Positions 1 through 44,502 of a stretch of DNA of 44,502 nt are shown piece after piece. Position 1 is the stretch's first letter. Every line of letters starts with the position of its first letter. Location: positions 1 to 44,502 of the forward strand of contig JANXSX010000218.1 of the NCBI GenBank assembly GCA_025356475.1. The letters are read 5' to 3'. A program made the translations under genes and the position numbers. The notes under the pieces are model-generated. The model was not told where the DNA came from and did not search any database. It worked only from the letters and a program-made list of their open reading frames with translations. The stretch comes from Isosphaeraceae bacterium (GTDB lineage: Bacteria; Planctomycetota; Planctomycetia; Isosphaerales; Isosphaeraceae).

Positions 1-1026
1 ATTGATACGTTTACGTATCGTGCTTCGGACGGGATGTTGACCAGTGCTGTGACGACGGTGACGATCACCGTGACTGAGATCGCCGCGACGACGATCGTTC
101 TCGATCCCGCCAGCGACACTGGAATCTCGAACACCGACCACATCACGAAGGACAACACGCCGGTTTACTTCGGCACTGCCCCTTCACTGCTGACGGTCAA
201 GCTGTTCGCGGTTCCTCAGGGTTCCATGGCTGCCCCGACCCTGGTCGGGACCACGACCTCCGACATCGCGGGCCACTGGTCGATCAAGACTTCCACACTG
301 CCTGATGGTGTTTATGACATCACTACGGCTTCTTACTATGCAGATGGCGTGACGACCGGCCCAGTGGTCAGTGGTGGCTCAATCACCATCGACACCGTCG
401 CTCCGATCGTCATTGCCTCGACTCTGAACGTTCGCACCGGCCAGATCTCCGTTACCTACTTGGATGACCGCTCGGGCCTGGAGCAAGGTTCAATCGGGAA
501 CCCGCTGAACTACAACTTCGGTGTGGTTCACATTCACGCTGCCGCACCCGTTCTGATCCGTGGAGTTCGGGCCTTGCCGGCCGCTCCTAACGGGCCGCGA
601 ACCGTTCTGCTAGACGTGTCCGGCGGCTCGAAACTGCAGTCGCGCACTTACGTGTTCGGGATCTTGAGCGGAGGGGTCCAGGACATCGCCGGAAACGCGT
701 TGTCTGGTAACTTTGCCGGTGGTTTCCCCAGCGGCCAGGGATCGAACACTGCCAGCGACTTCAAGGCCCAGTTCAACCCAACCTCCCAGATCTTCGCGAA
801 TGCTGTCCCGACCTCGTACCCGGTGTTCATCACACCTCCCGGTACGACCAAGGGTGTAAACGTGGGATTGATCGGGAAGCAGAAGCCAAGCAAAGTGGCC
901 CATGCTCCAGTCGGGACCCCAGCTTCCAGCTCGAAGACTGGCATCGCCAGCCACACCACGAACGCTGTTCCGAAAGGTCCTGCGACCGTGACGGCCAAAG
1001 TCGCCAGCCGCAAGCCGGTCAAGTAA
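1..1026 (+). CDS. Large Ig-like/cadherin-like surface protein, C-terminal end (5' truncated by window)
   Basis: The frame is already open at base 1 and the first residues (DTFTYRASDG, then TVTITVTE) are a typical end of a bacterial cadherin/Ig-like repeat, so the methionine at position 34 is internal and the gene starts outside the window. About residues 22-125 of the visible part form one more Ig-like module of the type seen in repetitive adhesins (TPVYFGTAP, GHWSIKTSTLPDGVYDI, ITIDTVAP). The module is followed by a 110-residue domain without a clear family and a basic Ser/Thr/Lys/Pro-rich tail ending in RKPVK. This is probably an exported or cell-surface structural protein. The substrate or partner cannot be read from the sequence. 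The class is fairly sure; the exact function is unknown. Confidence 0.75.
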   Translation: MDTFTYRASDGMLTSAVTTVTITVTEIAATTIVLDPASDTGISNTDHITKDNTPVYFGTAPSLLTVKLFAVPQGSMAAPTLVGTTTSDIAGHWSIKTSTLPDGVYDITTASYYADGVTTGPVVSGGSITIDTVAPIVIASTLNVRTGQISVTYLDDRSGLEQGSIGNPLNYNFGVVHIHAAAPVLIRGVRALPAAPNGPRTVLLDVSGGSKLQSRTYVFGILSGGVQDIAGNALSGNFAGGFPSGQGSNTASDFKAQFNPTSQIFANAVPTSYPVFITPPGTTKGVNVGLIGKQKPSKVAHAPVGTPASSSKTGIASHTTNAVPKGPATVTAKVASRKPVK

Positions 1027-1070
1027 TTCTCAAGATCTCGTTCTTACGAGAACGCTGATCGAACCCAAGG

Positions 1071-1120
1071 ACCGGCATTGGTGGCACAACCACCGGTGTC
1101 GGTTCGTTTTCGTTTCCGTT
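1071..1120 (+). terminator. Rho-independent terminator after the surface protein gene
   Basis: A 14-pair stem (1071-1084 with 1090-1103, three of the pairs G-U) closes on the loop CACAA and is followed by a T-rich run (TCGTTTTCGTTTCCGTT). It lies 45 bases after the stop codon. A smaller stem, CGTTCT-TACG-AGAACG, stands at 1039-1054 just before it. Confidence 0.75.
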
Positions 1121-1183
1121 GCAACCTTCGAGCCCTTTGACTACGCTCGGTAAGCGAGAGTCCATCCGCCGACTCGACTCAAC

Positions 1184-1201
1184 AGTCTCAGTCTCAGTCT
1201 C
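1184..1201 (+). repeat. Three tandem copies of AGTCTC before a ribosome binding site
   Basis: AGTCTC is repeated three times without interruption and runs directly into the Shine-Dalgarno sequence GGGAG (1202-1206) of the next gene. The unit length of six would not by itself change a reading frame, and it lies outside the coding region. Confidence 0.7.
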
Positions 1202-1212
1202 GGGAGCGATAG

Positions 1213-1655
1213 ATGCGTTTGGGTCGGCGTAGGTCGGTGGGGGTAAGTCTCATTGTATTGGTCTTGGTCGCGTTTATTTCCTACTTCTACACCATGTACC
1301 GGAATGCCGATGGCTTCGATCGAGTGAAGAAGACACTCGTCAACGGAAGACCTCCCCTCTCCCCTCTCCCCCTACTTGAGCAGAGCCTCAAAACGCACCA
1401 TCGAGACGAAGCGCATCTCCTAATGGGGATTTGCTTGATCGATGCCGGGAGGACGGGTAATGCCCGTACTGCATGGGAGGCCATCCCGGTAGAATCACAG
1501 CTTGGTTCACAAGCGGCGATGGAGTTGGCTCGATTAGAACTCTCCAACGGTCGGCTGGGTGCGTCCGAACCCTCCTGCGTCGCGCACTGAATGCCCCAGG
1601 GCGGCCAGGTCTAGAGGCGATAGAGTCCCTCCTGACGTCACCGACAGAATCGAAC
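1213..1655 (+). pseudogene. Frameshifted membrane-anchored TPR-like protein gene
   Basis: The start has GGGAG seven bases upstream. Residues 10-29 form one membrane-spanning helix, followed by a helical TPR-like region (AHLLMGICLIDAGRTGNARTA, 62-82, quoted as an idea of the pattern only up to GICLIDAGRTG). The frame ends at 1590 just after ELARLELSNGRLGASEP. The expected next TPR helix, LLRRALNAPGRPGLEAIESL, is present in another forward frame starting at about 1569. That places a small indel near 1570. The continuation loses recognisable character by about 1655. I read this as a decayed gene. A sequencing error would look the same. Confidence 0.55.
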
Positions 1656-1701
1656 GTCTGTGCACATCCATTGATCGAAATCAATAGAGGAATCGACAAT
1701 C

Positions 1702-2037
1702 CTAGCCCTGTAAGGCCATTAGGCACAGTAGGTTATGGTCGATCTTCCGCAGTTTACCCGTCTGGGCGAGATACCCAGTCAGGGCTTTTGTCGGAGACGG
1801 CATGGTCATTCCCATGGCCGAGACTTCTTTCGTCGGGGCGACGGAATACGTGAACGCTAACTCACCCGCGACTATGGCCAAGGCGCTCGCTGGCACGCCA
1901 AAGACTAAGAGCGCGAGCCGCACCTTCCGATGGGAATTGTGGCGATGCGGAGATCTTGGGGGAGAGTTCGGATTCACACCCCCCGAGTTGGCTTCGACCG
2001 AGGGCTCCTCAAAGTTTGTGGGTTGATCCGGTGACAT
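1702..2037 (-). pseudogene. Truncated paralogue of the neighbouring membrane protein
   Basis: This reading frame gives 111 residues: a polar N-terminal 40, one membrane helix (about 42-65, LALLVFGVPASALAIVAGEL) and a short soluble end. The helix and its flanks match the start of the 249-residue protein upstream at 2075-2824 in pattern (VRL, then AGE-AF, then a Pro-Lys turn). The glycine-rich membrane repeats that make up the rest of that protein are missing. It probably arose by tandem duplication and then lost its 3' part where it meets the frameshifted TPR gene. No good ribosome binding site is visible. It could still be expressed as a single-pass peptide. Confidence 0.45.
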
Positions 2038-2074
2038 GGCTGAATTCTATTTCATGAATTTAGTTTGATATGGT

Positions 2075-2824
2075 TCATGTTTTGATTTCGACATGGTGAC
2101 GTGGGTCGCCCACTGCAAGTGCGATTCCTTGAGCCGTCAGAAACCCGACAAGAACTCGATAGAAGAGCCTTGAGATCGCGGTCGCCGAGATTGGTAAATG
2201 CGTTTGTGCGGTCGGGAAGAAGACAGTCCCTGAGAAGTCGCTGACCACCGAGCCAACCATCCCGCCGACCAATCCACCAACGATTGCTCGGATGAGTATG
2301 CGACGATCTCCTAGCCCGATCCCAAAGGCGGCCCCAGCCGCCGCGCCGATTCCGCTTAGGATGATGAGATGGAACATCATGACTGGTATCAAGTCATTAA
2401 GATCCACATCACGAACCTTATTGAAAGGAAACAAGCAGAACGCAGTCAGAATCAACGCGGTCAGACCACCAGCGATCAATCCGAACGTTGCAGCCACGAC
2501 CGCGTTCCGAATCGAGCGGCGCAGAGCAGCTCCCGCGATCCCAAATCCGCCGCCTACGATTCCGCCCATAAGTGCGAGGGATAAAGCCTCATTTCGCGAA
2601 TCCGCCAGCAGTTGGTCTTGAGGGGTGGCGACTTGCTGAATCCCTCCACCGTACATGATTTCGGCATGCTTGCGTGGAAGGAACACGGTGCCGAAAGCCT
2701 CGCCGGCACCCCAAGCCGTGATACCGCCCAACAGACCCGCGAGTCCTAGGCAGAGCCAGAGTCGCACCCGTTTGAAGGTGCGAGTTGAATTATTTCGAGC
2801 CGCTTCGGGCGTTTCGATCGACAT
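2075..2824 (-). CDS. Glycine-rich multi-pass membrane protein of unknown function
   Basis: The protein has 249 residues. After a short charged N terminus (about 1-18) there is a helix at 22-45, then three or four glycine/alanine-rich hydrophobic stretches (ALMGGIVGGGFGIAGAAL, FGLIAGGLTALIL, and ILSGIGAAAGAAFGIGLG). These look like repeated glycine-zipper membrane hairpins. I recognise the architecture from planctomycete hypothetical proteins but not a function. A start-like GAGG lies about 8 bases before the ATG. The truncated paralogue follows 37 bases downstream on the same strand. It is clearly coding, with consistent codon use and no plausible alternative frame. Role unknown, inner membrane likely. 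Confidence 0.65.
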   Translation of the reverse strand: MSIETPEAARNNSTRTFKRVRLWLCLGLAGLLGGITAWGAGEAFGTVFLPRKHAEIMYGGGIQQVATPQDQLLADSRNEALSLALMGGIVGGGFGIAGAALRRSIRNAVVAATFGLIAGGLTALILTAFCLFPFNKVRDVDLNDLIPVMMFHLIILSGIGAAAGAAFGIGLGDRRILIRAIVGGLVGGMVGSVVSDFSGTVFFPTAQTHLPISATAISRLFYRVLVGFLTAQGIALAVGDPRHHVEIKT

Positions 2825-2932
2825 GAGTCCAACCTCAAGAGAGGAGGCGGTATTAAGGTGGCTGTCGGAGCTTACTCTCGAAGGGAAGAGCCGGGCGAAG
2901 GAGGCTCTGTTTCGTCAGCTCTGATGCGAAGA

Positions 2933-2976
2933 AACGAGGACAGGCACCTCGTGTTGGAGGGGTGCATGTCCTCGTT
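2933..2976 (-). terminator. Hairpin terminator candidate after rplS
   Basis: A perfect 10-bp outer stem (AACGAGGACA with TGTCCTCGTT) continues into an imperfect inner stem. It lies 24 bases after the rplS stop. The run after it on the minus strand (TTTCTTCGC) is only moderately U-rich. Confidence 0.55.
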
Positions 2977-2999
2977 CTGAGAGCCCTGGTGGCAGACGA

Positions 3000-3485
3000 T
3001 TATTCGGTCGTCGCCGGGGTTGCGGCTACAAGCTTGGCGGCATCGCGAGCTGCCAGTCGGTCGGCCTTGCGAGCCGACCGCTTGGCGCGACGTTCGGCCT
3101 TGGCTGCGGTGGCTTCGGCCGCTGTGGCCTTTCCACCCGGAAAACGTTCCTTAAGCCGGACAGCCTTGCCCGAGAGTCCACGCAAGTAGTAGAGCTTGGC
3201 CCGACGGACCTTGCCGGAACGCTTGACAATAATATCGGCGATCCGAGGCGAGTGGAGCGGGAACTTACGTTCAACGCCTTCGCCTTGGACAATCCGGCGG
3301 ACCACGAACATCTCGCGGGTCTTGGTGCCGCTTCGTGCGATCACCACCCCGTTGAAGATCTGAATCCGCTCCTTCTCACCTTCAAGGATGCGGACGTGAA
3401 CATCGACTGTATCGCCGATCTCAAATTTCGGCGGAGACGCTTTCATGCTGGATTGCTCAACCAGCTCCATGAAGCGGTTTTGCAT
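3000..3485 (-). CDS. rplS: 50S ribosomal protein L19
   Basis: L19 sits at the interface of the 30S and 50S subunits. Residues 1-115 are a standard L19, with FEIGDTVDVHVRILEGEKER, then IFNGVVIARSG, FPLHSPRIADI and RRAKLYYLRGLSGKAVRLKE. The usual length is about 115-120 residues. Here a 45-residue Ala/Lys/Arg-rich tail ending in VAATPATTE is added, probably a disordered RNA-binding extension. The gene starts 4 bases after trmD stops, so it is translated as part of the ffh-rpsP-trmD-rplS unit. Identification is secure; the role of the tail is inference. Confidence 0.97.
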   Translation of the reverse strand: MQNRFMELVEQSSMKASPPKFEIGDTVDVHVRILEGEKERIQIFNGVVIARSGTKTREMFVVRRIVQGEGVERKFPLHSPRIADIIVKRSGKVRRAKLYYLRGLSGKAVRLKERFPGGKATAAEATAAKAERRAKRSARKADRLAARDAAKLVAATPATTE

Positions 3486-3489
3486 GCGT

Positions 3490-4218
3490 TTAACCTATCC
3501 TTTCGGGAGGGACGACCGTTATGGTCGCCCCGGTTGCGTGTGCGTGTGCTGCCTCGGTCCGCATTCGGCTCTGTTCGCGACGCCAGCGTTCAATCGCCGC
3601 ATGGTCGCCATTCAACAGGACCTCGGGGACCGGGAGCCCCCGGAACTCGCGGGGGCGGGTGTAGTGGGGATACTCCAGCCCGACCTCCGGGCTGAACGAT
3701 TCGTCGATCGCGCTCTCGGCGTCACCAAGCACTCCTGGAATGAGTCGCATGACGGCGTCAATGACAACCATTGCGGCGACCTCTCCTCCAGAAAGCACGT
3801 AATCACCGATCGATATCTGTTCGGGACAAAGCGTCTCTAGAATCCGCTCGTCGAAGCCTTCGTACCGTCCGCAAACCAGAATCAATCGTGGTTCCCCGGC
3901 GAGTTCGCGAACCTTCGACTGATTGAGCCGTGTCCCCTGCGGGGTCATGGCAATCAACCGGCCTACAGGTTCGGCCATCAGCGCCACTGCCTCAGCAGCA
4001 GCGACCAGTGGCGGAGCCATCAAGACCATGCCTGGCCCACCCCCATAGGGGCGATCATCAACTTGATGATGCTTGCCTTCGGCCCAGTCGCGAAAGTTCC
4101 AAAGCTTCACATCGACAAGTCCCTTAGCAATCGCCCGACTGAGAATGCTCTCACCCAGGAACCCGTCGAAGAGTCCGGGGAAAAGGGTCAGCACGTCGAC
4201 GCGGAGCGCGGGGGCCAT
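3490..4218 (-). CDS. trmD: tRNA (guanine-37 N1)-methyltransferase
   Basis: TrmD transfers a methyl group from S-adenosylmethionine to G37 of tRNAs reading CNN codons, which prevents +1 frameshifting. The 242 residues start with the family pattern [20 protein letters not shown] and contain the knot-forming SPOUT signatures [26 protein letters not shown] and [11 protein letters not shown]. Length and motif order are normal. The gene lies 57 bases after rpsP and 4 before rplS. In many bacteria rimM sits between rpsP and trmD; here there is no room for it. Identification is secure. Confidence 0.97.
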
Positions 4219-4275
4219 CGGTGTGAACTCAACTCAAACGAGGCGATTGATATCGGAGTCGGCGAGCCGTACCAG

Positions 4276-4608
4276 TTAGGCCTGCTTCGGAGTCGGCTCG
4301 GGTGTAGCGACCGCAGGGGGGTTGACGGGCGTCGGCAGTTCCCACGACTCGCCGGGGAGTGGCTTGAAAATGCCATGACGCTTGAGGATCGATGCCACTT
4401 TGTCGCTCGGCTGGGCACCGACCGAAAGCCAGTAGCGCAGCCGGTTCGCGTTCAAGACCGCACGAGCCTCAAGGTTGCGGACCATGGGGTCGTAATGTCC
4501 CAATTCTTCAATGGCCTTCCCATCCCGCGGAGACCGCGCATCCATGGCGCAGATCCGGAAAAACGGGCGGTGCAAACGACCGAACGACTTCATGCGGAGA
4601 CGGACCAC
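4276..4608 (-). CDS. rpsP: 30S ribosomal protein S16
   Basis: S16 is needed for assembly of the 30S subunit. The protein opens with VRLRMKSFGRLHRPFFRI, followed by DGKAIEELGHYDP and LRYWLSVGAQPSDKV, the hallmarks of S16. A Pro/Ala/Thr-rich tail of about 20 residues follows the core. The start is GTG: an AGAGGAG Shine-Dalgarno sequence ends seven bases before it and no ATG lies as well placed. The gene directly follows a hairpin and T-tract (4629-4701), which suggests controlled read-through from ffh. Confidence 0.95.
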   Translation of the reverse strand: MVRLRMKSFGRLHRPFFRICAMDARSPRDGKAIEELGHYDPMVRNLEARAVLNANRLRYWLSVGAQPSDKVASILKRHGIFKPLPGESWELPTPVNPPAVATPEPTPKQA

Positions 4609-4628
4609 TCTGACACTCCTCTAACAAC

Positions 4629-4701
4629 AAAAAAACGGCTCGGACGCATGGCAAGTCCAGCGGGGATTCCCTTTCTGAGGGAGCAAGGCCGGTCCCGAGC
4701 C
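4629..4701 (-). promoter_or_regulatory. Branched hairpin with U-tract in front of rpsP (terminator or attenuator)
   Basis: On the minus strand GGCTCGGGAC and GTCCGAGCC pair (9 bp, one bulge) around a 45-base loop that itself holds a TCCCT-CAGAA-AGGGA stem. The outer stem is followed at once by seven T residues. The rpsP Shine-Dalgarno sequence begins about nine bases after the T run. It can end ffh transcripts. Its position tight against the ribosome binding site also fits an attenuating leader. Pairing and T-tract are seen; the regulatory role is inferred. Confidence 0.6.
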
Positions 4702-4800
4702 CACGGCGGCCTCACGTTCTGGTGAATGAGGGTAAGCCCCCACTCTCCCAGATTCATCACCCTATCGAACGGCGATCACTGCTTGCTTCCAGAAATAGAT

Positions 4801-6285
4801 TCAAGGTTGTTGGCTGTCTCGCTGTTCGCGACGTTTCCGGCGTTCTTCCTTCTCTCGTTCTTTCTTAAGCTTTTCTTTTTCTTTCGGCGAGAGCCGCTTG
4901 CCGGTCCCTTGTTTGGGAGCAAACAGTTTGGCTCCCGGATTGAAGGCACCCGCCTGCCCCATGCCGCTGAATGCGCGGATCTTATCCATCATCGACATGG
5001 AGGCCATCTGCTTGACCATCGCCGCCATAGCATCGAACTGCTTCACTAGTGCCGACACGTCGGAGGGCTCGACTCCCGCCCCTGCCGCGATGCGTCGTCT
5101 TCGTGAGATATCGATCGACTCGGGCCTGGTCCGCTCGGCAGAAGTCATACTATCAATGATACCCTGGATGCGTCTGACTTCGCCGTCAGCATCGACCCCT
5201 TCCATCTCACCGGCCATCTGCGAGAGGCCAGGAATCATCCCCATGAGCTGGCGGACGGACCCCATTTTCTTCATCTGAGTGATCTGTTGGCGGAAGTCGT
5301 TCAGGTCGAACTTCCCTTTGGCCAACTTATCCTGTTGCCGTTTGGCCTCGTCCTCATCGACCGCTGACTGAGCCGCTTCAACGAGTCCAACAATGTCACC
5401 CATGCCCAGGATCTGGCCGACCAATCGCTCAGGGACGAACGGCTCAAGCTTGTCGAGCTTTTCCCCTTTGCCCAGAAACTTGATGGGTACCCCGGTGACG
5501 TGCTTGACCGACAGAGCGGCACCACCCCGCGCATCACCATCAAGCTTGGTCAGAATTACGCCATCGAGTTCGAGCGCCTCGTTGAACGAACCAGCCGACG
5601 ACACGGCATCCTGCCCGGTCAGCGAGTCGCACACGAACAGGACCTGATGCGGCTTGACCTTCTTCTCAATCTGCTTGAGTTCATCCATCAACTGGTCGTC
5701 AATGTGGAGACGACCGGCTGTGTCCAGGATGATCGTGTCGCGCCCCTGACGATTTGCTTCGATCAGTGAGTTCTGACAGACCTTGACCGGGGTTGAGTTT
5801 TCTTCAGAAAAGACGGGAATCCCAAGCTGCTCGCCGATGACCTTTAACTGTTCCACGGCCGCAGGGCGTTGCAAGTCCGCAGCGACCAGTAAGGGCTTGC
5901 GACCTTGGATTTGAAGCAGACGCGCGAGTTTTCCACAAGTCGTGGTCTTGCCAGCCCCTTGGAGCCCGCAAAGCATGATAATCGTCGGCCCGTTCTTCTC
6001 GAAACGGATCGTCGGGTCAACCGGCCCCATCAACTCGACCATGGCGTCATGGACGATCTTGACGATTTGCTGTTCGGGCCGAACGCTCTTGATGAGTTGT
6101 GTGCCTAGAGCCTTGGCTTCACAACGGCGGATAAACTCGGTGACGACGTTGTAATTGACATCGGCTTCGAGTAGGGCGGTCCGTACTTCTGCGAGACCAT
6201 CCTTGATATTTGTCTCGGTGAGTACCCCCCGAGGGCGGAAGCTACCCAGTGCCGAAGCCAATCGTTTTTGCAGATCGTCAAACAT
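4801..6285 (-). CDS. ffh: Signal recognition particle GTPase Ffh/SRP54
   Basis: Ffh binds signal sequences of nascent membrane and exported proteins and brings them with FtsY to the translocon. The 494 residues show an N-terminal helical bundle (1-90), the G domain with GLQGAGKTTTCGKLA (about 107-121), LDTAGR and the TKLDGDARGG motif, and a methionine-rich M domain with MGMIPG and the SRP-RNA binding stretch SRRRRIAAGAG. The end is a strongly charged Lys/Glu/Arg tail of about 30 residues. Length is slightly above the usual 450 because of this tail. It is the first gene of the block leading to rpsP, trmD and rplS. Identification is secure. Confidence 0.97.
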   Translation of the reverse strand: MFDDLQKRLASALGSFRPRGVLTETNIKDGLAEVRTALLEADVNYNVVTEFIRRCEAKALGTQLIKSVRPEQQIVKIVHDAMVELMGPVDPTIRFEKNGPTIIMLCGLQGAGKTTTCGKLARLLQIQGRKPLLVAADLQRPAAVEQLKVIGEQLGIPVFSEENSTPVKVCQNSLIEANRQGRDTIILDTAGRLHIDDQLMDELKQIEKKVKPHQVLFVCDSLTGQDAVSSAGSFNEALELDGVILTKLDGDARGGAALSVKHVTGVPIKFLGKGEKLDKLEPFVPERLVGQILGMGDIVGLVEAAQSAVDEDEAKRQQDKLAKGKFDLNDFRQQITQMKKMGSVRQLMGMIPGLSQMAGEMEGVDADGEVRRIQGIIDSMTSAERTRPESIDISRRRRIAAGAGVEPSDVSALVKQFDAMAAMVKQMASMSMMDKIRAFSGMGQAGAFNPGAKLFAPKQGTGKRLSPKEKEKLKKEREKEERRKRREQRDSQQP

Positions 6286-6332
6286 GGCCAGTATCTACGC
6301 CGGTCCAAACTTCGTGAGATTGCGAACTTGAA

Positions 6333-6361
6333 ATCGTAACGTCTTGCAGACCAAGTCGCAA
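6333..6361 (-). promoter_or_regulatory. Possible sigma-70-like promoter for ffh
   Basis: On the minus strand TTGCGA and TACGAT are separated by 17 bases, each matching four of six consensus positions, about 50 bases before the ffh start. Planctomycete promoters are poorly known, so this is tentative. Confidence 0.3.
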
Positions 6362-6403
6362 CGGCAAAATGTCAAAGACACTATCATGCAATCAGTAACG
6401 TTT

Positions 6404-6991
6404 TCAATCAGTGGTCTGACCTGATTCGTTCTGCCTGATGCGATCTCTGATTTCCAACCAAATCGCATCCAATCCGAGTGACTTGGACCATCCTTCAAGA
6501 TAGGCAGTGTCGATTGATTTACCTTGGAACTTGAGCATCCCTGCGATGTCGCGAAGGTGTTTCTCTGAGCTGCCAGCTTGATAAAACTCCATCTTCTTGA
6601 GAATCACATCCTCGGGAGAAGCATAAGATACAGAACGGTCGGTGAGTATCGGCAGTGATCTGCCACGTTGCAGCCGCGAACAATCGTAGGGCGAGCTCGA
6701 CGCAACCATCACATTAATTTTGAGTCCGGACGCGTTGTGGATGACATTGAACATGCGGCGGGCTCGAACTGCTTCTACTGCGGCAGGTACACTGACATAA
6801 AATTCATCGCTCGGAAATGAATTACAGAAGTCCGTGACCTTGGACTCGGGCAAATCGATGATAACGTCGATGTCATTCGTAAATCTCGCCTCACCATAAA
6901 TGGTTGAGGCCATCGACCCGGTAATCAAATATGCCAAATCATGATGTTCGAGCACGATGGCCAACCGGAGCAAGAGATCAATCGGTGACAC
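6404..6991 (-). CDS. Nucleotidyltransferase-fold protein (AbiEii/MNT-like), putative toxin-antitoxin partner
   Basis: The chosen start is a GTG at 6991 giving 195 residues; the reading frame can be extended to 7099 but that part lies over the upstream gene and is not family-like. The protein has the polymerase-beta nucleotidyltransferase signature: GS at residues 25-26 and NDIDVIIDL with Asp 40 and Asp 42. The third acidic position, usual as K-I-D in relatives, reads K91-I92-N93 here. The C-terminal half (SPEDVILKKMEFYQAG, then LRDIAGMLKFQG) is the normal continuation of this family. It overlaps the preceding small gene by 14 bases. Proteins of this kind may add nucleotides to RNA or protein targets; with Asn 93 activity is uncertain. 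Confidence 0.8.
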   Translation of the reverse strand: MSPIDLLLRLAIVLEHHDLAYLITGSMASTIYGEARFTNDIDVIIDLPESKVTDFCNSFPSDEFYVSVPAAVEAVRARRMFNVIHNASGLKINVMVASSSPYDCSRLQRGRSLPILTDRSVSYASPEDVILKKMEFYQAGSSEKHLRDIAGMLKFQGKSIDTAYLEGWSKSLGLDAIWLEIRDRIRQNESGQTTD

Positions 6992-7265
6992 TCGACAACC
7001 TCCGAGCGACTTGCCGATTGACATCATCCTCAGACCCATCGGGATGATTTGCCCGTTCCAGGTTGTAGAACATCTGGCGAGCCGACAGCCACATCTCATT
7101 GACGATGGCCAAACGCTGGGCCGGAGTCTGCTTTCTCAGCACTTCAAGGAGGATCGGATCCGTGTACCACACCTCTGGATTGGCGGAAGCGGGCTCGGTG
7201 AGAATGCTTCGCGATCCGTAGCGCACCCCTTTCGGGAACGGTTGATTCTCAGGCAGATCGGACAC
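6978..7265 (-). CDS. Small helical protein paired with the nucleotidyltransferase
   Basis: It has 95 residues. The core, TPAQRLAIVNEMWLSARQMF followed by HPDGSEDDVNRQVARRL, is a pattern I know from small proteins encoded directly upstream of nucleotidyltransferases in Planctomycetes and Cyanobacteria: a long helix, a R/N-HPD turn and a second helix. No catalytic motif is present. The stop overlaps the start of the next gene by 14 bases, which points to translational coupling. It may act as antitoxin or as specificity partner; this is inference from gene order. The N-terminal 25 residues are less conserved-looking, and the true start could be further in. Confidence 0.7.
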   Translation of the reverse strand: MSDLPENQPFPKGVRYGSRSILTEPASANPEVWYTDPILLEVLRKQTPAQRLAIVNEMWLSARQMFYNLERANHPDGSEDDVNRQVARRLSSVTD

Positions 7266-7404
7266 GGTTCAATCCTCCAGGCACCGCTCCAGCATTCTCG
7301 CCTAAGGCGATCATACACCGAACCAAGGCTAAGCGCCAAAGCGGGTGTGTTTGGGAGGTCTCTGCCCGATGCCGACGAGCGTGACAGAACTGCCACGTGT
7401 TCAA

Positions 7405-7446
7405 CGAGGGCACGGGCGCTAGAGAATCGGGAACGCCCGTGTCTCG
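7405..7446 (-). terminator. Hairpin after the decarboxylase-like gene
   Basis: CACGGGCG and CGCCCGTG pair perfectly (8 bp), extended by CGAG/CTCG. It starts 10 bases after the stop codon of the gene at 7456-8889. No U-tract follows. Confidence 0.45.
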
Positions 7447-7455
7447 GGTTAGGGC

Positions 7456-8889
7456 TCACTCCTCAATTTGCAAGCCTGCCGCTTCGGTGATGCGGTCAAA
7501 CGCGGCCCGGTTCGTGATGTAATTAATGAGCTGAACGGTGTCGCGGTTGCCGACGAGTTTGACGGCGTGGTCCACATCCTGATCGGTGAGGACGACCGGC
7601 GAGGTCGCCAGTTTCTTAGCCACACTGAAGAGGACGCGTTCGGTTTCCGTCAACTTCGATACGTCATCGTCGAGAGCAAAGATCTGATCGTCGGATTGTC
7701 CAAACGCAGTCAGCCGACGCTTCGCCTGGCCGACGGCGTACCAGGCGCGATCCTGTCGAGCGATCACCCAACTGATCTGGGCCTTGAGAAGCGGGCTCAG
7801 GTCCCCTTTCTCGTCGGCGTTCCGGATCGTGGTTAGGTTGCGAACTCCGTCACGAGGGAAATTCGCCAGCAAAAGCGCCCACTGGGGGAGTCGGCGATCT
7901 TCGGGCCAACTTGCACCAAGAATCGAGCGAGCTTCGGTCTCGTTAACGAGCGGCAAGCGAGCCGTTCGCTGACGCGCGATGGCTAGGGCTTTTTCCACTT
8001 CAGCCCGATTCTCCAAGACCGGACGTGTGCTCGCGGCCGTCTGGGTCGGCTGGCCACTTTGTGTATCGAGAAGCACTGGAACGACTCTTGTCACGGACTT
8101 GCTGAACTTCTCCGATGTTGCGGTCAAGTAGGAGTGGTCGGCAGCCTCGGCTTTGGGGGCTTCCCCACTGGTCACTCGGGATCCGAAATTGCCGCCTTCA
8201 GCCGATTGTGGAACGCCGACCCCTTCTTTCCAGCGATTGATCGAGTTGTTACCGGCAGTAGACAGGATCATCTCGAGAATCTGGAGGTCGGTGTAATTCT
8301 TGCGCAAGGTGTGAATGTCAGAGTCGGTGATCAGATGCGGCTGATAGGTGATCTTGCGAGCGAATGCAAACGCGTCGCGCTGGGCGGGTGTGAACTCCGA
8401 CCAATCACCGTCGAGAGCGGCGATCTCGTCTTCCTTGAGTCCAGCCGTGAGGAGTTTTGATTCCTGGTGACCCATGCAGTACTGGCAGTTGTTGGTGCGT
8501 GAAACGATCCAGAACAGCTCGGTCTTGAACGGATAATCCAGCGTCATCTTGGGATCTTGGTCACGACCGAACGAGCCGGGCGCTCCGGCCGCCGGTCGAA
8601 CTCCCGGCTGCGACGGCCCGAACCGTGCATCACCGTTAGGAAGGTACAACGTGCGGAGTCGATTTTCGTAGTTCGCCTCACGATCGCCCAGCTTTGTCTT
8701 TTCTTCATCGGAGAGAGCGGGAAGCGAGATGCGAGGCTTTCGCTCCTTCATATCTTCCAGGTAAAGCTTCATGTCGGGCCTAGTCAATGGCACGGGTCTG
8801 GGTGCCACTGTACTATCGATTTTGTCTCCGCCAGAGACGATGTTGGCGGAAACCATCAAGAAGCTAGAGACCGTGATCGCAAGTCGCAT
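7456..8889 (-). CDS. Exported protein with two carboxymuconolactone decarboxylase (AhpD)-like domains
   Basis: A signal peptide covers about residues 1-20. The first AhpD-like domain (about 110-250) keeps the redox pair Cys135-x-x-Cys138 and His141 (NNCQYCMGHQ), with the helix pattern QRDAFAFARKITYQP and LEMILSTAGNNSINRW. The second (about 320-470) repeats the same helices (SWVIARQDRAWYAVGQAKRR, VLFSVAKKLATSP, INYITNRAAFDRI) but has Trp/Tyr/Ala in place of the Cys pair. It is probably a thiol peroxidase or related redox protein in which only the first half is catalytic. It follows the lipoprotein gene by 63 bases on the same strand. Substrate unknown. Confidence 0.8.
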   Translation of the reverse strand: MRLAITVSSFLMVSANIVSGGDKIDSTVAPRPVPLTRPDMKLYLEDMKERKPRISLPALSDEEKTKLGDREANYENRLRTLYLPNGDARFGPSQPGVRPAAGAPGSFGRDQDPKMTLDYPFKTELFWIVSRTNNCQYCMGHQESKLLTAGLKEDEIAALDGDWSEFTPAQRDAFAFARKITYQPHLITDSDIHTLRKNYTDLQILEMILSTAGNNSINRWKEGVGVPQSAEGGNFGSRVTSGEAPKAEAADHSYLTATSEKFSKSVTRVVPVLLDTQSGQPTQTAASTRPVLENRAEVEKALAIARQRTARLPLVNETEARSILGASWPEDRRLPQWALLLANFPRDGVRNLTTIRNADEKGDLSPLLKAQISWVIARQDRAWYAVGQAKRRLTAFGQSDDQIFALDDDVSKLTETERVLFSVAKKLATSPVVLTDQDVDHAVKLVGNRDTVQLINYITNRAAFDRITEAAGLQIEE

Positions 8890-8952
8890 GATTTGTGTCC
8901 CTCAGAGCTTCGCAAGACGTGCAGGTTTGTTTCGAGAAGTGATGGGAAATGC

Positions 8953-9369
8953 TCAATCACCGTCTTGATCTTGACGGGTGACGACAGGGTGCGAGCTAGT
9001 CGTGACCAGGAAGTTTGCGGTCTTCTTGACTGTCTTCCCCTTGGGGCTCTTGAGCTCAAGGTGAACGTAATGTTGCACGTTGACCCCACTCACCACACCA
9101 TCGCTCATATCGGCATAACTGACGAGTGCCCAACCCCCATCCCACTGGCTGTCAAGGACTTGGATCGGCGGGTTCAAGGCCGCGAGCGAAGTGGGCTTTT
9201 CCCCTTTTTTCCAGGCGTCCAGCGCCTGAATCAGGATCGGCTTGGAGTCAGCGATGTTCGAGGTGGGTGGAAGTGGAGATCCTTCGCACCCGAGCATAAG
9301 AGACAACGCCAGCAAACCACCCGCGAGGCGAGAACGATGAAGGGAGCGAGTGGAAGCGATATCGGGCAT
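8953..9369 (-). CDS. Small lipoprotein downstream of a DUF1559 gene
   Basis: The protein has 138 residues with a long basic N region and a lipobox (SLMLGC, Cys at 28), so it should be lipid-anchored after export. The mature part (IQALDAWKKGE, then GWALVSYADMSDGVVSG and YVHLELKSPKGKTVKKTANF) has the look of a small beta-rich domain with alternating hydrophobic residues. Small lipoproteins right behind DUF1559 genes are common in Planctomycetes; a shared role at the surface is possible but unproven. Spacing is 77 bases after the DUF1559 gene and 63 before the AhpD-like gene. Confidence 0.75.
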   Translation of the reverse strand: MPDIASTRSLHRSRLAGGLLALSLMLGCEGSPLPPTSNIADSKPILIQALDAWKKGEKPTSLAALNPPIQVLDSQWDGGWALVSYADMSDGVVSGVNVQHYVHLELKSPKGKTVKKTANFLVTTSSHPVVTRQDQDGD

Positions 9370-9407
9370 CTGTGAAGTCTCAGGTTCGGAATAAGTGAAA
9401 TGGGAGC

Positions 9408-9434
9408 AGGAGAGCGGAGGTTTCCCACTCTCCT
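9408..9434 (-). terminator. Hairpin between DUF1559 gene and lipoprotein gene
   Basis: AGGAGAG and CTCTCCT form a 7-bp stem with a 13-base loop, 13 bases after the DUF1559 stop. A second overlapping pairing (AGTGGGAAA with TCCCATTTCACT, mismatched) is possible. It probably gives partial termination or 3'-end protection. Confidence 0.45.
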
Positions 9435-9446
9435 AAATAACTGGGA

Positions 9447-10424
9447 TCAATAGGCATCAGAACTAACGACTTCGCCTTGAGCCCTCGTACCGAGCGCACG
9501 CCAGATCTGGATGTTGATGGTGGTCTTGATAAACTTGACCGACCCGTCACCCATCAACGTGTTGACCCCACCGGGGTGCTCGCTATTCGCGGTTGTCGCA
9601 ATTCGCTGAGGAGGGAACATGCACGAACGCTTGTTTGGCCCAGCGACGTGGTAGTAGTTTGTCGTCGAGTGGTAACCGTAGAGCCAGGGGGCACCCACGT
9701 CGGAGATCCCTTGGAAGGCCAGGTTCTTCCAATCAAAGTTATTGCAAAGTTGCACAGCTTCATCCGCTGTCGCTGGATACGTGCCTGGTCGGAAGGTGTC
9801 CGATCGTTCGGTGGCAATCCCCTGATTATAATCACCTTTAATATGTTCGCTGAACATTGAGGTGTTGCTGGTTCCATCAGTAGCGGAGGCCATGCCGAAG
9901 ACTTTGTTATTGAAGAACATACCGTTCGGGGCCGGCATCGTCACATTCACATTCGAGGTGTCAGAGTCGCCGAAACCGTTCACGAGACTTGAGCCTTCGC
10001 TGGAGCGGTAGTTGGTACCAGCCCAGCCGGCGGGAACACTCGTCTTGGCATCGGAGGGGCAGAGAAAGGCGGAGATCCCGGTCGTCCGCACCGTAAGGTT
10101 CGGGTCAGCACCTGTTGCGTCCGCGTTCCACGTCCCACTGAAGTTGATCGAGTTGAAGACTTGCGACTGTTCGAGGAAGGGTAGGATCCGACTATGGGTC
10201 GAGAAGCTGCCCTGCCGAGAGAGTGGGAAGACCGCGTTGGTGTCGTGGTAATTGTGAAGAGCAAGGCCAATTTGCTTGAGGTTGTTCACGCACTGCGTAC
10301 GTCTGGCCGCCTCGCGGGCCGCCTGAACGGCGGGCAATAGGAGGGCGATCAAGACCGCGATGATCGCGATCACAACGAGGAGTTCAATCAAGGTGAAACC
10401 ACGACGAAGGTTATGAAAACGCAT
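9447..10424 (-). CDS. DUF1559 protein with type IV pilin-like N terminus
   Basis: The 325 residues begin with the prepilin peptidase and methylation motif [16 protein letters not shown] (cleavage after Gly 10), a hydrophobic helix to about residue 30 and the invariant [20 protein letters not shown] stretch. The rest is a DUF1559 domain (FLCPSDA, then [11 protein letters not shown]) and the ending [20 protein letters not shown] that marks the family C terminus. DUF1559 proteins occur in tens to hundreds per planctomycete genome and are pseudopilin-like, probably exported and assembled or surface-anchored; the exact role is unknown. Length is typical. The AT-rich stretch at 10466-10479 may hold its promoter. 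Confidence 0.93.
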
Positions 10425-10465
10425 GGAATCTCTCTCTTCAGTGGATCTGAATTGTCTGAGTGAAT

Positions 10466-10479
10466 GATAATAATGATAT
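10466..10479 (-). promoter_or_regulatory. AT-rich stretch upstream of the DUF1559 gene
   Basis: GATAATAATGATAT lies about 42 bases before the start in an otherwise GC-rich region. It could be a -10 region (TATCAT on the minus strand). It also shares ten of twelve bases with half a classical Fur box, which is weak evidence in AT-rich sequence. Confidence 0.3.
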
Positions 10480-10644
10480 GACTTTACTCAACGACGCGCC
10501 GATCAGCGTTGGGCGTGGCCCTTCACTCGCAGATCGGCGAAGCCTTGAGAAGATTGCTAGAATTTGCTTCGCGTATGAATGCAGACGATCGACGACGGAG
10601 AGTCGACATCAATCCGCTTCAACGGAAGTAGTGAGTGCAGCTCG

Positions 10645-11094
10645 TCAAGAAACGACGAGGACTCGTCCCGCTCGGGGAGGATGGAAGATCAACGTGGGTT
10701 CATTGGTGGTGGACAGATTCGCGTCTTGCGAATGCCACACAACCCATCTCAAATCAATGCGGCTCGGCAAGTCGGACGCGATGGCCCACTCGACCGAACT
10801 CGGCGGAGAGACCGAGGGAGCTAGAGGAGGAACTGGGGCCGATTCTCCTGAGCAAAGGACCCCCGAACAGGGGGCAGTGGGAAGTTTGGCGGACTCTTCC
10901 CCGACGGTCAGGAACTCGATCGCCAAACCAGGCATGACCTGGTAGGCATTCTCTTCTTGAGCTTTACTCGCGACGTAATGAGCCCAGCACCCCGCCTCCG
11001 CCGTCGATGGCAGCATCGCCACAAAGGTCAAGAACGCATATAGCGCCCCCGCCCGTGTGCTTGCCAGACGTGGAAGATAGGACTGGGTCATCAT
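10645..11094 (-). CDS. Secreted Cys/Pro-rich protein of unknown function
   Basis: The protein has 149 residues with a signal peptide ending near TAEAGCWAHY (cleavage about residue 34). The mature part has the segment NAYQVMPGLAIEFL, a CSGVLCSG pair of cysteines, a Pro/Ser-rich spacer, and an ending LIFHPPRAG. I recognise this layout only as a planctomycete hypothetical family, with no function. The two ATG codons at 11094 and 11091 are both possible and neither has a good ribosome binding site. The gene stands alone between the DUF1559 and iron clusters. Confidence 0.55.
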   Translation of the reverse strand: MMTQSYLPRLASTRAGALYAFLTFVAMLPSTAEAGCWAHYVASKAQEENAYQVMPGLAIEFLTVGEESAKLPTAPCSGVLCSGESAPVPPLAPSVSPPSSVEWAIASDLPSRIDLRWVVWHSQDANLSTTNEPTLIFHPPRAGRVLVVS

Positions 11095-11269
11095 GAGTCA
11101 CAAAAAGGGACGGTCGCCAAGACTTCAGGGAAGTCTTAGCAATTCGTCTAGATCTAGAATCAGAGGATACACGAGCGATAGGATAGCTAAATCTATAGTC
11201 TCGCCAGGGTAATAGCAAGGGTGCGTTTCAGAATCGGCCTGATTTTTCTGGACCCGTCGGATGTCGCGT

Positions 11270-11914
11270 TCAGGGCTGGAATGCAACGCCGACTTGCGGC
11301 GGGCCGTCGTAATCCCAGGCGAATTCGACCGAGAACGGTTCCCACCACGGGGGAACTCCCGTTGCAGGGTCGTGATGTCGCCCCATACCCTTCGATGAAG
11401 GGGGCATAATCGCGTAGGTCAGGCGGAATTTGCCGGCCCTCGGCATGTCGATACTCGTGCCGTAATGTTGGCCGTCGCTGGCCACCATCGGGATCATCTC
11501 GCCTTCGTGAAGGATTGGACCACCTCCCGCAGGTTCAAGCCGGTATTTTACGGTCAGGTAGGGAACGAACTCGTGCATGGCGAACCCATGTCGATTCCCG
11601 GCAGTTGCGCGGACATCGGCTTCGAGATGGATCACGTCACTTCCCGAGGCAGCGGGTCCTCCGTCCATCTGGACGGAAGGAAGCCAAACTGCTGATATTT
11701 TCATCTGATTACGCTCGATATCTTCACCGATCGGGTATTCGCGAAAACCGGCGGGTGGATTGTCAGCCGATTCTGGCTTCGGTCGAGCGTTATCGGTGAC
11801 GACAGCGACATCCGTTGGTGCCGGCGGAGGAGTCTGGAAGTTCATGACCAGGATAAGGCCCACCCCACCCAGAACGAAGGCTGTCAGAATTGGGCCGGCC
11901 AGTCGTTTCGACAC
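11270..11914 (-). CDS. Iron transport periplasmic protein, P19/Tp34 family
   Basis: The family binds copper and helps iron uptake in the periplasm together with an FTR1 permease. The 214 residues have an N-terminal membrane anchor or signal (7-27), a Pro-rich spacer, then the beta-sandwich with IHLEADVRATAGNRHGFAMH, PYLTVKYRLEP, MVASDGQHYGTSIDMP and GKFRLTYAIMPP, a usual order of the family; His and Met residues in these segments are the expected metal ligands. The start is GTG with GGAG eight bases upstream. It follows the FTR1 fusion gene by 36 bases, so one operon. Family assignment is firm, metal use inferred. Confidence 0.85.
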   Translation of the reverse strand: MSKRLAGPILTAFVLGGVGLILVMNFQTPPPAPTDVAVVTDNARPKPESADNPPAGFREYPIGEDIERNQMKISAVWLPSVQMDGGPAASGSDVIHLEADVRATAGNRHGFAMHEFVPYLTVKYRLEPAGGGPILHEGEMIPMVASDGQHYGTSIDMPRAGKFRLTYAIMPPSSKGMGRHHDPATGVPPWWEPFSVEFAWDYDGPPQVGVAFQP

Positions 11915-11950
11915 GTGAGATGCTCCCGGGTCTATGCCCGCAAAAGGGAA

Positions 11951-14113
11951 TTAGACCGCAACTTGGGCGTGGTTCGACTCGGTCTTTACCTTTGGGGCAG
12001 TCTCACGCTGCTCGATCCATAAGATCAACCAAGCACCAACCGCACCTGCCAGCAAGATTCCCTGAACACTGAGGACCTGAACATTCGGATGCAGACCGAG
12101 CACAGGAACCCCTCCACCCAGCCAGGCAAGCGGCGTCACCTTCAACGATCGGGCCACCTGCAATGCGAACACGCCATTACCCGCAAAGACGATGGCCATC
12201 GTGAATAGTGCGGAACCTGTCACTTTGAAGAAGGTTCTCATGGGCAGCTTCAAGCTCGTTCGCTTTAAGAGCACGAAGATCATCCCCAATAGGACAACCC
12301 CTACGGACAATCCCGCTGCTACGCCGAGCAAGCCCGGTCTTGCCCCCCCCTGACCCGTAATCAATGCCTGATACATCAGGGCAGTCTCGGCCCCTTCGCG
12401 ATAGACCGCTAGGAAGGCAGTTAGGCCAAGTGTGCCGAAGCCGCCTGTCTTGATGCTCTGCTTGAGGAACTCATTCCAACGCTTCGCTTGAGATTGCGAG
12501 ACTAACCAGTAACTGACATAAAACAGGACCCCAGCCGCAGCCAACATCACCCCGCCTTCCAGCAGTTCCCGAGTCCGACCTTGCGAGCTGGTCACCAGAC
12601 GATTTAGAGCCAAAGCGGTGATGCCGCTCGCCACGACCGCCCAGGCAACACCCCAGCCGATTGCTCGCGAGGCCCCCGCCTGTCCGGTCTTTGACGCGAG
12701 TGCGAGCAGCATGGTAAGAAGCAGAATCACTTCGACCCCCTCACGGAGAATCGTGATCGACGAGGCGGCGAACCCTGCGCCGAACGAGCCGACCGGTCGT
12801 GCGTCGGATTTGGCGAGTGAAGCCTCGATCGCGTCGCGAAGGGAAGCCATCGCTATGCCCAACTTCTCACCTTTGAGACCGATGCCAATCTCTCCCCGGA
12901 GCTGGCTATACTGCTGTTCAAGCGTGGCGACATCGAGCGGTCGGCGGATCGAGATGGCTGCTTCGATCGGCTCAAATTCGGCGAAATAGAGGTCGGCCAT
13001 CGCGCTCGCTGCATCATCAGGCTGACCCGCATCGGCGACCTCGCGAACCCGTTCTAGGGCCCGCGCAAACTTGGCCCTGGTCTCGGGAAGTGAGCCGGTG
13101 GTCGGAGCGACGGTATCGCTCGAATTGGCCGCGAAAATCTTTGTCCTGTCGGTCACGCCCTTGCGGCTCAGATCGTCATTTGCCCGGACCAGGTCGAGGA
13201 GCAAGAGCCGGGAGACTTCGGCAAATTGGGCCTGAGTCTGGGTTCCCTCCGCCACGTTCTTGGCCAATGGCCAGAGTTTGCGAAAGTGCCCTTCGACCTC
13301 TCCAGCCCGTTCGCGTCCTAGCACATTCCGAACGGCCACTTCCATCTGAGAGAGTTCGAACTCGATGAAGTAGGCATCTTCTGCGAGCTTTCTGGCGAGG
13401 CGAGCCTGGTCCGGCCGCTTGGCCGCTTCAAGGCTACAAGCTAAAAGAACACTGATGCGATCAATCACTTCCGGCCAGGGTCGAACGGGAGTCGCAGCCA
13501 CTGCCGATACGACCGGCTCAGGCCCTTCCAAGCGGATTGTCGCCACTTCCATTGCCTGATCGGTGACGGTGATTTCTTCCTGATGAGAATCACCCATCTC
13601 GTGCCAGACCTTGAGCCGATAGGTCCCCGGAGCGACATTCCGAAGCTTATACTTGCCGTCCCGGTTGCAAGTCGCGACATAGGGCGAGTCGCTCACAATC
13701 ACGAAGCCACGCATGTGGTGATGGATATCGCAAGTCAAGCGCAGAAGACCAGGCTTGGTCGGAGTGATGTCAATGGACTTGCCCGCCGCCATCGTCTCGT
13801 TGAACTGCAAGGGGCTGGCGAGGACGTGAACGTTGTGGGTTTCTCGGTCTTCGTTACTGAACCGGAGCGACTGACCGAGCCGCATCGCTTGCACGCGAGG
13901 TACGAACTGTAAACCCTTTTGATTGACCAGTTTAATCTCGGCGGGATCCCCTGTAGGTAGGGGCTTTACCGTGCCGAGCGGTTCGAGCGTCACGACGGCT
14001 GGACTAACGGCGGGAGCACACGTAAGGGGCATCTCGATCTTGCCCGTAACCTCGCCTGCGTGCGAGGCTGTCAGCAAGGCGAACGCCATTGAGAGGGCGA
14101 GCAATGTTCGCAT
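11951..14113 (-). CDS. Cupredoxin-FTR1 fusion: iron permease
   Basis: FTR1 permeases move Fe(III) across the membrane coupled to oxidation of Fe(II). This 720-residue protein joins a signal peptide (1-19), a cupredoxin-like domain (about 20-145; ligand candidates His93, Cys128, His131-133, Met134 in CDIHHHM), a small beta segment of carboxypeptidase-regulatory type (150-195, GKYKLRNVAPGTYRLKVW), a helical periplasmic domain (215-435) with two YF-x-EFE motifs (249-253 and 377-381), and the seven-helix FTR1 permease (444-705) with both iron motifs REGVE (457-461) and REGAE (572-576). Usual FTR1 proteins lack the N-terminal copper domain. The copper domain may replace the separate ferroxidase. 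The domains are seen; the coupling is inferred. Confidence 0.9.
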   Translation of the reverse strand: MRTLLALSMAFALLTASHAGEVTGKIEMPLTCAPAVSPAVVTLEPLGTVKPLPTGDPAEIKLVNQKGLQFVPRVQAMRLGQSLRFSNEDRETHNVHVLASPLQFNETMAAGKSIDITPTKPGLLRLTCDIHHHMRGFVIVSDSPYVATCNRDGKYKLRNVAPGTYRLKVWHEMGDSHQEEITVTDQAMEVATIRLEGPEPVVSAVAATPVRPWPEVIDRISVLLACSLEAAKRPDQARLARKLAEDAYFIEFELSQMEVAVRNVLGRERAGEVEGHFRKLWPLAKNVAEGTQTQAQFAEVSRLLLLDLVRANDDLSRKGVTDRTKIFAANSSDTVAPTTGSLPETRAKFARALERVREVADAGQPDDAASAMADLYFAEFEPIEAAISIRRPLDVATLEQQYSQLRGEIGIGLKGEKLGIAMASLRDAIEASLAKSDARPVGSFGAGFAASSITILREGVEVILLLTMLLALASKTGQAGASRAIGWGVAWAVVASGITALALNRLVTSSQGRTRELLEGGVMLAAAGVLFYVSYWLVSQSQAKRWNEFLKQSIKTGGFGTLGLTAFLAVYREGAETALMYQALITGQGGARPGLLGVAAGLSVGVVLLGMIFVLLKRTSLKLPMRTFFKVTGSALFTMAIVFAGNGVFALQVARSLKVTPLAWLGGGVPVLGLHPNVQVLSVQGILLAGAVGAWLILWIEQRETAPKVKTESNHAQVAV

Positions 14114-14167
14114 CGTGGGACCCAGGGACAGGCGTCAAGGAGGACGCTGATTGGGGGCGGGTGCAAT

Positions 14168-14182
14168 TGAGATTCAATCTCA
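14168..14182 (-). promoter_or_regulatory. 7-1-7 palindrome upstream of the iron operon (Fur-family-like operator)
   Basis: TGAGATT-C-AATCTCA is a perfect 7-1-7 inverted repeat centred 62 bases before the FTR1 start. The 7-1-7 design is that of Fur boxes (TGATAAT-n-ATTATCA); ten of the fourteen arm bases agree. A Fur or other Fur-family repressor is likely; the next gene to the right (methyltransferase) starts 82 bases away and may share it. Confidence 0.5.
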
Positions 14183-14263
14183 GTTGATTAGAGTGTATGC
14201 GGCAGGACAGAATGGCGTCAATCCGATTCACCCGAGTACGACCGATTTTCCGGACCAACCGTA

Positions 14264-14923
14264 ATGCAGCACGAAGAGATCGGGCCAACCCGAATCGATA
14301 ACATCCCAGTCGCGGGTCGAATGATCAAGCTAGTACGGCCCACCGAGCCCGATCGGCTGCTTGACCATCCCGAGGTTCACGACCGGAATCGGGCCGACGA
14401 CTATATGCCGTACTGGGCTTATCTCTGGCCAGGAGCGATCTTGCTCGCCGAAGTTGTCGCGGGAATGGAGATCCAGCCAGCCATGAACACGCTGGAAATC
14501 GGCTGCGGCCTAGGGCTCGCGGGGCTGACGGGGCTGACCCGCGGCCTGAATGTGACCTTCACCGACTACGACCTCGATAGTCTTAGATTCGTCGAAGCGA
14601 GTGCCGAGGCCAACGGTTTTCCGAACGTACCGACTCGTCAGCTCGACTGGCGGAGTCCAGGCCGGGATCAGTTCCCGCTTATTCTTGGAGCCGATGTTCT
14701 GTACGAGCGAAAGCTGGTGCCGTTGGTCGCCGACCTCTTGGCAAGCCTCTTGATGCCCGGCGGATTCGCATTGGTCACCGACCCGAATCGGACGGCGGCC
14801 GACACGTTCGTCTCGGAACTGGCAGCCCGAGGCTTGCGAACGCTCGTTGAACCGCTCGCGTCCGAGACCGCCGAGTTCGGACCCATTCGAGGTCGGCTCT
14901 TCCGAATTTCGAGGGTCGATTAG
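14264..14923 (+). CDS. Class I SAM-dependent methyltransferase (lysine-methyltransferase/NNMT-like)
   Basis: It has 219 residues with the Rossmann SAM-binding motif [12 protein letters not shown] (about 77-88), the acidic loop [14 protein letters not shown], and [16 protein letters not shown] (post-II motif) before [13 protein letters not shown]. This arrangement is that of the METTL/NNMT-type family that methylates protein lysines or small amines. The substrate cannot be told. The stop overlaps the end of the convergent pyrD by four bases, so the two transcripts run into each other. Methyltransferase activity is well supported; specificity is unknown. Confidence 0.8.
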
Positions 14924-15840
14924 GACTTATTGGATCTCAGGGTTCCGACGATTTCCGATACGGTGGCGGCACCTAACTCCTTCAAGCAGCCACCCAACTC
15001 ATCGACCAGCCGACCGGCGACGGTCGGGTCGCCGAAAGTCGCGGTCCCGACCTGCACAGCCGATGCTCCGGCGACCAGGAATTCCATTGCATCCCCCACG
15101 TTACAGATCCCGCCTACGCCGATAATCGGTAATCCGGGCAGTGCCTGATGGACTTCCCAGACCATTCGTAGGGCCAGTGGCTTGATCGCAGGACCGCTCA
15201 GTCCGCCGATATCGTTCGCGAGGATTGGCCGTCGCTTCCGCCAATTCACTGCCATCCCCTTGAAGGTGTTCACCAGACTGACCGCGTCGGCCCCACCTTC
15301 GGCTGCGGCGCGCGCAACCTCAACGATGCTGGTCACATTCGGGGTCAGCTTGGCGATAATCGGGTACGGACAAACCTTGCGAACCCGTTCGACAAGGTCC
15401 CGGATCGCCTTGGGATTGATTCCCATGTCCAGCCCATGCGACACGTTCGGGCACGAGACATTCAGCTCAATCGCAGCGAGTCCGGGCTCGGTCCCCAGGC
15501 CCTCAGCCATCGCCACGAACCCATCTTCATCCTCACCTGCGATGTTGGCGATGACCGCTGTTCCCACAGTGCGGAGGTAAGGCAGGTGATGGGATCGGAA
15601 GTGGTCGATGCCATCATTATCGAGCCCGATCGCGTTCAAGAGCCCCGAAGCTGTCTCCACGGTCCGAGGCGTGGGATTCCCCGCACGTGAGCGAGCGGTC
15701 ACCGTCTTGGGGATGACCCCGCCTAACCGCGAGATGTCGAAGAATCCGGCCATCTCCCGGACGTATCCAAAAGTACCCGAGGCGACAAGCACAGGATTCT
15801 TGAGCCAAAGCCGACCCAACTTAACAGAGAAATCGGCCAC
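14920..15840 (-). CDS. pyrD: Dihydroorotate dehydrogenase, class 1
   Basis: The enzyme oxidises dihydroorotate to orotate in pyrimidine synthesis. The 306 residues form a TIM barrel starting [13 protein letters not shown], with [12 protein letters not shown] near residues 45-55, the active loop [12 protein letters not shown] whose Cys130 is the class 1 base (class 2 has Ser), [10 protein letters not shown], and the FMN-phosphate site [17 protein letters not shown] and ASAVQVGTA. The sequence style is class 1B, which normally needs the PyrK electron-transfer subunit; pyrK is not in this window. It could instead be 1A-like. Soluble, cytoplasmic. Enzyme identity is firm, the subclass probable. 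Confidence 0.92.
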
Positions 15841-16034
15841 GTCGGAACCTATCTAAAAGTAAAAACACCTTGCAAGTCGACACTTTGTCCGCCATCAGGA
15901 ACGCAGCGAACTCTCCGGGAATCGATTGACCATCATGCCCCAAAAAGTGGATGGACGGCAAGTCGGATAGCGATGGGGTCGCTTGACGGGATAGAATCGC
16001 CTTACCCGCTCCTACACGATCTTGAGAACGAATC

Positions 16035-18935
16035 ATGAGTGACATCGACCAGGGACGGTTGCAAGACCAGCTCAACTTTCAGACCGATTCGGAGGTCCGA
16101 TTTGACAAGGGGTCCCGAGGTCTCTACTCGACCGACGCAAGCCTTTACCAGATCGAACCGAGGGGTGTGGTCATTCCTCGTTCCAAGCTCGATCTCGTCA
16201 AGGCCGTGAAACTTGCGACCGACGCAGGTGTCTCAGTGGTAGCGCGGGGGGCCGCGACGAGTCTCTCCGGCCAGACGATCGGCGAGGGGTTGATCCTGGA
16301 TCTATCCAAGTATCTCAATCGGATCGGTATCGTCGATCGTTCCAAGATGACAGTCAGAGTCGAGCCCGGCGTCGTTCTTGATCAACTCAATGCTCACTTG
16401 AAGCCATTGGGTCTGATGTTCGGTCCTGATGTCTCCACCAGCGATCGGGCGACATTGGGTGGGATGATCGGCAACAATTCGGCAGGGGCTCGATCGCTGA
16501 AGTACGGAAAGACCGTTGACCACGTCAGGTCTGTAGATGTCGTCTTGAGCGATGGCAGTACCGCAACGTTCGGGCCGGTCACGCCGGATGAGTTGGAAAG
16601 CCTCTGCCGACGCGAGGATCTGGTCGGCAACATCTACCGGACGACTCGTGAGGTTGTGAAAACACATGAGCAGGCGATCCGAGAGCGGTATCCACGCATT
16701 CTTCGAAGGGTGAGTGGATACAATCTTGATGAGTTGATCTCAGGACTCTCAGTACGTGCCCCTGGCTGGATTGATGAGCCATGGACCTTCAATCTCGCTC
16801 GCCTGATCGTCGGGTCGGAAGGGACGCTCGGGGTCTTGACGGGGGCCGAGGTGAACGTGGTGCCAATTCCCCCGGCGCAGGGACTGGTCGTCCTCTCCTT
16901 CAGCACAATCCCAGCCGCCTTGGAACGACTGGAAGAGATCGTCGCCACCGGACCTGCTGCCGTTGAGATGTTGGATAGGATGATCCTCGACCTCGCGGCA
17001 TCAAACCCTGCATATGCCAGGTACGTCACCTTCGCGGAAGGACGCCCTGCGGCCGTTCTTGCGGCCCAGTTCTATGCGGATTCCCAGGCTGAACTCGAGG
17101 ACAAGGCTGAACGACTCGCTCGACTCTTCGCAGGGCGTCCTGAAGTACTAGGGATTCGTAAGAGCCTGACAGCCGCAGCGAAGGACGATTTCTGGAAAGT
17201 TCGCAAAGCTGGTTTCTCTCTGCTGATGGCAATGGTGGGCGATGCCAAGCCGATCGCATTCGTCGAGGATACGGCGGTTGCCCCTGGCAAGTTACCCGAG
17301 TTCTACCACCGATTCGAGCAGATTGTCCGATCTCAAGGGGTCGAAGCGGCGGTCTATGGACATGCAGATGTCGGTTGTTTGCATATCCGTCCGATTATTG
17401 ACATTAAGACGATGCGAGGGGTCGACCAGGTTCGAATCATCTCCCGAGAGGTCAGTAACTTGGTGGCGGAGTTTGGCGGGGCGATGAGCGGCGAGCATGG
17501 CGATGGCCTCGCACGAAGTGCTTGGAATCAAAAGCTGTTCGGTGACGAGGTCTATCATGCCTTCGAGACGATCAAGAATGTGTTTGACCCCAAGCACCTG
17601 CTCAATCCAGGCAAGGTCGTGGCCCATCCCGACCCAGGCTCAAATCTCCGGCTCGGCCCACTGTCGTATCATACTCATGAGCCGGAATCGACGATGCTGG
17701 ACTTCTCGAACCAGGGGGGTTACGCCCGAGCGATCGAGCTCTGTTCGGGTGTTGGAGCCTGCCGAAAGACCGATACGGGGACAATGTGCCCGAGCTATAT
17801 GGTCACGCGCGACGAGGATCACTCAACGCGTGGCCGAGCCAACGCCCTGCGTTTGATGATCTCGGGACAAGTTCCCAACGATGATGCGACTCTGGCAAGC
17901 GCCATGGATCTCTGCCTCCAATGCAAGGCATGCAAAACCGAGTGCCCATCGGGCGTAGATCTCGCCAAGCTGAAGGCCGAATATCTCTACCAGTCGAACC
18001 TGGGAAAGACCCCTAAGCTCTCACACTTGCTGATGGGAAATATCCACACGATGAGCCGACTGGGTTCGGCCACGGCTCCCCTGGCCAATTGGACTCTCAA
18101 ACAGCGCTGGTTCAAGTTGATTCTAGAGATGGTGGCCGGTATCGAGTCCCAACGGACTCTGCCGACGTTCGCACGAATCAATCTCAAGAGTTGGTTTGCG
18201 AGACACCCGATTGATTCTCGCGCGGGATCGCGAGGTAAGGTTGTCCTCATGGATGATTGCTTTACGACTTACAACAATCCCGAAGTCGGTCAGGCAGCGG
18301 TCAAGGTTCTTGAGGCGGCGGGGTATTCGGTCGAACTCGCTGGGATCGAGTGCTGCGGCAGGGCTGCGATCTCCAAGGGCTTGCTTCCCCAGGCGCGTCT
18401 GCTCGCTCGGTCGACCGTCGACCGGCTGATTGGTCACGCTCGACGCGGAACCCCGATCCTGGGCTGTGAGCCTTCGTGTTTATTGACACTTGTGGATGAA
18501 TACAAAGACTTTCGTCTTGGTCCTGAAGCCGAAGTTCTGGCCAAGGCGGCGAGGTTGGTGGATGCCTTCGTGGCTGAAATTCCCGACCTTCCCCTCGATC
18601 CGCTCGACGCGAAAATCCTCGTGCATGGTCATTGTCAACAGAAGGCGTTAGTCGGGACGGCGGGGACTGTCGCGGCGCTCGCTCGGATTCCCGGCGTTCG
18701 CATTCAGGAGCTTGACTCCGGTTGCTGTGGAATGGCCGGTTCGTTCGGATACGAGCTCGGGCATTACGAGGTAAGCGTCGCCCTGGCCAATCGCGTCCTC
18801 TTGCCGGCGACGAAGGCAGATCCGCAGGCGATCCTTGCAGCCCCAGGTTTCTCCTGCCGCAGTCAAGTTCACGGCTTGGGGAACGTCGACGCAAAGCACC
18901 CCATCGAGATTATCGCTGCGCAAATCCGAGGGTGA
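16035..18935 (+). CDS. FAD/Fe-S D-2-hydroxyacid dehydrogenase (YdiJ-like)
   Basis: The protein has 966 residues in three parts. First, a PCMH-type FAD domain (about 40-280: ARGAATSLSGQTI, SDRATLGGMIGNNSAGARS) with the FAD-linked oxidase C-terminal domain (280-535: YGHADVGCLHIRP, GEHGDG). Second, a ferredoxin-like domain with two cysteine clusters (about 570-585 CSGVGACRK...MCPSY, and 626-637 CLQCKACKTECP). Third, a domain with two CCG motifs (ECCGRAAI near 772, GCCGMAGSFG near 895). This is the layout of E. coli YdiJ, reported as a D-2-hydroxyglutarate dehydrogenase, and of fused glycolate/D-lactate dehydrogenases. The electron acceptor is probably a quinone. Substrate not certain. Confidence 0.88.
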   Translation: MSDIDQGRLQDQLNFQTDSEVRFDKGSRGLYSTDASLYQIEPRGVVIPRSKLDLVKAVKLATDAGVSVVARGAATSLSGQTIGEGLILDLSKYLNRIGIVDRSKMTVRVEPGVVLDQLNAHLKPLGLMFGPDVSTSDRATLGGMIGNNSAGARSLKYGKTVDHVRSVDVVLSDGSTATFGPVTPDELESLCRREDLVGNIYRTTREVVKTHEQAIRERYPRILRRVSGYNLDELISGLSVRAPGWIDEPWTFNLARLIVGSEGTLGVLTGAEVNVVPIPPAQGLVVLSFSTIPAALERLEEIVATGPAAVEMLDRMILDLAASNPAYARYVTFAEGRPAAVLAAQFYADSQAELEDKAERLARLFAGRPEVLGIRKSLTAAAKDDFWKVRKAGFSLLMAMVGDAKPIAFVEDTAVAPGKLPEFYHRFEQIVRSQGVEAAVYGHADVGCLHIRPIIDIKTMRGVDQVRIISREVSNLVAEFGGAMSGEHGDGLARSAWNQKLFGDEVYHAFETIKNVFDPKHLLNPGKVVAHPDPGSNLRLGPLSYHTHEPESTMLDFSNQGGYARAIELCSGVGACRKTDTGTMCPSYMVTRDEDHSTRGRANALRLMISGQVPNDDATLASAMDLCLQCKACKTECPSGVDLAKLKAEYLYQSNLGKTPKLSHLLMGNIHTMSRLGSATAPLANWTLKQRWFKLILEMVAGIESQRTLPTFARINLKSWFARHPIDSRAGSRGKVVLMDDCFTTYNNPEVGQAAVKVLEAAGYSVELAGIECCGRAAISKGLLPQARLLARSTVDRLIGHARRGTPILGCEPSCLLTLVDEYKDFRLGPEAEVLAKAARLVDAFVAEIPDLPLDPLDAKILVHGHCQQKALVGTAGTVAALARIPGVRIQELDSGCCGMAGSFGYELGHYEVSVALANRVLLPATKADPQAILAAPGFSCRSQVHGLGNVDAKHPIEIIAAQIRG

Positions 18936-19107
18936 CCTACCGATTAAGCGACAATCTCTCGCGATGGACGTCCTAGAAACGTGACGGACTGGTATCTATC
19001 GGCATAAGATCGGTTTGTCGATCCGACCCGTGAACGTGGTTCGGATTGGGATTAATTTTAAGACATCCTCTCGCGTTCGTCGGACGGTCCCGATAGATTA
19101 AGAATTA

Positions 19108-19121
19108 GGACAGTTCTGTCC
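19108..19121 (+). promoter_or_regulatory. Palindrome upstream of DUF1559 gene
   Basis: GGACAG-TT-CTGTCC is a perfect 14-base inverted repeat located 30 bases before the likely -10 element. Position fits an operator; the regulator is unknown. Confidence 0.35.
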
Positions 19122-19150
19122 CAACATCTCATCATCGCCCTGATTCGATG

Positions 19151-19156
19151 TATACT
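19151..19156 (+). promoter_or_regulatory. Likely -10 element of the second DUF1559 gene
   Basis: TATACT (five of six consensus bases) is preceded by TG and lies 28 bases before the start codon, with GAGGAGGT as ribosome binding site in between. A -35 match is poor. Confidence 0.4.
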
Positions 19157-19184
19157 CATCCCCTGAGATTGAGGAGGTTCGCCC

Positions 19185-20219
19185 ATGCCTGCACGTCTCC
19201 GTCGCGGCTTCACGCTCATTGAGTTGTTAGTCGTCATCGCGATTATCGCGGTACTGATCGCCCTTTTACTTCCGGCGGTCCAAGCGGCCCGCGAGGCAGC
19301 TCGTCGTGCTCAATGCCTCAATAACCTCAAGCAGCTCGGCCTTGCGACTCAGAATTATCACGATGTTCATAACAGTCTCCCACCGGGTCGAATCTGGACA
19401 CCAAATGCCGGAAGCAATTTTCCTACCATCTTTGCAGGCTGCCAGGACACGACCTGGTTCGAGATGATGTTGCCGCAGTTCGAGCAGTCCACATTGGCGA
19501 ATGCGTTCAACTTTGACCTCGGGGCCGAGGGTTATCTGGGACCGGGCCTGGCCGCAGCCGCCGGGATGTTCGCGAACTCCACAGTGGCCGCCACCAAGAT
19601 TTCGGTCTTTCAATGTCCCAGCGATCGCAGCAACACATTCAAGATTAATCCTGGGTATGCGGGAGGCGCGCTCAGCGGGCCGACCTTCACAAAGGGGAAC
19701 TACGCGGCGAGTTGGGGAAATACCAACTGGGGTGGCGGTAAGGGTGGGGTTCTCCAGGCGAATTACATGAAGTCGGCGTTTGGACAGGAAGGTAATATTG
19801 GCCTGCGAAGCATGACCGACGGGTCGAGCAATACGATCACGATCGGTGAAGTCCTTCAAGGAAGTCAATCCGATATCCGAGGTGTGATGTGGTCAAGTGT
19901 CTCGGGCGGCGGCTCGTTCACCACTCGATTCACTCCCAACGGCTTGAAAGACTTCTATAACCTCAAGAACGGCTTCGATCAGGCTCCCAATAATCCAGGC
20001 CTCTTTTGCGATAGCGAGCCTGTGCAACAGCTTCCTTGCCAGGCTGGCAATAGTGATAGTGACTCGTTTTCGGGTTCCCGGAGTCGCCACCCTGGCGGGG
20101 TGAATTGTGTCTTTGGCGACGGTTCGGTCCGATTCATCAAGAACACCGTCAATGCCACGATCTGGAATGGTCTGGTCTCGATTGCCGGTGGGGAAGTCAT
20201 CAGCGCTGACTCATACTAA
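19185..20219 (+). CDS. DUF1559 protein with type IV pilin-like N terminus
   Basis: The 344-residue protein starts with [20 protein letters not shown] (prepilin cleavage after Gly 8), continues with [20 protein letters not shown] and ends with [16 protein letters not shown] and VISADSY, the family signatures. The central beta-rich domain differs strongly from the other copy at 9447-10424 (for example a glycine-rich [15 protein letters not shown] stretch), so they are not recent duplicates. The ribosome binding site GAGGAGGT is strong. It is probably exported and processed by a prepilin peptidase. No partner gene follows except a decayed one. Confidence 0.93.
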
Positions 20220-20242
20220 TGTCAGCCGATCGTGGTTCGTGG

Positions 20243-20275
20243 GGACAGGCCAAGGGGAACGACTGAGGCCTGTCT
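20243..20275 (+). terminator. Hairpin after the second DUF1559 gene
   Basis: GACAGGCC and GGCCTGTC pair perfectly with a 15-base loop, 24 bases after the stop. No U-tract follows, so termination is uncertain. Confidence 0.4.
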
Positions 20276-20312
20276 GCCACCGACCTCATCCCATCCCAGA
20301 CGAGGATCAGAG

Positions 20313-20828
20313 ATGACGACTGTGCCGGTGTTAGCTCGTGAGTTGATCGTCACCCCTCGGCGTTGCCGCTGTCTTACTTGAAGTTGCCGCAACCACGTTC
20401 TTGATAGTGGCAATCGGGTACTGATTTCGACTGCCTCGAACGATCCAGGTACAGCGACAATGCTTGCACTTCTCCCCACTCTCATGATGTCCGTGTCGTC
20501 AGCAATCCCTAGCTTTCGAGTCCAATTCGACATCACTCTCTTCTCGGGATTGCTTTCGCCATCGATCATCATCTGGCTTACCGAATTCTCCTATAGAGAT
20601 GTTCAATCGATCGTGGCTGACCCCTGGAACTTTCCTTACCTTCGAGCTATCGGATTACCCGTAAGCTCGGAGAGCGTCCCAGTTAGCCTGACCTGCCTAC
20701 TTGGGATCATCATTCCAATCAATGCCGGTATGTTAGTAATGAGGTACAATGTCCAGCACTTCGATCGCCTCACAGGTCGTCCTTGGAGGAAGTCTTCTCG
20801 AATCCGCTCGACCTCCCTAGGGGTTTAG
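20313..20828 (+). pseudogene. Decayed membrane protein gene, possibly an ABC-2-type permease
   Basis: This part of the 620-base stretch between two intact genes holds a good start (ATG at 20313 with GAGGA seven bases upstream) giving MTTVPVLARELIVTPRR, the N-terminal pattern of planctomycete ABC-2 permease-like proteins. The frame is closed by TGA at 20379. The same frame is open again to 20828 with hydrophobic stretches (ITLFSGLLSPSIIIWL and SLTCLLGIIIPINAGMLVMR) and the end FDRLTGRPWRK. Another frame gives VAAVLLEVAATTFLIVAIGY at about 20360-20420. Small indels and a large internal loss explain this best. The permease link is a guess from the N terminus. Confidence 0.35.
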
Positions 20829-20842
20829 AAAACGACCGAAAC

Positions 20843-21952
20843 TCAGTGCCAGCTCCCGGAATCCGCTCCTCCGGCCCAGCCCATGACCGAGGCTGCGATG
20901 CGGTCGAGTGGCAGGACGAACTTGGCAGCTCCACGCCGGATCGCCTCGCGAGGCATACCAAACACGACCGAGGTCGCCTCGTCCTGGGCGATCGTGAGGG
21001 CCCCTGCCTCACGCATTTCCAGGAGCCCAGCCGCTCCGTCCTCGCCCATCCCGGTCATGATGATCCCGGCGGCATTGGGGCCGGCAGCCTGGGCAGCGGA
21101 TCGGAAAAGGACATCGACACTCGGTCGGAATTGACCGACGAGTGGACCGTCACGGAGTTCAACTCGATAACCAACACCTGTGCGTTGGATTAGACCATGA
21201 ACATCGGCGGGAATCACCAGGACGCGACCAGGCTGGATCGTGTCGTGATGCGTCGCCTCACTGACTTCCAGAGGGATTTTCGCATCATTGTTCAGACGAT
21301 TTGCAAAAGCACCCGTGAATCCGGTCGGCATGTGGATCACGATCACAATCCCGGGCGCGTCGGTTGGATAGAAGGTCAACAGCCTTTGGATGGCCTGAAC
21401 GCCACCAGTACTCACCCCGACCGCGATGATTCGCTCGCCAGCCCCAGCCCCGGTTCGTGGCGAATAGGCATGTCGGGCGAGTACCGCATCTGCGGATTGT
21501 CGCCCCTCATTACCCCCAGCCACTTTGTCTTCCCGCATTGGCAGTCGACCTGCCCGGGCCGCGTTACGGATCGATTCAAGCAAGGTCTTGGACCATTCGG
21601 CGAGCTTTGTCGGATCACGCCAATCGGGCTTCTTGATGACCTCAAGAGCCCCCATCTCAAGCGCGATCACGGCCCGCTCAGCGACATCGGTACATAGAAC
21701 GACCGGTAAGGGGTGCTGACGCATCAGCTTCTTGAGGAAAGTCAACCCATCCATCCGAGGCATTTCCACGTCGAGCAAGATGACGCCTGGGACACTCTTG
21801 GCCAGGATCGCGACCGCTTCGTAGGGATCTGCCGCCAGGATCACTCGAAAGCGTGGGTCGCTCTCAATGATCTGCTTGTGACGCTGGCGGATGACTGCGC
21901 TGTCATCGACCACCAGGACGACAATCTGTGCGGACGGATCAGGAGTCACCAT
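20843..21952 (-). CDS. cheB: Chemotaxis glutamate methylesterase/response regulator CheB
   Basis: CheB removes methyl groups from receptor glutamates when phosphorylated by CheA. The 369 residues have a receiver domain (about 10-128: Asp16-Asp17, phosphosite Asp61 in ILLDVEMPRMDG, Lys107 or 108) and, after a linker of about 45 residues, the methylesterase domain (174-360) with Ser181 in GVSTGGVQ, His207 in IVIHMPTGFTGAF and Asp305 in GMGEDGAAG. All catalytic positions are present. It is the last gene of the chemosensory cluster, 9 bases after cheR. Secure. Confidence 0.96.
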   Translation of the reverse strand: MVTPDPSAQIVVLVVDDSAVIRQRHKQIIESDPRFRVILAADPYEAVAILAKSVPGVILLDVEMPRMDGLTFLKKLMRQHPLPVVLCTDVAERAVIALEMGALEVIKKPDWRDPTKLAEWSKTLLESIRNAARAGRLPMREDKVAGGNEGRQSADAVLARHAYSPRTGAGAGERIIAVGVSTGGVQAIQRLLTFYPTDAPGIVIVIHMPTGFTGAFANRLNNDAKIPLEVSEATHHDTIQPGRVLVIPADVHGLIQRTGVGYRVELRDGPLVGQFRPSVDVLFRSAAQAAGPNAAGIIMTGMGEDGAAGLLEMREAGALTIAQDEATSVVFGMPREAIRRGAAKFVLPLDRIAASVMGWAGGADSGSWH

Positions 21953-21961
21953 GAGGATCGG

Positions 21962-22828
21962 TCATTGCTCTTTTCGGTAAATGGAGGGGGCAAACTTACG
22001 GAGTGAAGCGGGGACCCCTGGTAGTATTTCACCGTTACCCATCGCTAGCCAGCCACCGACCCTCAGGTATTGAGCAAGGTGATTCAGGAGTTGCATACGC
22101 TCATCTTCTGCAAAGTAAATCGATACGTTACGACAGAAAATGGCGTGAAAATCGTTCGGTAATGGCCAGACGGGATCGCGGAGGTCGAGCCGCTTGAACT
22201 TACAGAGGTCACGAATTTCAGGCACAATGCGGTATGACCCATCACGAGGGCCAGTCCCCCGCAAGAAGAACCGACGAAGTCGAGTTGGGGAGACCCCGGT
22301 CACTTCACGCGTGTTATAGACGGCGGCAGCAGCCGTCGCAACGACCTCACTGGATAGGTCAGTCGACCAGATCTCAACCCGTTGCGGGCTCAGGTTTTGG
22401 ATGGTTTCAGCCAGCACCATGGCCATGCTGTATGGCTCTTGTCCGGTTGAGCACCCGGCCGACCAGATCCGCACGACCCCGCGGGCTTCTTTTATGGCGG
22501 GGGAAAGACGTTCGGCCATGAATGTGAAGTGGTTGGCCTCGCGGAAGAAGGCGGTGTGGTTGACGGTCGAGAGGTCGATCAGCAATTGCATGCCAAGTCC
22601 GGCGGGGTCGACTTTGAGGACCCGGTCGTGCCATAAACTGAAGCCTGGGAAGCCTTTGGCCTGGAGACGTTGTCGGAGACGAGCCTGGAGCAAGCCGAGC
22701 CGGTGCGCTTCCAGACTGATGCCAATCCGGTTGCGAAGGAACGCAATGATCGGCGCAAAGTCCCCTTCCGACCACGGTTCGGGGTCGTTAGACGAGGGCG
22801 GCGGGAGTTGCGGGTCGGAAAACGCCAC
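21962..22828 (-). CDS. cheR: Chemoreceptor methyltransferase CheR
   Basis: CheR methylates receptor glutamates using S-adenosylmethionine. Start chosen at GTG 22828, one base after the cheW stop and with GGGGGG about nine bases upstream; a longer frame to 22894 would lie inside cheW. The 288-residue protein has the N-terminal helical domain (FLRNRIGISLEAHR), the SAM motif IWSAGCSTGQEPYSMAM, EIWSTDLSSEVV, and DFHAIFCRNVSIYF, then GGWLAMGNGE. Length and motifs are normal. It is coupled to cheW and cheB by tight spacing. Confidence 0.95.
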   Translation of the reverse strand: MAFSDPQLPPPSSNDPEPWSEGDFAPIIAFLRNRIGISLEAHRLGLLQARLRQRLQAKGFPGFSLWHDRVLKVDPAGLGMQLLIDLSTVNHTAFFREANHFTFMAERLSPAIKEARGVVRIWSAGCSTGQEPYSMAMVLAETIQNLSPQRVEIWSTDLSSEVVATAAAAVYNTREVTGVSPTRLRRFFLRGTGPRDGSYRIVPEIRDLCKFKRLDLRDPVWPLPNDFHAIFCRNVSIYFAEDERMQLLNHLAQYLRVGGWLAMGNGEILPGVPASLRKFAPSIYRKEQ

Positions 22829-22829
22829 G

Positions 22830-23340
22830 TCAGAACCCCCCAGCGATCCCGATCTTTGCACCGGCCAACGCCGCGAACACACGATCGACATCAAGTACCA
22901 GCAAGAACCCCTCCTGGTGACGGATCAGTCCCCTCACAAATGGAGAAGCTTTCCCGAGACCGAGTTGAGGGGCAGGCTGAACTTCGTCGGGAGAGAAGTC
23001 CAGCACATCGGAGACACGGTCGACCAGCAGACCTGTTACGCTCACTTCGCCGTTGTTGTGCGACTCGACCATCAAGACGCAAGGGGCTCGTGTCGGGGTT
23101 GGGTCCACTGTCAGACCAAAGGGCAATCGCAGATCGTAAACTGGAACGACCTTCCCACGCAAGTTTAACACTCCACGCAACGATGGAGGCCCACCCGGCA
23201 CGTGAGTCAAAGCCCCCATGTCCAGAACCTCCTGGACGCGCATCACCTCGAGCGTGTAGTCCTCGCCACCGAGTCGAAAAATGACATACGACTGGGTGAG
23301 CGACGACTCGCTGTAGGGATCGGTGGTGGTGTCGGCCATG
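22830..23340 (-). CDS. cheW: Chemotaxis coupling protein CheW
   Basis: CheW links receptor tips to CheA in the sensory array. The protein of about 169 residues has the standard double beta barrel: YVIFRLGGEDYTLEVMRVQE, then HVPGGPPSLRGVLNLRGKVV, PVYDLRLPFGL, and VRGLIRHQEGFLLVLDVDRVF. ATG at 23340 is preferred over a TTG two codons earlier because GGAG stands nine bases before it. A C-terminal tail of about 15 residues is added. It sits between the receptor gene (156-base gap) and cheR (1 base). Confidence 0.95.
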
Positions 23341-23496
23341 ACCAAGGCTCCGGGGCAGACGGCATGCAGGCGGTTGGAGACTTTGAGACCATTTTGCAGT
23401 CGAACAGACCAGCACCCTTTACGGCCTCATCGAATGGAGGCCGGGTGAGGAGACTGGGGGTCAAGAAGCCTTCCGCTTGCGACCCCTCGATTCCAC

Positions 23497-25365
23497 TCAC
23501 ATTCTCTCAAAGTGGTCATCATCGTCCAGGTTCACCACAATTCCGCCGTGAGCGTTGTGCTGGCCTGAAGCAGGGGGATTGGCCGGCGGACCCGCGTCTC
23601 GATGATGTGCCGGCGGACTTGGCCGATTCTCAGGGGCGAGGCCCCCGGTCACCGATGGGCGATGCACCGGAGGGAGCCGACGAGCCGGGGCCGAGGGCCG
23701 TGGCGCAGGCCGGTTCCCCGAGGGGCGACCGGTCCCAGAGGGTGCTGCAAATCCGTCGTCTTCATCCACGTGGAAGAAGCTCATCAGGCTTTGCAACTTC
23801 GAGGATTCCGACGCGAGGTCGCCTGAGGTGCTCGCCAACTGATAAGAGGCGGACGCGTTTTGCTGAACGACCTCGTCGAGTTGGTTCACTCCGACATTGA
23901 TCTCGCGGATCGCCGCCATCTGCTCCTGGCTGGCAGCGGCGATCTCCTGGACGAGCTGCGAGGTCTCGCGAATCATCGGTACGATCCGCTCGAGCAGTTG
24001 ACCGGCGTTCTCGGCGACGGCGACGCTTGATGAGGCCAAGGCCCCAATCTCTTGCGCGGCCGCCCCTGACCGTTCTGCCAGCTTCCTGACCTCACCGGCC
24101 ACAACCGCGAAGCCCTTCCCTTGAGTCCCTGCGCGAGCAGCCTCAATGGCGGCGTTCAAGGCGAGCAGATTCGTCTGGTAGGCGATATCTTCGACAACGC
24201 TAATCTTCTTGGCGATCTGACGCATGGCAGTGACGGTTTCATGGACGGCCTCGCCCCCCTTCTCCGCCTGAGCACTGGCGTGATTGGCGGTCTTGGCGGT
24301 CTCTTTGGCATGCTGAGCATTGCGTCCGACCGAGGCGTCGACCGACGACAGGCTCGACGCGATCTCTTGCAGAGTCCCAGCCTGTTCAGTTGCCCCTTGC
24401 GAAAGCTGCTGGGCTGAACTGTTGAGCTGATGACTAGCGGTCGAGACAGACGAGGTCGCCATCCGAATGTCTTTGATCACGCTGGAGAGTCGCTCGACGA
24501 CCGAGTTGACCTGGGCCGCCAGCTTGCCTAGTTCATCGCTACGCGTCACGTCGGTCCGAACATCGAATCGCCCGTTTTCGAGCTTGTGGGTGACTTCGGA
24601 GATCGAGACGATCGGCTCGACGAACCGATGTGCGATAACGCCACCCAGCACGGTGATCACGACAAGATAGATGAGGCAGCCGAGCAGGGTCTTGAGCTGG
24701 AGGTCGAGGATCTTGGCGTAGGCATCGCTACGGCGAATGGCCACGATCACACCGTACTTCTGGGTGAGATTTGGCGTCTTCGCAACCTCCGGCTTGGGGG
24801 CGGCTGCATCGGCCGGTGGGGTGGGCTTGGACTCGACCGCAGACAACATATCCACACTGTCATAGCCGACGATCTCCGCGTAGTCACTGGGCCCGACGAC
24901 CTCTTCGAGACTGCTCAGCCCCGTGGCGATCTTCGAGAGGACCGTCTCGTATTCGCTCGGATGCGTGTTGACCGAGATACTGGCGATCCCTTCTTGAGAC
25001 GAGAGGCGGCGGACCGCAAGGACTTTGGCCCCGTCGGCACTTGGACTCACAAGGAGGATATGAGCCCGGGGGATCTCGAATTCTTTGGCGACATTATTGA
25101 AGAGAAGGGTCACATCTTCGGTTTTCGTTGGGTCGTAGATCGGCAGGAGGTTCCCACGCTCGTCCTTCACCGCGATCGACTTCTCGGAGATGAACTTGGA
25201 CCTGATCTCGTGGGCAGCGAACGTGGCGGCCCGTTTGATGACGCTGTCTTCCTTCTTCTTAAACTCATCCAGGCCGAAGAATGCGAAGATCGCCACGATC
25301 AGGGTCGGGATCAGGCCGAAGCCGATCAGAGAAAACATCAATTTACGTTGCAAAGGGGACTTCAT
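23497..25365 (-). CDS. Methyl-accepting chemotaxis protein with Pro-rich tail
   Basis: The 622-residue receptor has two membrane helices (10-31 and about 227-245) that frame a 195-residue extracytoplasmic sensor domain of no clear class, including a Pro/Ala-rich stretch (181-197). A HAMP domain (246-300) follows, then the signalling domain with tip [20 protein letters not shown] and conserved [13 protein letters not shown]. After FFHVDEDD comes a Pro/Arg/His-rich linker of about 85 residues ending in [11 protein letters not shown]. The end fits a flexible tether with a CheR/CheB-docking pentapeptide (consensus x-aromatic-x-x-aromatic; here HFERM). It is the only receptor in the cluster. The sensed signal is unknown. 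Confidence 0.94.
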
Positions 25366-25384
25366 GGACCGGAGGCCTCCGCAA

Positions 25385-27679
25385 TCACGCCGACGGCTGG
25401 GGGGAGGGGGAGGATAATTGCATTTGAATCGCGCGTTGGGTATCTGCAGCCCGCGACTCGGCCACCAACGCGGCCAGGTCGAGAATCAACGAGACGGACC
25501 CGTCTCCAAGGATCGTCGCGCCAGAGAACCGGCCCAGAACTCCGAGCCCCTCACCCAGCGACTGGATCACGGCTTGAACACGGCCGAGGAGCTTGTCGAC
25601 AGCCACGCCAACCCGTTGGCCCGCGTGCCTAGTGAGAAGGAGTTCCTGACGGAGAGGCGCAGGACCAGTACAGTGGAAGACCGACCGAAGCGGGACCATC
25701 GGCACAAGTTCACCACGGACAGACACACAGGGCCGACCTTTCGAGAGGGCCGGCTGCGTTCCGTTCAGCGCGACGCACTCCTCGACCTGGGCGAGAGGCA
25801 CCACGTACCGACTGCCCGCTGTCTCGACGAGCAAACCATCGATCAAGGCCAGGGTCAGGGGGAGTCGAAAGATGAACGCGGTCCCTTTTCCGGGTTGGCT
25901 CTCAACGGCGAGGCTGCCACGAAGCGAACGCACAGCGTCGCGAACGACATCCAGACCTACGCCTCGACCGGAAAGCTCGCTGACCTGGTCACGGGTCGAG
26001 AAGCCGGGCTCGAAAATCAGGGTGTCGACACGGGGGTCATCGACCGAAGTGCCGATAGGAACGAGCCCTTTAGCGATCCCCTTCTTGACGATCGCTTCCC
26101 TGTTAAGCCCACGGCCATCCTCCTCGATACGGAGCGCGACGCGATCTCCCTCGTGGCCGGCTTGGAGGGTGATCCGACCCATTCGGGGCTTGCCCATGGC
26201 TTGACGCTCTTCGGGAGTCTCCAGACCGTGGTCCACGGCATTCCGGATCAGGTGGATCATCGGCTCGGAGAGTCGTTCCACAATCGTCCGGTCGAGCCGG
26301 GTATCCTGGCCAACGATCCGAAGCTCAATCTCCTTCCCAGATCGGTCGGCGAGGTCGCGGACCACTCGTGGGAATCGACTGAACAGCTCTTCGACAGGGA
26401 CCATTCGAAGCTCAAGAGTCGTGTCTCGGATCAAACGACTGACTCGGTCGAGGGCTTCGAGAGTCGTGATCCAGGTGTTCGAACCCTCGAGTTCGCGGAG
26501 CCCCTGAAGGTTGTCTGAGAGGACCGCCAGTTCCCCTGCGAGTCCCACCAGGTCATCAAGTTGTCCCGCATCGACTCGGATCCGCGTCGGTACTTTGTTC
26601 GAAGCGGTGTTCAGAGGACGAGGAGCTTCGGGAGCCGGGGGCTTGGAGGGTGCCGGCTTGGGCAGAATCGTCGCAGCCAGGTCGGAGGCTGAAATGATCG
26701 CCGTCAGGGGTTCCTTAGGAGGGATCAGGGGGGACAGTAATGGCTTAGGCTTTGTGGCCACGACCGCTGGCGACGGTGCAACCGCCTCGTGGGCTGGCGG
26801 GGGGATCTTGATGATACCCCGTTCGTCGATCTGTTCGATCGTGACCGTGCTGTCCTCAGCCACAAACAGGAACACATCGTCGAGCCTGTCCGGCCCGACG
26901 GCGGTCTCAAGTTCGATGTTCCAGGTGAAGAAGCAGCGCTCCGGGTCCAGCTCGGCGAGTGACGGAATCTCGTCGGGGTCGGTCGTGACCTTGCAGCTCC
27001 CCAGGTCGCGGAGTTCGTCGAGCACCCCCAGCGGGTTCACCCCCCGCTTCAGCATCTCGGGGCCGGGTCGGAGAGAGATCCGGAAGAGATTCAAGCCGGG
27101 CTTGGCCTTGAGTGTCGAGGGAGTTTCGGCTCCTGCCGATTTCTTGGTCGGCTTCTTGGCCTTCGCTTCCGGACTCGTCCCCGCCCCCTTCTTGGCCCTC
27201 GGCTTCTTGGCGGTGGGTGCCACGATAGGAGGTTCTGGAGGAAGAAGGATGACCGGTGCTTTTGGGCGGGCGGGGGCGGGTGGTGGCGTGATCGTTGCAG
27301 GGTCCTGGAGAAAGATCTCCAGGCGTTTGATCAGGTCGATCGGAGCAGGGATCGCAAAGCCGGCGGCCTCGGCCTCCACGGCGGTTGCAAGATGGTCTCG
27401 GGCTTCGAGTAAGGTACTGATGACATCGGAGTCAACATTCAGCGTCTTGTTGCGAACCTTGTCGAGGACCGCTTCAACACCGTGGGTGAAGTCGGCGATT
27501 CCCGACATTCCGACCATCGCTGCCGCGCCCTTAATGCTGTGGGCGGCTCGGAATGTCTTATCGAGGTGCGCGCGGTCATCCTTGCGTCGCTCTAGCTCCA
27601 TCAAGCCCTCTTCGAGGCTCAGGAGCAGCTCACGCGCTTCCTCAAAGAACATCTCGCGAAAACGGTCGTCACCGGACAA
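25385..27679 (-). CDS. cheA: Chemotaxis histidine kinase CheA
   Basis: CheA autophosphorylates under receptor control and passes phosphate to CheB and the regulators. The 764 residues contain the Hpt domain with His47 in [14 protein letters not shown], a Pro/Lys/Ala-rich linker (132-190), a P2-like domain (about 195-295, [31 protein letters not shown]), a second Pro-rich linker, the dimerisation helices ([20 protein letters not shown]), the ATPase with [26 protein letters not shown] and [13 protein letters not shown], and the CheW-like end. The start is TTG: GAAGGGGA lies seven bases before it, and the first ATG would cut into the Hpt helix. All kinase motifs are intact. Confidence 0.96.
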
Positions 27680-27799
27680 TACGAATTCCCCTTCTGAGAG
27701 GCTAACATCGGGGATACCTCAGTCTAAACGACGAATGCATCCAAGGCCAGCAACCCCTCGCTCCAATTCGGGTGGGCTGCGCGGCCTGTGACGACTAGC

Positions 27800-28165
27800 T
27801 CAACGGGGTAAGGAGCGGCGGATCCATCTGCGGAGGCTTTCCGGGTCGGCCGGCTTGACGATCCAGCCAGTGACGAACTGCCTGCGCTCCAGCTCAACCT
27901 CGGTGGGACGTTTCGAGGAGAAGATCAGGATGGGCAAGAAACGGTATTCGGGGATGTCCCGAACCGCAGCGGCGAGCGAAAGCCCATCAAGGTTCGGCAT
28001 TTCCAGGTCGGTCAGCAGGAGGTCGAACGACTGATCGATCAGCATCTGAAGTGCAATGTCTCCATCGGCGGCCGAGACCACGCGAGTCTCGGCGTCGGTA
28101 ATCTGTTCGGCGACCCAGCGGCGGACCGCCGCGCTATCATCGGCATGAAGGATCGTCTTGCCCAT
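27800..28165 (-). CDS. Single-domain response regulator (CheY-like)
   Basis: The 121-residue receiver domain has the acidic pair Asp9-Asp10, phosphosite Asp53 (LLLTDLEMPNLDG), Ser83/84 in LIFSSKRP and Lys104 in WIVKPAD. There is no output domain, so it must act by binding a partner, as CheY does. The gene lies 120 bases before cheA and 18 after the STAS gene on the same strand. No CheZ, CheC or CheX phosphatase is encoded nearby. Whether it talks to a motor or to the STAS/PP2C branch cannot be read from the sequence. Confidence 0.92.
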   Translation of the reverse strand: MGKTILHADDSAAVRRWVAEQITDAETRVVSAADGDIALQMLIDQSFDLLLTDLEMPNLDGLSLAAAVRDIPEYRFLPILIFSSKRPTEVELERRQFVTGWIVKPADPESLRRWIRRSLPR

Positions 28166-28183
28166 GTCACTCCATGCATCAGC

Positions 28184-28489
28184 TCAGGCGTAGGATTCCG
28201 CATGCACATCGAGCCAATCGCGAAGTCCAGAACGCCCCGCGATCTCGACGCAAACCCCAGGAATATGAGCAAAACGAATCGAGACGTCGAGCTTCTTGGC
28301 CGAATTGACCACCGAGACGAGTAACTGCAAACCTGCCAGATCCCAGGGTCCCGACGTCTCCAGGTCGATCCGCAGATCCTGTCCCGTCGAGAGCGAGGAC
28401 ATCAGCAGTTCACGGAGGTCCGTCGACTCATAAAGCGTGACCGGCCCCGAGAGCATCACCGTGGTCGCAGGATCGGAGGCTGGAGGCAT
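28184..28489 (-). CDS. STAS-domain protein (anti-sigma antagonist-like) without the usual phosphosite
   Basis: The protein has 101 residues from the ATG at 28489; a TTG six codons upstream is the alternative. The whole length is one STAS domain: VMLSGPVTLYESTDLRELL, DLRIDLETSGPWDLAGLQLL, then VSIRFAHIPGVCVEIAGRSG and a short end. In SpoIIAA-like antagonists the DSSG turn carries the regulatory Ser; here it reads Asp50-Leu-Ala-Gly, so neither hydroxyl is present. It may be a locked interaction module or act differently from classic antagonists. It lies 18 bases before the CheY-like gene and is probably co-transcribed with it. Confidence 0.85.
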   Translation of the reverse strand: MPPASDPATTVMLSGPVTLYESTDLRELLMSSLSTGQDLRIDLETSGPWDLAGLQLLVSVVNSAKKLDVSIRFAHIPGVCVEIAGRSGLRDWLDVHAESYA

Positions 28490-28692
28490 GAGCTTACAAC
28501 CGATCAAGAGGGACCCTGGGCATCGTTAACGCTCTCATCGTCGTCAACCTTTGCATCTTATCATACTGGTGGCGCGTCAAGGGGAGAACGATCCCGGGCC
28601 TGGTTTGTTGCATCCTAGAGGAAGCGATCGGATGCAGGCTCTGCGGAAACTCAGTGGGCTTTCCTAGTCGCATTCCGCCCAAGGGGTGACCC

Positions 28693-28865
28693 ATGATGAC
28701 CAAACCAAACCGGCCCAATCCCCCTCTCAGTCCTGAGCAGCAGCTTTTGAACGATCTTTGGGAGGAGCATATTCGAGATGAGTTCACGACCCACGACACG
28801 GACGCGATCCTCAGCACGATGGTCCCAGACGCCTATGTGGACCATATCCCGAGGTTTGAAACAGA
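28693..28865 (+). pseudogene. 3'-truncated NTF2/SnoaL-like protein gene
   Basis: A good start (ATG at 28693, or the second ATG, with AAGGGG upstream) leads to LLNDLWEEHIRDEFTTHDTD and MVPDAYVDHIP, which match the start of SnoaL-like proteins, in which a glycine-rich turn and the rest of a 140-residue cone-shaped fold should follow. Instead, after about residue 53 the sequence runs into the 3' end of the phosphatase gene on the other strand (stop at 28866) and the reading frame there is only its antisense. So about two thirds of the gene are gone. It marks a rearrangement point inside the chemosensory region. Confidence 0.6.
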
Positions 28866-30029
28866 TCACTTAGCGGCATACTGCAAGACCACCATGTTGA
28901 TGTCGTCTGCGGCCGCGCCTGGGAACACATGGGTGGCGACCGCCTTTTCGATGCCATCCAGGATCGCCATCGGATCTTCTCCGTGGTGACTTTGGAGCAG
29001 GGTCTTGAGTCGTTCCTCGCCAAAGAGAACGTCGGCTGGGTCCATGGCGTCGGTCAGACCATCCGTGTAGATGATCAGCGACTCGCCTTGGACGAGGCGG
29101 TCGACGGACCCGACGGTCCCATCGACCATGCCAACACCAAGGAGCCCAGGATTCGACTGAAGGAGGCGGGGTCCGTGCGGCCCAACGATCATTGCCGGTG
29201 GGTGACCAACCCCCGCGTAGCGAAGCAGGCCGGTCTCTTCATCGGCGATCAGATAGAAACCGGTACAAAAGTAGCCTTCGGGAAAGTACTGTTCGAGCGA
29301 GACATCGAGTCCTGCGAGCAACTCGCCGGGTTCGAGCACAGCGATCGAGAGGGGGAGCGCCAGGGCCTTGACCATGCTCGACAGCATGGCCGAGTTGACG
29401 CCATGGCCTGAGATATCGGCAACCAAGACCCCCAGTCGATTGTTCTCTAACCGATAGAAGTCGTAGACATCGCCACCAAGCTGGTTGGCGGGAGTGTACT
29501 TGACCGCAGCCTTGAGGACCCCCCGCGGCTTGGGAGGGCGAGGCATCAAGGCGTGCTGAACCTTGCGGGCGAGGTCTAGCTCGAATTTCAGCTTCTTGAG
29601 CGCTGCTTGATGGAGCCGGACCTCGGTGTCGAGTTCGCTTCTCAAGTCGGCGATCCGGAGCTGGGCTCGAAGTCGGGCGAACAGTTCCTGAATGTCGTCG
29701 GGGCTCTTGGGCTTCTGAATGTAGTCGTCGGCTCCCGCGTCAAGACCGATCAGCTTGCTATCGATGGAGCCCAGTGTGGTGAGCATCAGCACGGGAATCG
29801 TGCGTAACTCTTTATCAGCCTTGAGGGCTCGGCAGAAGCCTGGCCCATCGAGTTCGGGCATTTCGTAGTCGGAGAGGATGACCTCGGGGTCCGACTCGCG
29901 GGCTTTAACTAGCCCGTCCAGGCCGTCGACGGCGGTCGTGACCACGTAGCCTTGTTCGCTGAGGAGGGTCGAGATCATCCGACGCATCGTTGAGCTATCG
30001 TCGACCAGCAAGAGCCGTCGGGCGGCCAT
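28866..30029 (-). CDS. Response regulator with PP2C-type (SpoIIE/RsbU) phosphatase output
   Basis: The receiver domain (about 1-120) has Asp10-Asp11, phosphosite Asp54 in ILSDYEMPELDG, TTLGS, and Lys107. A helical linker (125-165) leads to the PP2C domain (170-385) with all metal-binding motifs: LGGDVYDFY, VADISGHGVNSAM, IIYTDGLTDAM and ADDINMVV. Such proteins dephosphorylate Ser/Thr on STAS antagonists when their receiver is phosphorylated. The start at 30029 is chosen because TGGAG lies before it; TTG 30053 or ATG 30044 are possible. It is placed upstream of the STAS, CheY and CheA genes on the same strand, so CheA may be its kinase. Confidence 0.9.
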   Translation of the reverse strand: MAARRLLLVDDSSTMRRMISTLLSEQGYVVTTAVDGLDGLVKARESDPEVILSDYEMPELDGPGFCRALKADKELRTIPVLMLTTLGSIDSKLIGLDAGADDYIQKPKSPDDIQELFARLRAQLRIADLRSELDTEVRLHQAALKKLKFELDLARKVQHALMPRPPKPRGVLKAAVKYTPANQLGGDVYDFYRLENNRLGVLVADISGHGVNSAMLSSMVKALALPLSIAVLEPGELLAGLDVSLEQYFPEGYFCTGFYLIADEETGLLRYAGVGHPPAMIVGPHGPRLLQSNPGLLGVGMVDGTVGSVDRLVQGESLIIYTDGLTDAMDPADVLFGEERLKTLLQSHHGEDPMAILDGIEKAVATHVFPGAAADDINMVVLQYAAK

Positions 30030-30162
30030 CGGCTCAATCTCCATGAGGGGCAAAGCGGAGGGAATTCGCGGCGTCGGACTAAGAAAGATCCAACCTGGAA
30101 TGCTAGTACAATACGGCCCAAGACCGCAGCCTGTCCAGTAACAAGCTAAGAGGCACAGGACA

Positions 30163-30185
30163 GGTTCCGCTTCCTTCTCGGAACC
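30163..30185 (-). terminator. Hairpin after the alcohol dehydrogenase gene
   Basis: GGTTCCG and CGGAACC pair perfectly with a 9-base loop, 25 bases after the stop codon; a moderately U-rich stretch (TGTCCTGTGCCTCTT) follows on the minus strand. A second weaker pair, CCTGTCC/GGACAGG, lies at 30130-30164. Confidence 0.5.
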
Positions 30186-30209
30186 CGGAAATTTGGGATC
30201 AAGGTCGGG

Positions 30210-31349
30210 TTACCACGCCCGATCGAGCAGATCTTCCATATCCCTGACCGTACATGGCCGGGGATTGGTGCGGTGACAGTGGTCGATCATGGCGAGCTTG
30301 GCATATTGGCCAATACTTGCGTGGTCGAGCCCTTCAAGGTCGCGAAGCCGACGAGGGAGTGGCAGACGCGCCAGGAGTAACTCGGACATGGTCGCAAGGT
30401 GTCCAGGACCGTCACCTCCGCGGCCCAGACCGATCTGTCCGGCCAGCAAAGCCATTCGGGGAGCTGCGACTTCGACGTTGAACCGCAACGCGTGCGGAAG
30501 CAAGATCGCGTTTAAGGTGCCGTGGTGGACACGACCACTCCCGCCCAACGCATGCGAGAGCGAATGGACAACGCCCAGCCCTTTATGGAAACTGATGCCA
30601 CCCAGCAGTGCGCCTAGCATTGTCTCACGACGAGCCGTAGTGTCCGCACCATTCTGGACGGCCGCCTCCAACCCTTTGGCGAGATGTCGCAGGCCTTCGA
30701 CCGCGATCCCATCACAAATCGGATGATCCACGGTCGATAAGTAGCTCTCGATACAGTGAGTAAAGGCGTCCATCCCCGTACCTGCGGTCAGCGCCGGCAG
30801 AAGGCCATAGGTCAGCTCAGGGTCACAGATCGCCACACTCGGCAGCAGGAATCCGCTCAGGACGATCGTCTTCCGACCGGTCGCCGGGATCTGGATCAGC
30901 GCCCCTCGACCCGCCTCAGTGCCAGTCCCCGCCGTTGTCGGGATTGCGATCATGGGGGGCAAGTTCGCCGTGATCTTGGCCGATCCTCCCGTCGTGAGAT
31001 CGTAGTCGATCAGCGATCCTTCATGAGTGGCAAGGAGACGCATGGCCTTTGTTGCATCGATCGGACTTCCACCGCCAATCGCCACCAGCCCATCGCATGC
31101 TTCGTCTCGATAACGCTCCAGACCCGCCAGTACGTTGGCCTCCGTGGGGTTAGGCTCGACGTCACTGAAGAGGGTTGGGCGTTCGAGTGCTCTGATGACC
31201 TCGTTGACGATGCCCGAACGCATTAGCCCTGGGTCGGTCACAATCAGTGGTCGAGTCACGCCGAGGGTTGCCAGCTCGACGGCGAGTTGGCCGCGCGCGG
31301 ACTCCCCGAAGAGAATCCGGTTCGGGAACGTAAAGATCGACAGCGGCAT
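30210..31349 (-). CDS. Iron-containing alcohol dehydrogenase
   Basis: Group III alcohol dehydrogenases reduce aldehydes or oxidise alcohols with NAD(P) and one divalent metal. The 379 residues are of usual length, with the NAD-binding GGGSPIDATKAM, IPTTAGTGTEAG, and the metal-binding region (FTHCIESYLS, then HSLSHALGGSGRVHHG and LNAILLPHALRFN) holding the expected Asp/His ligands. The C-terminal part is unremarkable. The TPR gene ends 24 bases before it. Substrate unknown; a housekeeping fermentation or aldehyde detoxification role is possible. Confidence 0.92.
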   Translation of the reverse strand: MPLSIFTFPNRILFGESARGQLAVELATLGVTRPLIVTDPGLMRSGIVNEVIRALERPTLFSDVEPNPTEANVLAGLERYRDEACDGLVAIGGGSPIDATKAMRLLATHEGSLIDYDLTTGGSAKITANLPPMIAIPTTAGTGTEAGRGALIQIPATGRKTIVLSGFLLPSVAICDPELTYGLLPALTAGTGMDAFTHCIESYLSTVDHPICDGIAVEGLRHLAKGLEAAVQNGADTTARRETMLGALLGGISFHKGLGVVHSLSHALGGSGRVHHGTLNAILLPHALRFNVEVAAPRMALLAGQIGLGRGGDGPGHLATMSELLLARLPLPRRLRDLEGLDHASIGQYAKLAMIDHCHRTNPRPCTVRDMEDLLDRAW

Positions 31350-31373
31350 CGCGGCCCCAGGCTCGGTTCGTCG

Positions 31374-31697
31374 TCAACCCAACTGTTGCAGGAGGCCGTC
31401 CATCTCGGCGGCAGCGTGCCCGTCGCCTCGTGCGCTGGCCTTGACGATCCCCGTCGTGAGAGTTGACCGGGCGAGATCGAGCTCACCCCCCTCAAGATAC
31501 GACTGGCCGAGTTGCTGGTAGGCTGCAACCTGGTCGTTGGGGTGATCGGAGATCAAGGCGATCAAGCCTGTCCGACCTTCGTCGGTATCGCCTTCGCGTA
31601 AACACTGGAGGGCTAAGCCGTAACGGAGGAAGGTGTCGCCGGGATCCTCCGCGAGACTTGCTTCCAATTTCAACCGCCTCGGCGATTTCTCACCCAT
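31374..31697 (-). CDS. Small TPR protein
   Basis: The protein has 107 residues made of about three TPR-like helix pairs: SLAEDPGDTFLRYGLALQCL, LIALISDHPNDQVAAYQQLG and SYLEGGELDLARSTLTTGI. No signal peptide or membrane helix is visible, so it is cytoplasmic and probably mediates protein contacts. It is transcribed with the alcohol dehydrogenase gene (24-base gap). Such one-domain TPR proteins are found in many Planctomycetes; the partner is unknown. Confidence 0.75.
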   Translation of the reverse strand: MGEKSPRRLKLEASLAEDPGDTFLRYGLALQCLREGDTDEGRTGLIALISDHPNDQVAAYQQLGQSYLEGGELDLARSTLTTGIVKASARGDGHAAAEMDGLLQQLG

Positions 31698-32024
31698 TTC
31701 GACCCTATCTCCAGAACCGTCTTCCGCATCATTCTGTCGCCCAACCTAACGGCCAAGTCGACCTATTGTCAATCGTCTTGAAGGATACTCCCTACTACCC
31801 TGCCGGTTATGACGATCCGGCGAAAGTTGGCAGTCCTACGGAAGAGTACGCAGACTAGGAGAGAATAGGTAGTTTGGCTGCAAAGCGGTCGGGTTCAGGA
31901 AGCCGATTACTCAACTGGCAGAGGACGGCCACAAGCCGGCGCGATCAGGGAAGGCTTCCGCCAAGAGGGCGGTCGGTTGCCGGTCGAGCAATGCGAGCGA
32001 TGACGATCGACCAGGAGACATCCT
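31698..32024. other. Intergenic stretch of 327 bases between divergent genes
   Basis: It should contain promoters for the TPR/dehydrogenase pair to the left and the protease group to the right. I see no convincing gene. A segment at about 31910-31925 (CTCAACTGGCAGAG) looks like a tRNA D arm, but no tRNA can be folded around it. The protease ribosome binding site AGGAG lies at 32013-32017. Confidence 0.5.
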
Positions 32025-33479
32025 GTGTTGGCGGTCGTCGTCGCGAATTGCCGAATCATGTTCATACCGTTGGGGACCGTAATCGTGCTTAAGTCCTCGC
32101 AAGTTCGGCTCCGACGTATGCTCGCCGTGGCCTTAACCTTCGTGGTTGCCACCTCGATTTGGCCCCAAGCCGCCTGGGCCGAGAGTAAGAACCGCCGGAC
32201 CCCCGTGGTCGAGGCCGTCCGCAAAGTCCAGCCTTCCGTCGTCAGCATCTCCAGCGAAAAGCGAGCGGCCTCATCAAGCCGGTGGCCTTTCTCCACGGAA
32301 GAGAGCAACCGGCCTCGCGTCAATGGAATGGGCTCGGGAGTACTGATCGATTCTCGGGGCTATATCCTGACCAATCATCATGTGGTCGATAAGGTCCAAG
32401 GGGTGGAAGTCCACCTCTTTGATGGGGCAAGCTACCCCGCCAAGGTCCTCCAATTCGACACGGCGATGGATCTTGCCCTGATTAAGATCGAGGCAGGACG
32501 GTCATTGACCGCCATCACGATCGGAACCTCCAGCGACCTGATGGTCGGCGAGCCAGTGATTACCATTGGCAACGCTTTTGGATATGAGAACACGGTTTCT
32601 GCGGGGATCATTAGCTTTATTGGTCGGAACGTGACCCTCTCGGATGAACAGGTCTACCGGAACTTGATCCAGACCGATGCTTCGATCAACCCAGGTAACT
32701 CGGGTGGCCCGCTGATCAACATTGAGGGCGAGCTGATCGGCATCAACGTCGCAACCCGCGCCGGGGCTCAGAACATAGGCTTCGCTCTACCGATCGATGA
32801 TGTGAAGCGAGTCGCCATCGAGCTCATGAGCACCCGCAAGCTTGCCTCATCCTGGCACGGATTGATCACGTCGGAACTCAAGGCCGGTGATGACCGGATC
32901 GTCCAGGTCAACGAGGTCCAGGCCGGCAGTCCCGCCGAGCTATCAGGGTTCAAAACCGGCGACCAGATGATCAAGGTCGGAGACCTGACCGTCGCCAACT
33001 CGCTTGACGTGGAACGGGCTCTCCTCGGCCAGCCGAATGGTCAGGCGACCCCGATCACCTTGCGTCGTGGAGGCAAGGAACAGACACTGAGCATCGCTCT
33101 CCAGCCGCTCCAAAAGCTTGCCAGCGACCCTTCGGACCATGTTTGGAGAACCTTGGGCTTGAAGCTCTCACCCGTTGGCAAGGAGACGGTCACCCCAGCA
33201 TCGGCATCGCTCAACGGCGGCCTGATTGTCCAGGCGGTGACCCCCAATAGCCCTGGTTCGCGAGCCATGATTCAGAAGGGCGACATATTGGTCGGAATCG
33301 TCGTTGGCGAAAAGCTGCTCGAAACCGTTCGGCCCGAGAACGTGGTCTACATCCTTCGAGAATCCGAACAGAAGCGGGCCGGCTCGCTCGAATACTACAT
33401 CGTGAGGCGCAACGGGCTATTGACTGGTACCATGACGATGACGGCAGCGGCCGGAGGTCGAACGGCCTTGCTTCGGTAA
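32025..33479 (+). CDS. HtrA/Deg-type serine protease with two PDZ domains
   Basis: HtrA proteases handle misfolded proteins in the periplasm. The GTG start has AGGAG seven bases upstream; this gives a 484-residue protein with a long signal region (hydrophobic stretch 33-51, ending near WAESK). The trypsin-like domain (60-260) has His119 in LTNHHVVD, Asp149 in DTAMDLALIKI and Ser226 in INPGNSGGPL. A first PDZ domain (about 270-355: VQAGSPAELSGFKTGDQMIK) and a second, less regular one (about 375-470: VTPNSPGSRAMIQKGDILVG) follow. The stop overlaps the next start by one base (TAATG). An internal ATG at 32058 is the alternative start. Confidence 0.93.
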   Translation: MLAVVVANCRIMFIPLGTVIVLKSSQVRLRRMLAVALTFVVATSIWPQAAWAESKNRRTPVVEAVRKVQPSVVSISSEKRAASSSRWPFSTEESNRPRVNGMGSGVLIDSRGYILTNHHVVDKVQGVEVHLFDGASYPAKVLQFDTAMDLALIKIEAGRSLTAITIGTSSDLMVGEPVITIGNAFGYENTVSAGIISFIGRNVTLSDEQVYRNLIQTDASINPGNSGGPLINIEGELIGINVATRAGAQNIGFALPIDDVKRVAIELMSTRKLASSWHGLITSELKAGDDRIVQVNEVQAGSPAELSGFKTGDQMIKVGDLTVANSLDVERALLGQPNGQATPITLRRGGKEQTLSIALQPLQKLASDPSDHVWRTLGLKLSPVGKETVTPASASLNGGLIVQAVTPNSPGSRAMIQKGDILVGIVVGEKLLETVRPENVVYILRESEQKRAGSLEYYIVRRNGLLTGTMTMTAAAGGRTALLR

Positions 33480-34663
33480 TGATAAATCGTAGGGTTGGGG
33501 CCATACTTGTGATTGACCGCAGGTCGATAAAGATCGTGATTGCCCCCGATAAGTTCAAAGGAAGCCTGACCTCGCTAGAGGCCGCCCGGGCGATGGAACG
33601 CGGGGTCATAAAGGCTCTCCCGAACGCCATGACCACGCTCGTTCCCATGGCCGACGGTGGCGAGGGACTTGTCGATGCCTATTGGAGCGTGGTCGGAGGG
33701 AGCTTTCACGAAGTTAATGTGAAGGGTCCACTCGGCGACTTCGTCACTGCGCGATTTCTTCAGCTTCCCGACGGTCAGACCACCGTGATGGAGATGTCGT
33801 CGGCCTCAGGGCTGACACTCATTCACGCGGATGACCGGGACCCTGTGAAGACCTCAACCTATGGGACGGGTGAACTTCTCTTAGGTTCGCTCAGCAATGA
33901 GGCCCACCGTAAGGTCATCATGGGCATCGGTGGGAGCGCGACCAACGACGGGGGCGCAGGGTTCGCGCAGGCGCTCGGGTATCAGCTCCTTGATATCGAG
34001 GGGAATGCGATTCCGCCAGGTGGTGGCGGGCTGGAACGGCTTGCCCGGATCGTCCCAACCACGTCAGATCTACTCAAGGATGTCGATGTCCAAGTCGCTT
34101 GCGACGTCGACAACCCCCTTTGTGGCCCACGAGGCGCATCTGCAATCTATGGGCCTCAGAAGGGTGCGGATCCCGCAATGATTGCACGGCTCGATCGCAA
34201 CCTCGCCCATTTCGCCACCATCATCAAACGCGACCTGGGTGTTGATGTCGCCGATGTCCCGGGCGCAGGGGCTGCTGGCGGGCTCGGTGCAGGGATGATC
34301 GCCTTCGCCAGCGCCAAGCTCTTTCCGGGAATCGACCTGGTGATCGAGGCCGTCGGACTGCGGTCGAAACTTGATGGGGCTTCGCTGTGTCTGACCGGCG
34401 AGGGGCGAGTCGATGCCTCAAGCGCACATGGGAAAACCATCATGGGAGTCGGTCGTGAGGCGAAGGCCCTCGGGGTCCCGACCCTCGCACTCTGCGGGAC
34501 GATCGGGCCGGGAGCAGAGGCGATCCTTGACTTAGGAATCGATGCCTTCTTCAGCATTTGCTCGCGACCGATGTCGATCCAGGAGTCGATCGACCATGCC
34601 GGGCCGTTACTCGAAGCCGCGACCCATCAAGCCGTCCGTTGCTTCCTGACCCATCGGAAGTGA
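33479..34663 (+). CDS. Glycerate kinase (type 1 family)
   Basis: The enzyme phosphorylates D-glycerate, giving 2-phosphoglycerate in this family. It has the family start KIVIAPDKFKGSLTSLEAA, VPMADGGEGLVDA, the glycine-rich MGIGGSATNDGGAGFAQALG, CDVDNPL, and the end LTGEGRVDASSAHGKT with VGREAKALGVPTLALCG. The length of 394 is a little above the usual 375 because of an N-terminal extension of about 18 residues; a GTG at 33509 would remove half of it. The ATG overlaps the protease stop by one base, so translational coupling is likely. The link to the protease is not obvious. Confidence 0.93.
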   Translation: MINRRVGAILVIDRRSIKIVIAPDKFKGSLTSLEAARAMERGVIKALPNAMTTLVPMADGGEGLVDAYWSVVGGSFHEVNVKGPLGDFVTARFLQLPDGQTTVMEMSSASGLTLIHADDRDPVKTSTYGTGELLLGSLSNEAHRKVIMGIGGSATNDGGAGFAQALGYQLLDIEGNAIPPGGGGLERLARIVPTTSDLLKDVDVQVACDVDNPLCGPRGASAIYGPQKGADPAMIARLDRNLAHFATIIKRDLGVDVADVPGAGAAGGLGAGMIAFASAKLFPGIDLVIEAVGLRSKLDGASLCLTGEGRVDASSAHGKTIMGVGREAKALGVPTLALCGTIGPGAEAILDLGIDAFFSICSRPMSIQESIDHAGPLLEAATHQAVRCFLTHRK

Positions 34664-34670
34664 GGGTGGA

Positions 34671-35603
34671 ATGGCCCAAGGCGAGTTCGCACTCATCGAC
34701 TGGATCAAGGTTCGTTCACGCCAAGGGGCCCACGTCCTTCGAGGAATTGGTGACGACTGCGCCGTGATCCGTCCAACCCCCGGACGCGACATGCTCGTGA
34801 CCACGGACATGCTGATGGACGGCAGACACTTCCATCTTCACCAGGCCGGTCCAGAGGCGGTCGGCTATAAGGCGCTCGGCGTCAACCTTTCGGACATTGC
34901 CGCGATGGCGGGTGTACCGAAGTCGGCAACGGTCGCCGTGGCCCTCCCAAGGGAGAACACGGAAGCGATCGCCCACGGCTTGCACACGGGGATGATGCGA
35001 CTTGCCTCTGAATATGAAGTCGCATTGATCGGCGGCGATACCAACGCCTGGGACGGTCCGCTCGTCATCAGCATTACCGTTCTCGGCGAGACCACAGAGT
35101 CGGGACCGGTGTTGCGATCGGGAGCCCGACCGGGCGATGTGATCTGTGTCACTGGGCCACTTGGCGGCAGTCTCGCAGGTCGGCACTTGAACCCCCTGCC
35201 CCGAATCCGTGAGGCATTGACGCTCCACTCTGTCACTCCCATCCAGGCAATGATCGATATCTCCGACGGACTGGCATCGGACCTGGGACATATCCTCGAA
35301 GAGAGTGGGAATCTTGGCGCGTTGATCGAAGAATCAAGAATCCCGATTCATTCGGATGTTCAACTCGTCATGCGTAACGATGGCGTGAGTCGCTGGGATC
35401 ATGCCTTGACCGACGGTGAGGACTTCGAGCTCTGCGTCATCCTCGACCCCACCGATTATCAACGGCTTGCTGGCGATCCGACGTTCGGGCCAATCTTGAT
35501 CCAGGTCGGTCGGATCGAGTCTGAGCCGGGCCTCCGACTTCGACAATCTGATAGAGTCGTCCGACCATATCATGCTCGTGGATTTAATCACCTATGCGTG
35601 TGA
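34671..35603 (+). CDS. thiL: Thiamine-monophosphate kinase
   Basis: ThiL makes thiamine diphosphate, the active cofactor, from thiamine monophosphate and ATP. The 310 residues have GIGDDCAVI, VTTDMLMDGRHF, KALGVNLSDIAAMAG, LIGGDTN and the C-terminal ISDGLASDLGHI and DGEDFELC, all ligands for Mg-ATP expected in the family. Length is normal. It starts 7 bases after the glycerate kinase and overlaps tsaE by 10 bases. Identification is secure. Confidence 0.95.
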   Translation: MAQGEFALIDWIKVRSRQGAHVLRGIGDDCAVIRPTPGRDMLVTTDMLMDGRHFHLHQAGPEAVGYKALGVNLSDIAAMAGVPKSATVAVALPRENTEAIAHGLHTGMMRLASEYEVALIGGDTNAWDGPLVISITVLGETTESGPVLRSGARPGDVICVTGPLGGSLAGRHLNPLPRIREALTLHSVTPIQAMIDISDGLASDLGHILEESGNLGALIEESRIPIHSDVQLVMRNDGVSRWDHALTDGEDFELCVILDPTDYQRLAGDPTFGPILIQVGRIESEPGLRLRQSDRVVRPYHARGFNHLCV

Positions 35604-36085
35604 TCGACTCAGTCCCCGAGCACCTGACGATCGAACTCGACGATGAAACCGATACCGATCGCCTAGGGCGAGCACTCGCCGCGAAGGTTCGGCCCGGGGT
35701 TGTGATCGGGTTGATTGGCACCCTTGGTGCCGGGAAGACCCGGCTCTCACGCGCAGTGGCCGAGGCTCTGGGCGTCGATCCCTCAGCGATCGCCAGCCCA
35801 ACCTTTGTGCTGATCCATGAGTATGAAGGGTCGATGCCGGTCTACCACTTCGATACGTATCGGCTCAACTCTCCGGAAGCATTTGAAGCTCTGGGAGCTT
35901 CGGAGTACTGGGCCCGAGCAGACGGACTTTGCCTCATCGAGTGGGCCGACCGAGTGGCAGACCAGCTCCCGTTCGACGCTTGGATCGTTCAGCTTGAAAC
36001 GATCGATACCACGTCGCGACGGGTGATCCTGACGGTTCCCGGTTGCGACTCGATTGAAACATGGCTGAACCTGCCCGGAGTCTGA
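35594..36085 (+). CDS. tsaE: tRNA threonylcarbamoyladenosine synthesis ATPase TsaE
   Basis: TsaE is the ATPase of the TsaBDE complex that puts the t6A modification at A37 of ANN-reading tRNAs. The 163 residues have a Walker A GTLGAGKTRLSRAVAEALG, SPTFVLIHEYEG, the conserved YHFDTYRL and LCLIEWADRV. Length is typical. The gene begins inside the end of thiL. The REP-like palindrome lies 54 bases after its stop. Secure. Confidence 0.95.
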   Translation: MRVIDSVPEHLTIELDDETDTDRLGRALAAKVRPGVVIGLIGTLGAGKTRLSRAVAEALGVDPSAIASPTFVLIHEYEGSMPVYHFDTYRLNSPEAFEALGASEYWARADGLCLIEWADRVADQLPFDAWIVQLETIDTTSRRVILTVPGCDSIETWLNLPGV

Positions 36086-36139
36086 CGCCGCCCGGTTCCG
36101 TTTCCTTCCCAGGGCTGTTTACTCTTCAGTCGGTCTGGT

Positions 36140-36271
36140 ATCGGGGACTGGCTCAACGCGTACTCGCGTGGTGCCTGTCCCCCTTACTCAGCCCTGTCAC
36201 CCTTGCTCAGCCCAGCTTGCCTTCGAAAGGGGGACAGGCACCGGTCGAGTACCCCGGAGCCAGTCCCCGAT
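36140..36271. repeat. 132-bp imperfect palindrome, REP/BIME-like element
   Basis: The outer arms are perfect for 15 bases (36140-36154 and 36257-36271, ATCGGGGACTGGCTC and its complement). The inner arms are perfect for 16 bases (36170-36185 and 36227-36242, GGTGCCTGTCCCCCTT and its complement). A 7-base pair (GTACTCG/CGAGTAC) joins them, and a 41-base loop is left. The motifs GGGACTGGCTC and GTGCCTGTCCCC resemble dispersed elements known near REP-associated transposases. It is one copy here, between tsaE and the flavoprotein gene. Confidence 0.7.
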
Positions 36272-36351
36272 TCGAAGGCGAAACGACAACAAAACCGCCC
36301 TACAGGGTCTCCTTTGTTCTGCCCACTCGGCCTCGGAAATCGGAACGTTCT

Positions 36352-37725
36352 ATGTACGACCTTGCGATCTTAGGTGCTGGCGCTGCGGGGCTCATGGCCG
36401 CGATCCGTGCGGCGGAACTGGGTAAGTCCGTGATTCTCCTGGAGAAGAATCGGCGAGCAGGTGTCAAGATTCTCATGTCTGGGGGGACCCGATGTAACTT
36501 GACCAATGCGCGCGGGCTCCGCAATTTGAAGGTCATCTCAGGACCGATCGACCCAGCATACGACCCTCGCCAGGCACAGGGAGCCCGGAGTATTCAGGCG
36601 GCGTTTGGTCCTCAAGGCGGTCCATTCCTTGCCCCTGCCCTCAAAGCGTTCAGCGTCGAGAATTCGGTCGCGTTCTTCGAGGCGGAAGGGGTCGCGACCA
36701 AGGTCGAAGGCAATGGCAAGGTCTTTCCCGCTTCCGATCGGGCGACCGATGTCTTGGGGGCTCTGCTCGGTCGGCTGGAGCGTTCGGGAGCCCGATTGCA
36801 GATCAACTCGCCCGTAACCGCGATCGATCCCACGGATGAAGGGTTTTCCGTCACAACTCCCGATCAAGTGATCTCTGCGTGTAAGGTCATTGTCGCAGTG
36901 GGTGGCCTATCCTTTCCCGGGAGTGGCACAACCGGCGACGGCTACCAACTGGCGAGGCGTCTCGGGCACACGATCGTTGATCCCAAGCCGGCACTCGTGC
37001 CGATCCGAGTCGCACCGTCATGGGTCACGGATCTCAAAGGCCTGACAATGCCCGATATTATCGCCCGAGTTCTGAGCCCGGAAGGGACGGGCCCCGTGTG
37101 GGCAGAACGGCGTGAATCTCTGCTCTTCGCTCACTTCGGCCTGACTGGCCCCTCGATCTTGGACGTGAGCCGAGCGGTCGCTCGGCACGAAGGTTCCGGC
37201 ATGCCGCTCTTATCGGTTGATTGGGTTCCCGACCTTCGGCCAGAGGAGATTGAGGCAAAGCTTCAGGCTGAGGCCCGCAACGGCCGTCGAGCAGTCGCGA
37301 ACATGGTCCCCGAAGTCGTCCCCCGCCGACTCGCCGATGCCTTGGTCATGGAGTCCGGAATCCCCGCTGACCGGATCGGGCCGGAACTCTCCCGAGACGA
37401 GCGAAAGAAGCTGGTGGCGAATCTCAAAGGTCTCAGACTACCGATCACTGGGACACTCGGTTTTGCGAAGGCCGAAGTGACCAGTGGAGGTGTCGCGTTG
37501 GACGAAGTGAATCCCACGACCTTGGAAAGCCGCCGCCAGCCGGGACTTTACTTTATCGGCGAAGTCCTTGATCTTGACGGCTTGATTGGTGGTTATAACT
37601 TCCAAGCGGCTTGGAGTCTAGGATGGCTCGCGGGAACCACGACGTCGATCTCTACCGAGGGTCGAACCGCGATCGACCGAGCCATCCCAGACGTCAGTTC
37701 GCAAGCGAATATCCAAGGATCATGA
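36352..37725 (+). CDS. BaiN/HI0933-type FAD-dependent oxidoreductase
   Basis: This family of flavoproteins has few tested members; BaiN reduces bile-acid derivatives, most others are of unknown substrate. The chosen ATG at 36352 gives 457 residues. The dinucleotide-binding motif is at the very start (LAILGAGAAGLMAAIRAAEL), then KILMSGGTRCNLTNA, the insertion with HFGLTGPSILDVSR, and the end VALDEVNPTTLESRRQPGLY followed by GEVLDLDGLIGGYNFQ, typical of the family. The frame could be extended upstream to 36061 but that part runs through the palindrome and is not protein-like. Cytoplasmic. Confidence 0.9.
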   Translation: MYDLAILGAGAAGLMAAIRAAELGKSVILLEKNRRAGVKILMSGGTRCNLTNARGLRNLKVISGPIDPAYDPRQAQGARSIQAAFGPQGGPFLAPALKAFSVENSVAFFEAEGVATKVEGNGKVFPASDRATDVLGALLGRLERSGARLQINSPVTAIDPTDEGFSVTTPDQVISACKVIVAVGGLSFPGSGTTGDGYQLARRLGHTIVDPKPALVPIRVAPSWVTDLKGLTMPDIIARVLSPEGTGPVWAERRESLLFAHFGLTGPSILDVSRAVARHEGSGMPLLSVDWVPDLRPEEIEAKLQAEARNGRRAVANMVPEVVPRRLADALVMESGIPADRIGPELSRDERKKLVANLKGLRLPITGTLGFAKAEVTSGGVALDEVNPTTLESRRQPGLYFIGEVLDLDGLIGGYNFQAAWSLGWLAGTTTSISTEGRTAIDRAIPDVSSQANIQGS

Positions 37726-37766
37726 ACTGACTTTAAGTCTGAGGACTTTCGAATGCTGGGCGGGGT

Positions 37767-38252
37767 TTACGCCCGGATCAGCCTGGGCCTGGCCAGCCAG
37801 TCGAGTTGATATCGGTCACTCTCACGACAACTGAACGCCGCGATCCCCCCCTTGCGTAGCTCGATATGGAGATTCGACTTGCCCGCGCCCAAGAGGACCC
37901 CGACCAGCGCGGACAGCGAAGGGTTGTGACCAACGAGCATGATGTGCTCTTCTGGGCATGTCAGTAACCATTGACGGATCGTGATCGCCGTTTGATCGGC
38001 CCGAAGCGCATCATCGATCCGAAGAGCGCTCGTCATCCCGAGTTCGTCGGCGAGGATCTCCGCAGTCTTGTGGGCTCTGGGCAAGGGGCTGGTGATGATC
38101 GCGTCGAGCTTGATCCGCATGCGCCGCAGGCCCTTCCCAATTTCGTGGAGCTTCCGCTCGCCACGCTTGGTCAACTCGCGAGCATCGTCTTCGATGTCCG
38201 GAGTACCGAAGGGGACCGCAACGCCGTGCCGGACGAGATAAAGAGTCTTCAT
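37767..38252 (-). CDS. sixA: Phosphohistidine phosphatase SixA-like
   Basis: SixA removes phosphate from histidine residues in phosphorelay or phosphotransfer proteins. The 161 residues have the histidine phosphatase signature LYLVRHG (Arg8-His9-Gly10), RMRIKLDAIITSPLPRAHKTA, and the second catalytic His in LVGHNPSLS. Length fits SixA. The start overlaps the stop of the dihydrolase-like gene by four bases (ATGA). A link between the phosphatase and amino acid catabolism is not known to me. The phosphatase class is firm; the target is unknown. Confidence 0.88.
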   Translation of the reverse strand: MKTLYLVRHGVAVPFGTPDIEDDARELTKRGERKLHEIGKGLRRMRIKLDAIITSPLPRAHKTAEILADELGMTSALRIDDALRADQTAITIRQWLLTCPEEHIMLVGHNPSLSALVGVLLGAGKSNLHIELRKGGIAAFSCRESDRYQLDWLARPRLIRA

Positions 38253-39130
38253 GTCGAGGCGATTCCTTGGTTCAAGGTCGTAGCATGCCAGCCAGCAGCG
38301 TCTTCACCGTCAAGACGCAAGGTCAGGCACTTGGCACTGCCGCCGGCTTTGATGAACTCGGTCAATCGGAGCGGTTTGACCACAAACCCGATCGAACGTA
38401 GCTTGTGGGCAAGCTCCGGTGAGCCATCGTTGAGGATCACTGTACTGCCCACAACGACCGCGTTGCAACTAAAACTCACCGCCTCCTCAGCACTCACTTC
38501 GATCAAGTGTTCAATGTTCGAAGCGAGCACCGACTGTCCATAGGTGTCAAACGCACCTGAAAAATAGATGGCAACGCCAGGTGCCAGCGGACAAAAGCAC
38601 GTATCCAAGTGATAGTAGCGGGCATCGACCAGCTCCATGGGCAACACCTCGACGCCGAGCCTGGCACCAATCCATTGATGACCACCCACTTCGGACCGGA
38701 ACCTGTATCCAGCAAAGAGGGTTTCACCACAGAACAATGCGTCCCCTGCCCCCTCAAAGTAATGCGGCTCAGGAAGCGTCACAACGTCAAATCCGTGGGT
38801 CGCCGCCCAGCTCGAGTAATAAGGCTCCTCTCCACGCCGGACCCCGTGGCGAAAGCGTGAAGGGATGAAGATCGAACCATAGATCAGGCCCGCATTGGCC
38901 GTGAAGACCAGATCGGGAAGCCCCTTGATCGGATCCACGAGCGAAACCTCGACCCCTAACTCGACCAAGGTCGCATGGAGCGCACGCCACTGGCGCGTCG
39001 ACTCGAGCGGGTCGGTGCCAATCAGACGATTCATCCAGGGGTTGATCTCGTACTCAATCCCGTAATAGTCGGGTGGGCACATCAGGATTCGAGGCTGCAT
39101 GGCAATCTTCCGATTCTGAGCGAGACTCAT
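38249..39130 (-). CDS. Arginine dihydrolase/dimethylargininase-like guanidine-modifying enzyme
   Basis: The 293 residues belong to the amidinotransferase/DDAH superfamily: LPDLVFTANAGLI (near 71-83), HYFEGAGDALFCGE (with Glu126), YYHLDTCFCPL (His174) and GGSAKCLTLRL (catalytic Cys268). Members open the guanidine group of arginine, dimethylarginine or similar. Given its partner gene it is best matched by the N-terminal domain of cyanobacterial AgrE/ArgZ, which turns arginine into ornithine, ammonia and carbon dioxide. The start overlaps the stop of the cyclodeaminase-like gene by four bases (ATGA). Which substrate it uses is inferred from context; dimethylarginine is the alternative. Confidence 0.85.
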   Translation of the reverse strand: MSLAQNRKIAMQPRILMCPPDYYGIEYEINPWMNRLIGTDPLESTRQWRALHATLVELGVEVSLVDPIKGLPDLVFTANAGLIYGSIFIPSRFRHGVRRGEEPYYSSWAATHGFDVVTLPEPHYFEGAGDALFCGETLFAGYRFRSEVGGHQWIGARLGVEVLPMELVDARYYHLDTCFCPLAPGVAIYFSGAFDTYGQSVLASNIEHLIEVSAEEAVSFSCNAVVVGSTVILNDGSPELAHKLRSIGFVVKPLRLTEFIKAGGSAKCLTLRLDGEDAAGWHATTLNQGIAST

Positions 39131-40407
39131 ATTGATCCGACAAGTTCGGCGGCGAGGCTTCGCAAGAACGGTTCGACATCGGTCACCAGGCTGATGGTCT
39201 GGAACGAGCCTCGATCGCTGAGCTTAGTCAATGTGGATGGATTGATGTCGACGCAGACGACCTTGACCCACGCGGGGAGCAGGTTCCCAGTCGCTACCGA
39301 GTGAAGCATCGTGGCAATCATGAGCGCGAAGCCGACCCCTTTCACCGCCTCGCGCATCTTCGCTTGGGCGACGAGCATGTCGGTGATCACTTCGGGAAGT
39401 GGGCCATCGTCGCGAATTGAGCCAGCGAGAACGATGTCCACATTCTTCCGATAGGCTTCAAACATGATCCCCGACGTCACCAGGCCGGAATCAATCGCGT
39501 TCTTGATGCTACCGAGGCGGCGGATCGTGTTGATCGTTCGGAGATGATGCTCATGACCATGATCGACGGACTCGCCGTGTTGCATGTTGATGCCAAGACT
39601 TGTGCCGTAGATCGATTGCTCGAGGTCGTGGGTTGCGAGCGCATTGCCCGCGAACAACGTCTGAATCCACCCCCCCCGGATCAGGCTGGCGACATGCTGC
39701 GCAGAGCCCGTGTGGACAATCGCCGGGCCCCCAACGAGCAAGACCTTTTGGCCGTTGGATCGGGCGGTCCGGATTGAGTCTGCGACGGCGCGGAGGCTGA
39801 CCGCTTTGGGTTTTTCGCTCGACACCGCCGAATTCATGAAGCTAAAGGGAGACGCCCCCCGGGGCCGTTCCGCCGGGATCACTCGGACGCCTGCATAGCC
39901 AACAACCATCGGCAGGCCCGGGCGAACATCAAGCATGGCCACACAGCGGGCGGTCTTATGCTCATGATCAATCACGATCCCGCAATCCATCTCTTGATCC
40001 GCGACTTCTACCCATCGACCGACAATCCGAACTTGCGTATGTTGATTGGTCGTGCTGTAGAAGTTGTCGGGGAATGCCCCCGCCATGTCGGCGGAGACCA
40101 CAACCGCGTCGGAGGGATTGATCGGAGTTGCCCCATGCTCGACCAGATCGCCAAGGATCGCATCGAGCAGCTCAGGGGTCTTCGCCTTGATCGCGACACG
40201 CGCGTAGCTGGGATCAACGCGCCGGGACCCGATTGTGCATTCGCGAATCTCGAACGAGCCCCCCATCTGCAAGATCCGGTCAAGGATCTTGGGCAGGAGC
40301 AGAGAATCCACGATGTGGCCGCGAACCTCAACCTCTTCGATGACGCCCGAGTCGATCGGAGTTGCAACTGGCGTGGCCGTGGTCGGAGTGTTCAGATCGA
40401 TAGACAT
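39127..40407 (-). CDS. Ornithine cyclodeaminase-like protein, TIGR00300/LOR-SDH type
   Basis: The 426 residues follow the TIGR00300 pattern: FPDNFYSTTNQHTQVRIVG, MDCGIVID, GVRVIPAERPRG, FMNSAVSSEKP, VGGPAIVHTG, LFAGNALATHDLEQSIYGTS, LAGSIRDDGPLPEVITDM, MIATMLHSVATGNLLP and CVDINPSTLTKLSDRGS. In AgrE the C-terminal domain of this family converts ornithine to proline and ammonia with bound NAD. Here it is a separate gene, first in an overlapping set with the dihydrolase-like and SixA-like genes. The ribosome binding site GGGAGG lies seven bases before the ATG. Family is firm, reaction inferred from relatives. Confidence 0.9.
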   Translation of the reverse strand: MSIDLNTPTTATPVATPIDSGVIEEVEVRGHIVDSLLLPKILDRILQMGGSFEIRECTIGSRRVDPSYARVAIKAKTPELLDAILGDLVEHGATPINPSDAVVVSADMAGAFPDNFYSTTNQHTQVRIVGRWVEVADQEMDCGIVIDHEHKTARCVAMLDVRPGLPMVVGYAGVRVIPAERPRGASPFSFMNSAVSSEKPKAVSLRAVADSIRTARSNGQKVLLVGGPAIVHTGSAQHVASLIRGGWIQTLFAGNALATHDLEQSIYGTSLGINMQHGESVDHGHEHHLRTINTIRRLGSIKNAIDSGLVTSGIMFEAYRKNVDIVLAGSIRDDGPLPEVITDMLVAQAKMREAVKGVGFALMIATMLHSVATGNLLPAWVKVVCVDINPSTLTKLSDRGSFQTISLVTDVEPFLRSLAAELVGSI

Positions 40408-40443
40408 GAGTCGGCCTCCCTGAGAGCTGGGTCGGAGGAATGT

Positions 40444-40465
40444 GGCCTACTGTTTATTGTAGGCC
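40444..40465 (-). promoter_or_regulatory. Hairpin in the leader of the cyclodeaminase-like gene
   Basis: GGCCTAC and GTAGGCC form a perfect 7-bp stem with an 8-base loop, between nadE and the next start. No U-tract follows on the minus strand. It could end nadE transcripts or be a leader structure. Confidence 0.45.
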
Positions 40466-40506
40466 CCGACCCGGGCACCGAACAAAGTCGGCGTCAGGGA
40501 TTTCGG

Positions 40507-41352
40507 TCAGGTCCCCCAGTCTCGTGCGTACCTAAAGTCTCTGTCAATCGTCCGTTGCGACAACTTGGCGATCAGGGGCAACCGTCGCTTGTAGTGGCTT
40601 GTCTGGATCATTCGGGCGATCCGTGTGACAAACGCAGGCTCGAAGCCTTCCTCAATCAGATCGGCCGGCTTGGCCCGTTCGTCGACCATCCGAACGAGGA
40701 GTCGATCGACTTCGTCATAGGTAAACCCAAGCTCGGTCTCGTCAGTCTGACCTGCCCAGAGGTCGGCAGTCGGGTTCTTACGAATGACAACCTCGGGTAC
40801 TTTCATGTGTCGAGAAAGGGCCCAGACCTGAGTCTTGTAGAGGTCGCCGATCGGGTTGAGCGCCGACGCCATATCGCCGAAAATCGTGCCGTAACCGATC
40901 AAGAGTTCCGTCTTATTGCTGGTGCCGACGACCAAGGCATTCTGAGCCGCAGACTGATCGTAAAGGATCGTCATTCGTTCACGCGACATCTTATTGGCAC
41001 GGCGGAGTCGAGTCGCATCCGGGAAACGCTCGAAATAGGAATCGAGCTGATCGGTGATCGAGATCGTCAACATCTTGATGCCAAGTTCGCGGGCGATCAA
41101 GTCGCCATGGTCCATCGTCTCGTTCGACGAGGTGGAGTATGGCATCCTGATCCCGCAGACATTTTCAGGTCCGAGCGCTTTGGCAGCAAGGTAGGCGGAA
41201 AGCGTCGAGTCAATCCCCCCCGAGAGCCCAAGCACCACCTTATGAAAGCCGACCCGTTCGACCTCGTTCTTGACAAAGCCGACCAGGATCTTTTCGACCA
41301 GTGGGCAGTGGATCGCCAGTGAGTCGGGTTCAACCGTCGAGACGTTCATCAC
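40507..41352 (-). CDS. nadE: NAD+ synthetase
   Basis: NadE amidates nicotinic acid adenine dinucleotide to NAD. The 281-residue protein has the PP-loop [46 protein letters not shown] and [19 protein letters not shown], then [16 protein letters not shown]. It lacks the glutaminase domain, which is encoded by the next gene upstream with a 23-base overlap. The start is GTG or the following ATG, with GGAG upstream. The two products probably form one glutamine-dependent enzyme. Confidence 0.95.
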
Positions 41353-42199
41353 GTAGTCGCTCCAGTTCGCGGATCGTCAAATCGAGCCGCTCGTCGCGAA
41401 ACAGTGGGGCCAAAATTCGTTGGCGGCGACTGACCCTTGGGTCGATCTCCGCCGTGAGCAAGGTGGGCTCAAGCAAAGGGGCCTCTGCCAAAAGCTCGCC
41501 CCCTGAGTCACGAATGTGGCTACCTCCAAAGAAGCAGACACCGTCCTCATATCCAACGCGATTTGCAACGATCACAGGTACATTCAAAAAGCTTGCATAC
41601 GTCTGTGAAAGTAGGCTCCAACTCGTCGCGGAACTCAGGTCGGATTTCCCGACGCCCCGGGCGGGCGAGTTGGCCATCAGGATCAATAAATCGATATTCG
41701 CGGCCTGGTAAATCACTGCCGCAGAGAGGTGCCACGCATCCTCACAGACCAGAAACCCGACTCGGCCAAACTTGGTCTGGACCGCCCTGAAGCGGTCGCC
41801 TGCCGCGAAATAGCGCCGTTCGTCGAACATCCCATAGGTCGGTAAATAGACCTTGCGGTGTCTGTGGATCAAATTGCCCGCTTCAACATACGCCGCAGTG
41901 TTGAAGAACAGGGCTCCCGGCGATTCTTCAACGTATCCGAATGCCACCGAGATGTCGCCCGCCACAGCGATGATCCCTCGGACGAGGCCACCATCGCCTG
42001 CTTCCGCCACTTCCGGCACCTGATCGCGCAGGTAATAGCCCGTCAGTGAGAGTTCCGGGAAGACGATCAGGTCACAGTTCAGGCCACGGGCTGCCTCAAT
42101 CTGCTCGGCGTGGATCCGCGAGTTCACGCTCAAATTGCCTAGCGTTGGAGCGATCTGGGCCACGGCGACGCGGAATCGAGTTGGGATGTGTGAAGACAT
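41330..42199 (-). CDS. Carbon-nitrogen hydrolase (nitrilase family), likely glutaminase subunit for NadE
   Basis: Nitrilase-fold glutaminases feed ammonia to NAD synthetase. The 289 residues carry the complete triad: Glu49 in [14 protein letters not shown], Lys116 in [17 protein letters not shown] and Cys152 in [10 protein letters not shown]. The pattern YYLRD and [12 protein letters not shown] is that of the glutaminase half of fused NadE proteins. The 3' end overlaps nadE by 23 bases. A general amidase is less likely given the context. Confidence 0.92.
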
Positions 42200-42268
42200 G
42201 AATCCGTGAGGTTCTCAGGGCCAGCTCAAGCGACACGTGAAGCACGAGCCAAGCTCGGCTACCGGCTA

Positions 42269-42290
42269 CCCTCTCCGCTTAAGGAGAGGG
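42269..42290 (-). terminator. GC-rich hairpin after the DUF1573 gene
   Basis: CCCTCTCC and GGAGAGGG pair perfectly around GCTTAA, about 100 bases after the stop of the DUF1573 gene and 70 bases before the nitrilase start. No U-tract. Similar hairpins are frequent between planctomycete genes. Confidence 0.4.
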
Positions 42291-42390
42291 GGTGAATGCA
42301 AATCAGACCGGTCCGAATCCACGTGTCTGGCCGGCCTGGACGTCTCTTATCATAGGTTGAGGCTCGCCAGTTGTCACTATCGACCCCGGT

Positions 42391-43401
42391 TTACGGGGCG
42401 GCGTGCAGGCCGACTATCACGTCGAGAGGGCTTTCGTCGCCCAGATCGGTGGTGAAGCGGAAGGTGCGACGGAGGTCTCCTTTGGTGGAGGCATCGTCGG
42501 GTTGATACGTGATCGTCACGAATTGGAGATTCTTTGGTGTCTTCTCGAGCGGTTCAACCTGGAAGCCGTCCCCGGCCCCTTCGACCTTGGCGATCGTGAA
42601 CGGTCGTGAGGCGCGGACCATAAACTTACCTTGCACCTTTGCCGAGCTGGCGACATTGCCTAGGTTGAGTAAGGCCGGTGAAGCGGTCAGATCGCCTCGA
42701 ACATCGGCGGTCACCAGCACGGGGATGCTCGCAGTTTCCGGGTCGTTCGAGATCAGGCGAATTTCGTCACGAACCGTCCCTGCGCGGGCGTCGGGCTTGA
42801 TCGATACGGTCAGTTGGTAACCGATCTGTTCACCTTGTCGGGCGGTTTCCACCAGTTGGGCGGAGAGGACCTTGGTGGTCGAGACCATCTTGATGACCTT
42901 CCAACCGGGCTTGCCAACTCGGTCGATGGTCAGAGTTTGCGTCGGCGTCTGGCCTTTCACGACGGCCCCAAAGTCGAGCCCCCCCGGGTTCAGGACGACG
43001 TCGGCCAGGATCATCGACTGAACCGGCAAACGGACCTCGGCAGGCTGGCCGCTCGCCGTGATCAGGTCGACGAAAAGGACGGTTGCCTTCTTACCCACAA
43101 AGTTTCGGGTATCCATCTGAGCTTCGATTGTAGCAGCTTGACCGGGCTGGACCACGGAGGCGTTGGCCCAGCCGGTCGTGCAGCCGCACGATGCTCGCAC
43201 ATTCACAATGGTGAGCGGCTCGTTGAGCTTATTGGTCAGCACAAACGGGTGGCGGACGATTCCACCACGAGGAACGTTGCCGAAGTCGTGACTCTTCTCG
43301 GCGAACAAGGCATCCGCCCAGACCTGAGCTCGGGCGGTCCCTCCGGAGAAGAGGGTTACGAGACCAACAAGAACCGCGACCTGTGGGAAGAACCGACCCA
43401 T
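42391..43401 (-). CDS. Exported DUF1573 protein
   Basis: The start at 43401 has AGGAGG five bases upstream and a signal peptide follows (about 1-24, ending TARAQ); a longer frame to 43425 has no site. The 336-residue protein has the DUF1573 Ig-like repeat near its start: KSHDFGNVPRGGIVRHPFVL and the Cys motif VRASCGCTTGWA, then further repeats (LDFGAVVKGQTPTQTLTI and LNLGNVASSAKVQGKFMV). DUF1573 proteins are secreted beta-sandwich proteins of unknown role, common in Planctomycetes and Bacteroidota. The later repeats lack the Cys pair. Firm family, unknown function. Confidence 0.9.
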   Translation of the reverse strand: MGRFFPQVAVLVGLVTLFSGGTARAQVWADALFAEKSHDFGNVPRGGIVRHPFVLTNKLNEPLTIVNVRASCGCTTGWANASVVQPGQAATIEAQMDTRNFVGKKATVLFVDLITASGQPAEVRLPVQSMILADVVLNPGGLDFGAVVKGQTPTQTLTIDRVGKPGWKVIKMVSTTKVLSAQLVETARQGEQIGYQLTVSIKPDARAGTVRDEIRLISNDPETASIPVLVTADVRGDLTASPALLNLGNVASSAKVQGKFMVRASRPFTIAKVEGAGDGFQVEPLEKTPKNLQFVTITYQPDDASTKGDLRRTFRFTTDLGDESPLDVIVGLHAAP

Positions 43402-43595
43402 AACTGCCTCCTGCCCAACCTTCAAACCGGACCGACGTGCGCATCATTGCGCGTCCATGTCGATCGCACAGGTTCATCATCGACCAGTGGAAGACCTCGT
43501 CCTTAGTTCGGAAGCCTCTTGATGACTTCCCAGAACGCGATAATCCCTGTAAATTAACATTGGTCACTCCAAAACAGCCTCCAGGGACGGATCTG

Positions 43596-44108
43596 ATGAG
43601 AGAACGGCTGCCTCTTTCCTTGATCAATGTCTTCGAAATCGAGACCGATGGCGTTAACCGCCACCTAATCTGTTTCCTAGACCCCGTTCTGGCCGGTGCC
43701 TCGGGGATCGAAGCCCGGTCGATCATTGGCGAGTTCCAACCCGACGAAAAGGGCGAGTTCGACCCAGACACCTTTATCATCAACTCGGAATTCGTCGCGG
43801 CGCTCACGGATTACATGAACGAACGGACCTGCCACCTTCCTGGAATCGTTGAAGAGGCAAACCGAAATCCCGGCGAGTGGCTCTATCTGCTCGACCCTCG
43901 TTTCGAGAGCGACTCTGAGGAGCCAACGCCCCCGGAAGATCTCGTCGGGGCCTTCGCTGTCGATGACGTTGGCCTCATTGTGCCCGGATCGTTCCAATAT
44001 AACGCCAATCACGAGTTCTTCTCGGAGGAGAAAGGAAACTCAGGCGTCCTCAACGACCGCGATTTCTACGACTGGCTGCACGGCATGGACCAGGATTCCA
44101 TCGCGTAA
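43596..44108 (+). CDS. Acidic protein of unknown function
   Basis: I do not recognise a family. The start at 43596 has AGGGACGGA just upstream; a longer frame to 43437 is not protein-like. The 170 residues start RERLPLSLINVFEIETDG, have VNRHLICFLDPV, a middle part with few charges of one sign broken by clusters of Asp/Glu (DSEEPTPPEDLVGAFAVDD) and end in FYDWLHGMDQDSIA. Overall net charge is clearly negative. No signal peptide or membrane helix is visible. It is divergent to the DUF1573 gene with which it shares the 194-base spacer. Confidence 0.6.
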   Translation: MRERLPLSLINVFEIETDGVNRHLICFLDPVLAGASGIEARSIIGEFQPDEKGEFDPDTFIINSEFVAALTDYMNERTCHLPGIVEEANRNPGEWLYLLDPRFESDSEEPTPPEDLVGAFAVDDVGLIVPGSFQYNANHEFFSEEKGNSGVLNDRDFYDWLHGMDQDSIA

Positions 44109-44175
44109 CCTTCGCGGGAAATCAAGGTTGCGTCGTTCCTGTCGGCTCGCGGTTTTCAGGCGATCCTAATGTCGA

Positions 44176-44198
44176 CGGAGAGGCAATCCTCCTCTCCG
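44176..44198. terminator. Hairpin between convergent genes
   Basis: CGGAGAGG and CCTCTCCG pair perfectly with a 7-base loop, 67 bases after the acidic protein gene and 82 bases after the gene leaving on the right (minus strand). It may serve both; no U-tract is seen. Confidence 0.4.
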
Positions 44199-44280
44199 AC
44201 CCCTTCTCCGAGTGAGAGCTGGGCGGGCTGGTGCCTTGATGCTTCCGAATTGCCAAATTGGGTTCGATTCGTAGCGCAGG

Positions 44281-44502
44281 TCAGGCGGACTTGCGAGCCA
44301 GGTAGGCCTCGTGACGCTCCGCTTTTTGACGCTCGCGACGATAAAGACGATTCCCAGTGGCCTCTTTCTTGACCTCGGGGACAACCGCAACAGCCGGGGC
44401 GACCACAATCGGGGGCGTTACGACGACCGGGATTGGGTTCGTTTCGCACTTGGACTGGGGGGTCGGGGCAGCCTGGGTTGGCCTGCTGATCGGGGCTTTT
44501 GA
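44281..44502 (-). CDS. C-terminal end of a gene entering from the right
   Basis: The minus-strand frame is open from base 44502 and ends at TGA 44281-44283. The visible 73 residues are Pro/Val-rich (IPVVVTPPIVVAPAVAVVPE) followed by a basic helical end (RLYRRERQKAERHEAYLARK). The start lies outside the window. The composition fits a secreted or envelope-anchored protein with a Pro-rich spacer and a charged C terminus. No family can be given from this part alone. Confidence 0.55.
   Translation of the reverse strand, partial: SKAPISRPTQAAPTPQSKCETNPIPVVVTPPIVVAPAVAVVPEVKKEATGNRLYRRERQKAERHEAYLARKSA

Follow-up and report, generated by a model that had tools for sequence, protein, structure and literature searches.

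A receiver-PP2C phosphatase conserved beside a CheA array is a candidate output of a non-flagellar chemosensory pathway in the Isosphaeraceae

Phosphatases of the PP2C type that act on STAS proteins under the control of phosphorelays have been described in several bacteria. In the RsbK-RsbY-RsbV/W pathway of B. cereus, which leads to sigma B, a methylation-controlled histidine kinase hands phosphate to a phosphatase response regulator, which acts on a STAS protein (PMC9912610), whilst in Pseudomonas HptB-HsbR-HsbA, Shewanella CrsR-CrsA and Vibrio SypE-SypA a receiver-controlled PP2C acts on a STAS protein (PMC6482189; PMC4517449). The phosphorylation site of STAS switch proteins is a conserved Ser, namely Ser 58 in SpoIIAA (PMC8256260) and Ser 56 in SypA (PMC4517449). 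The P. aeruginosa SiaABCD proteins, comprising a PP2C, a kinase and a STAS-like switch, have been described as a merged signalling system (PMC9239204). STAS-only proteins are also found within chemosensory clusters: S. meliloti CheS, the product of a che-cluster gene, binds to CheA and alters how phosphate is distributed among CheYs (PMC12654446), and a STAS-only gene, 'S', appears among the components given for some che classes, the F-class included (PMC9239204). As for the Isosphaeraceae, che gene arrays have been recorded for S. acidiphila, P. borealis and SH-PL62, and cheW alone for Isosphaera pallida; flagellar genes are described as scarce in the family and motile swarmer cells as absent, and the passages on planctomycete che arrays make no mention of PP2C or STAS (PMC5352709).

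The locus considered here lies in a window of 44,502 bases, which is one complete contig of an Isosphaeraceae genome of 5.9 Mb in 232 contigs. As the initial annotation had it, eight che, STAS and PP2C genes share the minus strand between positions 20843 and 30029; all are open reading frames, each with the expected Pfam family.

28866..30029, minus strand: REC-PP2C (SpoIIE-type) response regulator, likely effector (PF00072 and PF07228)
28184..28489, minus strand: STAS-domain-only protein, RsbV fold, Leu at the phospho-acceptor position (PF01740/PF13466)
27800..28165, minus strand: CheY-like single-domain receiver (PF00072)
25385..27679, minus strand: CheA histidine kinase with one Hpt and no receiver (Hpt, HATPase_c and CheW domains)
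23497..25365, minus strand: MCP membrane chemoreceptor with a fast-evolving PAS/single-Cache-like extracellular domain (HAMP and MCPsignal)
22830..23345, minus strand: CheW coupling protein (PF01584, 6e-32)
21962..22894, minus strand: CheR methyltransferase (PF01739, PF03705)
20843..21952, minus strand: CheB methylesterase with a receiver (PF00072, PF01339; above the NCBIfam NF001965 cut-off)
28693..28989, plus strand: NTF2-like/ester cyclase gene remnant between PP2C and STAS, outside the system (partial sequence matches)

The REC-PP2C likely starts at the ATG at 30029, with an upstream TTG at 30053 also possible (frame 28866-30053), and the most likely start of the STAS protein, whose frame spans 28184-28507, is the ATG at 28489. 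The dimerisation domain of CheA scored under the Pfam cut-off. The plus-strand remnant, which was missed initially, sits in the ~376 bp that separate PP2C from STAS: its residues 7-53 are 51-57% identical to plasmid-borne NTF2-family proteins, the remainder is without match, and a Pfam search returned nothing for it.

Set beside the described systems, the cluster shares with SiaABCD the joining of a PP2C and a STAS-like protein to a signalling system; the SiaABCD output, however, is a diguanylate cyclase, and its phosphatase is not a response regulator. HsbR, CrsR and SypE differ in that they also carry a kinase domain and take their input from sources other than a chemosensory CheA, and SypA, unlike the clustered STAS protein, has the acceptor Ser. 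The B. cereus pathway offers a methylation-controlled kinase, a response-regulator phosphatase and a STAS protein, as here, but its kinase is a hybrid sensor kinase rather than a CheA with MCP and CheW, the RsbY receiver is C-terminal (PMC9912610), and RsbY has the genes for RsbV and RsbW as neighbours. Alphaproteobacterial CheS (S. meliloti, A. fabrum) and the F-class 'S' have in common with our locus a STAS-only gene within a che cluster, whereas those systems drive flagella and no REC-PP2C was noted in them.

The initial remark that no flagellar genes are near is borne out by ten further window genes (DUF1559 pseudopilin-like, FAD-oxidase, glycerate kinase, protease and similar), none of which is flagellar, and FliM, whose presence in the genome marks the flagellar chemotaxis classes, is missing from the window genome (G000) and from 44 of 45 Isosphaeraceae genomes, the sole match being a fragment; the output is therefore not the flagellum. 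The absence of FliM is the only argument for regarding the cluster as a putative member of the ACF class of chemosensory systems, to which CheA proteins are assigned by class-specific models. All the parts of a chemosensory system are nonetheless encoded: CheA, CheW and an MCP with intact signalling motifs, together with CheR and CheB. The window genome has two che clusters with one full MCP in each, and two full MCPs in total, so that a single dedicated receptor serves the PP2C-linked pathway.

How firmly does the PP2C belong to this cluster? In a sample of 45 Isosphaeraceae genomes, which includes partly fragmented MAGs, 29 have orthologues of both CheA and PP2C, two have CheA alone (G006 and G019, the latter 77% complete), two have PP2C alone (G011 and G043) and 12 have neither (Fisher p 2.6e-7, uncorrected for shared descent). 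In 25 of the 29 genomes with both (25 of 45 overall), PP2C immediately precedes STAS and shares its strand, which argues that the arrangement is not due to chance; among the four exceptions, G029, G016 and G020 deviate and G032 is broken by contig ends. The order PP2C-STAS-CheY-CheA-MCP-CheW-CheR-CheB recurs across the family, with carriers including Singulisphaera acidiphila DSM 18658, Singulisphaera sp. GP187, Aquisphaera insulae, Paludisphaera soli and many MAGs, and the co-occurrence and shared gene order that the initial annotation proposed to look for in other planctomycetes are found within the Isosphaeraceae. Vertical inheritance of the block as a whole accounts for some of this conservation. 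The distance from PP2C to STAS ranges from 119 to 841 bp, and PP2C is a separate gene with putative membership of the operon. On its other flank, the Fe-ADH gene is near in about five genomes and elsewhere more than 1 kb off or not seen; as PP2C keeps STAS whilst this flank varies, the bond between the two appears to be more than that of an inherited block. In G034, PP2C-STAS-CheY has been relocated as a unit away from CheA. Conserved linkage and co-occurrence together support a genuine partnership between the PP2C and the che cluster.

Of the eight proteins, the PP2C also varies least, with a mean identity to the window protein of 73%, compared with 63% for CheA, 49% for the MCP and 46% for STAS. 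Numbered from the 30053 start, receiver residues D19, D62, T92 and K114 and phosphatase residues D195, D213, D331 and D384 are invariant in 16 orthologues from the family; the protein has the metal-binding Asp residues of a SpoIIE-type PP2C and, by its residues, a phosphorylatable receiver domain. Its best full-length PDB match, the P. aeruginosa REC-PP2C 3eq2, shares the two-domain architecture, and to our knowledge is not placed in a che cluster. Assignment to the P. aeruginosa RssB family (NCBIfam RssB_Pseudo) was rejected, at 108.9 bits against a cut-off of 700. In CheA, the H-box, N-box and G2 are conserved, and both PP2C and CheA look active from their motifs; a sequence search with the presumed P2 region of CheA returned no CheA structure. 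The DD, D and K positions of CheY are invariant in 30 orthologues, and the motifs of CheB and CheR are conserved, as is the MCP signalling tip. The sensor region of the MCP is only ~30% identical among relatives, and its model, of moderate confidence, resembles the single-Cache formate sensor domain 8py0.

The clustered STAS protein is modelled at a pLDDT of 90.6, with RsbV in complex with RsbW as its closest fold (6m36; TM about 0.77). In RsbV and SpoIIAA, the phospho-acceptor is the Ser right after the conserved Asp. Aligned on RsbV, the window protein has Leu at this position, and across 32 orthologues the residue is Leu or Ile in 28 and Thr in four, most reading D-L/I-A-G in place of the canonical D-S-x-G. 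As a control, seven of seven STAS proteins outside che clusters or beside a HATPase keep the Ser, whilst all the planctomycete che-cluster STAS proteins compared carry Leu, Thr, Val or Pro. A phosphorylatable Ser in the D-S-x-G loop, the hallmark of canonical Rsb/Spo switches, is therefore lacking, and judging by its loop the clustered STAS is not a canonical switch protein, although phosphorylation could be possible for the four orthologues with Thr. Its gene is STAS-only and stands beside cheY and cheA (in the order STAS-CheY-CheA), as does that of CheS. Considering that other planctomycetes have STAS-CheY-CheA without PP2C, it is more probably a part of the CheA core, by analogy with rhizobial CheS, a likeness that rests on position, fold class and the missing Ser, and not on CheS sequence.

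Indeed, a search of some 200 further genomes from the class found no PP2C orthologue at 1e-50. Distant CheA homologues do occur in other families, and among the five genomes whose loci were read, there are three (G206, G240 and G064) in which a STAS gene adjoins the CheY-CheA region, with no PP2C seen next to it; STAS-CheY-CheA thus looks like an older core, to which the PP2C was added in this family. Further afield, an Acidobacteriota MAG, SZAS-6 (L156), has REC-PP2C, STAS, CheA, MCP, CheW, CheB and CheR on one strand, as here, but with an RsbW-like HATPase_c_2 protein amongst them, a Ser-bearing STAS (D-S-A-G) and a receiver on CheA, and its PP2C is only 30% identical to ours. At this locus, the arrangement proposed in the initial annotation is present in full.

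An anti-sigma HATPase with a phylogenetic profile matching that of the cluster, as the proposed switch would have it, did not emerge among the two candidates profiled. No such gene lies in the che locus. The window genome has four HATPase_c_2 matches, three of them receiver-HATPase proteins and one a PP2C-HATPase fusion, whose gene adjoins a STAS with D-S-S-G, and HATPase_c_2 is present in 45 of 45 genomes, making it uninformative as a family-level profile. Distribution profiling covered two of the four, both receiver-HATPases, and both were rejected as partner: one is present in 44 of 45 genomes and missing in the PP2C-bearing G043, and the other, in 23 of 45, has a distribution unlike that of the PP2C. 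The co-encoded or co-distributed HATPase_c_2 kinase of a canonical switch is thus lacking at the locus and for these two candidates. A tandem HATPase_c_2 set 7-8 kb from the Singulisphaera cluster lies elsewhere in other genomes and was taken as a chance neighbour. Considering that the window genome has six clear SpoIIE-type phosphatase genes and encodes several Ser-bearing STAS proteins, the PP2C may have its substrate elsewhere.

What, then, would such a pathway do? We posit that CheA would be under the control of one membrane receptor, whose sensor is single-Cache-like and which CheR and CheB would tune; CheA in turn would pass phosphate to CheB, the small CheY and the REC-PP2C. Once phosphorylated, the REC-PP2C would dephosphorylate a Ser/Thr-phosphorylated STAS protein encoded elsewhere in the genome, shifting a partner switch, whilst the clustered STAS would bind CheA and tune the flow of phosphate to CheY in the manner of CheS, and CheY may serve as a phosphate sink. 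Our best reading is that CheA would drive the REC-PP2C as an effector, and what the pathway governs is probably a protein switch and not movement. We would give an even chance to a non-flagellar che pathway in which the REC-PP2C acts as the effector, on a target encoded elsewhere, and the clustered STAS serves as an accessory in the way of CheS. The more specific reading, in which the dedicated output of the array is a Ser/Thr phosphatase, the REC-PP2C, that resets an unlinked STAS/anti-sigma switch, the clustered STAS having changed from a switch protein into a CheA accessory, is a tentative one, to which we lend slightly less than even credence. The PP2C/STAS partner-switching branch of the initial annotation is retained in part: linkage, co-occurrence and invariant residues speak for the PP2C, whilst the STAS as the antagonist that it switches is not supported.

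Could the PP2C merely be an old syntenic neighbour with a histidine kinase of its own, leaving CheA to act via CheY alone on type IV pili, exopolysaccharide or some other target? G011 has lost its che cluster and kept an intact PP2C with all key residues, which can be served by another kinase or work alone; in G029 the PP2C is 15 kb distant on the opposite strand, in G016 and G020 a DUF1559 gene lies behind it, and the order of the unrelated flanks (protease, TPR, Fe-ADH, FAD oxidase) is also conserved in many genomes. All of this would suit a mere neighbour, but the PP2C-STAS linkage outlives the flanking genes, the PP2C orthologue of G043 (65%) adjoins a different che cluster with CheW, MCP, CheR and CheA pieces, and in G006, where the che cluster has decayed, the PP2C is absent too. 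We consider this explanation unlikely, though one to be taken seriously.

Two other roles can be imagined for the clustered STAS protein. Were it to be dephosphorylated by the PP2C and then to bind an unlinked anti-sigma kinase, as first suggested, this would account for the adjacency of the two genes in 25 genomes, for a model nearest to RsbV in its complex with RsbW, for the Thr of four orthologues and for an Acidobacteriota locus with the full set of REC-PP2C, HATPase_c_2, Ser-bearing STAS and CheA; it sits poorly with an acceptor position that is Leu or Ile in 28 of 32 orthologues, a locus without a HATPase and two REC-HATPase candidates that are distributed differently, and strikes us as improbable. 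A shade more doubtful still is a switch by titration, with the STAS as an unphosphorylatable, constitutive ligand of an anti-sigma-type HATPase or of the PP2C: it would explain why the RsbV fold is retained with the acceptor Ser lost, and why the gene adjoins PP2C, yet STAS-CheY-CheA occurs without PP2C or HATPase in other families, where CheA fits better as the partner.

The novelty lies not in receiver control of a PP2C, which is already known, but in the stable association of a REC-PP2C with a complete CheA array in a family of spherical planctomycetes that have no flagella. The lost acceptor Ser cautions against calling every che-cluster STAS protein an anti-sigma antagonist. Few outputs of che clusters in non-motile bacteria are known, and the conserved REC-PP2C offers a concrete candidate for one family, for which a complete reference genome, that of Singulisphaera acidiphila, is at hand. 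Were it to act as proposed, adaptive chemosensory arrays would, in the Isosphaeraceae, be joined to gene-expression switches.

The gap separating the receiver-PP2C response regulator gene from the STAS gene in the window contains:
28693-28989, + strand: an NTF2-like/ester cyclase gene fragment
Similarity of this fragment to relatives is limited to residues 7-53.

Genome G001 shares its genus label, g2, with Aquisphaera insulae. An additional single receiver protein lies immediately before PP2C in G001 (L079:3244-3687), with 53% identity to the PP2C receiver. In genus g2 a further Hpt-like stretch is placed ahead of CheA (at L079:6350-6670 and L090:6148-6468), which suggests that the Hpt was duplicated.

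The PP2C orthologue of G043 adjoins a different che cluster, whose MCP contains GAF (L105 / L149). In the Acidobacteriota MAG SZAS-6 (L156:9983-19374), a REC-PP2C, an RsbW-like HATPase and a STAS protein with Ser form a complete partner-switch module, on the same strand as a che cluster. In Singulisphaera, an RsbT/RsbX-like set of HATPase_c_2 genes in tandem, accompanied by a hybrid receiver protein, lies 7-8 kb from the che cluster (L128:2890-8489 and L129:4728-9863), whereas comparable tandem matches are located elsewhere in other genomes.

The window's own genome holds a second che cluster (L107), whose CheA has at least two Hpt-like stretches:
G000:C143:30000-49500: CheA, two CheW-like matches, MCP, CheR, CheB and receiver proteins
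At another locus (L112; G000:C154, ~62159-65449), a PP2C-HATPase fusion adjoins a STAS protein with D-S-S-G, and also sugar-transferase-like genes; together they have the appearance of a self-contained switch governing polysaccharide production.
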